DNA from: Banduia mediterranea
GTDB taxonomy: Bacteria > Pseudomonadota > Gammaproteobacteria > Nevskiales > Nevskiaceae
Reading direction: 5' to 3'
NCBI RefSeq assembly: GCF_031846245.1
Contig: NZ_JAVRIC010000002.1
Location: forward strand, 1 to 64,000
DNA: 64,000 nucleotides
Below, piece after piece: positions 1-64,000 of this stretch. The notes below the pieces were generated by a model. That model made no database searches. It worked only from the letters and a program-made list of their open reading frames with translations, and was not told the DNA's origin. A program made the translations under genes and the position numbers. Each line of letters starts with the position of its first letter. Position 1 is the first letter of the stretch.

Positions 1-52
1 GCAAGACCTGACCCCGGCCTTGACCCCGGCCTTCGACCTGACCCCGGCCTTC
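1..52. repeat. RAYT-type short repeats at the clpB break
   Basis: The first bases read CAAGACCTGACCCCG followed by two more GACCCCGGCCTT units. CAAGACCTGACCCCG is the reverse complement of the CGGGGTCAGGTCTTG repeat that flanks the transposase at 13629-14483. The repeats are read in frame with the clpB remnant. They mark the same type of break as at phoU, the MATE gene and the TonB receptor. Confidence 0.6.
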
Positions 53-640
53 CTCGAGGAAGGCGGCTATCTGACCGAAGCCGTGCGCCGCCGGCCCTAC
101 GCCGTGATCCTGCTCGACGAGGTCTTCAACATCCTGCTGCAAGTGCTGGACGACGGTCGCCTGACCGACGGCCAGGGCCGCACTGTGGATTTCCGCAACG
201 CCGTGATCGTGATGACGTCAAACCTGGGCTCCAACCTCATCCAGGAAATGGGCAGCTTCGGATACGAAGACATGAAGTCCGCTGTCATGGAAGTCGTGCG
301 CGGTCACTTCCGGCCGGAATTCATCAACCGCATCGACGAGGCCGTGGTCTTCCACTCGCTGGGCAGCGCGCAGATCCGTTCGATCGCCGCGATCCAGACC
401 GAGGGGCTCAAGAAGCGACTGTCCGAGCGCGGCATCGGCCTGGTGTTCAACGACGGGGCCCTGGACCGAATCGCCGAGGCCGGCTTCGACCCGGTCTACG
501 GCGCCCGGCCCCTGAAGCGCGCGGTGCAGACCCTGGTCGAAAACCCGCTGACGCGGGCGATCCTGGACGGCCAGTTCGTCAGCGGCGACACGGTTCGGGT
601 AAGCCTGAAAGACGGCGCGGTCGCTTTCGACCGCGCCTGA
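1..640 (+). pseudogene. clpB: ClpB disaggregase, C-terminal remnant with internal deletion
   Basis: The reading frame is open to the window edge and encodes the second AAA+ domain and C-terminal domain of ClpB, the ATP-driven disaggregase that works with DnaK. Recognisable blocks are [35 protein letters not shown], the [10 protein letters not shown] arginine-finger region and [12 protein letters not shown]. Two things are wrong. Upstream of EEGGY the expected GAPPGYVGY block is replaced by translated copies of a GACCCCGGCC-type repeat (about 1-52). The Walker B block reads [11 protein letters not shown], whereas the family has LLDEV-EKAHPDV-FNILLQ, so 7 codons (21 bp) are missing, consistent with slippage between two GTC codons. 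NBD2 is unlikely to work. Whether an intact copy exists elsewhere cannot be seen. Confidence 0.85.
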
Positions 641-740
641 CGCTCTGGCCGCCATGCGCACCAGCTCAAATGCTTGTATGTCGTAACCGACCCAACGCTC
701 TACCTTCGGCGAGGCGTTGCGCCTGGAACTTGCGCCGAAG

Positions 741-929
741 TCACTCCTTAACGTAGACCGCCAAGTACGTGGTTGTACCTTGCCCAAGCCCCAAACAACC
801 GGGCTGCGTGACCTGAAACACAGAATGGAATTTATAGCCTTCCACGGCGCGTGACTCGAAACGCTTTCCCAGCGCCGCAATCGCCTTATCAGAAAAGGCT
901 GCGCCGATACTTTCAACCTTGTACTCCAT
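741..929 (-). CDS. Small DUF4177-like protein
   Basis: Protein of 62 residues starting MEYKVESIGAAFSDKAI, with a middle part (VEGYKFHSVFQVTQPGCLG) and a C-terminal TTTYLAVYVKE strand that resemble small DUF4177-like proteins. The function of that group is unknown. Its start overlaps the stop of yidD by one base (TAATG), so the two are probably translationally coupled in one transcript. No signal peptide or membrane helix is visible. The family link is from memory of the pattern and moderate. Confidence 0.65.
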   Translation of the reverse strand: MEYKVESIGAAFSDKAIAALGKRFESRAVEGYKFHSVFQVTQPGCLGLGQGTTTYLAVYVKE

Positions 930-1273
930 TATTCAACCTCCCGATCAAGATACATAAAATCGATTCCACCGACGCCACTCTTGCACCGTCGCAATCGCGC
1001 TATAGTCAGCGCCAAGCCTCGCACAAAGCCTCGTTGCCGCACAGCCAATTCACTGTAATGAGAGCAGCTGGGATCAAAAACACACCTGCGTCGAAGGGCC
1101 TTTGGTGCTATGCGACGATACGCCCGAAGTAGAAGTACGAACAATTTCACGAGTGAGATTTTTTCTGGTACGGGAAGCGCACCGATCCGTGCGTCAATCG
1201 CCGTGGTGCCAGTAAGATTTCGCTCAACCGACGGGCGAAGCTTTTCGTCAATATCAAACTTGAACGTGTCCAT
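929..1273 (-). CDS. yidD: YidD-family membrane protein insertion efficiency factor
   Basis: The central part, LLRAYRRIAPKALRRRCVFDPSCSHYSELAV followed by GFVRGL and IARLRRC, is the YidD signature with cysteines at about residues 64, 70 and 97 of the 114-residue product. YidD proteins are small membrane-associated factors that assist YidC/Sec insertion. Unlike the classical rpmH-rnpA-yidD-yidC context, this gene stands apart, next to the small protein at 741-929, and carries an extra N-terminal segment of about 40 residues. I chose ATG at 1273; a TTG 24 bases upstream is possible. Confidence 0.8.
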   Translation of the reverse strand: MDTFKFDIDEKLRPSVERNLTGTTAIDARIGALPVPEKISLVKLFVLLLRAYRRIAPKALRRRCVFDPSCSHYSELAVRQRGFVRGLALTIARLRRCKSGVGGIDFMYLDREVE

Positions 1274-1385
1274 GTGGTTGTAGTGCCTAACCGTCAAGTT
1301 CCGCGCACAGATCGGGGGGCGGGTATAGCCTTTGGATTGAGTGCACCGCGTCTGCCTTTTAGACTTGGCACCTTCCTCTCAGGTC

Positions 1386-2924
1386 TTACTGTGAAGTGGT
1401 TATTTCGATAAACCGCCCAATTCCAGCATGATCGTAAAGCCACAAGCCGCCATACTCAAGGGCCGGCTCAACGCTCATGACCCAATCAACACCTACGAGC
1501 ATCAAAGCGGGCACATCGTCCGCAAGTTGCTCAAGTACGGCGATCTGGATTTCGCTGTAGTTTGAAAATTGGCCAACGACAAGGGGCGCCAAAACAACCA
1601 GTGCCACGAACGTCAGGATAGCCGTCAAGCCCGTGGGCACACCCAGCCCCTTACCTAACAGTTCTCCGATAAGTTCAGATGCGGCAACGAAAATCCATAT
1701 CAAGGAAAATGTCATCAGTATGAGAGGAGAAATCACCTCAACGGACGACTGCAGTCCCATCGCGTAACATTGCCCACCCGGAACATGAAGATTTTCCTCT
1801 GAATAACATTTCACATCGACCAATGCGTCTTCCACTGCCCGAGCTGTAAGCAGAGCATAGATTTCGTCTGTTGTCAGTTGGCGGTATCGCATGAATTCGT
1901 CTTGGAAATCATCCCCAACTGCAGCTTGCATCATTTTTTTTGCCGTCGATGTTGCGAAGAACTGACTTGATGACAGTGATGGGGCCAGGCTCCCGAATGC
2001 CGACCGCCGCCAACGGTTCATTGCTTCGCGCTCGAGTATTGGCCTGAGACTCGAAAATGCAGCGTCATAGCTGATTCCCTTTGCAATGGCCTGATAGCTG
2101 GCGACCTCCGCAGGATTAGAGAGCGTCGATGCGGAGCGATCTGACCGGATCGCGGCATATGCCGTGCTCCAGTGCAGACGCGAATCGGCACGCAGCTGTT
2201 CCACCAAAATGGACCGCTCGTATGACTCGCTACGTGACTTGTATTTCTTGAACGCGGCGGCAATCCTTGAACGTCCATCCCTATATTTTTCTTGAGCGTC
2301 ACCAAGACCAATTCCTACATTATTTATGGCGGGCGTGGAGATAATGTCGGTGATTCTTAAGGCTATTTCTTGTTCCACCTCCGACGCACCGAATAACGTC
2401 ACAGGGAAAATAATGGAAAACACGCGGGATGCGGGGGAATCGTCTGAGAGTACACGGCTGGAGATCGTATTGACTTCTACTGAGTCATAGCTTCGAATCC
2501 CGTCCAAGGTCGCTTTCGAGCGCGTCATGGATAGCCTGGATTTCTCGCTCGTAAACTTCTTGACCATGAAATCCGGTGCACTTGAGAACGCCAGGGGCGC
2601 CGCCGCGAGTATAAGAGTTAAGGTCAGCCCGAACATGGCCGTGATTATCGCGGTCCACAGGTTCCAGGCTGTTTGCTCGGACGCGGCACGTTTCAATTCG
2701 TAAATTGTTAGTGCAACCGTCAGAAGCCAGAGGATTAGCGGCAAGACATTGAGGACCTTAGAGAACAGTGATATCCGCGCCTCCTCGACAATGAGATCTG
2801 GGCTGTGAGAGGTCCGAACAACCATGGCGTGCACAGCCAGATCGAAGACGACGAGCAACGCCGCGACGATCATCATCGCGACGGTCAGAACTATGATTCT
2901 CCGGGGAGGCGCGGCTCGACGCAT
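1386..2924 (-). CDS. Polytopic membrane protein of unknown function
   Basis: Protein of 512 residues that I do not recognise. It has three hydrophobic helices near the N-terminus (about residues 10-36, 57-76 and 88-113), a hydrophilic middle of about 280 residues rich in Ser and Arg, and two or more helices near residues 405-450. The middle region should form a soluble domain on one side of the membrane. The start is only 3 bases after the stop of the lipoprotein gene at 2928-4376, so the two are surely co-transcribed. It is the last gene of the six-gene minus-strand run that begins at 6364. Confidence 0.75.
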   Translation of the reverse strand: MRRAAPPRRIIVLTVAMMIVAALLVVFDLAVHAMVVRTSHSPDLIVEEARISLFSKVLNVLPLILWLLTVALTIYELKRAASEQTAWNLWTAIITAMFGLTLTLILAAAPLAFSSAPDFMVKKFTSEKSRLSMTRSKATLDGIRSYDSVEVNTISSRVLSDDSPASRVFSIIFPVTLFGASEVEQEIALRITDIISTPAINNVGIGLGDAQEKYRDGRSRIAAAFKKYKSRSESYERSILVEQLRADSRLHWSTAYAAIRSDRSASTLSNPAEVASYQAIAKGISYDAAFSSLRPILEREAMNRWRRSAFGSLAPSLSSSQFFATSTAKKMMQAAVGDDFQDEFMRYRQLTTDEIYALLTARAVEDALVDVKCYSEENLHVPGGQCYAMGLQSSVEVISPLILMTFSLIWIFVAASELIGELLGKGLGVPTGLTAILTFVALVVLAPLVVGQFSNYSEIQIAVLEQLADDVPALMLVGVDWVMSVEPALEYGGLWLYDHAGIGRFIEITTSQ

Positions 2925-2927
2925 GGC

Positions 2928-4376
2928 CTATCGAACATCCTTGATCGTGCGGATAACTACTTTGCGCATGGGTGGCGGCCCTGAGAACTGCGCGGAATTG
3001 ACGCTCACCGAATCCGCATTCACGGCGAAGGCAGCCAGCAGTTTCTCTCGCACTTCTTCGGCTTGTGCAATAGCCTGAGGCAAGGTCTCGATTCCGCCCT
3101 GTAGTGAGTAGAAGCTGAAATTTTTCAGGGCATCCAACTGGCGACCGATCATGCCGTTATCTAAATCCATCGCCCAGGGAATCTGGGTTGATCCCGTGGA
3201 TGACGGCGCCGTGTAGTACGCGTATAGACTCCGGCAGGTTCTGTATAGACTTTCGGTAGCCACAATTTCATCGGGAAAGTCACGTCCGGGCGATGTTGCA
3301 GGCTTGTCGCCATACCAACGTGCCTTGTGCTTGAAGACCGCGCCACGAAGTTCCGGCCAGCTGTTGGTCTCTGGATTCAAGATCACTCTATCGAATCCGT
3401 AGCTTCGAAACTGACGAACCGAATTCTTGTTTCCGAGCAACTGCTGTATTGATATTTCGGCGGAGATTGGTGCAGTGGTCTTGGAGCGCAGAAACCTGAT
3501 CACGGTGCTGAATTTCTGTGCGTCCGGAAGGTTGCTGCGCCGCGGATCGATTGAATTCCGCGCTCTAAAGCGGACTTGACCCGCATCGGGATGCGTCCAA
3601 CGAATCTCGCCGGGCGGGTTCAATGTCGCCAAGTATTGAACGACGTCTAGGTAACGGGATGCATAGGAGATGGCGCCCGGGCGGGCCTTGCCCTCCACTC
3701 GAGCGACCAGATCTGTGATCGCGCCCAACTCAAGGCCATCGCCATCCACGCGAAAATCATCAATCCGAATCACAAGCTTATCAATCCTGTCGTTCCCGTT
3801 AGAACGGGTTCGTCGAGCGAGCCGCAAGAGGTCCGGGTCCACAGCCAGCGTTTTGGCGGACGCGACGGACTCCGGAGGCGACTGCTTGGCCGCTGCCGCC
3901 GCTGCCTTAATCAGTTCATCGATAACCCGCACTGCAGCTCCCTGCACTGCCTGATCCATCATGTTGTTGAGCTCAGCCTTCGAGTTCCACGAATCTCCTT
4001 GCTTGACAACAATCCAATGGAAGATCTTGTGGAAATACACGTCGACCGCCAGCGATTGAAAGCCCTGCTTGACGCCCAGTGTCGCCTCCTCGTCCAGTGT
4101 CGAATAACGGGGGGTGTAGCTGAGATCCCAACTTAGCGTCCAGTTCAGGCACTCGGCACCAGGGTTTTTGAGCACCATAATGTTTGCGGGCTCTAATATC
4201 CCGAGACCGATTTCATCCAGAGATTCGATAGAAAGATCAAGGCTCTGCGTGATTGAGGGCCGGGGCTTATTAGGCGCCGGTTGCGACGCACAGCCTGCCA
4301 AACCCAGAATGGACAATGTCGGTATTAAAAGCAGAGCGCGGCGGTATCGCGCGCCAAGAAATGAAGTTAACGCCAT
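2928..4376 (-). CDS. Large lipoprotein of unknown function
   Basis: Starting at ATG 4376 the product has 482 residues with a lipoprotein signal (RRALLLIPTLSILGLAGCAS; lipobox LAGC), so it should be lipid-anchored in the periplasm or outer membrane. An alanine-rich helix (AAAAAAKQSPPE) and a proline-rich linker after the Cys are visible; otherwise no known domain is recognised. It lies between another lipoprotein gene (68 bp upstream) and a polytopic membrane protein gene (3 bp downstream). This suggests an envelope complex of which it is the largest soluble part. Confidence 0.75.
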   Translation of the reverse strand: MALTSFLGARYRRALLLIPTLSILGLAGCASQPAPNKPRPSITQSLDLSIESLDEIGLGILEPANIMVLKNPGAECLNWTLSWDLSYTPRYSTLDEEATLGVKQGFQSLAVDVYFHKIFHWIVVKQGDSWNSKAELNNMMDQAVQGAAVRVIDELIKAAAAAAKQSPPESVASAKTLAVDPDLLRLARRTRSNGNDRIDKLVIRIDDFRVDGDGLELGAITDLVARVEGKARPGAISYASRYLDVVQYLATLNPPGEIRWTHPDAGQVRFRARNSIDPRRSNLPDAQKFSTVIRFLRSKTTAPISAEISIQQLLGNKNSVRQFRSYGFDRVILNPETNSWPELRGAVFKHKARWYGDKPATSPGRDFPDEIVATESLYRTCRSLYAYYTAPSSTGSTQIPWAMDLDNGMIGRQLDALKNFSFYSLQGGIETLPQAIAQAEEVREKLLAAFAVNADSVSVNSAQFSGPPPMRKVVIRTIKDVR

Positions 4377-4444
4377 GTTTATTCCACTTTGCCGGGACGT
4401 GGCGCCGCGCGAGCACCGCCAAGATCGATGGCCGTTTAGCGCTT

Positions 4445-5530
4445 TCAACACTCAAGCTTACGCACCGAGGTAATCGTGGGCATGCGTTCGATCTCCTCAG
4501 GGCGTTCGGAAAGCGCCTCGATTCGACCCAGGTACGCGCCAACCTCTTGCTCATATTCTTGGATGTCCGCGACCAGTGCTTCACATTGCTTCGCGCCTTG
4601 CTTTAGGCGCCACAGGTCAGTCGCGGCCATCCCGGCCGGATTGAACTCGAATCGTTCACTTTCGCCCGAAAACCTCAGCCACTTCACCGTTACGCTGCCG
4701 GAATAGTCGCCCATCTCCTGACTCGCATTTCGCGGCAATCGCATCGATATCTGTTTTGTTCTGCCCGTCTCACCACTTGGAAGCGAACCGTTGTCCATCT
4801 TCAGTTCGGCCCCGAAAATCTTTGGCTTGTCCCGACCCTTCTCCAGCAAGGATATCTCTGCTCGGACCGCATCGATGGGCATGTCCAGTGAGTTGCTCAG
4901 CTCCACGGCTGCCGTGGCAATTTTGCTGCCAAAATACCCGGACCTATCCGCACCGACCTGGATCAAATTCAACTTGGGATTCAACTGCTCCTTTTTTTCG
5001 GCGAGCGCGGCCTCTTCGGCCTCTATGCCCGCCAGTTTCCGCCTGTATTCGGCCAGTTGACCCTGCAGCTCGGGCAAGGCTGCCAGAACGGTCGTTTTAC
5101 GCTCGCGCGCGCTAGCAAGCCGCGCCTTGAACCACTGACGCCTGATTTCGTCAGCCTCCTGGCGTAAGACTTTGGCGCTTTTACCATTCACGATATCGCT
5201 GTCGCCAAGCAACAGCTCCCGGTAGACTTCCAGCTGGCTCGATCTGCCCATTTGGCCGGGAACAAACAGTTGGTAGTATTCCTGTACATAAAGATCATCG
5301 AGATAAAGTTCGGACATTCCCGATTCCCGATGTTCGTACAGCAACGCCAGATCCTGCCCGACGCTACGCTTTTCTTTCTCGGTCATACCTTTCATCATTT
5401 CCGAAAGACTTTCGTACATGGTTTCCGCATTGGTCGCATCGATCTTGCTCGAGCACGCGGCAACCATCGAGCTGGCGAGGATGATCGCTGCAATTTTCGC
5501 CCGATAAGGCCTACATAGTTTCATTTTCAT
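4445..5530 (-). CDS. Coiled-coil lipoprotein of unknown function
   Basis: Protein of 361 residues with a short basic N-terminus, a hydrophobic segment and lipobox VAAC at about residues 23-26 (IILASSMVAACSSKIDATN). Residues 35-65 (ETMYESLSEMMKGMTEKEKRS) look like a helical repeat known from small DUF6694-type lipoproteins (uncertain). Residues about 130-190 are strongly charged helix likely to form a coiled coil (ELQGQLAEYRRKLAGIEAEE). A beta-rich part follows, then a final helical stretch ending in KLEC. It overlaps the DUF4282 gene by 4 bases (ATGA), indicating translational coupling. Confidence 0.75.
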   Translation of the reverse strand: MKMKLCRPYRAKIAAIILASSMVAACSSKIDATNAETMYESLSEMMKGMTEKEKRSVGQDLALLYEHRESGMSELYLDDLYVQEYYQLFVPGQMGRSSQLEVYRELLLGDSDIVNGKSAKVLRQEADEIRRQWFKARLASARERKTTVLAALPELQGQLAEYRRKLAGIEAEEAALAEKKEQLNPKLNLIQVGADRSGYFGSKIATAAVELSNSLDMPIDAVRAEISLLEKGRDKPKIFGAELKMDNGSLPSGETGRTKQISMRLPRNASQEMGDYSGSVTVKWLRFSGESERFEFNPAGMAATDLWRLKQGAKQCEALVADIQEYEQEVGAYLGRIEALSERPEEIERMPTITSVRKLEC

Positions 5531-5787
5531 GATTGTTTGCTCCTGATATCCTGCAGCGCCTCATTGATCTTGAACATCACGATCAGGATCTCATTGATAA
5601 TTCGGGAAGCGACCACCGCACCGGTCGTGATCATCAACCCCGAAAAAAGACGAGAAAATGAGAAGCCGCCGAATCCTCCGAATATATGATCGAAGCCATA
5701 TACAATTGAACCCAAAACTTGCAGCCAATAGACGAATACGATGATCTTCGGAGTCAACATCGACTGGAAAAAAAATAACTGTTTCAT
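5527..5787 (-). CDS. DUF4282 small membrane protein
   Basis: Product of 86 residues from ATG 5787, which has a GGGGGC ribosome site upstream. The pattern FFFQSMLTPKIIVFVYWLQVLG, a glycine-rich turn (FGGFGGFSF) and a second helix ending ELLIVMFK-like (NEILIVMFKINEALQDIR) match DUF4282. These are two-helix membrane proteins of unknown role, often encoded beside lipoproteins. The end overlaps the next lipoprotein gene by 4 bases. Within the cluster it could be a membrane adaptor for the lipoproteins; that is inference. Confidence 0.8.
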   Translation of the reverse strand: MKQLFFFQSMLTPKIIVFVYWLQVLGSIVYGFDHIFGGFGGFSFSRLFSGLMITTGAVVASRIINEILIVMFKINEALQDIRSKQS

Positions 5788-5847
5788 GTTTGCCCCCGAT
5801 GTTTTCCGGCCCCAACGGCCTGCGGGAAATTCCACCATATTAAATGT

Positions 5848-6162
5848 TTAATCTTTTACCTTTCTGTATCGCATTCCCATCGGCCCCTCCAGCGCCCCGT
5901 CGTCCGCTAGGGTGAGAATCTGGGTCATGCCCTGAGGCATCAACAGACGGAGCTCGTCACCGTCAATTTCATACTCGATCTCCACCACCGTGCCCATTGC
6001 GCCAATACGAGCGGTTCCGTCCTTCTTGAACTCGTATTGGGAGATTCCCATTTCGTCGGTATAGGTTCCTTCGAACCCGGAACCGCAGGCGACCAAAGCA
6101 GCGGCCAAGAAAGCTGGCAGCGCAGCTATGATTATGTAATTGCGAAAATTGAATAAAGTCAT
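5848..6162 (-). CDS. Small lipoprotein of unknown function
   Basis: Protein of 104 residues with a signal and lipobox LVAC (residues 23-26), followed by GSGFEGTYTDEMGISQYEFKKDGTARI. The pattern of short strands with GTY, YEFKKDGTA and a final MRYRKVKD suggests a small beta-barrel or META/lipocalin-like fold (inference). Similar short lipoproteins often sense or shield envelope components. It lies 19 bp after the first gene of the run and 60 bp before the DUF4282 gene. Confidence 0.75.
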   Translation of the reverse strand: MTLFNFRNYIIIAALPAFLAAALVACGSGFEGTYTDEMGISQYEFKKDGTARIGAMGTVVEIEYEIDGDELRLLMPQGMTQILTLADDGALEGPMGMRYRKVKD

Positions 6163-6181
6163 TACGTCTGCTCCCTTTCAG

Positions 6182-6364
6182 CTACGAATTTGTTTTGTGG
6201 TGCTTCACCGTTGTAGGCGACACGCTGCCGCTGACGGGCGCATTCCGGTGTGCGCCGCCACTGAAGGAGCCGCTGACCCGGGTCTCCTTGACCTTGCTCG
6301 TTCCCGTGACTTCACCGGTGAAATGGCGAATCTCGTAGTTTTTTCCGTTGACTCGAACGTTCAT
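6182..6364 (-). CDS. Small protein, first gene of the envelope cluster
   Basis: Short product (60 residues) starting MNVRVNGKNYEIRHFTGEV, with TSKVKETRVSGSFSGGAHR and a Ser/Thr-rich end. The TSK..ETxVSGS motif is one I associate with longer small beta-rich proteins that continue past this point, so this may be a shortened version. A purine-rich AGGGGCGGCGC precedes the ATG. It is the promoter-proximal gene of the minus-strand run, facing the kinase gene across 212 bp. Reality as a gene is probable, not certain. Confidence 0.5.
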   Translation of the reverse strand: MNVRVNGKNYEIRHFTGEVTGTSKVKETRVSGSFSGGAHRNAPVSGSVSPTTVKHHKTNS

Positions 6365-6430
6365 GCGCCGCCCCTGTTCGCCTCGATCCTGAGATTGGGC
6401 AATGCTCCGGCAAGCCCTACAGAGGCGTCC

Positions 6431-6460
6431 TCAAGAAACCTTCAAGAAAGTTTCAAGCGG
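6431..6460. promoter_or_regulatory. Three TCAAG half-sites at exact 11-bp steps
   Basis: TCAAG occurs at 6431, 6442 and 6453, the first two extended to TCAAGAAA. Tandem direct repeats with an 11-bp period are the layout bound by PhoB/OmpR-type winged-helix proteins. The site lies between the divergent starts at 6364 and 6577, and the protein encoded at 6577 carries such a domain. Autoregulation and control of the divergent operon are inferred. Confidence 0.5.
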
Positions 6461-6576
6461 CGTGCTACCGCTCCGATGGCAAGCGCGGTATGGTTGTGAC
6501 GAATGCGCCCGGACGCGGCTGAATTAAGACGCTCGCGCCCTGGCAAATCGGAACCGGATAAGTTGGGGGGCATCCG

Positions 6577-9312
6577 ATGACCGATAACGGTGCCTACTAC
6601 CGTTGGCGATTCGGCGAAGTTCAATTCGACGAGGCACAGCTGGAATTGCGGGTTTCCGGCCTGCCGGTAGACCTGGAGCAGAAGCCGCTCCAGGTGCTTT
6701 CGCTGTTGCTGCGGCACGCCGGCGAAGTCGTCACCAAGGACGAGTTGTTCGATACGGTTTGGCAGGGACGGGTGACGGTCGACCACGTCTTGGCGACGGC
6801 CGTGGGAAAAGTGCGCAAAGCGCTGGGCGAAGACGGCGCAAAGGCGATCATTACGGTTCCGCGCGTCGGTTATCGACTGCTTGCATCGGTGGAGCGCGTC
6901 GCGGTGGGCCGGGGTCACGCCAGCCAGATGGACTTGAACCCGGGCGCCGCGGTCCCCGGCCGGGAGCATTTCCGGCTGGAGCGACAGCTCAGTCCCTCCG
7001 GTAGCAGCGAAGTCTGGCTGGCACGACACGCCAAAACGGGCGAGACACGGGTTTACAAGTTCAGCCCCGATGGCAGTCGCCTGTCGTCTCTGAAACGCGA
7101 AGCGACGCTCTTCCGCGTCCTGCACGAGAGCCTGGGCGAACGCGACGACTTCGTCCGCATCATCGACTGGAACTTCGAGAACGCGCCCTTCTTTCTGGAA
7201 TGCGCGTTCGGCGGTATCAGCCTCGCCGAATGGCAATCGACCCAGGCATTGCAGGGAATGGCCCTCGATGAGCGATTGACCTTTTTTCTGGGTATCTGCG
7301 ACACGGTCGCGGCGGCCCACAGCGTGGGCGTGCTCCACAAGGATCTCAAACCGGGCAACATTCTCGTCACCGATCACGGCGGCCACTGGCATACCTGCTT
7401 GACCGATTTCGGCAGCAGCCGACTGCTGGAGCCAGGCCGCCTCGACGAACTCGGCATCACCAATCTTGGCCTCACCCTGACACAGGGGATCGGCAGCGAT
7501 TCCAGCAGCAGCGGCACGCCCTTGTATCTCGCGCCGGAACTCATCGCGGGCAAGGCGCCGACGGTGCAAAGCGACGTCTATGCCCTGGGGGTGATGCTCT
7601 ATCAATTGCTGATCGGTGACTTTTCTCGGCCGATGGCGCCCGGTTGGGAGCGCGACCTCGACCATGATCTGCTGAAGGAAGACATCGCTCAGACCACAGA
7701 CGGCAACCCGGCGCGACGCCTGGCAAGCGTCTCCGAGTTGATCGAGCGTATACGCACGCTGGATCAACGAAAGGGAGAACTTCAACACATCGCCCAATCG
7801 GAGCAGCGCGCGCGGCTGGCGGAGCAAGCCTTGGAGCGCGCGCGCGCCAAACAGCCGTGGGTCGGCGCAACGGCTATTGCGCTGGTCGCAGGCCTTGCGA
7901 TCGCCCTGGTGCTGCTGAGCCAGAGCCGGGAGGCGCGAATTCAGGCGGAGCTTGAGCGCAAGCGTGCGGAGGCTGTGGTCTCCTTCCTCACCGAAGACAT
8001 CATCGGCGGCGCCAACCCCGACCGGGCAGGACACGAGAGAAATCCCACAATCGAAGAACTTGTGGCAATCGCCGCCGAAAACGTCGAGGACCGCTTTTCG
8101 GGCGAAGTGGCCGTACAGGCCGCCGTGTGGCGTGCGATGGGTACCGCCGCCTACGCGGTCAGCCAGTTCCGCAATGCCGCGCAATACTTCGGCATGGCGG
8201 CTGTAAAGGCCGAATCGGTGTTCGGGGCGGGAGATGCGCGTACGCTCATCGCGCGCTACGCCCTGGCCGAAGCGCAGTCGGCGATCGGCACATCCGAGTC
8301 GGTTCACAACGCAAACCAAATTCTGGACCGGGCCGACCGGATCGCCGGACAACGCCTGCTTGAGGACTCCCAACTCGCATTGCGTGCGAACTTGGCGCGA
8401 GCCCGCTTCCATTTCAACAACCATCAACGTGGCGCGGCCCTGCAGTACCTGGAAAGAACCGCCGAGTTGCAGCGGAAGCTCCAGCCGGAAGCGCATGTGG
8501 CGCGCTTCGCTACCGAGTCGAAGATTACCGAGGTCTTGCTGCGTCAGGGGAAAGCGGAGATCGCGATGCGAAAAGCCGAATCTCTGCTCGACGAAATGCG
8601 CCGGACGCCAATCCGCGGCGGCCAAGAACTTCGCGCAACGGTCGGGCTGATACTGGCGAGAAGCCTGAAAGCGCAACGCCGCTTCGCAGCGGCACTGGAA
8701 GCCGCGCAAACGGCTCTCAGTGACTCGCTTGCGGCGACCGGCGCCCATTCGCGCACCAGCTTGAATATCCGCTCCCAACTGGCGGCGATTTACGACGAGT
8801 TGGGCGATTGCGAGCGCGCGCTCGCGCTGATGCACGAGGTCAGCGCCGGGTCTGCACAAAGAATGGGTGCGAACAGCCGCTTCGCGCTGATCGAGCGGGG
8901 GAACCTGGGTCTCAAGGAGTACGAATGCGGAAACGAGGAGCGCGGTCTGGCGATCGTCGCCGAGGTCGGCGAACGGCTGCGCGTAGCCTTCGGCAACGAG
9001 GACGCGGCCTCACAGGCATTCCGCGTCTTTCATGCGGAAGTCGACGCGCGCGAGGGGCGGTATGACAGGGCACTGAGCACTTTGGTCAGCCTGCAGCCCG
9101 ATCGACTGACCACCGCCATGTCGGAGCCGGAATGGGTGGCGCGATTGGATGCGATCCGCGGGATCGCCCTAGTCGGCAAGGGACAATACGATGAAGCCAA
9201 CGCACTCTTCGAGACGGCGATTCCCCAGTTGGTTCAGCTCAACGGCGATCCCGAGGCGATCGCGGTGTATCGCAACGCCTGGGCCACTGCGCGCGAAGCA
9301 CGCGCACAATAG
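6577..9312 (+). CDS. Fusion of winged-helix DNA-binding domain, Ser/Thr kinase, membrane helix and TPR repeats
   Basis: Protein of 911 residues. Residues about 10-105 are a PhoB/OmpR-type winged helix (LEQKPLQVLSLLLRHAGEVVTKDELFDTVW, ending in the VPRVGYRL wing). Residues about 132-395 are a protein kinase with K161 (VYK), E175, catalytic loop HKDLKPGN at 254-261, DFG at 277-279 and APE at 319-321, so it looks active. A basic coiled segment leads to one transmembrane helix at about 428-448, followed by about 450 residues of TPR-like helical repeats, presumably periplasmic. It is divergent from the lipoprotein operon. Likely job: a one-protein envelope sensor that phosphorylates targets and/or binds DNA. 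The partner genes and signal are not known. Confidence 0.9.
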   Translation: MTDNGAYYRWRFGEVQFDEAQLELRVSGLPVDLEQKPLQVLSLLLRHAGEVVTKDELFDTVWQGRVTVDHVLATAVGKVRKALGEDGAKAIITVPRVGYRLLASVERVAVGRGHASQMDLNPGAAVPGREHFRLERQLSPSGSSEVWLARHAKTGETRVYKFSPDGSRLSSLKREATLFRVLHESLGERDDFVRIIDWNFENAPFFLECAFGGISLAEWQSTQALQGMALDERLTFFLGICDTVAAAHSVGVLHKDLKPGNILVTDHGGHWHTCLTDFGSSRLLEPGRLDELGITNLGLTLTQGIGSDSSSSGTPLYLAPELIAGKAPTVQSDVYALGVMLYQLLIGDFSRPMAPGWERDLDHDLLKEDIAQTTDGNPARRLASVSELIERIRTLDQRKGELQHIAQSEQRARLAEQALERARAKQPWVGATAIALVAGLAIALVLLSQSREARIQAELERKRAEAVVSFLTEDIIGGANPDRAGHERNPTIEELVAIAAENVEDRFSGEVAVQAAVWRAMGTAAYAVSQFRNAAQYFGMAAVKAESVFGAGDARTLIARYALAEAQSAIGTSESVHNANQILDRADRIAGQRLLEDSQLALRANLARARFHFNNHQRGAALQYLERTAELQRKLQPEAHVARFATESKITEVLLRQGKAEIAMRKAESLLDEMRRTPIRGGQELRATVGLILARSLKAQRRFAAALEAAQTALSDSLAATGAHSRTSLNIRSQLAAIYDELGDCERALALMHEVSAGSAQRMGANSRFALIERGNLGLKEYECGNEERGLAIVAEVGERLRVAFGNEDAASQAFRVFHAEVDAREGRYDRALSTLVSLQPDRLTTAMSEPEWVARLDAIRGIALVGKGQYDEANALFETAIPQLVQLNGDPEAIAVYRNAWATAREARAQ

Positions 9313-9336
9313 ATTTGTGTCATCAGCCCGCGCGGC

Positions 9337-9888
9337 TCAACTGGAATCCTGGCTGCTTCCTTCCGGCAGCTGCAAGCGCTGCTCCAGGACCTCCAGCGGC
9401 ACGTGCCGTACGTCCACGCCGCGCACGAAGTAGATCACATCGTCGGCAATACTCTTGGCATGGTCGCCGATGCGCTCCAGCGCGCGCACGCAGAAGATGA
9501 TGTCGATCACCGGGCCGACCTTGTGCACGTCTTCCATCATGTAGGTGATCAGCTGGCGCATGAGGGCCTCGTATTCACGATCCACCACCTGATCCTGCCT
9601 TGCCACCGCCACGGCCTTTTCGACATCCATATCGGCAAAGGCGCGGACCGCGTCGCACACCATTTCCTGGACCTGCCGCGACAGGTGCATGACCAGGAAC
9701 ATGTGCTCGCGGGTCCGCCGCTTGCGCCATAGGCGGACCGTCATGCGGGCGATCTTCGCGGCCTCGTCGCCGACCCGTTCCAGCTGGGTGCTCGTTTTGA
9801 TGACCGCGTAGACGAAGCGCAGGTCTCCGGCCGTCGGCTGTCGCCGCACCAGGAGCTGGGTGCATGCCGCGTCGATCTGGACTTCCAG
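9337..9888 (-). pseudogene. phoU: PhoU, N-terminally truncated remnant
   Basis: The frame encodes EVQIDAACTQLLVRRQPTAGDLRFVYAVIKTSTQLERVGDEAAKIA and a second helical bundle ending with IDIIFCVRALERIGDHAKSIADDVIYFVRG. These are the two metal-binding E/DxxxD motifs of PhoU, the phosphate-signalling regulator that contacts PstB and PhoR. About the first 55-60 residues are missing. At 9888/9889 the gene runs into GGAACGTCGGGGTCAG repeats of the transposase element. No start codon remains, and no pst genes are in the window. The stop is 24 bp from the convergent kinase gene. Confidence 0.85.
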
Positions 9889-9918
9889 GAACGTCGGGGT
9901 CAGAACATCGGGGTCAAC
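9889..9918. repeat. RAYT-type repeat at phoU/transposase junction
   Basis: Two CGGGGTCA units (in GTCGGGGTCAGAACATCGGGGTCAAC, split here as GTCGGGGTCAG and AACATCGGGGTCAAC) join the phoU remnant to the truncated transposase copy. The same unit occurs in tandem at 13499-13598. Confidence 0.7.
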
Positions 9919-10689
9919 AGTGACGAAGATCGCAACGCCTTTCTCGACGGGCTCGGCCGGGTCTGCGAGCGACAGCAGTGGCGTGTGTGGGCTTGGTGCC
10001 TGATGGACAACCACTATCACCTGCTGATCGAAACGCTGAGTCCCTCCCTGTCGCGCGGCATGCGCGAAGTGAACGGGGTTTACACGCAAGCCTTCAATCG
10101 CCGGCACGGTCGTGTGGGGCATGTGCTGCAGGGGCGCTACAAAGCGGTGCTCGTCGATCGCGACGCTTACCTGCTGGAAGTGTCCCGCTATGTTGTTCTG
10201 AATCCCGTACGGGCAGGTCTCGTCGCCGATGTCGAAGGCTATCTCTGGAGCAGCTACCGGGCGATGATCGGCAAGGAGTCGCCTCCCGACTGGCTGGCGG
10301 TCGAGGCTACGCTCGAATCCTTCGGCAAGACCCCGGGGCGGACACGCAATGCTTATGCTCGATTTGTAAAAGACGGCGTCAACGATGGCTTCGATCTGGA
10401 TGCCACGGTCCGCAATCAGATCTTTCTGGGCGACGAGTTGTTCGTCGAACGCATGGTGGCGCAAGCCGGGTCCAATACCCGTGAAGTCCCCAAGGCGCAG
10501 CGCCGAGTGAAATCGCTGAAAGCATACGAGCGCGAGCACAAGCACCGCGATGCCGCGATCCGTGCCGCCTACGACAGCGGCACCTACACACTGCCACAGA
10601 TCGGCACGCACTTCGGTCTGCACTACTCGACCGTAAGCCGGATCGCGCGAGGTGTCGATCGGCGGGTTTCGTCAAGGAGCAAGACTTGA
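9919..10689 (+). pseudogene. REP-associated (Y1/HUH) transposase, copy 1, 5' truncated
   Basis: From AGTGACGA at 9919 onward the sequence is nearly identical to the intact copy at 13629-14483. It lacks the first 28 residues, including MARPLRIEFPGAIHHVMARG. The HUH metal motif (DNHYHLL), the RYKAVLVDRDAYLLEVSRYVVLNP segment and the C-terminal helix-turn-helix (YTLPQIGTHFGLHYSTVSRIAR) remain. Visible differences from copy 2 are few (for example V/A in ERMVAQ, V/I in RRVSSR, E/G after RVC). Internal starts at 9985 could give a short product, but the missing first strand of the Y1 fold makes activity doubtful. Followed by the right-end repeat ending at 10700. Confidence 0.85.
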
Positions 10690-10700
10690 CCCCAAGTTCC

Positions 10701-10984
10701 AGCAGGCCGCCGTTGAGTGGCCGTGCCGTGTCGCTGCGGCGACCTTCGCCATAACGGCGTGCGGCCGTGGCCTGTACCGCAACGGACAAGCCCATGATCG
10801 TGGCGAAGGCCATGAAATTGACGAAACCGGCGATGCCGACACCCGCCAGCGCCGGCGCGCCGAGCGCGCCAACCATCCAGGTATCGACGAGATTGAGCAG
10901 GTTCTGCGACATCAGCCCGCCGATGATCGGCAAGGCGATCCCCAGAACCGAAGCCGTGCGGTCGCGTGTCGGAAACAGGAGCAT
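10701..10984 (-). pseudogene. MATE-family efflux transporter, N-terminal remnant
   Basis: Starting at ATG 10984 the frame encodes a typical MATE start: LGIALPIIGGLMSQNLLNLVDTWMVGALG, then ALAGVGIAGFVNFMAFATIMGLSVAVQATAARRYGEG. MATE proteins export drugs and cations using Na+ or H+ gradients and have about 450 residues. Here only about 95 codons remain. The frame then enters the transposase right-end repeat (ELGVKSC is translated from GAACTTGGGGTCAAG). The rest of the gene is not in the window on the far side of the element. Confidence 0.85.
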
Positions 10985-11144
10985 GTCTCAGCCTATCGCG
11001 AAACGGACGCGCGGACCGTGAAGCCAGCAGACGCCAACGGTGTTGGTATTGAACGTCGACTGCGGCGATCAGGCGTTTTTGACCATTGTTGCCGCATGCC
11101 CCAAGGGCTAGTCTTGGGACTTCGATCAGAGAGTCGTATCTCAA

Positions 11145-12305
11145 ATGGGTATTCGGGGAAGGTTGACGGCCACGGGCCTGGCACTGCTGACACTGTCGGC
11201 CTGCGCCACCAATGAAGCCTTGACCGCTCCGGTGGAGGCCGAATCGGGGACCGTGCCGGTCTATCGCCGCGCCGATGTCGATCGTGACCCGATGGCGAGC
11301 AAGGATCGCTCCAGCGACTATCGCGAAATCTATTCCCCGCCCCCCGATGCCGTGCCACAGCGGCCACTGCCGCCCGCACCGGCGCGTCCGCCGGCGCCAG
11401 TGGCTTCGGCGAGCCCGACCAGCGGTCTGGAGTTGCCGGTACTCGCCAAGCCGGGCGAATGCTATGCCCGCGTGGTGATCCCTGCGCGCTTCGATACCAC
11501 CAGCGAGCGCGTGCTCAAGTCTCCGCAAAGCGAGCGCATCGAAATCGAACCGGCGCGCTATGAGTGGGTGGAACAGCGCGTGATGGTCAAGCCGGAAAGC
11601 GAGCGCATCATCGAAGTGGCGCCGGCGCAGTACCGCTGGACCGAAGATCGCGTGCTGGTCACACCGGCCGGTGAAACGGTCGAGGAAGTGCCGGCTCGGT
11701 TTCATTGGGTCGAAGAACGCGAAATGGTCAAGCCGGCCACCCAGGTATGGAAGCCCGGCCGCGGCCTGATCGAGAAGGTCAACGATGCCACCGGCGAGAT
11801 CATGTGCCTGGTGGAGGTGCCGGCCGAATATCGCACGATCCGCAAGAAGGTCATCGACGCGCCGGCCACTACGCGTCGCACCGCCACGGCGGCCGAATAC
11901 AAGACCGTGCGCCGCCAGGAACTGGTGAAGCCGGCGGAAATCCGCCGCGAGACGATCCCCGCACAGTACGAGACCGTACGCGTGCGCAAACTGGTGTCCG
12001 CGGCACAGGAACGACGCATCGTCATCCCCGCCGAATATGAAACGGTGGAGCGTCAGGTCGAGGTGGCGTCCAGCCGCCTGGAATGGCGTTCGGTGCTGTG
12101 CGAAACCAATGCCGCGGCGGATACGATCCGCGATCTGCAGCGCGCACTGGCCAATACCGGCTACTCGCCCGGCAAGATCGACGGCAAGCTCGGTCCGGCC
12201 ACGATGTCGGCAGTGCGCGCCTATCAGAACAGTGTCGGTCTGGCTCTGGGCGGTGTGACCAGCGAGACCCTCGATCGTCTCGGCGTTTCCCGCCAGATGC
12301 GATGA
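11145..12305 (+). CDS. Lipoprotein with PAxY repeats and peptidoglycan-binding domain
   Basis: Product of 386 residues with a lipoprotein signal (LALLTLSAC, Cys at residue 20) and a proline-rich linker. It has seven or more imperfect repeats of the type PAxYxxVxxRVLVKPAxxER (about residues 115-320), and a C-terminal PG_binding_1-like domain (DLQRALANTGYSPGKIDGKLGPATMSAVRAYQ). It is probably anchored in the outer membrane and bound to peptidoglycan. The next gene, of the same design, overlaps its stop by 4 bases (ATGA), so they are coupled. Exact role unknown. Confidence 0.85.
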   Translation: MGIRGRLTATGLALLTLSACATNEALTAPVEAESGTVPVYRRADVDRDPMASKDRSSDYREIYSPPPDAVPQRPLPPAPARPPAPVASASPTSGLELPVLAKPGECYARVVIPARFDTTSERVLKSPQSERIEIEPARYEWVEQRVMVKPESERIIEVAPAQYRWTEDRVLVTPAGETVEEVPARFHWVEEREMVKPATQVWKPGRGLIEKVNDATGEIMCLVEVPAEYRTIRKKVIDAPATTRRTATAAEYKTVRRQELVKPAEIRRETIPAQYETVRVRKLVSAAQERRIVIPAEYETVERQVEVASSRLEWRSVLCETNAAADTIRDLQRALANTGYSPGKIDGKLGPATMSAVRAYQNSVGLALGGVTSETLDRLGVSRQMR

Positions 12306-13267
12306 ACGGGTCAGGCTCTAGCCTGTTGGGACCGCGACTGCTGGCCCTCGGCCTGTTCGCAGCCGTGGGGCCGGTCTGGGCTGCGTTCGAGGATGGCGTG
12401 CCGCTGCCGCCGGCCGCGCCAGCCGATGCGCAGGCCGGCGAATGCTGGGCGCTGGTACATGTGCCGCCGAGCTATCGCCCGGTGGAACGCCAGGTTCTGA
12501 AAACCGCCGCGAGTACGCGCACCGAATCCATTCCGCCGGTCTACGAGACGCGGACCGAGAAGGTCTGGGGCAAGGCCTATACCCGCACCGTGACGGTGAC
12601 GCCAGCCGTGACCGAAACCCGCGAAGTGCAGACGCTGGTGCGCGAAGCCGGACCTCAGGAAGTCAAGATCGCGGCTCGCTATCGCTGGGTCGACGAGCGC
12701 GTTCCGGTCGGCGGCGGAACCGTGGTGCAACCGAACGCCGGCAGTACCGATGCCATGTGTCTGGTCGAGGCGCCGGCCGAATTCCTCGTGCAGCGCCGCC
12801 GCAAGCTGGTGGAGCCGGCGCGCACCGAGATACGCGAGATGCCGGCCCAGTACAAATCCGTGCGCGAAAAGCTCGTCGTCAGTGAGGCCGTGACCAAGAC
12901 GGTGGAGGTGCCGGCCGGTTGGCGTACGCGCCGAATCAAGGAAATGGTCGAGCCGGCGCGCAGGATTCGCGTGGAGGTTCCGGCGGAGTACCGCATCGAG
13001 CGCCACGAGGTTCTGGCTCAGCCAGGGCGCGTGGAAGTGCGCGCGGTGTTGTGCGAGACCAATGCCACACCCGCCCTGGTGGTGGAACTGCAGCGCAATC
13101 TCAAGCGTGCCGGCTTCGATCCGGGCGCGGTGGACGGTGTGTTCGGACCGGGTACAGCCGAAGCTCTGCAGGCGTTCCAGTTGCGGCGCGGTTATGCCGT
13201 CGGCGGCGTCACCCAGGAAACCGCCGAAGCGCTCGGCGTGAAGCTGGACAGGGTCGCCTCTCGTTAA
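12302..13267 (+). CDS. Second PAxY-repeat peptidoglycan-binding protein
   Basis: Product of 321 residues from ATG 12302. Signal peptide at residues about 8-27 (LLGPRLLALGLFAAVGPVWA) without a lipobox cysteine, so soluble periplasmic rather than lipid-anchored. The middle has the same PPxYET/PAxY repeats as the preceding gene, including a shared AGECWALVHVP / PGECYARVVIP block. The end is a peptidoglycan-binding domain (ELQRNLKRAGFDPGAVDGVFGPGT). Clearly a tandem paralogue of 11145-12305, probably with a partner function. Both genes sit intact between two copies of the transposase. Confidence 0.85.
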   Translation: MNGSGSSLLGPRLLALGLFAAVGPVWAAFEDGVPLPPAAPADAQAGECWALVHVPPSYRPVERQVLKTAASTRTESIPPVYETRTEKVWGKAYTRTVTVTPAVTETREVQTLVREAGPQEVKIAARYRWVDERVPVGGGTVVQPNAGSTDAMCLVEAPAEFLVQRRRKLVEPARTEIREMPAQYKSVREKLVVSEAVTKTVEVPAGWRTRRIKEMVEPARRIRVEVPAEYRIERHEVLAQPGRVEVRAVLCETNATPALVVELQRNLKRAGFDPGAVDGVFGPGTAEALQAFQLRRGYAVGGVTQETAEALGVKLDRVASR

Positions 13268-13336
13268 GCAGCACTGCATCAGCGTCGCGAGCGCAATCGC
13301 CTATGCCGCAGCGGCCTGGCCGCGATCGGACGCGCG

Positions 13337-13479
13337 TCAGAACCAGCGCCACTGCAATTCCATGCCGTATAACTGCGCTGCGGACCGTAACCACCGTAGA
13401 CCGTGGTCAGGGCATCCAGGGCGTTGCCGAGGTCATAGGTCTCGTCAGCGAGATTGCGACCGTACAGCGCGATTTCCCA
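13337..13479 (-). pseudogene. TonB-dependent receptor, C-terminal remnant with frameshift
   Basis: The minus strand reads WEIALYGRNLADETYDLGNA, LDALTTVYGGYGPQRSY and then, in a shifted frame, GMELQWRWF followed by a stop at 13337-13339. This is the last beta-hairpin of a TonB-dependent outer membrane receptor, with the usual aromatic C-terminus. Two extra bases (TATAC instead of TAC) break the frame just before GMELQWRWF. Upstream, the gene ends where the transposase repeats begin (about 13480). Between 13268 and 13336 I see nothing. Confidence 0.7.
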
Positions 13480-13483
13480 GCAA

Positions 13484-13598
13484 CATCGGGGTCAACATCG
13501 GGGTCAGGTCTTGTTCCTTGCCAGATAACATCGGGGTCAGGTCTTGTTCCTTGCCAGATTGCCTCACAAACGTCGGGGTCAGGTCTTGTTCCTTGCCA
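13484..13598 (+). repeat. Left-end tandem repeats of the transposase element
   Basis: Three 25-bp units of the form CGGGGTCAGGTCTTGTTCC + TTGCCA occur at 13499-13523, 13532-13556 and 13574-13598. They are preceded by a shorter CATCGGGGTCAA. The unit is almost the reverse complement of the right-end GGAGCAAGACTTGACCCC motif, so the element has inverted ends with extra tandem copies on the left. Confidence 0.85.
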
Positions 13599-13628
13599 AA
13601 CTTCTTTGGCTTCGCTACGTTCCTCCGC

Positions 13629-14483
13629 ATGGCCCGTCCTCTACGCATCGAATTCCCCGGCGCGATCCATCACGTGATGGCGCGCGGCAATGCCCGTCAA
13701 GCAATCTTCCTCAGTGACGAGGATCGCGCCGCCTTTCTCGACGGGCTCGGCCGGGTCTGCGGGCGACAGCAGTGGCGTGTGTGGGCTTGGTGCCTGATGG
13801 ACAACCACTATCACCTGCTGATCGAAACGCTGAGTCCCTCCCTGTCGCGCGGCATGCGCGAAGTGAACGGGGTTTACACGCAAGCCTTCAATCGCCGGCA
13901 CGGTCGTGTGGGGCATGTGCTGCAGGGGCGCTACAAAGCGGTGCTCGTCGATCGCGACGCTTACCTGCTGGAAGTGTCCCGCTATGTTGTTCTGAATCCC
14001 GTACGGGCAGGTCTCGTCGCCGATGTCGAAGGCTATCTCTGGAGCAGCTACCGGGCGATGATCGGCAAGGAGTCGCCTCCCGACTGGCTGGCGGTCGAGG
14101 CTACGCTCGAATCCTTCGGCAAGACCCCGGGGCGGACACGCAATGCTTATGCTCGATTTGTAAAAGACGGCGTCAACGATGGCTTCGATCTGGATGCCAC
14201 GGTCCGCAATCAGATCTTTCTGGGCGACGAGTTGTTCGTCGAACGCATGGCGGCGCAAGCCGGGTCCAATACCCGTGAAGTCCCCAAGGCGCAGCGCCGA
14301 GTGAAATCGCTGAAAGCATACGAGCGCGAGCACAAGCACCGCGATGCCGCGATCCGTGCCGCCTACGACAGCGGCACCTACACACTGCCACAGATCGGCA
14401 CGCACTTCGGTCTGCACTATTCGACCGTAAGCCGGATCGCGCGAGGTGTCGATCGGCGGATTTCGTCAAGGAGCAAGACTTGA
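13629..14483 (+). CDS. REP-associated (Y1/HUH) transposase, intact copy 2
   Basis: Product of 284 residues from ATG 13629 (MARPLRIEFPGAIHHVMARG). It belongs to the IS200-like Y1 transposase group that includes RAYT proteins. It has the HUH motif H60-Y-H62, candidate catalytic tyrosines Y112 or Y119 in DAYLLEVSRYVVLNP, and a C-terminal helix-turn-helix at about 252-273 that could bind the flanking repeats. RAYTs are single-strand nucleases/transferases acting on short palindromic repeats. It lies between left repeats (13484-13598) and right repeats (14467-14534), with a 5'-truncated near-identical copy 3.7 kb upstream in the same direction. Confidence 0.9.
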   Translation: MARPLRIEFPGAIHHVMARGNARQAIFLSDEDRAAFLDGLGRVCGRQQWRVWAWCLMDNHYHLLIETLSPSLSRGMREVNGVYTQAFNRRHGRVGHVLQGRYKAVLVDRDAYLLEVSRYVVLNPVRAGLVADVEGYLWSSYRAMIGKESPPDWLAVEATLESFGKTPGRTRNAYARFVKDGVNDGFDLDATVRNQIFLGDELFVERMAAQAGSNTREVPKAQRRVKSLKAYEREHKHRDAAIRAAYDSGTYTLPQIGTHFGLHYSTVSRIARGVDRRISSRSKT

Positions 14484-14534
14484 CCCCAAGTTCCGCTATG
14501 CTTGACCCCAAGTTCCTGACCCCAAGTTCCGCTA
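14467..14534 (+). repeat. Right-end repeats of the transposase element
   Basis: GGAGCAAGACTTGACCCC + AAGTTCC overlaps the end of the transposase gene. It is followed by two further units, CTTGACCCCAAGTTCC and TGACCCCAAGTTCC, separated by a few bases. The first unit is also present after copy 1 (to 10700), where it abuts the MATE remnant. Confidence 0.85.
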
Positions 14535-14573
14535 GAAATCGCCGGTGAGAAAATCAGCCTCGTTCGGGAATTT

Positions 14574-14590
14574 CGCAAGAGGCTCTTGCG
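14574..14590. other. Short perfect palindrome
   Basis: CGCAAGAG-G-CTCTTGCG lies just past the stop of the cytochrome b gene (minus strand). It could be a weak terminator stem, but no T-run follows on the minus strand (AAATTCCC). Confidence 0.35.
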
Positions 14591-14597
14591 TTATTCA

Positions 14598-15323
14598 TTA
14601 TTCGTCCGTCGGCTTGCCTGCATGGAATTTGCGGCCGGTGAACATCGCGGAAACGATGCCGCCACCTTCGCGCAGCTCGGTGATGACTACGGCTGCGATG
14701 TGCAGCGCTGCCATCACCAGCAGGGCGTAGAACCCGTAGACGTGGGCCGTCGCGAATGGACTGCGCAAGGCGCGCATGCTCGCGTAGGCTTTCTTGTCAT
14801 ACATCTCGGGCGAGTAGGGCACCAGACCCGAAGGCTCCACGCCGGGCGCAGCGATCCACTGCGCGAACCAGTGTCCGAGCGGCGGATAGTAAATGTCCGT
14901 GCCGGCGAGCAGCAGCCCGGTCAACGCCTGCAGCAAGAGCAGCGCGAGCAGCACGGCCACGCTGATCCGCCCGAGCGGATTGTGTCCGAGGTAGTGCTGC
15001 GGCCGGCCCGCGGCCAGCGAGGCGAGATAGCCGCGCAGGCTGGCGACGTATTGACGCCCTACCGGAAGCACCTGTTGCCAGCGGGCGTAGCGGTTGCCGA
15101 CAAATGCCCACGCGATCCGCCCGCACAGGTTCATCACCAGCGCGTAGCCGATCCAGACGTGCGCGGTCTTGAGCGCAATCTTGCCGGCGTTGCTGACGCC
15201 CAGTGTGCCGCCATTAAGGATCACCAGACCGATGGCGGCCAGCCCAATCACGCACAGGGCATTGATCCAGTGGAACCACCGGGTCGGCGCGTCCCATACC
15301 CGATAGCTTCGCAGTTCGCTCAT
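14598..15323 (-). CDS. Cytochrome b561-like integral membrane protein
   Basis: From ATG 15323 (preceded by AGGGACGG) the product has 241 residues with four or five hydrophobic helices. It has four likely haem-ligand histidines: H18 (RWFHWINAL), H55 (TAHVWIGY), H194 (TAHVYGFY) and H208 (ALHIAAVV). This fits the b-type cytochrome family that includes the Ni/Fe-hydrogenase cytochrome b subunit. Such proteins pass electrons between quinones and a periplasmic c-type cytochrome or enzyme. No partner is next to it: downstream is the transposase element, upstream the divergent efflux operon. Confidence 0.8.
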   Translation of the reverse strand: MSELRSYRVWDAPTRWFHWINALCVIGLAAIGLVILNGGTLGVSNAGKIALKTAHVWIGYALVMNLCGRIAWAFVGNRYARWQQVLPVGRQYVASLRGYLASLAAGRPQHYLGHNPLGRISVAVLLALLLLQALTGLLLAGTDIYYPPLGHWFAQWIAAPGVEPSGLVPYSPEMYDKKAYASMRALRSPFATAHVYGFYALLVMAALHIAAVVITELREGGGIVSAMFTGRKFHAGKPTDE

Positions 15324-15434
15324 TGCGTCCGTCCCTGAAAGGATGCCGCGCACATACTGAAGGATCTGACGGGCAGCGCCTTGATGCGAGTCAATGCACG
15401 GCGTACCAAGGACGGGAAACCTGGAAACCTCATG

Positions 15435-15466
15435 GACAGATTTATCTTCCGTTCAATAAATCTGTC
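15435..15466. promoter_or_regulatory. Perfect 11-bp inverted repeat upstream of export operon
   Basis: GACAGATTTAT, a 10-base spacer, then ATAAATCTGTC, followed by TCCCTTTTT. It sits 129 bp before the start of the export operon and 112 bp before the divergent cytochrome gene. The AT-rich symmetric form resembles TetR-family operators that control efflux pumps; as RNA it could also be a stem. No regulator gene is adjacent. Confidence 0.5.
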
Positions 15467-15594
15467 TCCCTTTTTGCACTGCATCTTGGCGCCTTTGCGC
15501 GAAAAATCCCCTTTCGAGCACGCCGTCCCTGTGTGCCCAAGCGCCAGCCCGGCATAATCGTCGGCATATTCAGGGATGGGGCGCCACTGTCGTC

Positions 15595-16821
15595 ATGAGC
15601 GACAAATCCGAGTTATTGGCTTCACTCAAGATCGACCGTGGCGATCCGCCGTCCAATGACGGCCACTCGCGGGTGTGGATGTGGGGCGTGCTGGCCTTGC
15701 TCCTGATCGCGCTGATCATCGGCGGGACGCTGGTGTTCGGGCGCGACAAGGCGATCGAGGTCCGCAGCGCGGTGGCGCTGGCGGCCTCGTCCGGCGCCGC
15801 AGCCGGATCGGTGCTCGACGCCTCGGGCTATGTCGTGGCGCGCCGTCAAGCCACGGTCTCGGCCAAGATCACCGGCAAGGTCACCAAGGTGCTGATCGAG
15901 GAAGGCCAGCACGTGCAGGCCGGCGAAATCATGGCGGAGCTGGAGGACGCGACCGAGAGCGCCCAGCTCAATCTGTCGCGCGCCCGCCTGGAGGCTTCCC
16001 GCAGCGAGCTGCGCCAGTTGCAGGTGCAGCTCGACGATGCGCAGCGCACGTTGCGGCGCAATCGTGAGCTGGCCGAACGCAAGCTGGTCAGCCAGTCGCT
16101 GCTCGATACCTCGCAGGCCGAAGCGGAGGCGCTGGAGGCGCAGCTCGCCACCGCCCGCGAGAACGTGCGTGTCGCACAGCGTCAGGTCGACGTGAGTCAG
16201 CGCAATCTCGACGAAACCACGGTGCGCGCACCGTTTGCTGGCGTGGTCACGGTCAAGGCGGCGCAGGTGGGCGAAATCGTATCGCCGCTGTCGGCCGGCG
16301 GCGGCTACACTCGCACCGGCATCGGCACGATCGTGGACATGGACTCGCTGGAGATCGAGGTCGATGTCAACGAGAACTTCATCAACCGCGTGCAGTCCGG
16401 TCAGAAAACCACCGCCACCCTCAACGCCTATCCGGAATGGAAGATTCCGGCCCGCGTGATCGCGGTGATTCCGACGGCAGACCGCAGCAAGGCAACCATC
16501 AAGGTCCGCGTCGAGATTCTCGAAAAGGACGCGCGGATCCTTCCGGAAATGGGCGTGCGGGTGGCATTTCTCGGCGAGGAGCAGCCCCAGGGTGAAAAGC
16601 TCGAAGGCGTTTTGGTCGACGCGGCGGCCATCAAGAACGACGGCGGCGCCAAGGTGGTCTATTTGATTCGCGGCGACAGCGTGGAACGACGCGCCGTCAC
16701 CACCGGCATCAAGCGCGGCGAACGGGTGCAGGTCACCGCCGGCCTGAGCCCGGGCAATCGCGTGGCCCTGGGGCCGCTCGATCAACTCAGCGATGGCAGC
16801 ACGATCCGGATTGGCGAATAG
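15595..16821 (+). CDS. MacA/HlyD-like periplasmic adaptor subunit
   Basis: Protein of 408 residues with a cytoplasmic N-terminus, one membrane helix at about 30-48 (VLALLLIALIIGGTLVF) and the adaptor layout. That layout is lipoyl half (ASGYVVARRQATVSAKITGKV), long coiled hairpin (about 120-210), second lipoyl half (VRAPFAGVVTVKAAQVGE) and beta-barrel/membrane-proximal domains. It would link an inner-membrane ABC exporter to an outer-membrane channel. It is followed by an ATPase and two FtsX-like permeases, the set found in MacAB-type systems. The substrate cannot be told. Confidence 0.85.
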   Translation: MSDKSELLASLKIDRGDPPSNDGHSRVWMWGVLALLLIALIIGGTLVFGRDKAIEVRSAVALAASSGAAAGSVLDASGYVVARRQATVSAKITGKVTKVLIEEGQHVQAGEIMAELEDATESAQLNLSRARLEASRSELRQLQVQLDDAQRTLRRNRELAERKLVSQSLLDTSQAEAEALEAQLATARENVRVAQRQVDVSQRNLDETTVRAPFAGVVTVKAAQVGEIVSPLSAGGGYTRTGIGTIVDMDSLEIEVDVNENFINRVQSGQKTTATLNAYPEWKIPARVIAVIPTADRSKATIKVRVEILEKDARILPEMGVRVAFLGEEQPQGEKLEGVLVDAAAIKNDGGAKVVYLIRGDSVERRAVTTGIKRGERVQVTAGLSPGNRVALGPLDQLSDGSTIRIGE

Positions 16822-16894
16822 TCATCAATCGAGGCTATCGTTTCGCGATTCGGCAGCGTTTTTGAACAGCGGCACCCTTGGAAGGGGCACATCG

Positions 16895-17581
16895 ATGAAC
16901 AGCACTCTGGTCAGCCTGAGCGGCGTTACCAAGTCCTATACGCGTGGCAAGGAAACGGTACAGGTGCTCGAAGCCCTGGATCTGGAGATCGCGCGCGGCG
17001 ACTTTCTGGCGCTGATGGGGCCCAGCGGCTCCGGAAAAACCACCCTGCTGAACCTGATCGGAGGGCTCGACCAGCCGAGCGCCGGCTCGATCGCCGTGGA
17101 CGGGCAACGCATCGATCAGCTGTCGTCCTCGAAACTGGCCGCCTGGCGCGCACATCACGTCGGCTTCGTGTTCCAGTTCTACAATCTGCTACCGGTGCTC
17201 AACGCGCAGCGCAACGTGGAGCTGCCACTGCTGCTGACCAAGCTTTCCGCGAGCCAGCGCAAGAAGAACGCCGAAGTCGCGCTGGACATCGTCGGCCTCA
17301 AGGATCGCGCAAAACACAAGCCGAACGAGCTTTCGGGTGGTCAGGCGCAGCGGGTGGCGATTGCCCGCGCCTTGGTGGCCGACCCCACCCTGCTGGTCTG
17401 CGACGAACCCACCGGTGATCTCGACCGCAAGACCGCCGACGAGATCCTGACGCTGTTGCAGGAACTCAATCGCACGCACGGCAAGACCATCATCATGGTC
17501 ACGCATGACCCCAAGGCAGCCGAGTACGCGACGCACACGCTGCATCTGGACAAGGGCCGGCTGGTCACGGAAGCGGCGTGA
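16895..17581 (+). CDS. ABC transporter ATPase (MacB/LolD type)
   Basis: Product of 228 residues from ATG 16895 (AAGGGGCAC ribosome site). Walker A GPSGSGKT at 42-49, Q-loop VFQFYNLLP at 92-100, signature LSGGQ at 146-150, Walker B LLVCDEPTGDLD at 166-177, and switch histidine in MVTHD. The FQxxNLLP and EPTGDLD blocks are typical of the MacB/LolD group, which powers mechanotransmission-type export. The stop overlaps the next gene's ATG (TGATG). It energises the two permeases that follow. Confidence 0.9.
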   Translation: MNSTLVSLSGVTKSYTRGKETVQVLEALDLEIARGDFLALMGPSGSGKTTLLNLIGGLDQPSAGSIAVDGQRIDQLSSSKLAAWRAHHVGFVFQFYNLLPVLNAQRNVELPLLLTKLSASQRKKNAEVALDIVGLKDRAKHKPNELSGGQAQRVAIARALVADPTLLVCDEPTGDLDRKTADEILTLLQELNRTHGKTIIMVTHDPKAAEYATHTLHLDKGRLVTEAA

Positions 17582-18729
17582 TGAAGTACTTTCCGCTGAT
17601 CTGGGCAACGCTGTGGCGCAAGAAGGCGCGCACCCTGCTGACCCTGTTGTCGATCATCATCGCGTTCTTCCTGTTCGGCATGCTCCAGGGCGTCAACAGT
17701 GCCATCAATCACAGCGTGGAACTGGCCAATGTCGACCGCTTGATCTCGATCAACCGGGTGTCGCTGACCGAACCGCTGCCGATGTCCTACCTCTCGCAGA
17801 TCAAGTCGGTGCCGGGGGTGGAGGCGGTGGCGTACTCATCGTGGTTCGGCTCGTATTACCAGGAACCCAAGCAGTTCGTGTTCGGCTCACCCGTCGACGC
17901 AGAGCTGTACTTTCCGATCGTCCCCGAGGTGAAGATTTCCGAGGAGGCGATCGAAAAACTCCAGCGGACGCGCACCGGCGCCGTGGTCGGCATTCCACTG
18001 ATGGAGAAGTACGGCTGGGGCGTGGGCGATCGCATCCCGATCCAGTCCACGATCTGGACCAAGGCCGAAGACGGGACCTCCAACTGGGAGTTCGACATCG
18101 TCGGCACCTACGACGTGCCCGAGAACCCCAACCAGGCCAACGGCTTCTACTTCAACTACGAATACTTCGAGGAAGCCCGCGCCTTCACCAAGGGCACGGT
18201 CGGCTGGTATTTCCTCAAGCTCAGCGATCCGTCCCGCGCCGCCGAAGTGGCCAAGGCCATCGATGCGCGCTTCGCCAACTCCTCGGCGGAGACCAAGACC
18301 CAGAGCGAGAAGGAATTCCAGCAGTCGTTCATCAAGCAGTTCGGCGACATCAATTTCATTGTCAACGCGATTCTCGGTGCGGTGTTCTTCACGCTGCTGT
18401 TCCTCACCGGCAACACCATGATGCAATCCGTGCGCGAGCGCATTCCGGAGCTGGCGGTGCTCAAGACCCTGGGCTTCTCGGACGGTAAGGTCGTGAGCTT
18501 CGTCGTCATCGAGGCGCTGATGCTGTGCCTGTTGGCCGCCTTGATCGGTCTGGGACTGTCGGCGCTGGCCTTTCCGGCGCTCAAGGGTTTCATCGGCGAG
18601 GCCAGCCTGCAACGTGAGGTGATCGTCACCGGCATCAGTGCCGCGATCATGCTGGCGCTGGTTATCGCGCTGATGCCGGCATCGCGGGCACTGCGTCTTT
18701 CCATCGTCGACGCACTGGCCGGTCGTTGA
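17581..18729 (+). CDS. FtsX/MacB-like ABC permease, first subunit
   Basis: Product of 382 residues from ATG 17581. There is a first transmembrane helix at about 18-40 (ARTLLTLLSIIIAFFLFGML) and a large periplasmic domain (about 45-260) with the MacB_PCD pattern (VPGVEAVAYSSWFG). Three C-terminal helices follow at about 265-375, with the conserved RERIPELAVLKTLGFS coupling segment. The ATPase gene ends in its start codon. The two permeases probably form a heterodimer. Confidence 0.85.
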   Translation: MKYFPLIWATLWRKKARTLLTLLSIIIAFFLFGMLQGVNSAINHSVELANVDRLISINRVSLTEPLPMSYLSQIKSVPGVEAVAYSSWFGSYYQEPKQFVFGSPVDAELYFPIVPEVKISEEAIEKLQRTRTGAVVGIPLMEKYGWGVGDRIPIQSTIWTKAEDGTSNWEFDIVGTYDVPENPNQANGFYFNYEYFEEARAFTKGTVGWYFLKLSDPSRAAEVAKAIDARFANSSAETKTQSEKEFQQSFIKQFGDINFIVNAILGAVFFTLLFLTGNTMMQSVRERIPELAVLKTLGFSDGKVVSFVVIEALMLCLLAALIGLGLSALAFPALKGFIGEASLQREVIVTGISAAIMLALVIALMPASRALRLSIVDALAGR

Positions 18730-18739
18730 GGAATACCGC

Positions 18740-19915
18740 ATGAAACAGACGCTAGCCGTAACCCTGATGAACCTGCGCGCGATTCCGCAGCGCCTCGGCA
18801 CCTCGCTGGTCATCGTCATTGGTATCGCCGGCGTGGTCGCCGTACTGGTGTCGGTGCTGGCGATGGCCGTGGGCTTTCACAAGACGGTGAGCAACACCGG
18901 CCGCGCGGACCGTGCTCTGGTCCTGCGCGGCGGATCGCAGGCCGAAATCAACAGCAGCCTCGCACGCGAAGACGTACAGACCGTGCTCGACGCGCCCGGC
19001 ATCCGCCGCAACGCCGACGGCAAGCCGATCGGCTGCGGCGAGGCCGTCACCATCATCAGCATGAAGACCATTGCCGACGATTCCGACGCCAATGTCACGC
19101 TGCGCGGCACTTGCGACAAGCTGCAGGCGCTGCGGCCGGAACTGGAGATCGTGGCGGGCCGCATGTTCGAACCGGCGGTGCGCGAACTGATCGCCGGCGC
19201 CTCCGCCGCCAAGCAGTTCAAGAATTTGCAGATCGGCGATGAAATCGCATTTCGGGATTCCTCGTGGACCGTGGTCGGCCACTTCACCACCGGCGGTGAC
19301 AGTCACGAATCGGAATTGCTCGGCGACATCGAAACGGTGCTTTCAGCCTATCGGCGCAACGGCTATCAATCGCTCACGGCGCTGCTCGAATCGCCGGACA
19401 GCTTCGCCGGCTTCAAGGATTCTTTGACGACCAACCCCACGCTCAAGGTCGACGTGCGCACCGAGCCGGAATACTACGCCGAGCAGTCCGAACAGCTGAC
19501 CCAGCTCCTGAATTTTCTCGCCTATTTCGTCGGCGGCATCATGGCGGTCGGCGCGATGTTCGGTGCGCTCAACACCATGTACTCGGCGGTGTCGTCGCGT
19601 TCCGTGGAAATCGCCACGCTGCGTTCGATCGGCTTTTCGGCCATGCCGGTGGTCGTATCCGTGATCGTGGAGGCGATCATGCTGTCGCTGATCGGCGGGC
19701 TGATCGGCTCCGCGCTCGCCTGGTTGTTCTTCAACGGCAACGCCGTTTCAACCCTGGGCGGCGGCTTCAGCCAAGTGGTGTTCGAACTGACTGTCAGTCC
19801 CGGCCTGATCGCGACCGGCATCATCTGGGCCTGCGTCATCGGCTTGATTGGCGGACTGTTTCCGTCGATCCGCGCGGCGCGCCTGCCGATCGTCGACGCG
19901 CTGCGGGCCAACTGA
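18740..19915 (+). CDS. FtsX/MacB-like ABC permease, second subunit
   Basis: Protein of 391 residues with the same four-helix layout: helix at about 22-45 (SLVIVIGIAGVVAVLVSVLA), a periplasmic domain (about 50-260) and three helices at about 265-380. The ALNTMYSAVSSRSVEIATLRSIGFS coupling region is present. It begins 10 bp after the first permease and its stop overlaps the ATG of the deaminase gene (TGATG). Paralogous to the first permease but clearly diverged, so a heterodimeric exporter is likely. Confidence 0.85.
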   Translation: MKQTLAVTLMNLRAIPQRLGTSLVIVIGIAGVVAVLVSVLAMAVGFHKTVSNTGRADRALVLRGGSQAEINSSLAREDVQTVLDAPGIRRNADGKPIGCGEAVTIISMKTIADDSDANVTLRGTCDKLQALRPELEIVAGRMFEPAVRELIAGASAAKQFKNLQIGDEIAFRDSSWTVVGHFTTGGDSHESELLGDIETVLSAYRRNGYQSLTALLESPDSFAGFKDSLTTNPTLKVDVRTEPEYYAEQSEQLTQLLNFLAYFVGGIMAVGAMFGALNTMYSAVSSRSVEIATLRSIGFSAMPVVVSVIVEAIMLSLIGGLIGSALAWLFFNGNAVSTLGGGFSQVVFELTVSPGLIATGIIWACVIGLIGGLFPSIRAARLPIVDALRAN

Positions 19916-20355
19916 TGGCCGACGCCTTCATGGCTGCGGCCATCGCCGAGGCGCAGCACGGTCTTGCCGAGGGCGGCATCCCGATCGGCTCGATCATCGT
20001 CCATCGGGGCGAGATCATCGGCCGTGGCCACAACCGCCGAGTGCAACAGGGCAGTGTGGTGCTGCACGGGGAAATGGATGCATTCGAGAATGCCGGACGT
20101 CGCCCTGGCGCGGTGTACCGTGAATGCACGCTCTACACCACGCTGTCACCCTGCGCGATGTGCTCGGGGGCGATCCTGCTGTATGGAATCAGGCATGTCA
20201 TCGTCGGCGAGAATCAATCATTCATGGGCGAAGAGGATCTGCTGCGCAGCCGCGGCGTACAGGTGGATGTGCTGCAGGACGCACAGTGCATCGCATTGAT
20301 GGATCGTTTCATGCACGCCTCGCCGGAACTCTGGAACGAGGATATCGGCGTCTGA
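19915..20355 (+). CDS. Cytosine/nucleoside deaminase
   Basis: Product of 146 residues of the zinc-dependent CMP/dCMP deaminase superfamily: zinc ligand and general acid in H51-G-E53, then SPC80-AMC83. The SPCAMCSGAILLYGI and the C-terminal WNEDIGV (aromatic acidic tail) resemble yeast-type cytosine deaminase more than tRNA adenosine deaminase TadA. It would convert cytosine to uracil for salvage. Its start overlaps the permease stop, so it is co-translated with the export operon, an unexplained pairing. Confidence 0.8.
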   Translation: MADAFMAAAIAEAQHGLAEGGIPIGSIIVHRGEIIGRGHNRRVQQGSVVLHGEMDAFENAGRRPGAVYRECTLYTTLSPCAMCSGAILLYGIRHVIVGENQSFMGEEDLLRSRGVQVDVLQDAQCIALMDRFMHASPELWNEDIGV

Positions 20356-20422
20356 TCGGCCTGATCCGTGCCTGCCGGCCTGCGGGCGCGAGCCGCAGCG
20401 ATCACCACGCGGATAAGGTCTC

Positions 20423-20777
20423 ATGTCCGATCACGTTGCCTCATCGGACACGCCCGGCGGCTTTTCCGGCGTCTCGAAACTGGGACTGTTTTGGCGTCCT
20501 GCTGTTCGCCAGCACCGCCTACTTCCTGTTCTGGGCGCTGGGATATACGGAACATCACCGCGGCGCAGCGATATCCATGCGCACAAGGCACTGGAGAACT
20601 GGGTGCCAATGATCGCCGCGCTGGACGCGACGATCATTTCCTTGATGCTGCTGCGCGGTGCTCGGCATCGGTCTGGTCAACCGCCAGACCAACTGGGGCC
20701 TGATGAAGCCGATCACGCTGCCGACGGCCGGCATCCTCAGCGCCGTGGCCTTCGTGATCCTGCGCAACGCGTTCTGA
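20423..20777 (+). pseudogene. Small membrane protein gene with three frameshifts
   Basis: A start with AAGG upstream opens MSDHVASSDTPGGFSG. A coherent protein continues only by changing frame three times: FGVLLFASTAYFLFWALGY, then HKALENWVPMIAALDATIISL, then [20 protein letters not shown] and [15 protein letters not shown] with a stop at 20775-20777. The first shift is at a T4 run near 20490. The intact ancestor would be a protein of about 115 residues with three membrane helices, which I do not recognise. It is either a decayed gene or a cluster of sequencing errors. Confidence 0.6.
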
Positions 20778-20808
20778 GCCGGCATTCAGCGACATCCGAT
20801 GTCCGGCC

Positions 20809-22074
20809 CTAGAACGCTCCGGCGAAGAACCGCACTTGGTCTCCGCTGACCAGCGGATAGGCCATGCCGACTTCGAACTGCAGATTGACGAACCAGGTGA
20901 TCTGCATGCGCAGGCCGACGCCAAGGGAGGCGTAGACGATCTTGTTGCTCGGATAGTCGACATCGCGCAGCGCGCTGCCGGCTTCGAACAAGGTCAGCAG
21001 GCGCAGCCAGTCCCAGTGGATCGGCCGCAGATACTCGACCGAACCGTAATACATGAAGTCCCCTTCGATCACTTCGCGATCGTAGCCCCGCAACATGCCC
21101 GACCCGCCGAGTTCGAAGGCCTTGGGTTCGCGCGACAACGGCCCGGCGTGATACCCGCCCAGGTCAGCGAGAAGATGCAGCGATTGATGCTCGACCTGCC
21201 CAACCTGCATGTAGCGCCGATACTGTGCGTAGTAATCGAGGTAGCTGTAGTCGGACAGCAACTGATCCCAGGAACCGGAGATGTTGGCGAGAAAACGTTC
21301 GCCGGTCAGGCTGTAGATATGGTCGTGGACGTCATTGTACGAAACCTTTCCGATCAGGCCGCTCGCCGAGCCCTCCGGCTCCGGTGCGAATTCACCGCTG
21401 GAGGTCTGACTCTTCCAGAGCAGGCCACCGCCCACTTTCCAGCCCTGCGACGGCGGGCCGTTTTTGTTGAGCGAATGCGTCATCACCACGCTGAAGCCCT
21501 CCTTGTTTTCCTGGTATTCGTCCCCTTCGAGGGTGGTCGAGGTCTGCCTGCTGTGGTTGGCCGAGAACGCCAGCGAATTCCGTGTGCCGCGCAGGAACGG
21601 AATGTTGTAGTCAAAGTGGTAGTTGTAGGAGCTGTCCTTGTCTTCGCGCTGATAGTCCCGGCGCACGGCCAGGGCACTGAGGCTGTGGTTGAGCCCCCAG
21701 ACGTTGTCCCAGCGGATCTGCATGCCCAGTCCGGTGTCGCCGTCCGAGTTGGCCTCGATCCTCGGGATCGGCAGCACGTACCATTTTTCACGCACGGTGA
21801 AGATCACGCGCACACCATCGTCCTGCGCTTCCTGCCGCACGGAGACTTCACGAAACAAACCGAGGTCCTGGATCGCCTGACGGCTGCGGTCGATGCGCTC
21901 GGGATCGGCCGGCTCTCCGACCGCGATCAACAGTTCGCGCTGCATCGTGATCTCGCGCGTCACCGAATTGCCTGCGTAGACGATGGCCTTGATCGGCGGG
22001 TACTCGGTCGCGGTCTGCGCAGATGCCAGCTGGGCCATGGCGAACAGTGGCATCACGCCCAGCCAGAATCTCAT
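20809..22074 (-). CDS. Omp85/BamA-TamA-like outer membrane barrel protein
   Basis: From ATG 22074 the product has 421 residues with a signal peptide (FWLGVMPLFAMAQLASAQ). One POTRA-like domain follows (about 30-105: VYAGNSVTREITMQRELLIAVGE), then a beta-barrel with alternating aromatic strands. The ELGGSGMLRGYDREVIEGD block is the Omp85 RGY/RGF barrel-lumen motif, and the protein ends in FFAGAF. It is shorter than BamA (one POTRA), as in single-POTRA surface-antigen (D15-like) proteins. Start overlaps the folA stop by 4 bases. Substrate unknown. Confidence 0.8.
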   Translation of the reverse strand: MRFWLGVMPLFAMAQLASAQTATEYPPIKAIVYAGNSVTREITMQRELLIAVGEPADPERIDRSRQAIQDLGLFREVSVRQEAQDDGVRVIFTVREKWYVLPIPRIEANSDGDTGLGMQIRWDNVWGLNHSLSALAVRRDYQREDKDSSYNYHFDYNIPFLRGTRNSLAFSANHSRQTSTTLEGDEYQENKEGFSVVMTHSLNKNGPPSQGWKVGGGLLWKSQTSSGEFAPEPEGSASGLIGKVSYNDVHDHIYSLTGERFLANISGSWDQLLSDYSYLDYYAQYRRYMQVGQVEHQSLHLLADLGGYHAGPLSREPKAFELGGSGMLRGYDREVIEGDFMYYGSVEYLRPIHWDWLRLLTLFEAGSALRDVDYPSNKIVYASLGVGLRMQITWFVNLQFEVGMAYPLVSGDQVRFFAGAF

Positions 22075-22577
22075 ACGCGCGCCAGCTCCACAAAGCTGTA
22101 GCCGTGATCGTGATGCGCGTCGGCCGGGTGCGTCTGGCGATCCAGCTCGCGCCACTGTCCGCTGTCGAATTCAGGGAAGCGGGTGTCACCTTCGACCTCG
22201 GCGTCCACTTCGGTGAGATACAGGCGCCGCGCAAACGGCAGGGTCTGGCGATAGATTTGCGCGCCGCCGATCACCATCGCCTCGCGCCCATCGAGTGCGG
22301 CTAGCGTATCGTCCAGCCGATTGAACACGCGGGCGCCTTCGGCGACGTAAGCGGGATCACGTGTCAGCACCCAGTTGTCGCGGTTGGGCAGCGGACGTCC
22401 CAGCGACACCCAGGTCTTGCGTCCCATCAGCACGATGCGGCCTTCGGTCAGTCGCTTGAAATGCTTGAGATCGTTGGGCAGCCGCCACGGCAGATCGCCG
22501 TCACGGCCGATCACGCGATGACGATCCATCGCCGCGATCAGGTTCAGGCTGGCCGCTTCTCTGCGCTCATTGGTCAT
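22071..22577 (-). CDS. folA: Dihydrofolate reductase
   Basis: Product of 168 residues from ATG 22577, preceded by GAAGGGG. LNLIAAMDRHRVIGRDGDLPWRLPNDLKHF (active-site LPW and D), GRKTWVSLGRPLPNR, and VIGGAQIYRQTLP (NADPH loop) are diagnostic. It reduces dihydrofolate to tetrahydrofolate, which thymidylate synthase oxidises; thyA lies upstream in the same orientation. The C-terminal end overlaps the Omp85-like gene, so the two share a transcript. Confidence 0.95.
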   Translation of the reverse strand: MTNERREAASLNLIAAMDRHRVIGRDGDLPWRLPNDLKHFKRLTEGRIVLMGRKTWVSLGRPLPNRDNWVLTRDPAYVAEGARVFNRLDDTLAALDGREAMVIGGAQIYRQTLPFARRLYLTEVDAEVEGDTRFPEFDSGQWRELDRQTHPADAHHDHGYSFVELARV

Positions 22578-22838
22578 CGCCGCATCATCCCCTTCTGGAA
22601 TCACCCGCAAGATTCAGCCTGTAGTCAAAACAACGGAGAGCCTGCCTCCAATCCCAGCCGTTCGGACCCGCCTCGAGTCAAACAGCGCTGACTGGCTGAA
22701 CGCGCACCGCCTCGCGCTCAATAACCGTGTGGCGCTCGTGCCCTAACCCACCCTCTAATGCGACTGGAGCGTCCGGGATTGTGCTTTTGCGCTTGCGGAC
22801 TCAGGCTGAACGTGGCGCCACTGCGCTGCCCCCCGCCC

Positions 22839-23729
22839 CTAAACTGCGACCTCAGCTGAAATTGGGGGATGCGGGTCGTAGTCGACCAGGTCGATATCCT
22901 CGATGCGATAGTCGAACAGGCTGGTCACGCCCGGCCGGATTTTGAGTGAGGGGAAGATCCTCGGCTGACGTTCGAGCTGGGTGCGCGCCTGCTCCAGATG
23001 ATTGCTGTACAGGTGCACGTCCAGCCCATACCAGACGATCTCGCCCACCCGATAGCCCGATTGTTCCGCCAGCAGATGCGTCACCAGCGCCAGATTGGCA
23101 ATGTTGAACGGCAGGCCCAGCAGACTGTCCACCGAACGCTGGATGCAGGCGCCAGACAGGCGGCCATCGGAACTCACGAAGAACTGATATTGCTTGTGGC
23201 AGGGCGGCAGCGCCATCTGATCGAGTTCCGCGACGTTCCAGGCATCCCAGATGATGCGCCGTGAGGACGGATTCTCCTTGAGCAGACGCAGAACCTCGGC
23301 CACCTGATCGATCTCGCCTCCGTCGCTGGTCTTCCAGTGGCGCCATTGCGCGCCGTAGACGGGTCCGAGATCGCCCCAGCGCGCGGCAAAGTCCGCGTCC
23401 GCGACGATGCGCTGCTCGAACTCGGTCTGCGTGAGATTGTCACTGGTCTCCTCGCGATAACGACGCAAGGGCCAGTCGGTCCAGATACGCACGTTCTGCT
23501 GCAGCAGTTCACGGATGTTGCGGCCGCCCGAAAGCATCCACAGCATTTCCTTGAAGGCAGTTTTCCAGTACACGCGCTTGGTCGTGAATACCGGAAAGCC
23601 CCGCGCCAGATCGAAGCGCATTTCATAACCGAACAGGGCTCGGGTGCCGACGCCGGTACGGTCCAGGCGAAGATCGCCACCCGCGATCAATCGCCTCAAA
23701 AGTTCAAGATATTGCTGTTCGGGATGCAT
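22839..23729 (-). CDS. thyA: Thymidylate synthase
   Basis: Product of 296 residues. DRTGVGTRALFGYEMRFDL, the catalytic cysteine in ALPPCHKQYQFF, the RSVDSLLGLPFNIA dUMP-binding block and the C-terminal HPPISAEVAV fit ThyA. It makes dTMP from dUMP with methylene-THF. It lies between lgt and folA on the minus strand, a common gammaproteobacterial grouping. The 261-bp gap to folA holds no feature I can identify. Confidence 0.95.
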   Translation of the reverse strand: MHPEQQYLELLRRLIAGGDLRLDRTGVGTRALFGYEMRFDLARGFPVFTTKRVYWKTAFKEMLWMLSGGRNIRELLQQNVRIWTDWPLRRYREETSDNLTQTEFEQRIVADADFAARWGDLGPVYGAQWRHWKTSDGGEIDQVAEVLRLLKENPSSRRIIWDAWNVAELDQMALPPCHKQYQFFVSSDGRLSGACIQRSVDSLLGLPFNIANLALVTHLLAEQSGYRVGEIVWYGLDVHLYSNHLEQARTQLERQPRIFPSLKIRPGVTSLFDYRIEDIDLVDYDPHPPISAEVAV

Positions 23730-23760
23730 GGCCGTGACCGATAGGCGGGAAACTGAACGC

Positions 23761-24567
23761 TCAGCTTATCGCTTGTGTCCGCACGCCACGCCGGTAGGCC
23801 ATCGCCATCAGGATCAGACCGCCAATCCACATCGGCGCCGACAGCACCATGCCCATCGTGATCCAGCCGGTGCCGAGCAGGTAGTCGATCTGCTGGTCCG
23901 GCAGGCGCACCGTTTCCACCAGGGTTCGGAACAGGCCATAGAGCACAAGAAAGGCGCCGGATACGGCCATGCGGGGTTTCGGCTTGCGCGAAAAAAACCA
24001 CAGCAGCGCAAGCATCACCAGGCCTTCGAGCAAGGCTTCATAGAGCATCGAGGGATGCCGCGGCAGCTGCTCCGGGTCCTTGGGGAAGACCATGGCCCAC
24101 GGCAGCGTGCTCGGCGCGCCCCACAGTTCCTGATTGATGAAGTTGCCGATGCGGCCGCAGAACAGGCCGAACGGCACCAGCGGCGCAATGAAATCGGTGA
24201 TGTCGAAGAACGTCATCCGGATATGGCGCGCATAGATCGCGGCCGCCACCATCACCCCGATCAGGCCGCCATGAAACGACATGCCGCCTTCCCAGATGCG
24301 GAAGATCACCAGCGGGTGATGAATGAATGTTTCGAGGTTGTAGAAGAAGGTGTAACCGACCCGGCCGCCGAGGATCACCCCGAGCACCAGATAGAACAGC
24401 AGATCACCGACGCGCTCGCGTGGCCAGTTCCATTGCGGCTGGCGGGCGCGGATCGTTCCCAGCCACCAGCAGCCCCAGAAACCCACAAGATAGGAAATAC
24501 CGTACCAGTGAATCTGGATCGGTCCGATGGAGAGGGCGACAGGGTCCCAGCCAGGGTGCTGAATCAT
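23761..24567 (-). CDS. lgt: Prolipoprotein diacylglyceryl transferase
   Basis: Product of 268 residues from ATG 24567, with seven membrane helices. The Lgt signatures are IHWYGISYLVGF at the N-terminus, WEGGMSFHGGLIGV, the RIGNFINQELWG motif with the essential arginine, and HPSMLYEALLEG. It transfers diacylglycerol from phosphatidylglycerol to lipobox cysteines in the inner membrane, the first step for the many lipoproteins encoded here. It is 31 bp upstream of thyA, so likely co-transcribed. Confidence 0.95.
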   Translation of the reverse strand: MIQHPGWDPVALSIGPIQIHWYGISYLVGFWGCWWLGTIRARQPQWNWPRERVGDLLFYLVLGVILGGRVGYTFFYNLETFIHHPLVIFRIWEGGMSFHGGLIGVMVAAAIYARHIRMTFFDITDFIAPLVPFGLFCGRIGNFINQELWGAPSTLPWAMVFPKDPEQLPRHPSMLYEALLEGLVMLALLWFFSRKPKPRMAVSGAFLVLYGLFRTLVETVRLPDQQIDYLLGTGWITMGMVLSAPMWIGGLILMAMAYRRGVRTQAIS

Positions 24568-24704
24568 GGGTGCGAATTCTACGCGATCGCAGATGACAGG
24601 CGGCACTCCGATTGCCGCGCCGCGACAAATGATTGAACGATTGGCCGGCGCCGTGCATTAATCGGCATAATGGGGAATCCACATAAGCTCAGAGACTCCA
24701 GCCA

Positions 24705-25154
24705 TTGGACTGCGAACAGCCCAAAGGACTAGGCGACGAACCGCCCGAAGCAGTACTCGGTCCCCTCCTCGTCCAGCTGCGAGGCGCGGTTTTCAATGCG
24801 CTCGAAAAGAAGCTCGCACCGCTTGAGCTGACCGCGGCCCAGTTCGGCGTGGTGGTCAACCTGGCCCGAGGCCGGGCGGAAACACCCAGTGAGCTGTGCC
24901 GCCTGATGGATTACGACCGTGGCGCCATGACCCGCCTGCTCGATCGTATCGAAGGCAAGGACATCATCCAACGCATCCGCTGCCGCGATGATCGCCGCTC
25001 GGTCAAACTGCGCCTGACCGAGAAAGGCGCCGGCCTGGTTCCGCTGGTGATGCCGCTGGTCTACGAGGTCTATCGCAATGGACTCAAGGACTTTTCGAGC
25101 AGCGAACGCGACCGGCTTCTTGAGGATTTGCGCAGGTTGCTTGACGCCCTCTGA
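24705..25154 (+). CDS. MarR-family transcriptional regulator
   Basis: Product of about 149 residues with an apparent TTG start; the true start may be slightly downstream. Winged helix at about 35-110: LTAAQFGVVVNLARG, TPSELCRLMDYDRGAMTRLLDRIE (recognition helix) and the wing IRCRDDRRSVKLRLTEKG are typical MarR. It probably binds a phenolic or similar ligand and represses nearby genes; the kinase gene downstream and lgt (divergent) are the candidates. The 137-bp gap to lgt would hold both promoters. Confidence 0.85.
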   Translation: MDCEQPKGLGDEPPEAVLGPLLVQLRGAVFNALEKKLAPLELTAAQFGVVVNLARGRAETPSELCRLMDYDRGAMTRLLDRIEGKDIIQRIRCRDDRRSVKLRLTEKGAGLVPLVMPLVYEVYRNGLKDFSSSERDRLLEDLRRLLDAL

Positions 25155-25232
25155 GGTTTTCTTGCTATATTTGCTGCCTAGGCTATTACAGCCTTCGAAA
25201 TATTTTTGGCACGAGGTCGGCGACGAATTCCG

Positions 25233-25946
25233 ATGAACGACCGCGAACAACGGACGCTGGCGCAGTTGCACTTGCGCTTCCCGGGCCAGCACATCAGCGC
25301 GGACGGTCTCAAGCTGATTCATCGGGGCCGCTTCGCCAACGCGCATGTCTACCGCTATCGCAAGGGCGCGCTGGACCTGATCGTGAAGGACTTCTCGCAC
25401 TGTCCGTGGTGGATACGCCTCAGCGCTGGGCCCTACTTCGTGCATCGCGAGCTGCGCACGCTCGATCGCCTGCGAGGACTGCCCGGCGTCGCCAGCCGTC
25501 GTTTTCGGCTCAGCGCGATCGCCCTGGCCTATCCGTTCATGCCCGGCCAGCCGTTGAGCGCGGTGCGGCGCGCCGCTGGCACCTTGCCGGCGAGTTTCTT
25601 CCGCAATCTGGAGACTCTGGTGCTGAAAATGCACGAACGGGGCATCGTCCATCTGGACATGCGCAATCTGTCGAATGTGCTGGTCGGCACCGACGGACAG
25701 CCCTACCTGATCGACTTTCAGTCCGCCATCGACCTGCACGGCCTGCCGAACCTGCTCAGCACGGTGCTCGAATCGGTGGATCTTTCAGGCGTGTACAAGA
25801 GCTGGCTGCGGGTAGGCGCCGAGCCGCTGGATCAGGCCCGTCTGGAATTTCTGGATCGGTTCAACGAACTGCGTCGCCTGTGGGTCTTCAGGGGCTATCC
25901 CCTGACGCGGCTGTTCGAGCGCATTCGCGATGCCCTGGGCCTGTAA
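25233..25946 (+). CDS. Small kinase-like protein (RIO/LPS-kinase fold)
   Basis: Product of about 237 residues from ATG 25233 (a TTG at 25206 is possible). It has a minimal kinase core: K52 in LIVKDF, catalytic HLDMRNLSN at about 140-148 (HxDxxxxN), and a DFQS metal motif at 161-164. It lacks the usual glycine-rich loop and activation segment, as in RIO, WaaP and KdkA type enzymes. Candidate substrates are LPS-core sugars or proteins. It ends 3 bp from the convergent methyltransferase gene. Confidence 0.75.
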   Translation: MNDREQRTLAQLHLRFPGQHISADGLKLIHRGRFANAHVYRYRKGALDLIVKDFSHCPWWIRLSAGPYFVHRELRTLDRLRGLPGVASRRFRLSAIALAYPFMPGQPLSAVRRAAGTLPASFFRNLETLVLKMHERGIVHLDMRNLSNVLVGTDGQPYLIDFQSAIDLHGLPNLLSTVLESVDLSGVYKSWLRVGAEPLDQARLEFLDRFNELRRLWVFRGYPLTRLFERIRDALGL

Positions 25947-25949
25947 GCC

Positions 25950-27152
25950 CTATCCATCACTCACATGCGCAATGAAACCCTTGAGGTAGCGCGTTTCCGG
26001 CATCGCCGGATGCACCGGATGATCGGCTCCCTGCGCCAGCGTCTCCAGCAATTGCAGACGACGCCCGAGTCCGCGCGACTCGCGCAACAGCACACGCTGC
26101 AATTGCGCCTCGTCGAGATGAAACGAGCAGGAGCAGGACACCAGAATGCCATCGGCCGGAAGCAGTTGCATCGCCGCGCGATTGAGTGCCGCGTAGTGGC
26201 CGAAGCCCGCGTCGAAATCCTTGCGGCGCTTGACCAGCGCCGGAGGGTCGACAACCACAACATCGAATTCGAGGCCTTCGGCGTGCAGCCGCTTGAGCCG
26301 CTCCAGAGCATCGCCCTGCATCGTCTCAACGACCACACCATTGGTTTGGGCATTGGCCCGCACGGCCGCCAGCGCCGGCTCCGAGCTGTCGATGGCTGCC
26401 ACCTGGCTCGCTCCGCCAACCGCAGCGCGCACACCCCAGCCACCGGCATAGCAGAACACGTCGAGCACACGCTGGCCGGGAACGTAACGCATGAAGCGAT
26501 CACGGTTGTCGCGCTGGTCGTAGAACCAGCCGGTCTTCTGGCCACTGTCCAGTGCCGTACCGAAGCGCACGCCGGATTCCAGCAATTCGACCTCGGGCGG
26601 CGGATCACCGGCCGCCTCCACATACAGCGGCAGGCCTTCGGCCTCGCGCGCAACACCGTCATTGCGCAGCCAGATGCCACGCGGTTGCAGTACCACCGTC
26701 AGTGCGTCGACGATTTCGGACTTGAGCCGCTCCATGCCGACCGTCCCGACCTGCACGACCAGAACATCACCGTAGCGATCCACGACCACGCCCGGCAGGC
26801 CATCACCCTCGCCATGCACGAGCCGGTAGTAGGGCTCGGGATACAGGCGGTCGCGCAGGGCCAGTGCGCTGCGCAATCGCCGAATGAACCAGTCGGTATC
26901 GACCGGCCGGTCGCTGCGACTGCTCAGCAGACGTGCGCACAGCAGATTCTTGGGATGCACGTAGGCCAGGCCCAGGGACTTGCCGCGTGCGTCCTCGAGT
27001 CGGCACAGATCGCCCGGCGCAAACGCCGACAGCGGCGTGGCCGTGGTGTCGATCTCATTGGAGTACACCCACAGATGGCCGGCCCGAAGGCGACGGTCTT
27101 CACGCGGCTTGAGACGCAGCGTGGTCGGCGGCGAGACGCGGTGGTCGACCAT
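25950..27152 (-). CDS. rlmI: RlmI-like 23S rRNA cytosine methyltransferase
   Basis: Product of 400 residues with an N-terminal PUA domain (LKPREDRRLRAGHLWVYSNEID). A middle EEHEE-like region follows, then a C-terminal Rossmann methyltransferase with SAM motif VLDVFCYAGGWG at about 230-241 and catalytic motif VVVDPPALVK at about 298-307. The SCSCSFHLDEAQ block is characteristic of RlmI/RlmK-type m5C methyltransferases. It is divergent from nuoA with about 100 bp between, where the nuo promoter should lie. RlmI versus a close paralogue cannot be settled. Confidence 0.85.
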   Translation of the reverse strand: MVDHRVSPPTTLRLKPREDRRLRAGHLWVYSNEIDTTATPLSAFAPGDLCRLEDARGKSLGLAYVHPKNLLCARLLSSRSDRPVDTDWFIRRLRSALALRDRLYPEPYYRLVHGEGDGLPGVVVDRYGDVLVVQVGTVGMERLKSEIVDALTVVLQPRGIWLRNDGVAREAEGLPLYVEAAGDPPPEVELLESGVRFGTALDSGQKTGWFYDQRDNRDRFMRYVPGQRVLDVFCYAGGWGVRAAVGGASQVAAIDSSEPALAAVRANAQTNGVVVETMQGDALERLKRLHAEGLEFDVVVVDPPALVKRRKDFDAGFGHYAALNRAAMQLLPADGILVSCSCSFHLDEAQLQRVLLRESRGLGRRLQLLETLAQGADHPVHPAMPETRYLKGFIAHVSDG

Positions 27153-27256
27153 GGTGGTGTTGATCAGGGTAGGGCTTGCCTTATGATAGACGCATCAAGC
27201 CATGGTTCCGCCCGACCGCCGCAACCCGCGACGCCGCCGGCACGGAGCCCCGCGAG

Positions 27257-27697
27257 ATGGAGATTCACGCCGTGAAGCTTCTGAACTCGCTGTCGCCAGA
27301 AACGTGGTCCTTGCTGACTTACGTGATTGGGGTGGTCACGATGTGCGCCTTGATGTTGGCGCTGTCGGCCTTGCTTGGGGGGCGCAGTCGCGGTCGCGCC
27401 AAGGAGATTCCGTTCGAATCCGGAATCGTCGGCGCCGGCTCCGCACGCCTGCGCCTGTCCGCCAAGTTCTATCTGGTCGCGATGTTCTTCGTGATCTTCG
27501 ATGTCGAAGCCCTGTTCCTCTACGCCTGGGCGATCTCGGTGCGCGAAGCCGGCTGGGCCGGATTCATCGAGGCGACGATCTTCATCGTGATACTCGGTGG
27601 CAGCCTCGCCTACCTGTGGCGCATCGGCGCGCTCGAATGGGCGAATCGCAGGGCCTACAGCACCAAAGCCACCGCCGTTCCTCCCGAGAATCCCTGA
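27257..27697 (+). CDS. nuoA: NADH-quinone oxidoreductase subunit A
   Basis: About 146 residues with three membrane helices. [44 protein letters not shown] is the NuoA signature (seen in two blocks, FESG and [12 protein letters not shown]-like). ATG 27257 has GGAG 9 bases upstream; a GTG at 27271 also has GGAG and is an alternative. First gene of a complete 13-gene complex I operon. NuoA sits at the quinone-site junction. Confidence 0.9.
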
Positions 27698-27702
27698 ACC
27701 CC

Positions 27703-28377
27703 ATGGAATACACGCTGACCCGCATCGACCCGAACGCCCCGGCGCAGAAGTATCCGGCCGGCACGCGCGAACGCGTCGGCGACCCGGTGGAATCGATGGT
27801 CCATCGCAACATCTTCCTCGGCAAGCTGGAGGACATCCTCCACGGCGCCGTCGGCTGGGGGCGCAAGAATTCGCTGTTCCCCTACAACTTCGGGCTGTCC
27901 TGCTGCTATGTGGAAATGGCCACGGCCTTCACGCCCACGCATGACATGGCTCGCTTCGGCGCCGAGGTGATCCGCGCCTCACCGCGGCAGGCCGACGTGA
28001 TCGTCATCGCCGGCACGGTGTTCCAGAAAATGGCGCCGGTGGTACAGCAGCTCTACGAACAGATGCTGGAACCCAAGTGGGTGATTTCGATGGGCTCCTG
28101 CGCCAACTCCGGCGGCATGTACGACATCTACTCCGTGGTTCAGGGCGTGGACAAGTTCCTGCCGGTGGACGTCTACGTGCCGGGCTGCCCGCCGCGCCCG
28201 GAGGCGTTTCTGGCCGGGCTCAACATGCTGCAGGACTCCATCGGCAAGGAGCGCCGGCCGCTGTCCTGGGTGGTCGGCGAACAGGGCGTGTACCGGCCGA
28301 TCGAACCCTCGCGCAAGGACCGCATGCGCGCCGAGCATCAGGCGCAGACGACGCTGCGGACGCCCGATCAGGTCTGA
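27703..28377 (+). CDS. nuoB: NADH-quinone oxidoreductase subunit B
   Basis: Product of 224 residues. Ligands of cluster N2 are present: SCCYVEMA (tandem cysteines), [11 protein letters not shown] and [11 protein letters not shown]. NuoB passes electrons to ubiquinone at the junction of the peripheral and membrane arms. The true start is ATG 27703, five bases after nuoA; a longer reading frame upstream is an artefact. The stop overlaps the nuoCD start (TGATG). Confidence 0.95.
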
Positions 28378-30158
28378 TGGCGGACGATCTGCCACAGGCC
28401 CCAGCGACTCCGGGAACCCGGCACGAAATCGTGCGCGAACTGCATGCGCGCTTCGGCGCCGATGCGTTTCAATTCCAGGCCACGCGCGACGGCATGCCGA
28501 CGCTGTGGCTGGACCGCGCGCGGATTCCAGAAGTGCTGCGTTATCTCAGGCGCGAGGCGCCTTCGCCGTATTCGATGCTCTACGACCTCACGGCCGTGGA
28601 CGAGCGCCTGCGCACGCATCGTGACGGGCTGCCGGCCTCCGCGTTCACCGTCGTCTATCAACTGCTGTCGATCGGCCGCGACGCGGACCTGCGGCTCAAG
28701 GTGGCACTGGACGAGAACGCGCTGTCGCTGCCCAGCGTAGTGTCGGTCTATCCCAACGCCAACTGGTACGAACGCGAGGTCTGGGATCTGTTCGGCATCG
28801 TTTTCGACGGCCATCCGCACCTGAGCCGCATCCTGCTGCCGCCGACCTGGGAAGGCCATCCGCTGCGCAAGGACTATCCCGCTCGTGCCACCGAGTTCGA
28901 CCCCTACGCGCTGGACGCAGCCAGGCAGGACCTTGAGCAGGAAGCCCTGCGCTTCAGGCCCGAGGACTGGGGCATGAAGCGCGGCACCGCGGATGAGGAC
29001 TTCATGTTCCTCAACCTGGGCCCGAATCATCCGTCGGCCCACGGCGCCTTCCGCATCGTGCTGCAACTCGACGGCGAGGAGATCGTGGACTGCGTGCCGG
29101 ACATCGGCTACCACCACCGCGGCGCCGAGAAAATGGGCGAGCGCCAGTCCTGGCACACCTTCATTCCGTACACCGACCGCATCGATTATCTCGGCGGGGT
29201 GATGAACAACCTGCCCTACGTGCTGGCAGTGGAAAAGCTCGCCGGCATCGAGGTGCCGGAGCGCGTCAAGACGATGCGCGTGATGCTCTCGGAGTTCTTC
29301 CGCATCACCTCGCACCTGCTGTTCTTCGGCACCTATCTGCAGGACCTCGGCGCGATGAGCCCGGTGTTCTACGCCTTCGTCGATCGGCAGAAAGCCTACG
29401 ACGTGATCGAAGCTCTGACCGGTTTCCGCATGCACCCGGCATTCTTCCGCATCGGCGGCGTCGCCATGGACCTGCCGAACGGCTGGGACCGGCTGGTGCG
29501 CGAGTTCGTCGAGTACTTCCCGCCGCGTCTCGCCGAATACGAAAAGGCGCTGGTGAAGAACGGGCTGGTCAGGGCGCGCACCATCGGCGTGGCCGCCTAC
29601 GACAGCGAGTCGGCGATGGATTGGGGCATCACCGGCGGCGGCCTGCGCGCCACCGGCGTCAACTACGACCTGCGCAAGGCGCGCCCCTACTCCGGCTACG
29701 AGAACTTCGACTTCGAGGTCCCGCTGGGCAGCAATGGCGACTGCTACGACCGCCTGTGCCTGCGCGTCGAGGAAATGCGCCAGTCCACACGCATCATCCA
29801 GCAGTGTCTCGAAAACATGCCGCAAGGCCCGTTCAAGGCCGACCATGCGCTGACCACTCCGCCGCCGCGCGAGCGCATGCTGGCGGACATCGAAACCCTG
29901 ATCACCCACTTCCTCGGCGTGTCCTGGGGGCCGGTGATTCCGCCCGGCGAAGCCAGCGTCATGATCGAAGCCACCAAGGGACTCAACAGCTATTACCTCA
30001 CATCGGATGGCAGCACCATGAGCTATCGCACGCGCATCCGCACGCCGAGCTTCGCCCACCTGCAACAGATCCCGCACGTGATTCGCGGGCAGATGGTGCC
30101 GGACCTGATCGCGTATATCGCGAGCATCGACTTCGTGATGGCCGATGTCGACCGCTGA
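28377..30158 (+). CDS. nuoCD: Fused NADH-quinone oxidoreductase subunits C/D
   Basis: Product of 593 residues. Residues 1-about 185 are NuoC ([27 protein letters not shown]). Residues about 200-593 are NuoD ([52 protein letters not shown]-terminal [18 protein letters not shown]). The fusion, as in Escherichia and Pseudomonas, supports a gammaproteobacterial origin. The tail overlaps nuoE by 14 bases. The His and Tyr lining the quinone pocket (NHPSAHG) are present. Confidence 0.95.
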
Positions 30159-30669
30159 CACCAACGTCGTGAAACTCGCGGACCTGCCGAAACCGCAGGA
30201 CTTCCGCCTGAGCGAGACCGAGCGCGAGGATATCCTGCACGAGATTTCGCAGTACCCCGAAGCTCGCGCCGCCTCGATCGAGGCACTCAAGATCGCGCAG
30301 CGCCGGCTCGGCTGGGTGCCGGACGCGGCGATCGCCGAAGTCGCGACGCTGCTGGGCGTCTCCACGGCCGAACTCGACGGCGTCGCCACCTTCTACAATC
30401 TGATCTACCGCCAGCCGGTGGGCCGCCACGTGATCACGATCTGCGATTCGGTGGCCTGTTATCTGACCGGCTACGAGGCCACCCGCGACGCGCTGATCGA
30501 GACCCTCGGCATTCAACCCGGCCAGACCACGGCGGACGGGCGCTTCACCCTGCTGCCGATCTGCTGTCTCGGCGCCTGCGACCACGGCCCGGTGCTGATG
30601 ATCGGTGAGGACACCCATCTGGACGTGACGCCGGACACCGTGCCGGCGATGCTGGAGGCCTACGAATGA
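30145..30669 (+). CDS. nuoE: NADH-quinone oxidoreductase subunit E
   Basis: Product of 174 residues with a thioredoxin-like fold binding the N1a [2Fe-2S] cluster: C100-x4-C105 (CDSVAC) and C141-x3-C145 (CLGAC). A typical [14 protein letters not shown] block precedes it. It overlaps nuoCD by 14 bases and nuoF by 4, consistent with tight coupling. Confidence 0.95.
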
Positions 30670-31997
30670 GCGCCACCGACAAGACCGCGCTGACGCACCC
30701 GCTGACCCACAGCATCGCGCCGGATCGCGCCCCGCTGGACTTCGCGGGCTACCAGTCCGTCGGCGGCTACACCGGCCTGAAGAAAGTCCTCGCCGGCATC
30801 GCGCCGACGGAGGTGCAGGCCCAGGTCAAGGAAGCGAACCTGCGCGGCCGCGGCGGCGCCGGCTTTCCCACCGGCGTGAAGTGGAGCTTCGTGCCCATGG
30901 GCGAGGACGCGCCGCCACTCAAGTACATCGTCTGCAACGCCGACGAAATGGAGCCCGGCACCTTCAAGGACCGGCTGCTGATGGAGGCCGCGCCGCATCA
31001 GCTGGTCGAAGGCATGATCGTCTCCGGCTACGCCATCGGCGCCAGCACCGGCTACATCTTTTTGCGCGGCGAATACGTGCTCGCCGCCAGACACCTGCGC
31101 GCGGCCATCGCCGAAGCGCGTGAGGCCGGCTACATCGGCAACAACATCGGCGGCAGCGGCTGGGATTTTGATCTGCACGTGCACACCGGCGCCGGCCGCT
31201 ACATCTGCGGCGAGGAAACCGCGCTGCTCAACTCCCTGGAAGGCCGCCGCGCCAACCCGCGCGCCAAGCCACCGTTTCCGCAGGTCGCCGGTCTGTGGGG
31301 CCGGCCCACCGTGGTCAACAACGTGGAAACCATTTGCAACGTGCCGCACATCATCGCCCACGGCGCGGACTGGTTTCGCGGCCTGTCGCAGGGCAAGAGC
31401 GAGGACGGCGGCACCAAGCTCTACGGCGTCTCCGGCAAGGTCAAACATCCCGGCGTGTGGGAACTGCCGATCGGCAGCAGCGGCCGCGAGATTCTCGAAC
31501 TGGCCGGCGGCATGAAGGACGGCTACCAGCTCAAGGCCTGGCTGCCGGGCGGCGCCTCCACCGACTTCCTGTTGCCCGAACACCTGGACGTGCCAATGGA
31601 CTACGGCTCCATCGGCAAGGCCGGCAGCCGCCTCGGCACCGGCCTGATGACCGTGCTCGACGACCAGGCCAGCCTGCTCGGTACGCTGGTGAACCTGGAA
31701 ATCTTCTTCGCGCGCGAATCCTGCGGCTGGTGCACACCCTGCCGAGACGGCCTGCCCTGGACCGTGAAGATCCTGCAAGCGCTGGAAAGCGGCGAAGGCG
31801 AACCGGGCGACATCGAGATGCTCGAATCGATGACCTCCGACCTGTGGATGGGCAAGACCTTTTGCGCGCATGCGCCCGGGGCGATGGAACCGCTGCAATC
31901 GGCGATCAAGTTCTTTCGACCGGAGTTCGAGGCCGGGATACGGGCCGCTGGTCGCTCTGATCACGGACGTGGTGATTCCGATGTGAGGGCCGCGTGA
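30666..31997 (+). CDS. nuoF: NADH-quinone oxidoreductase subunit F
   Basis: Product of 443 residues. The FMN/NADH-binding [13 protein letters not shown] block, [19 protein letters not shown], and the N3 [4Fe-4S] ligands [12 protein letters not shown] plus FCAHAPGA are all present. It takes electrons from NADH at the tip of complex I. The last 15-20 residues ([15 protein letters not shown]) extend beyond the usual end, running towards the palindromic element in the nuoF-nuoG gap, and may be a small element-derived tail. Confidence 0.95.
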
Positions 31998-32041
31998 TGG
32001 GTAAGCGCGGCAATGTTCGGCTGGTCGGACCCGGAAAAAGC

Positions 32042-32129
32042 CGTAGGGTAGGCAAAGGCCAAAGGCCGTGCCCACGCGTAGCGCCGCGCACGTTTCCGCG
32101 TGGGCACGCTTCGCTTTGCCCACCCTACG
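32042..32129. repeat. Palindromic intergenic element between nuoF and nuoG
   Basis: Outer arms CGTAGGGTAGGCAAAGG and CTTTGCCCACCCTACG pair, and inside GTGCCCACGCG (32068-32078) pairs perfectly with CGCGTGGGCAC (32097-32107). This tagGGTGGGCAAAG/CTTTGCCCACCcta type of sequence recurs between genes in many proteobacteria. In the mRNA it would form a long stem inside the operon and could alter nuoG expression. Confidence 0.75.
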
Positions 32130-32172
32130 CAGGACCGGGGACCCTGGTCCCGCACGCCCGGAGGGCGAGCTG

Positions 32173-35007
32173 ATGGCCACCATCCACATCGACAAAAAAC
32201 AATACGACGTCGACGGCACTGACAACCTGCTGCACGCCTGCCTGTCGCTGGGCCTGGACATCCCCTACTTCTGCTGGCACCCGGCGCTCGGCAGCGTCGG
32301 CGCCTGCCGCCAGTGCGCGGTCAAGCAGTACAAGGACGCCGACGACACGCGCGGCCGCATCGTCATGTCGTGCATGACGCCGTCCTCGGACGGCAGCTAC
32401 ATCTCCATCGACGATGCCGAAGCCAAGGCCTTCCGCAAGACCATCGTCGAATACCTGATGTCCAACCACCCGCACGACTGCCCGGTGTGTGAGGAAGGCG
32501 GTCACTGCCACCTGCAGGATGTCACGGTGATGACCGGCCATGCGCGGCGGCGCTACCGCTTCGCCAAGCGCACGCACAGGAACCAGGACCTGGGGCCGTT
32601 CATCGCCCACGAGATGAACCGCTGCATCGCCTGCTACCGCTGCGTGCGCTATTACAACGACTACGCCGGCGGCACCGACCTCGGCGTGTTCGGCACCGCC
32701 AGCAACGTCTACTTCGGCCGTGCCACCGACGGCACGCTGGAAAACGAATTCTCCGGCAACCTCACCGAGGTCTGCCCCACCGGCGTGTTCACTGACAAGA
32801 CCCACTCCGAGCGCTACGTGCGCAAGTGGGACATGCAGTTCGCGCCCAGCATCTGCGGCGGCTGCTCGATGGGCTGCAACACCTCGCCGGGCGAGCGCTA
32901 CGGCGAAATCCGCCGCGTGGAGAACCGCTACAACAGTGATCTGAATCATTACTTCCTGTGCGACCGCGGCCGCTTCGGCTATGGCTACACCAACCGCAAG
33001 GACCGGCCGCGGCGCATTCGCATCACGGTCGACGGCGCCACCCGCGAACTCGACACCGACGAAGGCCTGGACGCCGCCACCCGCCTGCTCGGCGGCGCCC
33101 GCCGCGTCATCGGCATCGGTTCGCCGCGCGCCAGCCTCGAAGCCAACTTCGCCTTGCGCCAACGGGTGGGCGCCGACAACTTCTCGACCGGGCTGTCCGC
33201 GCGCGAACACCAGCTCACGGGACTGATCCTGCAATTGCAGCGCGAGCTGCCCATCGCCAACGCCACGCTGCGCGGCGTGGAAACCCGGGACGCGGCGCTG
33301 GTACTCGGCGAGGACGTAATGCAGACCGCGCCGCGTCTGGCGCTGGCGCTGCGCCAAACGGTGCGCAGCGCGGGTCTCGCCAAGGCGATCGAGAAGAAGG
33401 TGCCGCCGTGGCAGGCCGATGGCGTGGAGGACGTGCGCGACGGCGCGATGCATCCGCTGTTCATCGCCACACCCACCGACACCCGCCTCGACGACATCGC
33501 CGCCGACACCGTGCGCGCCGCACCAGCCGACCTGGCAGCGCTGGGCTATGCGGTGGCGCGCATCATCGACAATTCCGCGCCGGCCATCGGCGGGCTGGAC
33601 GAGGAAGCGCAGGGCCGCGCCCAGACCATCGCCGAGGCCCTGCTGGCCAGCGAACAACCGCTGATCGTCTCCGGCACCGGCTGCGACAGCGGCGCCGTGA
33701 TCGAGGCCGCCGCCAATGTCGCGCTGGCCCTGTACCGGCGCGGCAAGCCGGTCGAATGGGTGCTGATCGCCCCCGAAGCCAACAGCCTGGGCGTGCGTCT
33801 GATGGACGGCGTGGACGTGGACACCGCGCTGGGCTGGCTCGCGGCCGGCGAGGCCGACACCGTGCTGGTGCTGGAGAACGACCTGTATCGGCGCGCGCCA
33901 CGCGCGACGGTGGACACGGCGCTGAGCAACAAGACCCTGCTGGTAATCGACCATCAGATGCACGAAACCGCGCAGCGCGCCAAGCTGCTGCTGCCGGCGG
34001 CCACGCTGTTCGAAAGCGACGGCACGCTGGTGAATTACGAAACCCGCGCGCAGCGCTTCTTTCAGGTGTTCGATCCAAGCTATTACGACGCCGGCAACGA
34101 GGTGCGCGAGTCCTGGCGGTGGATGCAGGACCTTGGCGCCGGTGACGCCGGCAACTCCACACGCCCTCCCCCTCTCCCTCTGGGAGAGGGCCGGGGTGAG
34201 GGCGAGCGTCCGAAATCAGCGGATTCGCCAGAACGAGCGCCGAGCGCCCTCATCCCCAGCCCTTCTCCCGGAGGGAGAAGGGAGCATTCGGTATGGAACT
34301 CGCTGGACGAAGTGACGGCCGCCTGCGCGCTGGCGGTTCCGGCGCTGGCCGGCATCGTCGGCGCCGCTCCGGGCGCGGCCTTCCGCTACGAGGGCATGAA
34401 GATGGCGCGTGAGCCGCACCGCTACAGCGGGCGCACGGCGATGCGCGCCAATCTGTCGGTGCACGAACCGCGGGCGCCGCAGGACCCGGATTCGGCGCTG
34501 GCGTTCTCGATGGAGGGTTATCAGGGCACGGCCAAACCGGCCTCACTGATCGCCTTCGCCTGGGCACCGAACTGGAACTCGCCGCAGGCCTGGAACAAGT
34601 TTCAGGACGAAGTCGGCGGCGCGCTGCGCATCAATCCGCCCAGCGAGCACCTGATCAAAAGCAGCGGCTCCGGCGACTACCGCGCCTGGAGCAGCCCGGC
34701 GCCAGCCGAAGGCCCGGTCGCCCTGCCGCTGCATCACATCTTCGGCAGCGACGCGCTGTCGGCCCGCGCCGCGCCGATCGCCTCGCGCATGCCGGCTGCC
34801 TATGTGGCGCTGCATCCGGACGATGCCTCCCAACTCGGTCTTGCCGAAGGCGCGTCCGTGAAAATATCGCTGGATGGCACCGCCACCACCCTGCCGTTAC
34901 GCCTCGACGACAGCCTGATGCCGGGACAGGTGGGCCTGCCGCGCGGACTGCCCGGCGTGCCGTATTTCGACGGCGGCGCGGCGATTCAACTGGGAGTGAA
35001 TGGATGA
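32173..35007 (+). CDS. nuoG: NADH-quinone oxidoreductase subunit G with in-frame repeat insertion
   Basis: Product of 944 residues from ATG 32173. N-terminal [2Fe-2S] ligands ([18 protein letters not shown]), the His/Cys [4Fe-4S] site ([12 protein letters not shown]), a second site ([13 protein letters not shown]), and CGGCSMGCN at the start of the molybdopterin-like domain. Residues about 663-706 are foreign: they translate a 120-bp palindromic element (34165-34285), giving [16 protein letters not shown] and [14 protein letters not shown]. The frame is kept through the insert and continues to a normal C-terminus, so the protein may tolerate a surface loop. Alternatively the enlarged subunit is impaired. 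Confidence 0.92.
34165..34285. repeat. Two-hairpin palindromic element inserted in frame in nuoG
   Basis: Left hairpin CCCTCTCCC-TCT-GGGAGAGGG (34170-34190), then GGGGTGAGGGCG. The latter pairs with CGCCCTCATCCCC near 34245-34257, followed by a right hairpin CCCTTCTCCC-GGA-GGGAGAAGGG (34260-34282). The length is about 120 bp, and the same design recurs at 58456-58562. All three frames matter only in that the nuoG frame stays open. Confidence 0.85.
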
Positions 35008-35036
35008 CCTCCTTCACTCACCGACCCACAGGCATG

Positions 35037-35060
35037 CTCCCTTCTCCCTCCGGGAGAGGG
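35037..35060. repeat. Half copy of the CTCTCCC/GGGAGAG element before nuoH
   Basis: CTCCCTTCTCCC-TCC-GGGAGAGGG lies in the 85-bp gap between nuoG and nuoH and matches one end hairpin of the element at 34165-34285. It would form a stem 30 bp upstream of the nuoH start. Confidence 0.7.
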
Positions 35061-35092
35061 CTACACCCACGAACGACAATGGGCGTACCGAC

Positions 35093-36088
35093 ATGATCGA
35101 ACGCCTCTGGACACCCGAATTCCAGGCGGTGTTCTTCGCCACCCTGCAGGCCGGCGTGCTGCTGCTGGGCGTCACCATCGTCTCCGCCTGGACGATCTGG
35201 TGGGAACGCCGCCTGCTCGGCTTCTTCCAGGACCGGCTCGGCCCGAACCGGGTCGGCCCACTGGGCCTGGGTCAGGTCATCGCCGACATGCTCAAGATGT
35301 TCTTCAAGGAGGACTGGACGCCGCCGTTCGTCGACAAGCCGACCTTCCTGCTGGCGCCGTTCATCTCGCTGGCGATGATGCTGCTGATGTTCCTGGTAGT
35401 GCCGCTGACGCCGGACATCCGCGTGGCCGACCTGGACATGGGCGTGCTGGTATTCCTGGCGCTGGCCGGACTCGCGGTCTACGCGGTGATGCTGGCCGGC
35501 TGGTCGTCCAACAACAAGTACGCGCTGCTCGGCGGCCTGCGCTCCACCGCGCAGACCATCACCTACGAGGTGTTCCTGGGCCTGGCGCTGATGGGCACGG
35601 TGATGCTCGCCGGCTCGTTCAGGCTCGGCGATATCGTCGAGGCGCAACGCGGGCTGTGGTTCGTGGTGTCGCAGTTTCCCGGCTTCATCCTGTTCGCACT
35701 GGCCGGTATCGCCGTGGTCCACCGCGCGCCCTTCGACCTGCCGGAAGCCGAATCCGAACTGGCGGATGGCTACCACATCGAATATTCGAGCATGAAGTTC
35801 GGCATGTTCATGGTCAGCGAATACGTCGGCGTGGTCGTGATCTCGGCGCTGCTGACCACGTTCTACTTCGGCGGCTGGCTGGGCCCCGGCTTTCTGCCGC
35901 CGCTGGCCTGGTTCTGCCTCAAGACCTTCTTCTTCATGTGTGTGTTCATCCTGCTGCGCGCCTCGCTGCCGCGCCCGCGCTACGACCAGATGATGGCGGC
36001 GGGCTGGAAATTCTGCCTGCCGCTGGCGCTGATCAATCTGCTGGCGACCGGCGCGATCGTGCTGCTCAAGGACGGAGGGCTTTCGTGA
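35093..36088 (+). CDS. nuoH: NADH-quinone oxidoreductase subunit H
   Basis: Product of 331 residues from ATG 35093, with eight membrane helices. [23 protein letters not shown] is the NuoH quinone-chamber signature, and the acidic loop [29 protein letters not shown] is typical. It anchors the peripheral arm and forms the quinone tunnel with NuoB and NuoD. A longer frame starting at 35000 would include the repeat in the gap and is not favoured. Confidence 0.95.
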
Positions 36089-36621
36089 AAGCAATCCTCA
36101 TCGGCATCTTCACCAATCTGCGCACCATCTGGGTCGTGTTCACGCATCTGTTCCGCAAGCACGACGTGATCGAGTATCCCGAGGTCAAGCCCTACATGCC
36201 GCCGCGCTACCGCGGCCGTATCGTGCTCACGCGCGACCCGGACGGCGAGGAACGCTGCGTCGCCTGCAATCTGTGCGCGGTGGCCTGCCCGGTGGCCTGC
36301 ATCTCGCTGCAGAAGGCCGAGCGCGAGGACGGGCGCTGGTATCCGGAGTTCTTCCGCATCAACTTCTCGCGCTGCATCTACTGCGGTTTCTGCGAGGAGG
36401 CCTGCCCGACGTCCTCGATCCAGCTCACGCCGGACTACGAGATGGCGGACTACAAGCGCCAGGACCTGGTCTACGAAAAGGAGGACCTGCTGATCGCCGG
36501 CCCCGGCAAGGATCCCAACTACAACTTCTACCGCATTGCCGGTCTGGAGATCGCAGGCAAGCCCAAGGGCGGCGCGCGCAACGAGGCGCAGCCGGTGGAT
36601 GTGAAGTCCCTGCTGCCATGA
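36085..36621 (+). CDS. nuoI: NADH-quinone oxidoreductase subunit I
   Basis: Product of 178 residues with a GTG start (GGAGGG upstream) overlapping the nuoH stop (GTGA). It has two [4Fe-4S] motifs, [16 protein letters not shown] and [16 protein letters not shown] (clusters N6a and N6b). An amphipathic N-terminal helix ([20 protein letters not shown]) lies on the membrane. It passes electrons from NuoG to NuoB. Confidence 0.95.
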
Positions 36622-36637
36622 ACGGATCGGACTGAAC

Positions 36638-37144
36638 ATGGAATTCGTCTTCTACAGTGCCTCGATCATCGCCCTGTTCGCGGCCCTGCGTGTGGTCACC
36701 AATACCAACCCGGTGCACGCGCTGCTGTACATGGTGCTGACGCTGCTCGCGATCGCCGCGATGTTCTTCGCCCTGGGCGCGCCATTCGCCGGTGTGCTGG
36801 AAGTCATCGTCTACGCCGGCGCCATCGTCGTGCTGTTCGTGTTCGTGGTGATGATGCTCAACCTCGGGCCGGAGACGGTGGCGCAGGAGCGCCAGTGGCT
36901 GCGACCGCGCATGTGGATCGGCCCGGGCTTGCTGTCCTTGGCGCTGCTGGTGGAAATCGTGATCGCGCTGGCGAGCCGCCCCGGTGAGCTGGCCGGCGCC
37001 GAGACCGTCAGCGCCAAGGCCGTGGGCATCGCCCTGTACGGCCCCTACCTGCTGGCCGTGGAACTCGCTTCGATGATGCTGCTCGCCGGCTTGGTGGTGG
37101 CCTGGCATCTGGGCAAGCATGACGACCAAGGAAGCGTCCGATGA
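36638..37144 (+). CDS. nuoJ: NADH-quinone oxidoreductase subunit J
   Basis: Product of 168 residues with five membrane helices. The third helix ([22 protein letters not shown]) includes the pi-bulge region (YAGAI) of the E-channel. It overlaps nuoK by 4 bases. Confidence 0.92.
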
Positions 37145-37461
37145 TGGAAAGCGTCGTGGGCATTCCGATGGATCATGGCCTCGCCGTGGCCGGCATGCTG
37201 TTCGTGATCGGCCTGGCTGGCGTGATGGTGCGGCGCAATGTGCTGTTCATGCTGATGAGCCTGGAGCTGATGCTCAATGCCGCGGCTCTGGCCTTCGTCG
37301 TCGCCGGCGCGCGCTGGGCGCAGCCGGACGGACAGATCATGTTCATCCTGATACTGACGCTGGCGGCCTGCGAGGCCAGCGTCGGCCTGGCACTGCTGCT
37401 GCAACTGTATCGCCAGTTCCGAACGCTGGATGTGGATCGGGCCAGCGAGCTGCGGGGGTGA
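37141..37461 (+). CDS. nuoK: NADH-quinone oxidoreductase subunit K
   Basis: Product of 106 residues with three membrane helices and the conserved glutamates in [17 protein letters not shown] and [12 protein letters not shown] that carry protons between NuoH/A/J and the antiporter-like subunits. The start codon follows nuoJ with an ATGATG doublet; either may be used. Confidence 0.92.
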
Positions 37462-37633
37462 GCATGTCGACCTTGGACTTGTCCTGCTTGCTCGTGTCCC
37501 TGGCGATTGATCGTGAGGCGCCGAGGGTCTACTGGCCCAATGGCAGGTTTCCGACGGGTTCCGCCGCTCGGCGCTTCCGAATGGGCCCGAACCGCGAAAA
37601 GCCAAAGCTCCCCTGTCCCTCCGGGAGCGCCGC
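37462..37633 (+). other. Gap between nuoK and nuoL with repeat remnant
   Basis: 172 bp without a recognisable gene, unusual inside this otherwise tightly packed operon. The end (GCTCCCctgtccctccGGGAGC, 37607-37628) looks like a decayed end hairpin of the CTCTCCC element. The rest (to about 37600) holds nothing I recognise and may be inserted sequence. Confidence 0.5.
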
Positions 37634-39451
37634 ATGAACCCGCTGTTCCTGACCGCCTTCATCCCACTGGCCGGCTATCTGTTCCTGTCGTTCTCACGCG
37701 GCCGCCTGTCCGAAAACATGGCGGCGATCGTGGGCGTCGGCACGGTGGGCGTCTCGGCCCTGATCGCCGCCTGGATCACGATCGGCTTTCTCGGCACCGA
37801 CGGTGCCGCCCAGACCCAGTTGCTGTGGCACTGGATCGACGTCCGCGGCCTGAGGGTGGACTTTGCCCTGCGCCTGGACGAACTGTCGCTGGTGATGCTG
37901 GGCATCGTCACCGGCGTGGGGTTCTTCATCCACCTGTTCGCCGCCTGGTACATGCGCGGCGATGCGTCCTACGCGCGATTCTTCTCGTACATGAACCTGT
38001 TCGTAGCGAGCATGCTGTTCCTGGTACTCGGCGACAATCTGCTGGTGCTGTATCTGGGCTGGGAAGGCGTAGGCGTGTCCAGCTACCTGCTGATCGGCTT
38101 CTGGTATCAGGATTCGGCCAACGGCGCGGCGGCGCGCAAGGCCTTCGTCATCACCCGCGCCGGCGACGTGGCGATGTCGATCGCCTTGTTCATCCTGATC
38201 CTGCAGTTCGGCACGCTGGACATCGACACGCTGATGAGCGCGGTGACGACACACTGGGAGGTCGGCGCGCCGATCGCCACCCTCACCGCGCTGCTGCTGC
38301 TCGGCGGCGCCGTCGGAAAATCCGCGCAGCTACCGCTGCAAACCTGGCTGCCGGACGCGATGGCCGGCCCGACGCCGGTGTCGGCGCTGATCCACGCCGC
38401 CACCATGGTCACCGCCGGCGTCTACCTGATCGCACGCACGCACCTGCTGTTCGAGCTGTCGCCGATCGCGATGCAGGCGGTCGGCGTGGTCGGTGCGGCA
38501 ACGCTGCTGCTGGCCGGCTTCTGCGCGCTGGCGCAGACCGACATCAAGCGCGTACTCGCCTATTCGACGATGAGCCAGATCGGCTACATGTTCCTGGCGC
38601 TGGGCGTCGGCGCCTGGCAGGCGGCGGTGTTCCACCTGATGACGCACGCCTTCTTCAAGGCGCTGCTGTTCCTCGGCTCCGGCAGCGTGATCCTGGCGAT
38701 GCACCACGAACAGGACATGTTCAAGATGGGCGGGCTGCGCAAGTCGCTGCCGTTCACGTTTGCGGTGTTCCTGATCGGCTCGCTGGCGCTGGTGGCGATT
38801 CCGCCCACGGCCGGCTTCTTCAGCAAGGACGAGATCCTGCACGAAGCCTACGCCAGCGGGCATGTCACGCTGTGGGCCTGCGGGCTGTTCGGCGCCTTTC
38901 TCACCGCGGTCTATACCTTCCGCATGTTGTTCATCACCTTCTTCGGCCAGCCCCGGGGCGCGGCCCATGCCGGCCACGGCATCGCCCATCACCTGCCGCT
39001 GGCGGTACTGGCGCTGCTGGCGCTCGTCGGCGGTTTCATCCACCTGCCGCTGGATTCCGTGCTGCCGGCGAGCCATGCCGGCGAAACCGGTCCGTTGATC
39101 GAATACCTGCCGCTGCTGGTGTCGCTGATCGGCATCGCTCTGGCGGCGGCGCTGTGGCTCGGTAAGCGCTCGGCGGTCACTCGTATGGCGAACGCCATCG
39201 ACCCGCTGCGCCGCCTGGCGCTGAACGCCATGGGCTTCGACTGGCTCTACGACCGTCTGTTCGTGAAGCCTTACCTGTGGCTGGTGCACGTCAATCGCGA
39301 TGATCTGTTCGACCGGGCGATCGGCGCCATCCCGGCCACGCTGACGCGCGCCCACCACGGCCTGGCCAAGACCCAGACCGGGCAGTTGCGCTGGTATGCG
39401 GCGTCCGTCGCGCTCGGTGCGGTGCTGGTCACCGGAGCGGTCTTCCTATGA
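37634..39451 (+). CDS. nuoL: NADH-quinone oxidoreductase subunit L
   Basis: Product of 605 residues, about 16 membrane helices, antiporter-like proton pump at the distal end of the membrane arm. [19 protein letters not shown] carries the key glutamate of helix 5. [31 protein letters not shown] and [20 protein letters not shown] are the conserved lysine and discontinuous-helix regions. It overlaps nuoM by 4 bases. Confidence 0.95.
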
Positions 39452-40977
39452 TCCTGCTCTGGCTGATTCTGATCCCGATCATCGGCGGGCTGCTGTGCTG
39501 GCAGGGCGAACGTCACGCCGGCCCCTGGCTGCCGCGCTGGTTCGCGGCCGGCTCGATGCTGCTGGTGCTGATTCTCAGCCTGTGGCTGTGGGTCAGCGGC
39601 GACTACAGCCTCGCTGTACCCGGCGGCACACCGCAGTGGGCGCTGGAGTTCAAGCGCGACTGGATTCCGCGCTTCGGCATCAGTTTCCACCTGGCGCTGG
39701 ACGGCCTGTCGCTGATGCTGGTGGTACTGACGGCACTGCTCGGCCTGATGGCGGTGATCTGCTCCTGGCGCGAGATCGACCAGCGCGTCGGCTTCTTCCA
39801 TCTCAACCTGCTGTGGAACCTCGGCGCGGTCATCGGCGTGTTCCTGACGCTGGACCTGTTCCTGTTCTTCTTCCTGTGGGAAGCGATGCTGGTGCCGATG
39901 TACTTCCTGATCGCCTTGTGGGGCCATAACGCGCCCGGCGGTCGCGGCAGGATCTATGCGGCCACCAAGTTCTTCCTGTTCACGCAGGCCTCCGGCCTGA
40001 TCATGCTGGTGGCGATCCTCGGCCTGGTCTACGTGCACCAGCAGCAGACCGGCGTGCTCACGTTCAACTACATGGACCTGCTCGGCACCTCGATGAGTCC
40101 GCTCACCGAGTTCTGGTTGATGCTGGGCTTCTTCGTCGCCTTCGCCGTGAAGATGCCGACCGTGCCCTTGCATTCCTGGCTGCCGGAGGCGCACTCGCAG
40201 GCGCCCACCGCAGGCTCCGTGGACCTCGCCGGCATCCTGCTCAAGACCGCGGCCTACGGCCTGCTGCGCTTCGCGATCCCGCTGTTTCCGAACGCCTCGC
40301 TGGACTTCGCGCCGGTGGCGATGTGGCTGGGCGTGATCGGCGTGATCTACGGCGGCGTACTGACCTTCGCCCAGAACGACATCAAGCGGCTGGTGGCCTA
40401 TTCCTCGGTCGCGCACATGGGCTTCGTCATGATCGGCATCTACGCCGGCACAGAAATGGCCTTGCAGGGCGTGACCATCCAGCTGCTGGCGCACGGCATC
40501 TCCGCCGGCGGTCTGTTCATTCTCTGCGGTGAAATCTACGAGCGCATGCACACCCGTGACATGCGACAGATGGGCGGCCTGTGGGCGCGCTTCAAGACCC
40601 TGCCGCCGATTGCGCTGGTGTTTGCCGTGGCCTCGCTGGGCCTGCCCGGCTTCGGCAATTTCGTCGGCGAATTCCTGATCCTGGCCGGCACCTGGGAATT
40701 GGCGCCGGCCGTCACCATCGTCGCTTCGTCCGGCCTGGTGCTGGCCGCGGTGTACTGCCTGATCCTGATTCAGCGCAGCTTCCACGGCCCGGTGCGGGGC
40801 GACGCCGCCAGCCTGCGCGATCTGAGCACCCGCGAGCGCTACATGCTGCTGATCCTGATGGCGGTGCTGCTGTGGCTGGGGCTGTATCCACAGCCTTTCC
40901 TCGATACCTCCACGACCACGATGCAGGCGATCCACGAGATATACAGAGGCACCGCGGTTGCGGTGGCCGCGCCATGA
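39448..40977 (+). CDS. nuoM: NADH-quinone oxidoreductase subunit M
   Basis: Product of 509 residues. FFLWEAMLVPMYFLIALWG carries the glutamate of the proton channel. KMPTVPLHSWLPEAHSQAPTAGSVDLAGILLKTAAYGLLRF is the NuoM signature, and KRLVAYSSVAHMGFVMIGIYAG follows. Antiporter-like proton pump. Overlaps nuoN by 4 bases (ATGA). Confidence 0.95.
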   Translation: MILLWLILIPIIGGLLCWQGERHAGPWLPRWFAAGSMLLVLILSLWLWVSGDYSLAVPGGTPQWALEFKRDWIPRFGISFHLALDGLSLMLVVLTALLGLMAVICSWREIDQRVGFFHLNLLWNLGAVIGVFLTLDLFLFFFLWEAMLVPMYFLIALWGHNAPGGRGRIYAATKFFLFTQASGLIMLVAILGLVYVHQQQTGVLTFNYMDLLGTSMSPLTEFWLMLGFFVAFAVKMPTVPLHSWLPEAHSQAPTAGSVDLAGILLKTAAYGLLRFAIPLFPNASLDFAPVAMWLGVIGVIYGGVLTFAQNDIKRLVAYSSVAHMGFVMIGIYAGTEMALQGVTIQLLAHGISAGGLFILCGEIYERMHTRDMRQMGGLWARFKTLPPIALVFAVASLGLPGFGNFVGEFLILAGTWELAPAVTIVASSGLVLAAVYCLILIQRSFHGPVRGDAASLRDLSTRERYMLLILMAVLLWLGLYPQPFLDTSTTTMQAIHEIYRGTAVAVAAP

Positions 40978-42422
40978 GCTTCACGCAGGCACAATTGCTC
41001 GCGCTGCTGCCGATCCTCATCGTCGGCGCCACCGCGCTGGCGGTGATGACGGCCATCGCCGTACGCCGCCACCACCGCGCGGCCGCCACCATCGCCGTGG
41101 CCGGACTCAATCTCGCGCTGATCGCCTGCCTGCTCGTACCACAACTCGGCCCGCAGCAGGTCACCCCCTTGCTGCGCGTGGACGGCTACGCCTGTTTCTA
41201 CATGGCCTTGATCCTGATCACCACGCTGGCCACGGCGACGCTGTCGCACGCCTATCTCGAAAACGACCGGCGCAACCCCGAGGAGTACTACCTGCTGCTG
41301 GTGATCGCGGCGATGGGCGGCCTGGTGATGGTCTGCGCCGAACACCTCGCAACGCTGTTCATCGGCGTGGAACTGCTGTCGATTCCGCTGTACGGCATGA
41401 TCGGCTACCCGATCGGCGAACGTCGCTCGCTGGAAGCCAGCCTCAAATACCTGGTGCTGTCGGCCTCCGCCTCCGCCTTCCTGCTGTTCGGGCTGGCGCT
41501 GATCTATGCGCAGACCGGCGCGCTCGGCTATGCCGAACTGGCGGGGGCCTCCGCCAAACTGTCCGCGCAATCCCCGTACCTGCTGATCGGCGGCGGCATG
41601 CTGCTGGTCGGCCTGGGCTTCAAGCTGTCGCTGGTACCGTTCCACCTGTGGACACCCGATGTCTTCGAAGGCGCGCCGGCGCCGACCATGCTGTTCCTGG
41701 CCACCGCCAGCAAGGTTGCCGTGTTCGCCGCGCTGACGCGCTACTTCGCCGAAGCCGGCGACTACCATTTCGACCGGCTGCTGGACGCGCTCTCGGGTAT
41801 CGCGATCCTGTCGATCCTGATCGGCAGCCTGCTCGCGCTGATGCAGAAAAACCTCAAGCGGCTGATGGCCTACAGCTCGATCACGCACTTCGGCTACTGC
41901 CTGGTGGCGCTGATCGCGGGCGGCGAATTGGCGGTCGAGGCGGTGGGCGTCTACCTGCTGACCTATGTGGTCACGGCGCTCGGTGCCTTCGGCGTGATCA
42001 GCCTGATGTCCAGCCCGCACCACGAACGCGACGCGGATTCGATCCACGACTATCGGGGCCTGTTCTGGGACCGTCCCTACCTCACCTCGACGATGATCGT
42101 GGCGATGTTCTCGCTGGCCGGCGTACCGCTGACGGCCGGCTTCATCGGCAAGTTCTACGTGCTCGCGGCGGGCATCGACGCGCGCCTGTGGTGGCTGGTC
42201 AGCACGGTCGTGTTGGGCTCCGCCATCGGCCTGTACTACTACCTGCGCGTGATCATCGCGATGTTCCTGACCGAGCGCGGCATCCATCGCACCACGGCAC
42301 CGCTGGACTGGGCGCAGCGCGCCGGCGGCATCGTCATCCTGTTGATCACGGTGCTGATGTTCTGGCTGGGCGTGTATCCGCAGCCCTTGATCGAATTGAT
42401 CCGCGCCGCTGGACTCCATTAG
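40974..42422 (+). CDS. nuoN: NADH-quinone oxidoreductase subunit N
   Basis: Product of 482 residues from ATG 40974. FIGVELLSIPLYGMIGY carries the conserved glutamate, VPFHLWTPDVFEGAPAPTMLFLATASKVAVF the lysine region, and KRLMAYSSITHFGYCLVAL the broken helix. It is the last subunit of the operon. No clear hairpin terminator follows in the 128 bp before zapD. Confidence 0.95.
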   Translation: MSFTQAQLLALLPILIVGATALAVMTAIAVRRHHRAAATIAVAGLNLALIACLLVPQLGPQQVTPLLRVDGYACFYMALILITTLATATLSHAYLENDRRNPEEYYLLLVIAAMGGLVMVCAEHLATLFIGVELLSIPLYGMIGYPIGERRSLEASLKYLVLSASASAFLLFGLALIYAQTGALGYAELAGASAKLSAQSPYLLIGGGMLLVGLGFKLSLVPFHLWTPDVFEGAPAPTMLFLATASKVAVFAALTRYFAEAGDYHFDRLLDALSGIAILSILIGSLLALMQKNLKRLMAYSSITHFGYCLVALIAGGELAVEAVGVYLLTYVVTALGAFGVISLMSSPHHERDADSIHDYRGLFWDRPYLTSTMIVAMFSLAGVPLTAGFIGKFYVLAAGIDARLWWLVSTVVLGSAIGLYYYLRVIIAMFLTERGIHRTTAPLDWAQRAGGIVILLITVLMFWLGVYPQPLIELIRAAGLH

Positions 42423-42550
42423 TCGGCTTCGGTATTTGCCCCTTGCTGGTGCACTGGTTCACAATCGTTCAGATTCTTCGGGCCGGCTAGCGGCGATGCG
42501 GCCCGGCCATTGTTTTCAGGCAGTCGTCAAGGCAGGGAGCTCACCGCGAG

Positions 42551-43330
42551 GTGTCGGAAATCTCGACCAATTGGATTGCATACGAACAGCCGCTCAACGA
42601 GCGATTGCGCAGTTTCCTGCGGCTGGAATTTCTGTTCAGCCGCCACCGCCACCATCGCGCAGACGAATCGGTCTGGGGCGTTCGTGCGACGCTGCAGTCG
42701 CTGCTCGATATCCTCACCTTGCTAGGCCGCAGCGATTTCAAGAGCGAGCTGCTCAAGGAACTGTTGGAACAGCACAATCTGCTGTCCAGACTCGCATCAC
42801 GCAGCGACGTGGATCCCGAGCGACTGTCGAAGACGCTCAAAGAGATCGACGAAGCAGTCAATGGCCTGCAGACGATCGGCTCGCACTTTGTCAGCGGTGC
42901 CCTGCGCGACAACGAATTCCTGATCGCGGTGCTCAATCGCACGACCATTCCGGGCGGCACCTGCAGTTTCGATGTGCCCATCCTGCATCACTGGTTGAGT
43001 CAGCCGTACGAGGTGATCAAGCGCGATCTGGACGCCTGGTTCGCCGATCTGCGAGCTTTCGAGCGCTCGATCAACCTCTATCTCAAATTGCTGCGTGCCG
43101 GCACAGAGCCGACCGAGGAACGCGCACCGGCGGGCATGTTCGTGTATTCGCCGCAGGGCACGTTCACGCTATTGCGTGTGCTGGTACCGGCGCAGTTGCA
43201 CGTCTACCCGGAGATCAGCGCCGGCCGTCACCGCTTCAGCATTCGCTTCATGTCCGGCCGCGACGTCAACATGCGGCCCTCCCAGGCCGCGACGGATATC
43301 ACTTTCAAGCTGCATTGCTGCGTACTGTGA
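42551..43330 (+). CDS. zapD: Cell division protein ZapD
   Basis: Product of 259 residues from a GTG start. YEQPLNERLRSFLRLEFLF is the ZapD N-terminal signature, and RSDFKSELLKELLEQ and LPAQLHVYPEISAGRHRFSIRFM-like C-terminal blocks match. ZapD cross-links FtsZ filaments at the division site. yacG follows 8 bp later, the usual pairing in gammaproteobacteria. Confidence 0.92.
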   Translation: MSEISTNWIAYEQPLNERLRSFLRLEFLFSRHRHHRADESVWGVRATLQSLLDILTLLGRSDFKSELLKELLEQHNLLSRLASRSDVDPERLSKTLKEIDEAVNGLQTIGSHFVSGALRDNEFLIAVLNRTTIPGGTCSFDVPILHHWLSQPYEVIKRDLDAWFADLRAFERSINLYLKLLRAGTEPTEERAPAGMFVYSPQGTFTLLRVLVPAQLHVYPEISAGRHRFSIRFMSGRDVNMRPSQAATDITFKLHCCVL

Positions 43331-43338
43331 GCGAACCC

Positions 43339-43512
43339 ATGAGGACTGCCTCCTGTCCGCAATGCGGCCAGCCTTCGGTGCTCGAACCCAGCAATCCATG
43401 GCGTCCATTCTGTAGCGAGCGCTGCAAGTTCGTGGACCTGGACGGTTGGTTCACCGGGCGCTACACCATTCCGGGGCCGGAACAGATGCCCCCGGACGAA
43501 GACGAGCACTGA
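43339..43512 (+). CDS. yacG: DNA gyrase inhibitor YacG
   Basis: Product of 57 residues. Four cysteines in CPQCGQ and CSERCKFVDL form a zinc finger, and SNPWRPFCSERCKFVDLDGWFTGRY is the family signature. YacG binds GyrB and inhibits gyrase in vitro. A GTG 12 bases upstream is an alternative start. Confidence 0.92.
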   Translation: MRTASCPQCGQPSVLEPSNPWRPFCSERCKFVDLDGWFTGRYTIPGPEQMPPDEDEH

Positions 43513-43844
43513 GTCCGTATCGTCGCGACTCACGCCGGCCACCGCCGGCACCACATCGATCATGGTCCTCGCATACGGGCGCCAAAAGGCATGCGACGCC
43601 GGCCACACGGCAGCGACAATCGGACCGTACGTCGCTAAGCTGAGCCTCTGGACCGGTTCGCCGCGGAAGACTGCAATGACGCCTGTGTATGGCATGGTCC
43701 GACATCGTTTGGCACCCTCGGGGGAAAGCATGCGTGGCTGCTTATCTCATCGGGCGCCGGTGAACGGCGGCTTCTCCTCAAGGCGAGCAGCCGTATACTT
43801 CACGTTCTTATCGCTTGCACGCCGCCCCGCACATCTACCAAGTT
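43513..43844. other. Gap of 332 bp before the c-di-GMP protein
   Basis: Part of the 379-bp gap between yacG and the gene at 43892. Open frames exist on both strands, but none has a family match, ribosome site or convincing codon pattern. A short GCCGGCcaccGCCGGC stem near 43533-43548 may end the zapD-yacG transcript (no T-run). The rest is probably promoter and leader DNA. Confidence 0.4.
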
Positions 43845-43879
43845 CCCGCAGTGCGCGCTCACTGCGGGGCGCGCCCCGC
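43845..43879 (+). promoter_or_regulatory. Two mutually exclusive hairpins before the GGDEF/EAL gene
   Basis: CCCGCAGTG (43845-43853) pairs perfectly with CACTGCGGG (43860-43868). GCGGGGCG (43864-43871) pairs with CGCCCCGC (43872-43879). The two stems share GCGGG, so only one can form. They end 12 bases before the ATG at 43892, placing one or the other next to the ribosome site. Confidence 0.5.
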
Positions 43880-43891
43880 TGACGTAACCGT

Positions 43892-45985
43892 ATGCCTGCC
43901 CTATTGAGTGTTCGTGGTCGCCTGATTGCGCTCGTCGCCAGCCTGGTCATCTGTCTGGGTGGAGCCAATCTTCTGCTGGGCCATCTGATCAGCAATGAGG
44001 AGAGGGTCAAGGCGCAGATGTGGGAACAGCATCAACGACTGGAAACGATTCATGCCGTCGTCGCGATGATGAGCACGCACCGCTTCAACCTCGGTCAGTA
44101 CAACAGCGCCTCGCTGATCAACGATCAAGCGCAGATCGCGGCAGCACAAGCGGCGGTGGATCAATCGCTCAACAAGCTACAAGCACAGCTCTCGAAAATG
44201 GCAGCGTTCGACGCGGCCAGTACCGAGCAGGTCCGCGAGCAGCTGGGCGCGCTGCCTGTGCACATCGGCGACGGAATGGAGGCATTCAAGGCTGGCCGCC
44301 AAGAAGAAGCCAATTTCCACATCGGAAAAGTCCGCAGCAGTCTCGATATGGTCGAGAAGACCCTGCATCGGGCAACCTCTCGTGAACAGGCCGAGGCGGA
44401 GGCCGTGCGCCAACATGAGACGGAACACGCCACGAATGTGATGCGGCTGTCTCTACTGATCGTCGCCATCAGCATCATGCTTGGCGCCATTCTCGGGTTC
44501 TGGCTGCTGCAGTCGATCATGCGACCATTGCAGGCCACCGTGCGTGCGATGCGGCAGGTCAACGACGGCGAGACTTCGGTCGACCTGCCGCCCATCACTC
44601 ACGACGAGTTCGGCGAGATGGCGCAGGCACTGCGCCAGTTTCGCGACCAGACCGAAAGGCTGCGGCAGCTGGCTTACAACGACGCACTGACCGGGCTCGG
44701 CACCCGGGCGCGACTCGAAGAAGTGGTGGAGCGCGCCACCGGGCAAGCGACGTCCGATTCATCGCCCATCGCACTGATGTTCATCAGCCTCGATAATCTG
44801 CGCAACGTCAACGACAGCCTCGGACATCGCATCGGCGACCACTATCTGTGCGAAGCGGCGGTTCGGCTTCAACGGTTTGCCCCATTCGGCAGTACGCTGT
44901 GCCGCTTCGGCGGGGACAAGTTCGTCATCGTACTAGACGAGATTCCGGGCCATGACCTTTCGGCTCAGATCGCGGCGATCTGCAACGTGGCGCGCAACAT
45001 CCTCATCGGTCTCTCCGAACCCTTCCCGTTCCGCGACCATCTGCTGCCAATGACGGCCTCGATCGGCGTGGGCATGTATCCCGCCGACGGTGAATCCTTC
45101 GAAGGCTTGATCACCGCAGCCGAGACCGCGATGTACACGGCCCGGCGTACCGGGGGCAACAGCGTTCAGTTCGCCAAGGCCGATTTCAGGACCACGGCCC
45201 GCGACCGTCTGCAACTGATCTCGGATATCCGTCGAGCGATCGAAGTCGGCGAGTTTCAGGCGCATTTCCAGCCGATCGTGGACACCGACACCAATCGCGT
45301 GATCGCCGCCGAGGCGCTGCTGCGCTGGCAGCATCCGGCGCGAGGGCTGCTGCTGCCCGGTGAGTTCATCCAGATCGCGGAGGAATCGGGCCTGATCCGA
45401 TCGCTGGGTGAACACTGCCTGCTACAGGCCTGCGAGCAGGCTGCGCTGTGGCGAAAGGCCGGCCACCCCATCCGGCTGTCGATCAATCTGTCGGCGCGCC
45501 AGATCGAGGATCGAACCATCCTGCCCGCTCTGCAAAGGATTTCCGCCGCTGCGCTGGTGCCGCCCGAATCAGTGGATTTCGAGATCACCGAAACCGCGAT
45601 GCTCGAGCACATCGACCATGCTCACGCCACGCTGACCGAGATTCGCTCTCTGGGCTACCGGATCAGCGTGGACGACTTCGGCACGGGTTACTCCTCGCTG
45701 GCCTACGTGCAGCGCTATCCGATCGACAAGATCAAGATCGACCGCTCTTTCGTCGCCAAGCTGGAGTACGCCCGTGAGGCCCGCGCGATTGTTTCCGCGA
45801 CCATGGCGCTGGCACAGCGCCTGGATCTGGAGTGTGTGGCCGAGGGCGTGGAAACTTCCCAGCAGATGCGCCTGCTCAGGGACATCTCCTGCACGCTGCA
45901 GCAGGGCTTCTATTTTTCGCCGGCGCTGGCGCCGGAAAATTTCCTGCCCTGGGTGCTCAGCTACGAGTCGCGGTCGGAATACTGA
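43892..45985 (+). CDS. Membrane GGDEF/EAL protein with degenerate GGDKF
   Basis: Protein of 697 residues. Membrane helices at about 10-31 and 184-206 enclose a periplasmic four-helix sensor (about 32-183), then HAMP (about 207-258). The GGDEF domain (about 262-430) has the active loop as GGDKF at 340-344, so cyclase activity is doubtful. The EAL domain (about 440-690) has EALLRW (474-479), NLSARQ, ETAML, DDFGTGYSSL and EGVET intact. It probably acts as a c-di-GMP phosphodiesterase controlled by a periplasmic signal. Its last 25 bases overlap the convergent gene 45961-46851. Confidence 0.9.
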   Translation: MPALLSVRGRLIALVASLVICLGGANLLLGHLISNEERVKAQMWEQHQRLETIHAVVAMMSTHRFNLGQYNSASLINDQAQIAAAQAAVDQSLNKLQAQLSKMAAFDAASTEQVREQLGALPVHIGDGMEAFKAGRQEEANFHIGKVRSSLDMVEKTLHRATSREQAEAEAVRQHETEHATNVMRLSLLIVAISIMLGAILGFWLLQSIMRPLQATVRAMRQVNDGETSVDLPPITHDEFGEMAQALRQFRDQTERLRQLAYNDALTGLGTRARLEEVVERATGQATSDSSPIALMFISLDNLRNVNDSLGHRIGDHYLCEAAVRLQRFAPFGSTLCRFGGDKFVIVLDEIPGHDLSAQIAAICNVARNILIGLSEPFPFRDHLLPMTASIGVGMYPADGESFEGLITAAETAMYTARRTGGNSVQFAKADFRTTARDRLQLISDIRRAIEVGEFQAHFQPIVDTDTNRVIAAEALLRWQHPARGLLLPGEFIQIAEESGLIRSLGEHCLLQACEQAALWRKAGHPIRLSINLSARQIEDRTILPALQRISAAALVPPESVDFEITETAMLEHIDHAHATLTEIRSLGYRISVDDFGTGYSSLAYVQRYPIDKIKIDRSFVAKLEYAREARAIVSATMALAQRLDLECVAEGVETSQQMRLLRDISCTLQQGFYFSPALAPENFLPWVLSYESRSEY

Positions 45986-46851
45986 GCCAGCTGCGCACGA
46001 GCCTCTCGTGTCACCAGCGGGTGCGGATCATCCACGGCCAGAGCCCAGACATGCAGATCGGGCGCCAGGCGATCCAGTGCGCTGACGGCGCCGATGCGGG
46101 CGCGCGGCGAAGGATGCCTGACCATCAGATCCGCCAGCAGATCGCGTGTGTTGCCATCGCCCAGCATGCTGGCGATCCTGAAGAACGATGAGCGCTTGGA
46201 GTTTTCGCTCTCAGCCGGATAGCCTGCGATGACGCCGCGCTCCAGATCGAAAAAATACTGCTCGCGAGCACGCACCTCTGGGACGGACACCATCAAATTC
46301 AAGGTGATGCTCATCTCCTTGGGGGGGTGCTGCACATGAAGGTCGCGGCTGGCGCGGTACAGCATCGCCATGTCACGGCCGAAACGCATGCGCTGCAAGG
46401 GCCGGATACTGACGGACTCCCCGACATAGCCGACGACCGATTCGAAATCATATTCGAACAGATCCGTTTCATAACCGGAACCGGAATAGTTGACGGTCAG
46501 AAAGCTGAAATTGTGGTCATGCGCCAGATCGTAGGAGAACTGTCCCTGGAACACACGACCGGCCACGATGTCAGCCGTGGACGGCCAGACATTCGCGCGC
46601 ACATAGAAGTTCTTGCGCTGCCCCAGCAGTATGGCCTGACTGGACGGAGTGGTCTCATCCGAAAACTGTCGGGCGATAAGCTCATTGAGACGGCGGACAA
46701 TCAGCTCCCGGTCATTGGCCAGCGCACGCAGCATCGGCGCTGATTCCGCGATCGAATCCTCGTCATTGAGATCGACCTTGGCCTGCACATAGTCCAGATA
46801 ATCCTCGGTGTCTATCGTGTCGTGGCCCTCGCAAGGGATGATCAAAGCCAT
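45961..46851 (-). CDS. Cupin-like metalloprotein with C-terminal HEAT repeats (candidate peptide-tailoring enzyme)
   Basis: Protein of 296 residues that I cannot assign to a named family. The N-terminal part (1-about 190) contains HDHNFSFLTVNYSGSG (H111, H113), ETDLFEYD (E133) and MLYRASRDLHVQHPP (H172, H175). The HxH...E...H order resembles the metal site of cupins (inference). The C-terminal part (about 215-290) has HEAT-like helices (MVRHPSPRARIGAVSALDRL, DDPHPLVTREARAQL). It starts 2 bases after the gene at 46854-47678, so they are one transcript with the small peptide gene upstream. It could be an oxygenase or binding protein acting on that peptide. Confidence 0.75.
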   Translation of the reverse strand: MALIIPCEGHDTIDTEDYLDYVQAKVDLNDEDSIAESAPMLRALANDRELIVRRLNELIARQFSDETTPSSQAILLGQRKNFYVRANVWPSTADIVAGRVFQGQFSYDLAHDHNFSFLTVNYSGSGYETDLFEYDFESVVGYVGESVSIRPLQRMRFGRDMAMLYRASRDLHVQHPPKEMSITLNLMVSVPEVRAREQYFFDLERGVIAGYPAESENSKRSSFFRIASMLGDGNTRDLLADLMVRHPSPRARIGAVSALDRLAPDLHVWALAVDDPHPLVTREARAQLAQYSDRDS

Positions 46852-46853
46852 GC

Positions 46854-47678
46854 CTAAATCTTCTTGTCCGTGATCGCCTGCAATGCCTTGCGCGCGGCGC
46901 TTTGCACGTGGGGGTGGCGATCGTGTGTCGCTGCTTCCAGCGCCTGAATCGCCGCCAGACGGTACAAGCGCGCCAGGTTCTGGATCGCCGCCCAGCGAAC
47001 AGCATGATGGGGATGCTTGGTCAGTTTCTCGACCGGATCGATCGACGAATGATGTGCAAAGCGACCAAGCACCGTCGCTGCGACCCGCAGCTGTGTGAAG
47101 CTCAGGTCCGCATCATTGGCCTGCCAGGCCTGTAGCCGGTCCCTGCTGAACAGCCATTCCAGGGTTCGTATCGGCGGCGTGACCAGCTTGAGCAACAGCG
47201 TGGGTTGACGGAACCGGAAATCATAGACGAACCGGTCCGATTCTATGGACAAGACCTCGCCGCACCGCAACCGCCGGGATTCGACCGGCTCCAGATGCAG
47301 CGATGGATCGAACACATCGTTCCGATACGAGTCCGGCAAGCGATAGACATCGTAATCAACGGACTCACCCGAAAGCAGGGCGTAGAACGCCAGTGTCGGC
47401 AAGGCGTGGATGTAACGCTGGGGCTCTTCGTGCAAGGACACCGAGAGGAGAAACCGCTCGCGGTGTAGTACCCACTCCCGCGAAAACCAGGACCCGACGA
47501 AATCGGGCCGGGCGCGTTGCTGGATCAGTTGGCGATTGATTTCATCGCGAAGAAATGACGAATCGACGAAGGCCTGAAACGCCGCTCGGCAGTCCCAAAA
47601 GCTTTCCGGTGCCTCGGGTCGAAACACCGACTCGGCCGATTCCACCAGTGCAGCAAGCGCATGTTCCCCTTTGGTCAT
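46854..47678 (-). CDS. HEAT-repeat protein paired with the cupin-like protein
   Basis: Protein of 274 residues that I do not recognise. Residues 1-about 185 are a mixed domain with no clear motif (REWVLHRERFLLSVSLHEEPQRYIH). Residues about 190-270 are HEAT-like repeats (KHPHHAVRWAAIQNLARLYR, THDRHPHVQSAARKALQAIT), similar in style to the C-terminus of its downstream partner. A CCCTCTATTAGAGGG stem covers the ribosome site, with AGAGGG directly against the ATG, so its translation may be limited or coupled. It lies 239 bp downstream of the peptide gene. Confidence 0.7.
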   Translation of the reverse strand: MTKGEHALAALVESAESVFRPEAPESFWDCRAAFQAFVDSSFLRDEINRQLIQQRARPDFVGSWFSREWVLHRERFLLSVSLHEEPQRYIHALPTLAFYALLSGESVDYDVYRLPDSYRNDVFDPSLHLEPVESRRLRCGEVLSIESDRFVYDFRFRQPTLLLKLVTPPIRTLEWLFSRDRLQAWQANDADLSFTQLRVAATVLGRFAHHSSIDPVEKLTKHPHHAVRWAAIQNLARLYRLAAIQALEAATHDRHPHVQSAARKALQAITDKKI

Positions 47679-47835
47679 CCCTCTATTAGAGGGAAAAACC
47701 TTTAGGAGGTCTAGCCTGCCCGTCGTGCGAGAGCTGCCGCCTGACCACTACCGCCAATGGAGGTGACGCTGCGCCTCGCGATCAGAAACCTTTCCGGCAC
47801 TTGAAATTGTCGGCCTCCGGACGGCGATACGGCTT

Positions 47836-47867
47836 AGGCCGCTCCCCTCGTCAGAGGGTCGCGGCCT
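47836..47867 (-). terminator. Strong hairpin between peptide gene and HEAT-protein genes
   Basis: AGGCCGC (47836-47842) pairs with GCGGCCT (47861-47867), and inside CCCTC pairs with GAGGG. It has no T-run, so it is more likely a processing or partial attenuation stem than a full terminator. Such stems after a small peptide gene commonly keep peptide mRNA more abundant than the downstream enzyme genes (known for RiPP loci; inference here). Confidence 0.5.
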
Positions 47868-47917
47868 GCCGAACACGATCAGCGACTGCGGTGCAGTCAG
47901 ATGACCGACGATGCCAG

Positions 47918-48058
47918 TCAGGTGTGATCGAACATCACGATCAGGAACGCCGCATTGCTGGCCTGCGTGTCACCCGCTTCGGCCGCCCCGGCGCCTGCAA
48001 CGTCATATTCCAGATCCGGGATTTCGAGTTCGATTTCGTTGTTGATGTCAAAGTTCAT
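47918..48058 (-). CDS. Small acidic peptide (46 residues), candidate modified-peptide precursor
   Basis: Starts at ATG 48058 with AGGAG 10 bases upstream. The N-terminal half, MNFDINNEIELEIPDLEYD, is acidic and leader-like. The rest is small residues (AGAGAAEAGDTQASN), then a hydrophobic end AAFLIVMFDHT. There is no cysteine, so lanthionine or sactionine bridges are excluded. It is followed on the same strand by a hairpin and two HEAT-repeat proteins, and preceded by AT-rich DNA with repeated operator-like sites. The design suggests a precursor peptide, but a small structural or toxin-type protein is also possible. Confidence 0.6.
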   Translation of the reverse strand: MNFDINNEIELEIPDLEYDVAGAGAAEAGDTQASNAAFLIVMFDHT

Positions 48059-48136
48059 GGCTGTTTTGCTCCTGATGTTGAGTGATCGCCCCAAGGCGCC
48101 CAAAAAATATAACACTATGCGATCTCAAATTGCCAA

Positions 48137-48173
48137 TTGTCGCCGACAAACGCTGCAAATTTGACGACAAACG
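48137..48173. promoter_or_regulatory. Palindrome plus 9-bp direct repeat upstream of the peptide gene
   Basis: TTGTCG-C-CGACAA (48137-48149) is a perfect palindrome. CGACAAACG occurs at 48144-48152 and again at 48165-48173, 21 bp apart (two helical turns). It lies 79-115 bp upstream of the peptide start in AT-rich DNA. On the minus strand TTGGCA and TATATT-like hexamers follow it with 18-19 bp spacing, a possible promoter. Confidence 0.55.
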
Positions 48174-48581
48174 TAATGTAAAATCATGAAGTTGTTTGTA
48201 TAAATTTGTTTTTAAAGGAATTTATGCAAAAATACAGTATTGCTTATCCAAACCTTTCATCAAATTCATCAAAAATGTCGATTTTGGTGCACGAAATAAA
48301 GAAACTTTACGAAAATTTAGGCAGGATGCCCCAATACGGGACACGGCGGTGGCATTTCCGACACGGATGGCGCCAAGACTGTGCTGAGCTCACCGATTTA
48401 CTCTCGACTCGAGCCTCCCCACGCGCCCTATCGAGCACGACTGTCCTGCAGGCAACCCAAGCAGCAGCACCTGAGCCCCGACTTGGCCTGACCACACTCG
48501 CGTGGCTGGCTCTGTTGGTCGCTGTGAAAATATGGCGCGACGGTTTAACGTCCCGACTGGACAGACCAGAGGAGAACCAGA
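48174..48581. other. AT-rich leader and unassigned DNA
   Basis: 48095-48310 is markedly AT-rich compared with the surroundings, then GC-rich again. On the plus strand a good ribosome site (AAAGGAA) precedes ATG 48224 (MQKYSIAYPNLSSNSSKMS), but the frame runs on through the GC-rich part into the gene at 48582 without any family pattern. It may be a short or broken gene. No other feature is seen up to the GAGGAG before 48582. Confidence 0.4.
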
Positions 48582-49157
48582 ATGGAGGAATGGGTGGCCC
48601 GTGCGCTGAGGCGCTGGCCGAATGTGCCCGCCCTTTACGGGTGGCTGTCACTGGATCGCCGTGGACGCTGGCTCATCAAGGGGGAACACATCACACGCCC
48701 CCAGATCATCGACACGATCAACCCCAATTACGCCGCCGATGCGCGCGGCTGCTGGTACTTCCAGAACGGCCCGCAACGGGGCTACGTCAGTCTGGAATAC
48801 GCGCCCCTGCACCTGCGCATCAACGGCGCTGGACAACTGATGGCGCACACCGGCGTGCCGGTCGACAGCGTCGACGCGGTTTATCTGGACGAGAACGGAG
48901 CGCTGCTTTTGGAATCGAACCTGGGGCCAGGACTGCTTGACGATCAGGATCTGGTCTGGGCGTTGAGCCACTTGCTGGTGGACGGGCACGAAGTTGACGA
49001 AGCCCAGCTCGCGAACGCCCTGGATCGTTCGTCGGGCTCGGATACGTCGCTGAAGTTCAACTTCATGGGCCGCGAGGCACCGGTACGACGCTGCGATTTT
49101 GCGCACATTCCGGCACGGCTCGGCTTTGTTCGTGAACCACAGCCGGAGCAGACTTAG
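48582..49157 (+). CDS. Conserved-looking protein of unknown function
   Basis: Product of 191 residues starting MEEWVARALRRWPNVPALYGWLSLDRRGRW, after GAGGAG at 8 bases. This PNVPxxYGWLxLDxRGxW start, followed by CWYFQNGPQRGYVSLEYAP, is a pattern I remember from a widespread proteobacterial family of unknown function; I cannot name it safely. No signal, membrane helix or metal motif is visible. It is divergent from the peptide cassette and followed by a nested repeat, so a functional link with the cassette is unproven. Confidence 0.7.
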   Translation: MEEWVARALRRWPNVPALYGWLSLDRRGRWLIKGEHITRPQIIDTINPNYAADARGCWYFQNGPQRGYVSLEYAPLHLRINGAGQLMAHTGVPVDSVDAVYLDENGALLLESNLGPGLLDDQDLVWALSHLLVDGHEVDEAQLANALDRSSGSDTSLKFNFMGREAPVRRCDFAHIPARLGFVREPQPEQT

Positions 49158-49158
49158 C

Positions 49159-49262
49159 GTGAATCATGCGCCGCGTGATGCCGACCTGCCCTCGCCCGCT
49201 TGCGGGAGAGCGGTGGGCGAGGGCAAGGGCCATGCCGCAGCAGATTCATTCTGCAGGGTGCC
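49159..49262. repeat. Nested palindromic repeats with 6-bp duplication
   Basis: GTGAATCATGCGCCGCGTG + ATGCCG, interrupted by a hairpin (GCCCTCGCCCGC ... GTGGGCGAGGGC), then ATGCCG again and CAGCAGATTCATTCTGC. Removing 49184-49237 gives the same order as the uninterrupted copy at 63069-63122. ATGCCG (49178-49183 and 49232-49237) looks like a target-site duplication. Confidence 0.65.
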
Positions 49263-49287
49263 GCTTGGCGGCATGGCCGTTAGCCGC

Positions 49288-51618
49288 TCAGTCCGACTTG
49301 TTGCGCAAGGCCTCGAACAGCGCTGCGCCCAGCGAGCCCGTTGGCTGCGCCTCGGCCTTGCGGCCACGCTTATTATTGTTGTGTGTTGCGGCCTTGGGGC
49401 GCGGCCGTGATCCGGAGCCGGCAGACTTGGCCATCGGTCGAACCGCGTCATCCCGGGACTTCATCGTCAACGCGATGCGCTTGCGCTTCACGTCCACCTC
49501 GACCACTCGGACCTTGACCACGTCTCCGGCCTTGACGACCTGGTACGGGTCCTTGACGAAGCGGTCCGACAGCTGGGAGACGTGCACCAGGCCGTCCTGA
49601 TGCACGCCGACATCCACGAAGGCGCCGAAGGCGGCGACATTGGTCACCGTGCCTTCAAGTACCATTCCCGGCTGCAGGTCCTTGAGTTCGTTCACTCCCT
49701 CCTTGAACTCGGCCGTCTTGAAACCAGGGCGCGGATCGCGGCCCGGCTTCTCGAGTTCGGCGATGATGTCGCGCACCGTCGGCAAACCGAAGCTGTCGCC
49801 GACAAAGGCATTCGGGTCCAGGGCACGCAGGGCTTCGGCATCGCCCATCAGGCTGCGCAGATCCCGCCCGCAGGCGGCGATGATGTTCTGCGCGAGCCCA
49901 TAGGCTTCGGGATGAACTGCGGAGGCGTCCAGCGGCTCATCGCCGTTCGGGATCCGCAGAAAGCCGGCGCACTGGACATAGGTCTTGGGGCCAAGCCGCG
50001 CCACGCCGAGCAGTTGCTGGCGGGAGCGGAACGGCCCCTGCGTGTTGCGATGCGCGACGATGGCCTCGGCCAGGGATTCACCCAGGCCTGACACGCGCGC
50101 GAGCAAGGGCGCGCTCGCCATGTTCAGATCGACGCCGACGGCATTGACGGCGTCCTCGACGATCGCATCCAGGGCACGCGCCAGCCGGAACTGATCGACG
50201 TCGTGCTGGTATTGGCCGACACCGATCGCCTTGGGCTCGATCTTGACCAGCTCCGCCAGCGGGTCCTGCAGCCGCCGCGCAATCGACACGGCTCCGCGCA
50301 AGGACACGTCCAGGTCCGGGAATTCCGCAGCCGCCAGGGCTGAGGCCGAATAGACCGAGGCACCCGCCTCGCTGACCGTGACCTTGATCGGCTTGGGGTC
50401 CGGCGCATTGATCAGCACCTCGGCCACCAGCTTGTCGGTTTCGCGACTGCCGGTGCCGTTGCCGATTGCGATCAGCTCGACCTTGTGTTTGTGAATCAGG
50501 CGCGCCAGTTCGGATTGAGAGCCCCGAACGTCATTCTTGGGTGCGAACGGATAGATCGTCGCGGTGTCGAGCAGCTTGCCGGTACCATCCACCACCGCCA
50601 GCTTGACGCCAGTGCGAATGCCGGGGTCCAGCCCCATCGTGGCCCGCGAACCGGCCGGCGCCGCCAGCAGCAGATCCTTGAGGTTGCGCGCGAACACCTG
50701 AATCGCCTCCAGGTCGGCGCGTTCGCGCAACTGCATCATCAGGTCGATCGACAGGCTCATCGACAGCTTGACGCGCCAGGTCCAGCGCACCACCTCCATC
50801 AGCCAGATCTCGGCCGGCGCGCTGCCCTGGCCGATCGAATAGGCATCGGCGATCATCCGTTCCACCGGCTTGAGCGGCGCGGGATCGTCCGCGTCGACCT
50901 CGATCGTCAGGCTCAGAATCTCCTCGTTGCGTCCGCGCATCATCGCCAAGGCTCGATGGCTGGGCACGCCCGACCAGCGCTCCACGTGGTCGAAATAATC
51001 CGAAAACTTCTGCCCGGCCTCCTGCTTGCCGTCGACCACGCGTGCTCGCAGAAACGCGTGCTTTTGCAGATAGGTCCGCAGCGCACCCAGGAGTTCGGCG
51101 TTTTCGGAGAACTGTTCGACCAGAATGTCGCGCGCACCGTCGAGCGCGGCCTTGGCATCCGGCACCTCGTCGCCGAGGTAGGCGGAGGCGGCGTCCTGCG
51201 GGTCCAGCGACCGATCCTGAAACAAAGCCTCGGCCAGGGGCCCCAGCCCTTTCTCGCGCGCGATCTGCGCGCGGGTGCGCCGCTTGGGCTTGTACGGAAG
51301 GTACAGATCTTCGAGTTCGGCCTTGGTCGTCACCGCCGCGATTCGCGCTTCCAGATCGTCCGTGAGCTTGTCCTGGCCACGGATCGATTCGAGCACACTG
51401 GTGCGACGCGCTTCGAGTTCGCGCAGATAGCCCAAACGGTCTTCCAGATTGCGCAGTTGGGTGTCGTCCAGACCGCCGGTGACTTCCTTGCGGTAACGGG
51501 CGATGAACGGCACGGTCGCGCCTTCGTCGAGCAGCGCCACCGCTGCGCCCACTTGCTGCGGACGGGCGCCGATCTCCTCGGCGATCAAACGGACGATTCG
51601 GCTGGCGGTGTCGGTCAT
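49288..51618 (-). CDS. tex: Tex-like RNA-binding transcription accessory protein
   Basis: Product of 776 residues with the Tex order. N-terminal helical region ([31 protein letters not shown]), YqgF-like domain ([21 protein letters not shown]), helix-hairpin-helix ([22 protein letters not shown]), and S1 domain near residues 650-720 ([29 protein letters not shown]). The tail is basic ([12 protein letters not shown]). Cytoplasmic, nucleic-acid binding, linked to transcription and virulence regulation in other bacteria. A single-gene unit. Confidence 0.95.
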
Positions 51619-51736
51619 GGGTGAAGGCTTCGGGCTTGGGGAAGCGCGACCTTAGCCAGCTGCGCGACGCCTGCCAATCTGGCGCAGTCTCATGAAATCT
51701 GCTTGCGATGCCGAAACGGCCTCTGACCGAGACGCC

Positions 51737-52279
51737 TCAGTCGACATGCGCGGCGTTCCACTCGCGCAACACTTCAAGCGCATTGCTGATGTGCGGCTGC
51801 GGTTTCGACTCCGTCAACGTCGACAGAATGCGACCATCGGGCGCGATCACGAAAGACGTGCGGCTGGCATATTCAGGCCGCTCGGACATGCGCGCCTCAA
51901 AAGTCCCGGCGATCTTGAGCCCAGGGTCCGCCGCCACCGGAAACGCGCTGCGGCAGGCCTCCACGGAGAATCGTTGCAGGGTTTCCAGATCGTCGCCCGA
52001 AAGGCCCACGACCTGCGCACCCAGTTCGCTGAACTGCGGCATCGCTTCGGCGAACAGGTGCGCTTCGACCGTGCAGCCGGCAGTGAACGCCTTGGGATAG
52101 AAATACAACACCACCGGCCCCTCGCCGAGCGCGTCGGCCAGGGAGAATTGGTAGGGTTTGCCGTCGAGCGCGGCATCCGCGGTGAAATCCGGCGCAAGCG
52201 CATCCGCTTGCAGTGCGGCCCAGGCGATGCCACAGCCGCCGACCAGCATGATTGTGAGCAGCCTGCGAATGATCTTCAT
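51737..52279 (-). CDS. Exported Bcp-type peroxiredoxin
   Basis: Product of 180 residues with a signal peptide (RRLLTIMLVGGCGIAWA) and an AhpC/TSA fold. The peroxidatic cysteine is in FYPKAFTAGCTVEA (C69), and VVGLSGDDLETLQRF follows as in BCP/PrxQ. It would reduce hydroperoxides in the periplasm with a thiol donor. The FTxGC form instead of FTPGC is a small variation. It lies 116 bp downstream of the OmpA-like gene but beyond a strong terminator, so it has its own promoter. Confidence 0.85.
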   Translation of the reverse strand: MKIIRRLLTIMLVGGCGIAWAALQADALAPDFTADAALDGKPYQFSLADALGEGPVVLYFYPKAFTAGCTVEAHLFAEAMPQFSELGAQVVGLSGDDLETLQRFSVEACRSAFPVAADPGLKIAGTFEARMSERPEYASRTSFVIAPDGRILSTLTESKPQPHISNALEVLREWNAAHVD

Positions 52280-52338
52280 GACAGCCTCGTCGGTATGCGG
52301 TGGCGCGCCTTACTGGCGGCGCGATCAATAATGCCTTG

Positions 52339-52377
52339 CCAACAAAAACGCCGGGTTGCTCCCGGGGTTTTTGTTGG
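52339..52377 (-). terminator. Strong terminator after the OmpA-like gene
   Basis: CCAACAAAAACGCCGGG and CCCGGGGTTTTTGTTGG form a near-perfect stem with loop TTGCT. The A/T tracts on both sides make it a bidirectional intrinsic terminator. It ends the minus-strand transcript of 52396-52995. Confidence 0.85.
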
Positions 52378-52395
52378 CTGCCGCCAATCGGCTGT

Positions 52396-52995
52396 TCAAC
52401 TCGACGGCGTGCTGTAGTCGATCACCAGCGCGACACGGCGGTTGGCCATGCCGTCGTCGCCCCAGGCGCCCTTCTCGACCTGACGATTGCTGTTTTCTCC
52501 GTAGCTCACGGCCCGAACATTGGCATCGTTCAATCCGGCGCTGCCCACCAGATAGCTGCGCACGGCGTCGGCGCGCTTCTGGCCCAGCCGCTTGTTGTAG
52601 GCGGCCGATCCGGCCGGATCGGTGAAGCCCTCGACGGTAATGATCGCGTCCGGAGCGTGCTCACGGATCACGGCGGCGAAATCGTCCAGCACCGGCTTGT
52701 CTTCGGCTCGCAAGCTTGCATCGTCAAAATCGAAATGGGCGCTCATGTCGACGCTTACCCGTCCCTGCAGCTTTTCGATCTTCGCATCGTACTGCGCCAG
52801 CTTCTGCTGCAGCTCCGACTCCATGCTGTCGACGCGCGACTGCAGCGCATCGATGTCGCTGCGCATGCTGGCGTCGTTGCCGCGCAACTCGGCGAGCTGT
52901 GCCTCGAAGGCATCCTGCTTCACGTAGTGGCACCCCGAAAGGGTGGCGGCAGCCAGGCCCATCGACAGGCCCATGACGATTCGCTTGTACATCAT
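52396..52995 (-). CDS. OmpA-family peptidoglycan-associated lipoprotein
   Basis: Product of 199 residues with AGGAGG 8 bases before the first of two ATGs. Lipobox LSGC with Cys at 22, a coiled-coil region at about 30-80 (LQSRVDSMESELQQKLAQYDAKIEKL), and an OmpA C-terminal domain at about 90-195. That domain has TVEGFTDPAGSAAYNKRLGQKRADAVRSYL and a NRRVALVI end, which bind meso-diaminopimelate of peptidoglycan. It would tie the outer membrane to the wall. Similar to YiaD/Pal-type proteins. Confidence 0.88.
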   Translation of the reverse strand: MMYKRIVMGLSMGLAAATLSGCHYVKQDAFEAQLAELRGNDASMRSDIDALQSRVDSMESELQQKLAQYDAKIEKLQGRVSVDMSAHFDFDDASLRAEDKPVLDDFAAVIREHAPDAIITVEGFTDPAGSAAYNKRLGQKRADAVRSYLVGSAGLNDANVRAVSYGENSNRQVEKGAWGDDGMANRRVALVIDYSTPSS

Positions 52996-53109
52996 CCGGT
53001 CAACCTCCTTGATCTCATTGATCTCTCTTTGTGTAAAACAGGCATCGTGCCGACGCTGGCCGGCAGGACTGAAGCACGCCTGAATTGTGCTCTTGCACCG
53101 CGACGAGCC

Positions 53110-53955
53110 TCAACCAGCCGAGGACGCTGCCTCGCCGCGCTCACGCGTTCCGGCAATGATCGCCTTGCGGATCTCGCGCAACTTCGCCTTCACGCTGGCC
53201 GCGTGCTCGGGACCCATCCGTATCAGTGTCTTCTGCCCGACCGAAAGTGATTCAAGGTCGGGATCCTTGTATTGATACAACACTTTCGGCCGGACCAACT
53301 CGACCGAAGCCGACACATCCGGCGTCGCCAGCAAATGATCGATGATGGCGATCACCCGATCGTTGAAGTAGCGCGACGGATAGCCGAGATCCTTGTAGGC
53401 CTCCTGAAACAATGGGTAGTAGCGGAAGTACAGGGCCACCAGCGAGCCGGTGTCCACAGCCTCCAGCGTGTTCACGGCACGATCGTAACGCGCGTAGTTT
53501 TCGGCGCTCAGATAGATCGCATCGCCGCGCGTCTCCACCGTGAAATCTCCGTCGATCTTCTTGATTGCGCGAAAACGCAGGCCGAGCGTGGAATCGCTCA
53601 GATTGTCGATGCTGACCACCAGCTTGCGAATGACGCCATCGGGGACCAGAAAGGCTTCCAGCGGCGCCGAACCCGTCAGCGCTTCCACCGAGCTGCGGAA
53701 CGGTGCATCGCTGGTACCGAGATCCGGCAGGGGCCTGGACACCGGCTTGGATTCGCTTTCAGCGGGCGCTTGCGGCGGGCTCTGCGGCACCGGGTACTGG
53801 AGTGGCTGCGGCGCCTCGGGTAAAGGCCGGGTATCGACCGGCTGCGGCGCCATCGCCGCGCCTTCCCGGCCCTTGTACCAGTGATAGCCGAACGCGCCGG
53901 CGAGAATGATGGCCGCCAGGGCCGCCAATGTTCCGAATGCGCCTTTGTTGTTCAT
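53110..53955 (-). CDS. DUF3014 membrane-anchored protein
   Basis: Product of 281 residues: one N-terminal membrane helix (residues about 6-24), a proline-rich linker (about 37-75), then a domain with [32 protein letters not shown] and [15 protein letters not shown]...[14 protein letters not shown], the DUF3014 pattern. Function unknown; it would face the periplasm. It is 114 bp upstream of the OmpA-like lipoprotein gene on the same strand. Confidence 0.8.
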
Positions 53956-54287
53956 CGTTCCAGCCTTCGCCTGCGATCAGGATGCGACAAAGACCCTCCG
54001 GCCAATCCGGGCGCGTGTCAAGCTCCGTTCATACACCGTGCGCTCCAATGGCCGCCCGGCTTGCGCAAATGCCGTGGCGAGCCGGCCTGGTGGTTGCTCT
54101 GGGGTCGCGGATTGCGCACCATCTCGGCCCGGCCGCGACATACGTGGGCGTATGCGTGAAAATAGCCGGCTGGCCGAAGCAGCCAGCAACACAGGGCAGA
54201 ACCGGCACAGGCCGCGATCCGGCAGCGCCGCAGGGCGAAGCGGACCGACGATGTCCACCCATTCGACTTAACAGCAAGAAGGCGACG
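53956..54287 (+). other. 332-bp upstream region of glcB
   Basis: No gene found. Two stems are visible: CATACG-TGGG-CGTATG (54139-54154) and GCTGGCcgaagcaGCCAGC nearby (about 54170-54188). AAGAAGGCG serves as a weak ribosome site before ATG 54288. It probably carries the divergent promoters of glcB and the DUF3014 gene; the stems may be operators. Confidence 0.4.
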
Positions 54288-56462
54288 ATGAGCGACGACA
54301 GAATCAAGAAAGGCGGCCTGCAAGTGGCCCGAGTGCTACACGAGCTGATCGAGCAGCGCGTGCTCCCCGGCACCGGTGTCGAGTCCGATGCGTTCTGGAA
54401 CGGCGTCGAGGCGATTCTCGGCGAATTCACGCCGCGTAACCGCGCCCTGCTGAAAAAGCGTGACGAACTGCAGGCCAGCATCGACGCCTGGCACCGCGAA
54501 CGCGCCGGCCAGCCGCTGGACGGCGTCGCCTACAAGGCCTTCCTTGAAGACATCGGCTACCTGCTGCCGGAACCGGCGGACTTCAAGGTCAGCAGTCAGA
54601 ACGTCGACGACGAGATCGCCGTGCAGGCCGGGCCGCAGTTGGTGGTGCCGGTGATGAACGCGCGCTATGCGCTCAACGCCGCCAACGCGCGCTGGGGCAG
54701 CCTGTATGACGCTCTTTACGGCACCGACGTGATTTCCGAGGACGACGGCGCCACACGTGCCGGCGGCTACAACCCGGTGCGCGGCGCCAAGGTCATCGCC
54801 TATGCCAAAGCCTTCCTGGACGAGGCCGCGCGCCTCGCTGATGGCAGCCACGCGGACGCCGAGTCCTACGCCGTGGTCGACGGCAAACTGCAGGTCATGC
54901 TGGCCGGCGGCAAGACCAGCGGTCTGGCGGCGCCCGAAGCCTTCGTCGGCTATACCGGTGAGGCGTCCGCGCCGGACGCGGTGCTGATTCGCAACAATGG
55001 CCTGCATGTCGAGATCCAGATCGACCGTTCCAGCCCGATCGGCCAGACCGACGCGGCCGGCGTCAAGGACGTGCTGATGGAATCGGCGATCACCACGATT
55101 CAGGACTGCGAGGATTCGGTGGCCGCCGTGGACGCCGAAGACAAGGCCGTGGTCTACGGCAACTGGCTCGGCCTGATCAAGGGCGACCTGGCCGAAGAGG
55201 TCCGGAAAGGCGGCAAGACGTTGACGCGCACGCTCAACCCCGACCGCGAATACACCACGCCGGATGGCGGCACATTGACCCTGCCGGGCCGCAGCCTGCT
55301 GTTCGTGCGCAATGTCGGCCACCTCATGAGCACCGATGCGATCCTCGACGCCGACGGACGGGAAATCCCGGAAGGCATCCTAGACGGCATCGTCACCAGC
55401 CTGATCTCGGTGCACGACCTCAAGGGCAACGGCAAGTACAGCAACAGCCGCCGAGGCAGCGTCTACATCGTCAAACCGAAGATGCACGGCCCCGAGGAAG
55501 TGCAGTTCACCTGCGACCTGTTTGCCGCCATCGAAGACCTCTACGGCCTGGACCGCAACACCCTCAAGGTCGGCATCATGGACGAGGAGCGTCGCACCAC
55601 GCTCAACCTCAAGGCCTGCATTCAGGTGGCGCGCGAACGCACGGTGTTCATCAACACCGGCTTCCTCGACCGTACCGGCGACGAGATTCACACCAGCATG
55701 GAAGCCGGCCCGGTGGTGCGCAAGGCGGACATGAAACAGGAACCCTGGATCGCAGCCTATGAGGACAACAACGTCGATATCGGTCTCGAAACCGGCCTGC
55801 AGGGCAAGGCGCAGATCGGCAAGGGCATGTGGGCGATGCCGGACCTGATGGCAGCGATGATGGACGCCAAGATCGGTCATCCGAAGTCCGGCGCCACCAC
55901 CGCCTGGGTGCCGTCGCCGACGGCCGCCACGCTGCATGCGATCCACTACCACAAGGTCAACGTCGCCGAGCGCCAGCAGGAACTGCTCGCGCGACCACGC
56001 GCCGACCTGGGCAAACTGCTGACGATCCCGGCGCTGAAGAACATGCCGACCGCCGAACAGATTCAGCAGGAACTCGACAACAACGCACAGGGCATCCTCG
56101 GTTACGTCGTGCGCTGGATCGACGCCGGCGTCGGCTGTTCCAAGGTGCCGGACATCCACGATGTGGGCCTGATGGAAGACCGCGCCACGCTGCGCATCTC
56201 CAGCCAGCACATCGCCAACTGGCTGCGTCACGGCATCTGCAGCCAGGAACAGGTGATGGAAACCATGAAGCGCATGGCCGCCATCGTCGACCGCCAGAAT
56301 GCGGCCGATCCGGGCTACCAGGCCATGGCCGCGAACTTCGAAGACAGCGTCGCCTTCGCCGCCGCTTGCGATCTGGTGTTCAAGGGCGTGGAGCAGCCCA
56401 ACGGCTATACCGAACCGCTGCTGCATGCGCGGCGACGTGAAGCCAAGGCCAAATTGCGCTAA
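54288..56462 (+). CDS. glcB: Malate synthase G
   Basis: Product of 724 residues, the normal length for the G isoform. Blocks include [88 protein letters not shown] (catalytic acidic/Arg region) and [32 protein letters not shown]. It condenses glyoxylate with acetyl-CoA to malate. No isocitrate lyase gene is adjacent. A longer frame upstream of 54288 is not supported. Confidence 0.96.
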
Positions 56463-56479
56463 GCGCAGCCTGTTGTTCG

Positions 56480-56511
56480 AACGCCCCTCACCCTGGTGTG
56501 GGGCGTTTTTT
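56480..56511 (+). terminator. Intrinsic terminator of glcB
   Basis: ACGCCCC (56481-56487) pairs with GGGGCGT (56500-56506) around an inner CACC/GGTG, followed by TTTTTT. It starts 18 bp after the glcB stop. Confidence 0.88.
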
Positions 56512-56546
56512 GTGGATGGCGGTTCGACCCTCGCTCAGACTAGCCT

Positions 56547-56586
56547 CGTCATTCCAGGTCGCGCCGGCGGCTCGTCCGGAATGACG
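56547..56586. repeat. CGTCATTCC/GGAATGACG inverted repeat
   Basis: CGTCATTCC (56547-56555) and GGAATGACG (56578-56586) with 22 bases between, in the intergenic space after glcB. This GTCATTCC-type palindrome is common between genes in many proteobacteria. Confidence 0.6.
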
Positions 56587-56619
56587 GTGGTCGGACCGAA
56601 ACGGCCCGGCCGCTCGAAT

Positions 56620-57699
56620 TCAGGGCCGCTGCGCGCAAATGGTGTCGTGCACGAATCGGAGCTTGTCGACGGCCGGCGCCGGCAGCACGAACGGGTAGAC
56701 ATCGCCCTGCCCCAGGCTACGGCTGAGGTTATTGAGCAGAAAGGTCAAAGGCGTCCACTTCTCGTACAGAGCGTCGAAATCGAGCTGTGACGCCCGCGTG
56801 TCCCCCAGCACCAGATCCAAGGCCGGCAAATCGGACGCTGCGGGCGTCATCCGCAGGCCGCAATTGGCGGCAGTATCGATGGTGTCGAGCATGTGCAGAT
56901 AGTGTGCCCAGGTCTCGGCCCAGTCCTCCCAGGGATGCATGGTTGCGTAGGCACTGATGAATCGTGCCGACCAGTCCGCCGGCGCGCCCTGCTCGTAGTG
57001 CCGCTGTGCGGCCTCCGCATAGTCTTCGCGCTCGTCGCCGAACAGCGCACGAAACGGCTCGATCCGCTCACTGTCGTCGATCAAACGGTCCCAGTAGTAG
57101 TGACCGATCTCGTGACGAAAGTGGCCCAGCAGCGTGCGATACGGCTCGTGCAGCTGCAGGCGGCGACGCTCGCGTTCCGCATCGTCGGCCTCGGCGATGT
57201 TGATCGTGATCACGCCACCGGCATGGCCGGTCATGACCGGCGCGCTGTCTTCCGCCTGCGGCGGAGGATCCGCAAGAAACTCGAACACAAGGCCGTGCTC
57301 GGGATCCTCGCCGGTATCGGCCACCGGCAGCCTCAGTTCCAACAGGCTGTAGATCAGCCGGCGCTTGGCGGATTCGAGAGCAACCCAGGCGTCATGGTGG
57401 CCTTCCAGATCGAGGTCCGGAATCGTGCGCGTGAGACGGCAGGACACGCACTGCGGGTTCGGGTCGTCGACCGGCACGGCCCAGTTGCAGAATCCCTGGA
57501 CCGCGTCGTGTTCGCACAAGCGATATCGCCGCTTGGCCAGCGTAGCCTTCTCGGGCGCCCACAAGCCGCCGTCGAGCGGTCGGATCGAAGTGATCACCCC
57601 AACGTCCGGCAGAAACGCGAGCTTGGCGCCACAGCTCAGGCATTGATCGTTCTGGAAGAAAACGACCGCTTTGCAATGTCCGCAATGAAAGAGATTCAA
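56620..57699 (-). CDS. Putative zinc-dependent peptidase with N-terminal zinc ribbon (DUF2248-like)
   Basis: Product of 359 residues. N-terminal zinc ribbon C6-x2-C9 and C20-x2-C23, further cysteine pairs (C62, C71, C84-x2-C87), and a catalytic motif H196-EIG-H200 (FRHEIGHYYWDRL) with a downstream acidic region (EDWAETWAHYLHMLDT) supplying the likely third ligand. This fits the putative zinc-binding metallopeptidase group of unknown substrate. No signal peptide, so cytoplasmic. Overlaps the upstream gph gene by 4 bases. Confidence 0.85.
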   Translation of the reverse strand: MNLFHCGHCKAVVFFQNDQCLSCGAKLAFLPDVGVITSIRPLDGGLWAPEKATLAKRRYRLCEHDAVQGFCNWAVPVDDPNPQCVSCRLTRTIPDLDLEGHHDAWVALESAKRRLIYSLLELRLPVADTGEDPEHGLVFEFLADPPPQAEDSAPVMTGHAGGVITINIAEADDAERERRRLQLHEPYRTLLGHFRHEIGHYYWDRLIDDSERIEPFRALFGDEREDYAEAAQRHYEQGAPADWSARFISAYATMHPWEDWAETWAHYLHMLDTIDTAANCGLRMTPAASDLPALDLVLGDTRASQLDFDALYEKWTPLTFLLNNLSRSLGQGDVYPFVLPAPAVDKLRFVHDTICAQRP

Positions 57700-58403
57700 T
57701 CCGCTCTACCTGATTCCAGTGGGTCCGGCCACAGTGTGCTCCGGCACCGATGAATCCAGTCTGGCAGGGCCGCAAATCCGGGCAGGCGCCCGTCGGCATC
57801 GTCGATCGGCTCCTGCGCAGGATACCCGTGTTCGAGTACGACCACCGGCATGCCCGCCGCACGCGCCGCGAGAATATCGGTGCGCGAGTCGCCGACCATC
57901 AGGCCATCGCGGGCTTCACAACCGGCATCTCGCGCCAGCCACAACAAGGGCGCGGCGTCGGGTTTGCGCGTGGGCAGCGCGTCGCCACCGAGCCAGGCAC
58001 GAAAACGCGGGGCCAGCCCCAGGGCCACCAGCAACGGCTCGACGTAGCGATGCGGCTTGTTGGTGCACACCGCCAGTTCGGCGCCCTGCTGCGCCAGCGC
58101 ATCGAGGGCTTCGAAGGCCCCCGGATAGACGCGCGTTTGCAAGCACAGGCAGTCGCCATAGTGCCGCATGAAACGCTCGAACTCGCGCTCCGCCAGCGCG
58201 GAGGCGTCGGGCCGTCCGGCCCAGGCCAGCGCCGAGCTGAGCAGCTGCCGTGCGCCGTGACCGACCCAGGCACGGATGCGCGCCTCGCCGGGCGGCGGCA
58301 GGCCGAGTTCTTCCAGCGTGCGGCCCACGGCTTCGGCCAAATCCGGCGCGGAATCGACCAGGGTGCCGTCCAGATCGAATATGACCAGTGCAGGTTCTTT
58401 CAT
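57696..58403 (-). CDS. gph: Phosphoglycolate phosphatase-type HAD hydrolase
   Basis: Product of 235 residues. HAD motif I FDLDGTLVDSAPDL (nucleophile Asp in DxDGT), cap domain with GHGARQLLSSAL, motif II CTNKP, and motifs III/IV with KPDAAPLL and MVGDSRTDILAARAAGMPVV. The VDSAPDL and VGDSRTD blocks match Gph, which clears 2-phosphoglycolate from DNA repair. The stop lies inside the start of the zinc peptidase gene. Confidence 0.88.
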   Translation of the reverse strand: MKEPALVIFDLDGTLVDSAPDLAEAVGRTLEELGLPPPGEARIRAWVGHGARQLLSSALAWAGRPDASALAEREFERFMRHYGDCLCLQTRVYPGAFEALDALAQQGAELAVCTNKPHRYVEPLLVALGLAPRFRAWLGGDALPTRKPDAAPLLWLARDAGCEARDGLMVGDSRTDILAARAAGMPVVVLEHGYPAQEPIDDADGRLPGFAALPDWIHRCRSTLWPDPLESGRAD

Positions 58404-58726
58404 GCGGCCAGTAGTCTACGCACTCGATAATTCCCGGTATCGCCAAAAACGATTTTCTCCCTCTGCGAGGGGGCCGGGTGAGGGCGCTTTTCAAGGCTCC
58501 GCGCCAGGCCCCAGGGCGAAAAGCGCCCTCATCCCCAGCCCTACTCCCGGAGGGAGAAGGGGGACCCTGAGATCGGTATCAATTTTCGCTTGGTCTTGGC
58601 GCTGCGATACGGCGTTGCTCGTCGTCATCATAGCGATGGCTATGCCTCCTCCTCCTCGCGCCTTGTCTCGCAGCACCATCCCTTCTCGATTGATTGCACT
58701 GACCTCCGGGACACCACACCAGGGCC
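58404..58726. repeat. Palindromic element and a second short conserved-looking sequence
   Basis: 58456-58562 is a copy of the element found in nuoG. GGTGAGGGCGCTTTTC (58477-58492) pairs with GAAAAGCGCCCTCATCC (58518-58534), bordered by CTCCCTCTGCGAGGGGG and CTACTCCCGGAGGGAGAAGG. 58563-58720 holds no gene but has a CATAGC-GATG-GCTATG stem (58629-58644) beside repeated TCCTCCTCCTC. It resembles a dispersed sequence I have seen between genes in other gammaproteobacteria (uncertain). Confidence 0.65.
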
Positions 58727-60154
58727 TCAGCCACCAGGACCGCAGTCCATGCAGCCCGGCACCGGCTCCTCGCCCATCTGCATGTTGCGCAACAGACTGC
58801 GCAGCCCACTGCGCAAGCCTTCTTCAATCACCGGGTGGTAGAACGGCATGTCGAGCATCGTCGACACCTTCAGCTTCTGCTGCACGCTCCAGGCCAGCAG
58901 ATGGGCCAGGTGCTCGGCATGGGGGGCGATCAGCTCGGCGCCCAGAAACCGGCCGCTGTGCGGACAGCCGTAGAGCTTGGCGAAACCGCGATTACGATTG
59001 ATCACGCGGCTGCGTCCCTGGTTTTCGAACGACAGGCCGGCTTCACGATACGGCCGGCCGGCCGCCTCGAGTACGGCGCTGCCAGCGCCGACGACCGCAA
59101 TCTGCGGGTCGCTGAACAGGATCTGCAGACCGGCGCGTCGCGGATAACGTCGAACCTCGGGGTATCGCCCCGCATTGAGCCCCGCGAAGCGTCCATCGTC
59201 GGCGGCCTCGTGCAGCAGCGGCAGTTCGCCGTCGGCGTCACCGGCGATGAAGATGTGATCGAGCGAGCAGCGCAAGGTTTGACGGTCGAATTCGGGCACG
59301 CCGTGCTTGTCGAGTTTCAGCCCGGTGTTTTCCAAGCCGAGCCGCGACACATTCGGCCGGCGCCCTGTGGCCGCCAGCAGATAATCGAAACGCTCCTGAT
59401 GGCTCTGCCCGCCCTGGGTCCAGCGCAGCAGTACCTGGTCGCCGTCGCGTTGGGGCGTTTCCAGCTCCGATTCCGCGCTCCAGAGCATTTCGTCCTCGAA
59501 CAGCCTGAGTGCGTAGTCGATCACCGCCTGATCCTTGAGCAGACCGACCGAGCGACCCTTGTCGAACAGGCGCACCCGCACGCCGAGACGATGCAGCGCC
59601 TGACCGAGCTCCAGTCCGATGACGCCGGTACCAACCACCGCCACGGACTCGGGCAGACTCCGCCATTCGAAGACCTGCTCGTTGGCGACCAGGCGATCGC
59701 CCAGCGCACGCCAGGGCTCGGGAATGGATGGTGATGATCCGGTGGCGATGATGATGCGCTCGGCTTCGAGCTCACGCCCGTCGTCGAGGCGCAGTCGATG
59801 GTCGTCAACGAAACGGGCGTGCGCACTGATTCGATGTCGCGCCGGAAACGCCTCGATATCTTCCAGCGTCAGGCGCACAAAGCGATCCCGTTCCTCGCGC
59901 ACACGGCGCATCACGGCCACCCCATCGATTCGCGGTGGCTCGGTGCGTACGCCGAATACGTCCGCTACGCGCACCGCATGCGCGGCATCGGCTGCGGCGA
60001 TCAGCAATTTCGATGGCATGCAGCCCGCGCGCGCGCAGGTGGTACCGCCGGGACCAGCCTCGATCAGCAGTACGCTGTCCGTACGTTTGCGTGCCTGGCG
60101 ATAGGCGGACAGACCGGCGGTGCCGGCCCCGATGATGGCGATTTCGGTCTTCAC
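58727..60154 (-). CDS. Lipoamide-dehydrogenase-like flavoprotein disulfide reductase
   Basis: Product of 475 residues. FAD motif IIGAGTAGLSAYRQ, redox-active C40-x4-C45 (TTCARAGCMPSK), NAD-binding VVGTGVIGLELGQALHRLG, HIFIAGDADGELPLLHEAADDG, and the C-terminal interface FYHPVIEEGLRSGLR with the HPxxEE catalytic His-Glu dyad. No 2-oxoacid dehydrogenase genes are near, so it may act on another disulfide or on lipoate of an unlinked complex. It overlaps a small gene upstream by 4 bases. Confidence 0.88.
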   Translation of the reverse strand: MKTEIAIIGAGTAGLSAYRQARKRTDSVLLIEAGPGGTTCARAGCMPSKLLIAAADAAHAVRVADVFGVRTEPPRIDGVAVMRRVREERDRFVRLTLEDIEAFPARHRISAHARFVDDHRLRLDDGRELEAERIIIATGSSPSIPEPWRALGDRLVANEQVFEWRSLPESVAVVGTGVIGLELGQALHRLGVRVRLFDKGRSVGLLKDQAVIDYALRLFEDEMLWSAESELETPQRDGDQVLLRWTQGGQSHQERFDYLLAATGRRPNVSRLGLENTGLKLDKHGVPEFDRQTLRCSLDHIFIAGDADGELPLLHEAADDGRFAGLNAGRYPEVRRYPRRAGLQILFSDPQIAVVGAGSAVLEAAGRPYREAGLSFENQGRSRVINRNRGFAKLYGCPHSGRFLGAELIAPHAEHLAHLLAWSVQQKLKVSTMLDMPFYHPVIEEGLRSGLRSLLRNMQMGEEPVPGCMDCGPGG

Positions 60155-60525
60155 GACATTCGGACCTCGTCAGTTGGGCTTGGCTGCACGCCGATCCGTT
60201 TCCACACGATCGAGGGAATGCTGAAGTACTCGTCGACCGAGCGGTGATCGGTCAGCCCGCAGGCTTCTCTTTGCACCAGAAACTGCCACAAGCTGTCCGC
60301 TGCGACCTGAACGAGCGCCGCGTGTTCTGCGCGGCCGCGCCGATCTCCAGCCCCGATTGCCTCGTAGGTCTCCAGGGCAAGCAGCGCCGTTTCCAGGACG
60401 CGACCGGCGCGTGTCCGAGTGCGGATGTATGATCGGCGGCCGTCAGACGCTGAATCATTCGGGTCTCCGGGCAATCGAATTCGCGCGCCGTTCAGCCCCG
60501 GCTCATAAACGCCGGCTAGGGTCAC
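60151..60525 (-). CDS. DUF6665-like small protein
   Basis: About 124 residues from a GTG at 60525; the start is uncertain. The C-terminal half, LWQFLVQREACGLTDHRSVDEYFSIPSIVWKRIGV, matches a family of small proteobacterial proteins I know as DUF6665. The preceding helix GRVLETALLALETYEAI also fits. Function unknown, cytoplasmic. It overlaps the flavoprotein gene (ATGA) and is therefore expressed with it. Confidence 0.6.
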   Translation of the reverse strand: MTLAGVYEPGLNGARIRLPGDPNDSASDGRRSYIRTRTRAGRVLETALLALETYEAIGAGDRRGRAEHAALVQVAADSLWQFLVQREACGLTDHRSVDEYFSIPSIVWKRIGVQPSPTDEVRMS

Positions 60526-60550
60526 GGCTCATGAATTCGGAAAGCTTGAC

Positions 60551-60868
60551 ATGAGATCGACACCAAACAAGTGGATGGCCGCCCTGATCGCGGCTGCGCT
60601 GCTGGCACCGCCGATCACCGCGATGGCACAGCCGGGGCACGACGAACTGCCTCCCGGCCTGCAGAAGAAGGTGCAGCGCGGAGAGCCGCTGCCGCCGGGC
60701 TGGAAGAAGAAGCTATATCCCGGCGCCTATCTCGACCGGGACCTGTATGCCTATGCGCAGGTGATCAGCCCGATGGACCGCCACGGCCGCATGGTGGTGC
60801 GCATCGAAGACGAAACCTTGCGGCTCGTGGCCTCGACCCTGGAGATCGTGGACATCCTCACGCGCTGA
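60551..60868 (+). CDS. Small exported protein with LPPG repeats
   Basis: Product of 105 residues with a signal peptide (WMAALIAAALLAPPITAMA). Its LPPGLQKKVQRGEPLPPGWKKKLYPGAYL motif is shared with RcnB-like and other small periplasmic proteins. It ends in a short beta region (VVRIEDETLRLVASTLEIVDIL). Function unknown. Convergent with msrA, 23 bp apart. Confidence 0.75.
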   Translation: MRSTPNKWMAALIAAALLAPPITAMAQPGHDELPPGLQKKVQRGEPLPPGWKKKLYPGAYLDRDLYAYAQVISPMDRHGRMVVRIEDETLRLVASTLEIVDILTR

Positions 60869-60891
60869 GCGATTGACATCGCCCGGTCCAC

Positions 60892-61509
60892 TCAGGGTTT
60901 CAGGCGATCGCCGAAATACTCCCGAAGTTTGGCCAGCTTGGGCAATGCCACGCCCGCGATATACGGCTGCCGCGGATGTTGCGACGCGTAGTTCTGATGG
61001 TAGGCCTCGGCCTCGAAGAAATCCTGCAGCGGTTCCAGCCGCGTCACGATCGGGCAGGAGAAAACACCGGCGGCGTCCAGCTGCGCAATGTAGCGTTCCG
61101 CCACCGCCTTCTGAAGATCGTTCTGGTAGAAGATCGCAGAACGGTACTGGGTGCCAAGGTCGTTGCCCTGACGATCGAGCTGCGTGGGATCGTGCGCGAT
61201 CGAGAAGAAGATGCGCAGCAACTCGCCGAACGAGGTTTTCGCGGGGTCATATTCGATCTGCACGACTTCCGCATGCTCGGTGGTTCCGGTACAGACCGCC
61301 GTGTAGTCGGCGGTCTCGGCGCTGCCGCCCGAATAGCCGTTGACGACCTTGTTCACACCGTCCAGTTCCTGATAGACGGCTTCCACGCACCAGAAGCAGC
61401 CACCGGCCAATATCGCGAGCTGTGGCGCCGAGGTTTCGGGCGTGGGATCGAACTCCGCCACCGGGAATTCGCTGGGCTTGATCTTGAGACTGCTGCCGAA
61501 CAGGGCCAT
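60892..61509 (-). CDS. msrA: Peptide methionine sulfoxide reductase MsrA
   Basis: Product of 205 residues. Active site GGCFWCVEA with catalytic Cys38, NGYSGGSAETADYTAVCTGTTEHAE, and FFEAEAYHQNY (substrate-binding Tyr/Glu region). It repairs methionine-S-sulfoxide in proteins. There is no signal peptide, so cytosolic. Resolving cysteines are not obvious near the C-terminus, whose last residues are FGDRLKP. Confidence 0.95.
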   Translation of the reverse strand: MALFGSSLKIKPSEFPVAEFDPTPETSAPQLAILAGGCFWCVEAVYQELDGVNKVVNGYSGGSAETADYTAVCTGTTEHAEVVQIEYDPAKTSFGELLRIFFSIAHDPTQLDRQGNDLGTQYRSAIFYQNDLQKAVAERYIAQLDAAGVFSCPIVTRLEPLQDFFEAEAYHQNYASQHPRQPYIAGVALPKLAKLREYFGDRLKP

Positions 61510-61572
61510 GACGACGCGCTCCAGAAACGTAGACCCACACTATTGGGGCCGGTTGCGGAAACGGCAAGTCGA

Positions 61573-61922
61573 TCAGGCCAGATCCTCGGCGAGCTTGTGA
61601 GCGTTGCGCAGCGAAAAGCCGTAGGTGCTTTCCTGCGGATTGGCGCCAATCGACGTCGGGAAGATCGAGCCGTCGATCACGCTGAGGCCAGCCAGGCTGT
61701 GGTGCCGGCCGTAGGGATCGACCACGGAGCCTCCGGCTTCGGCACCCCTCAAGGCGCCCCCCCCATGACGTGAGCGGAACCGTACTGCACGCCGCGCGCG
61801 CGGCCAGCCAGGTCCGCGCCTCGGCGGGGCTGTGCAAAGGCTGGGCCGCGCAGGAAACCCTCTTGCACGTAGGCAGTGATGGGATAGTCCAGAACCTCCT
61901 CACATTCTTCCCCGAGCTCCAT
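61573..61922 (-). pseudogene. GMC oxidoreductase, C-terminal remnant with frameshift
   Basis: The minus strand encodes MELGEECEEVLDYPITAYV and YGSAHVMGG. After a G8 run (near 61757) the frame changes to GAEAGGSVVDPYGRHH, LSVIDGSIFPTSIGANPQ and a stop at 61573-61575. HxMGG and VIDGSxFPTSxGxNP are the FAD/active-site signature of GMC oxidoreductases (choline, glucose or alcohol oxidising). With G7 the frame would be continuous. The roughly 400-residue N-terminal part is absent, so even then this is a fragment. Confidence 0.7.
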
Positions 61923-62103
61923 CGAACCGCCCGGTGCGCGTTCGTCGCGGCATGCCGTCGATTGAACGTTCGTTTTTTATAGACTGGCCTCGACCCGCAC
62001 CGATTGCACCACGCGGAGCCGATGTTCAGCCGATACTCACCACGTCGCCAACAGGCTGGTACGCTCAAGCGCCCTGCCCGGCTCTCGAAAAGGATTTTCT
62101 ACC
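61923..62103 (+). promoter_or_regulatory. Upstream region of the serine-hydrolase-like gene
   Basis: GAACGTTC (palindromic) followed by GTTTTTTATAGACTGG near 61964-61987 is the only AT-rich stretch and the likely promoter/operator. The rest up to the ribosome site (AAAAGGA, about 62090) shows nothing else. Confidence 0.35.
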
Positions 62104-63063
62104 ATGCGTCCGACGCTCCGCCTGTCCGCCCTGATCGCGACCCTGCTATTGCTCAATGCCTGCAAGCTGTCGGCCGCCGAAGCGGGGAAAACCGCTTCAT
62201 CGGATTCGGCCGCAGCAAGAGTCGCGCAAACCGATCCGCAATGTCAGGCCATCGACGATTTCTATTGGGAAATCGGGAATGGCGAGGGCGTGCTGGCCAG
62301 CGGCCGCATCGGTGACGACTACGCGGCCGACGAAACCATCGATATCGCCTCCGCTTCGAAATTCATTTGGGGTGCCTATGTCCTCGAAAACCTGAAGGCG
62401 GGCGAGAAACCGAGCGACGAACAGCTCTCGTATCTGGAGATGAAATCCGGCTACTCGGAATTCAATCCATTGTTCTGCCTGTTGTCGAAAAGCGTGGATT
62501 CCTGTCTGGATGCGCGCTCCAACAGCAAGCGCAGCAGCAGCGCTATCGGCCGATTTTCGTATGGTGGCGGGCACGATCAGCGCATGGCCGCAAGCATGGG
62601 CCTGGGTCGCAAGAACGCAGCTGAACTCACCAGCACCGTCATGGGGACCCTGGGCCTGAGCGGACTCGATATTGCCTACAAGCGGCCGCAACCTGCCGGT
62701 GGCGTGGAAGCCAGCCCTGCGGCCTACGGCAAGTTTTTGAGCAAGATCGTGGCCGGCGATCTGCGTATTCACGACTATCTGGGCTATCAGCCGGTTTGTG
62801 CGTTCGAGGGCGCCAGCTGCAATGCCGTGTTCAGCCCGGTCAAGGAACGCTGGCACTACAGCCTCAACCACTGGGTCGAGGATGACCCCGACACCGGCGA
62901 TGGCGCCTTCAGCAGTCCCGGTCTGATGGGCTTCTATCCGTGGATTTCAGCGGACAGGAGCACCTACGGTCTGGTGGCACGCAAGAAATTCTCGAAATCC
63001 GCCTATTGGGACAGCGTGCAGTGCGGCCGCAGGATTCGTGCAGCCTGGATGGAATCGCACTGA
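62104..63063 (+). CDS. Serine-hydrolase-like lipoprotein (beta-lactamase/DD-peptidase fold candidate)
   Basis: Product of 319 residues with lipobox LNAC (Cys20). DIASASKFIWGAYVLENL contains S83-x-x-K86, the SxxK catalytic motif of penicillin-binding proteins and class C beta-lactamases. GRFSYGGGHDQRMAASMGLG and YSLNHWVEDD follow, with a GLMGFYPWISADRSTYGLVARK end resembling the KTG-side strand. It would hydrolyse a peptide or ester bond in the periplasm. The second and third motifs are not clear enough to name the class. A disulfide between C49 and a later Cys is possible. Confidence 0.7.
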   Translation: MRPTLRLSALIATLLLLNACKLSAAEAGKTASSDSAAARVAQTDPQCQAIDDFYWEIGNGEGVLASGRIGDDYAADETIDIASASKFIWGAYVLENLKAGEKPSDEQLSYLEMKSGYSEFNPLFCLLSKSVDSCLDARSNSKRSSSAIGRFSYGGGHDQRMAASMGLGRKNAAELTSTVMGTLGLSGLDIAYKRPQPAGGVEASPAAYGKFLSKIVAGDLRIHDYLGYQPVCAFEGASCNAVFSPVKERWHYSLNHWVEDDPDTGDGAFSSPGLMGFYPWISADRSTYGLVARKKFSKSAYWDSVQCGRRIRAAWMESH

Positions 63064-63068
63064 TACTC

Positions 63069-63122
63069 GTGAATCACGCGCAGCGTGATGCCGCAGGCGA
63101 TTCAGTCTGCGCGGCGCCGCTG
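63069..63122. repeat. Uninterrupted copy of the ATCACGC/GCGTGAT element
   Basis: GTGAATCACGC-GCA-GCGTGATGCCG followed by CAGGCGATTCAGTCTGC. ATCACGC pairs with GCGTGAT, and GCAG with CTGC. Same order as the interrupted copy at 49159-49262. Confidence 0.6.
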
Positions 63123-63240
63123 TCGGCATCGCCGATGGATTCTTTGGTCTCAGCCAGGCCCAGCCGAGGCATGCGCCCGGTATCATTCGCGGCATTCCCG
63201 TTGCCGAGCCTGCCGATGATGCGTGGGCACCCAGGAGATC

Positions 63241-64000
63241 ATGTCCACACAGCACTACGAAGTCCTCGTCATCGGTAGCGGCCCGGCCGGTGAAGGCGCC
63301 GCCATGATGGCCTCCAAGAACCACAAGCGCGTCGCTCTGGTGGAGCGCTATCACGACGTCGGCGGCGGCTGCACGCACTGGGGCACGATCCCCAGCAAGG
63401 CCCTGCGTCACGCCGTCAAGACCCTGCACGATGCGCGCCTGAACCCGTTCCTGGGACCAGCGATGGCGGATCTGCGCCTGACCTTTCCGCAATTGCTGTC
63501 CAGCGCCGGCCGTGTCGTCGCCACCCAGGTGGCTCACCGCCAGCGCTACTACCAGCGCAACAACGTACCGCTGCTGCGCGGCAGCGCGCGCTTCCTCGAT
63601 GCGAATACTGTCGAGGTGAGCGCCAAGTCCAGCAGCCAGCGCATCACCGCCGACCACTTCATCATCGCCACCGGCTCGCGCCCCTACCATCCGCCGGAGC
63701 TGGATTTCTCGCATCCGCGCGTGGTCGACAGCGACACCGTGCTGCGCTATGACGAAAATCCATTCTCGGTCACGATCTATGGCGCTGGCGTTATCGGCAG
63801 CGAATATGCCTCGATCTTCGTCAATCTTGGCGCCAAAGTCACCTTGGTGAATACGCAGGACCGGCTGATGTCATTCCTCGACGGCGAAATCACCGAAGCG
63901 CTGTCCTATCACCTGCGCCAGCAGGGCTGCATCATCCGCCACAACGAAACCATGCAAGGCGTGGAGCCCCGCGAGAACGACGTGGTGCTGCATCTGAGTT
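63241..64000 (+). CDS. sthA: Soluble pyridine nucleotide transhydrogenase (partial, runs off the window)
   Basis: From ATG 63241 (CAGGAG nearby) 253 codons are visible. FAD motif [18 protein letters not shown], and [17 protein letters not shown] with Cys44 but Thr in place of the second redox cysteine, which separates SthA from lipoamide dehydrogenase. Later [13 protein letters not shown] and the NAD(P) motif [27 protein letters not shown] follow. It converts NADPH + NAD+ to NADP+ + NADH. The gene is cut by the window end; no defect is seen in the visible part. Confidence 0.93.

Follow-up and report, generated by a model that had tools for sequence, protein, structure and literature searches.

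A candidate RiPP-type cassette with a predicted three-histidine cupin-HEAT enzyme, its metal-less paralogue and a short peptide in Banduia mediterranea

We analysed a 64,000-nucleotide stretch of the Banduia mediterranea genome (the window) and propose that three of its minus-strand genes probably constitute a RiPP-type cassette, in which an enzyme/pseudo-enzyme pair would oxidise the core of a short peptide. Our computations establish the genes, their co-conservation, the predicted fold, the conservation of three histidines and the paralogous relationship between the two larger proteins. We favor the RiPP-type reading because it best accounts for the leader/core pattern of the peptides, the tight order of the genes and the co-occurrence of peptide and enzyme. 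Two features underlie the class assignment, namely a linked gene for a short precursor and, within it, a conserved leader followed by a variable core.

Organization of the three genes and the small peptide

The putative catalytic subunit is a cupin-HEAT protein of 296 aa, encoded by an ORF that starts with ATG (46851..45961, minus strand). An earlier note had singled out this protein, and its ORF, coordinates and numbering of H111, D112, H113, E128, E133, H172 and H175 are correct. Directly upstream, the gene for a 274-aa partner protein (47678..46854, minus strand) stops 2 nt ahead of the cupin-HEAT start. An unannotated gene (48058..47918, minus strand), some 240 nt upstream of the partner gene, has AGGAG ahead of its ATG and encodes a 46-aa peptide (MNFDINNEIELEIPDLEYDVAGAGAAEAGDTQASNAAFLIVMFDHT) that we regard as the putative precursor. 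This peptide is conserved in Nevskiaceae, where substitutions fall at codon positions 1/2/3 in the numbers 936/613/1673, and a DNA alignment of the Nevskiaceae peptide loci showed conservation mostly limited to the ORF. Longest-ORF gene calling produced many antisense artefacts and was replaced by codon-usage scoring. Antisense matches ending in GMLLMIHDH at three loci (L028, L031 and L074) were set aside as chance, at least the L028 site being antisense to a GTPase-like ORF.

Across loci, the N-terminal half of the peptide is conserved, and the hydrophobic tail that follows varies in both length and sequence, with no tail residue universal. The conserved half reads LExxDLEYDVAxVG, and its sphingomonad counterpart IDLxxLPDLDTxxGxFGS; peptides from Lysobacter, Luteimonas, Pseudoduganella, Dyadobacter and Maricaulis carry a DLxxxVxPxG-like motif, the likeness across groups being judged by eye. 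Column entropy in the sphingomonad peptides is ~0.8-1.8 bits where the motif is best conserved and reaches 2.8-3.6 bits over most of the tail. None of the NCBIfam models names the peptides tested.

Distribution and genomic surroundings of the cassette

A motif-assisted scan of public genomes, in which each locus was found via one of two histidine-containing motifs, returned 51 loci from Nevskiaceae, Pseudoduganella, Maricaulis, Sphingomonas/Sphingopyxis, Lysobacter/Luteimonas/Silanimonas and Neokomagataea, as well as Bacteroidota (Dyadobacter, Hymenobacter, Flavobacterium), Blastopirellula and Eremiobacterota. The order peptide, HEAT pseudo-cupin, cupin-HEAT recurs in several phyla, and at nearly every locus whose contig extends far enough the partner gene immediately precedes that of the enzyme. 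Among 61 related genomes, the peptide was present in 10/12 that carry the enzyme and 0/49 that do not, although these counts are not independent events. Peptide relatives occur at most Nevskiaceae loci, mostly within ~1 kb upstream of the partner; at three loci (L014-L016) the peptide lies 2.5-3 kb downstream of the enzyme. One Nevskiaceae subclade (L023, L025, L028-L032 and L074; e.g. genomes G003 and G031) has enzyme and partner with no recognised peptide nearby, and its precursor may be encoded elsewhere, have diverged strongly or have been lost. A full-profile search of Sphingomonadaceae found the enzyme family in 104/299 genomes, and a 40-60 aa peptide sits just upstream of the partner at 34/40 sphingomonad loci. 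One locus (L160, genome G625) has two tandem cassettes, each with its own peptide, and a second enzyme copy, more distant and not picked up by the motif scan, is present in Pseudoduganella buxea (genome G339).

On its other side, the cupin-HEAT gene is convergent with a HAMP-GGDEF-EAL gene (43892..45985, plus strand), the two overlapping by 25 bp at their 3' ends; at 18 of the compared loci, almost all from Nevskiaceae, a relative of this gene adjoins the cassette. An Rfam search returned nothing, and a promoter and terminator scan gave matches no more frequent than chance. We found no peptidase or transporter adjoining the three genes in the window. Elsewhere, the Dyadobacter locus includes an ABC exporter and HlyD, and ABC transporter/HlyD genes also occur in Luteimonas loci. 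In Eremiobacterota (L043:4502-11402), the enzyme/partner pair is surrounded by an ABC transporter, two PqqD domains and two near-identical peptides, making this the most RiPP-like cluster among the loci compared.

These surroundings bear on whether the peptide could instead serve a HEAT/cupin complex as small subunit, regulator or membrane anchor, the enzyme of that complex acting on another substrate. The hydrophobic tails could enter a membrane or pack on such a complex, and no leader peptidase or exporter was found in the minimal loci. We nevertheless think this role unlikely, since a conserved N-terminal half joined to a variable tail is the pattern of a leader and core, and since some loci have two distinct peptides (L043) or exporters. 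For the RiPP-type cassette, we count the ABC transporter, HlyD or PqqD genes at some loci in its favor; the missing peptidase and transporter in the window, the peptide-free Nevskiaceae subclade, the lack of a universal tail residue and the weak profile score against CDO/MDO described below count against it.

Predicted fold and metal site of the cupin-HEAT protein

An AlphaFold2 model of the cupin-HEAT protein, built from a 49-sequence alignment (pLDDT 94.8), has helices at the N-terminus, a beta-barrel, and further helices at the C-terminus over residues 216-295. Structure prediction had been suggested in the earlier note, and it yielded a confident cupin fold whose nearest structures are thiol dioxygenases: Foldseek against the PDB placed the Pseudomonas aeruginosa 3MDO (4tlf) first (E 3.6e-8), followed by mercaptosuccinate dioxygenase (8vni), PCO4, CDO and, later, ADO. 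The C-terminal helices (45967..46206, minus strand) are HEAT-like, the family profile matching alphaRep/HEAT structures at 6e-15 over residues 212-294, which bears out the HEAT repeats reported previously. With single sequences, the Pfam HEAT match of this protein was weak and below cut-off, and a PDB search gave nothing.

The partner shares this architecture, being predicted as a degenerate cupin barrel with C-terminal HEAT repeats at ~residues 192-273. It matches HEAT_2 in Pfam (6e-11), its AlphaFold2 model has a pLDDT of 95.5, and its best Foldseek match is cysteine dioxygenase. No conserved HxH or metal ligands were found in the partner family. BLASTP of the partner against the cupin-HEAT protein was not significant (E 0.13), and profile-profile comparison of the two families aligned 266 columns (probability 99.4, E 5e-21). 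The shared fold and profile similarity, together with the lack of a conserved HxH, identify the partner as a full-length, metal-less paralogue of the cupin-HEAT protein. Pfam and NCBIfam contain no model that names the enzyme or the partner, returning only HEAT or nothing.

Thiol dioxygenases are defined as a superfamily by a strictly conserved 3-His coordination, in which the loop preceding a strand supplies two ligands and the third lies in a strand further along (PMC8503633). In our model, H111 and H113 precede the strand 117-123 and H172 lies within the strand 170-175. A profile alignment with CDO/MDO sequences was collinear, with a weak score (probability 29%, pairwise E 6e-4; 62% in global mode), and paired all three histidines with the 3MDO ligands. 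H111-D112-H113 (46513..46521, minus strand), holding the first two predicted ligands, aligned with the HDH of 3MDO; D170-L-H172 aligned with D-V-H, placing H172 (46336..46338, minus strand), within D170-x-H172-x-Q174, opposite the third histidine; and W89 aligned with a conserved Trp. The same alignment set SITLNLM against SISIHVY, so that T183, N185 and M187 stand at the positions of the Ser-His-Tyr motif of CDO/MDO, which is not kept; ADO and PCO likewise deviate from CDO/MDO at this motif (PMC8503633). The cupin-HEAT protein had no Pfam CDO_I match at E <= 1. An equivalence of R85 with CDO R60 was considered and dropped, as R85 falls, in this alignment, on the strand that precedes the conserved Trp.

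Given this resemblance, the protein might be a small-molecule thiol dioxygenase of sulfur metabolism beside an unrelated peptide gene, which would suit a fold and three histidines like those of CDO/3MDO and an almost invariant Q72 that falls close to the 3MDO Gln in the profile alignment. We judge this quite improbable, because the peptide co-occurs with the enzyme and the linkage is kept over several phyla, the Ser-His-Tyr motif is lost, and CDO/MDO enzymes have neither HEAT repeats nor a metal-less paralogue.

Conservation of the predicted ligands points to a three-histidine site. H111, H113 and H172 are essentially invariant in ~93 homologues, and D112, D170 and Q174 join them as invariant in the 49-sequence alignment; around the predicted site W89 and Q198 are invariant as well, and R85 nearly so. 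Eleven same-family homologues from a whole-protein search, 46-59% identical apart from one near-identical protein of the same genus, retain H111, D112, H113, D170, H172 and Q174. As the motif scan selects on histidines, we retested conservation with the full-profile search, and among 41 of the sphingomonad proteins found in this way H111 was present in 41/41, H113 in 41/41 and H172 in 40/41. The lone exception (L161, genome G627) has R at H172 and has also lost other conserved site residues; this divergent enzyme still adjoins an LPDL-type peptide and is possibly, judging from its residues, an inactive copy.

The earlier note had placed a glutamate, E133 or E128, beside the three histidines as in a classical cupin site, and had proposed checking all four residues in homologues. 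The histidines and the cupin fold came through this check, but the glutamate did not: E128 is not conserved, and E133 (46453..46455, minus strand), which is Glu in 46/52 homologues and in 36/41 sphingomonad proteins, with D, Q or T in most of the others, is matched by no ligand in the thiol-dioxygenase alignment. The prevalence of Glu at E133 is what speaks for four ligands (H111, H113, E133 and H172), yet such a site is highly improbable, since functional-looking homologues with D, Q, A or T at this position keep all three histidines, F117/L118 occupy the motif-1 Glu position that follows HxH in a classical metal cupin (HxH-x3/4-E...H), and the nearest folds coordinate by three histidines. 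Nor is the pair of histidines in RASRDLHVQHPP, previously thought unusual, a feature of the family, as the second, H175, is replaced by L, Y, F or T in other homologues. With clustering judged via fold and alignment, the predicted metal site is thus a 3-His site that does not include the proposed glutamate, and the cupin-HEAT protein is very probably, from model and alignments, a three-histidine metal enzyme that joins a cysteine-dioxygenase fold to HEAT repeats. A metal sensor or metal-storage protein devoid of catalysis, for which we see nothing specific, is also highly improbable: an active site is suggested by the invariant W89, D112, D170, Q174 and Q198, by the near-invariant R85 and by the variable peptide linked to the enzyme.

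Proposed reaction and relation to known systems

In the RiPP-type cassette that we propose, the 46-aa peptide would be the substrate, its conserved half serving as the leader and the variable hydrophobic tail as the core. The leader is probably gripped by a heterodimer of the HEAT pseudo-cupin with the cupin-HEAT enzyme, and HEAT repeats from one subunit or both probably provide the binding surface. Fe(II) would most likely be held by H111, H113 and H172, and the cupin would use O2 to oxidise a core residue, most likely by hydroxylation or a similar reaction. A peptide had already been suspected as the ligand of the HEAT repeats, and the small peptide gene conserved within the cassette supplies a likely substrate. 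This gene and that of the paralogous partner, the most informative parts of the cassette, lie outside the coordinates covered by the earlier note.

Among characterized proteins, the thiol dioxygenases (3MDO 4tlf, 3uss; CDO; mercaptosuccinate dioxygenase 8vni; ADO, PCO) come closest, with a cupin barrel, an H-x-H...H arrangement and HDH and D-x-H motifs that align with those found here. The ADO and PCO members of the superfamily act on peptides (PMC8503633, PMC12098869). In contrast to these enzymes, the present one carries a C-terminal HEAT fusion, has a metal-less paralogue as partner and is linked, in the window, to a cysteine-free peptide, whereas the Ser-His-Tyr motif, a Cys93 equivalent and a Pfam CDO_I match are missing. 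Deoxyhypusine hydroxylase (4d4z), which gave a weak match to the family profile over its HEAT part, also brings HEAT repeats into an iron-dependent protein-modifying enzyme. There the HEAT repeats themselves carry the iron, whereas here the predicted site lies in the cupin barrel and the HEAT repeats are an appended domain.

Cupin-like hydroxylases of RiPP pathways are already known. PbsQ, a cupin-like (JmjC) hydroxylase of a biphenomycin-like pathway, takes part in RiPP biosynthesis (PMC12257519), and the enzyme proposed here would likewise be a cupin-fold oxygenase modifying a ribosomal peptide. PbsQ, however, is of the JmjC/2-oxoglutarate type and belongs to a many-enzyme cluster, whereas the present protein is of a three-histidine type, and its three-gene cassette has no other recognisable modifying enzyme. 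MNIO (DUF692) enzymes work with partner proteins in RiPP pathways (PMC12257519), and our proposal has in common with them an iron-dependent peptide oxidase and a dedicated partner protein; they differ in fold and metal site, and here the enzyme is partnered by its own degenerate paralogue.

A literature search on HEAT, cupin and RiPP found no description of this combination, preprints and many subscription journals being outside the search. We see an even chance that the cassette represents a new RiPP class, found in roughly one third of the sampled sphingomonad genomes and scattered over several phyla, whose sole dedicated machinery is a thiol-dioxygenase-fold iron enzyme with its metal-less twin and whose reaction is a peptide oxidation other than thiol dioxygenation. 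If so, this enzyme fold would be new to RiPP maturation within the literature searched, and a three-histidine cupin would have been diverted from thiol oxidation to peptide modification with the aid of a pseudo-enzyme. It would also mean that a class of peptides has been overlooked, with the enzyme in 104/299 sphingomonad genomes.

As the window peptide lacks cysteine, oxidation of a peptide cysteine is excluded as the reaction there. A link between peptide subgroup and metal-site residues was sought, and no clear one was found. A subgroup of peptides with GGxxC tails has a conserved Cys (L123, L124, L127, L129, L133, L141, L142 and L148; also L033 and L052). In this subgroup thiol oxidation is possible, and in sphingomonads with such tails the targets may differ.
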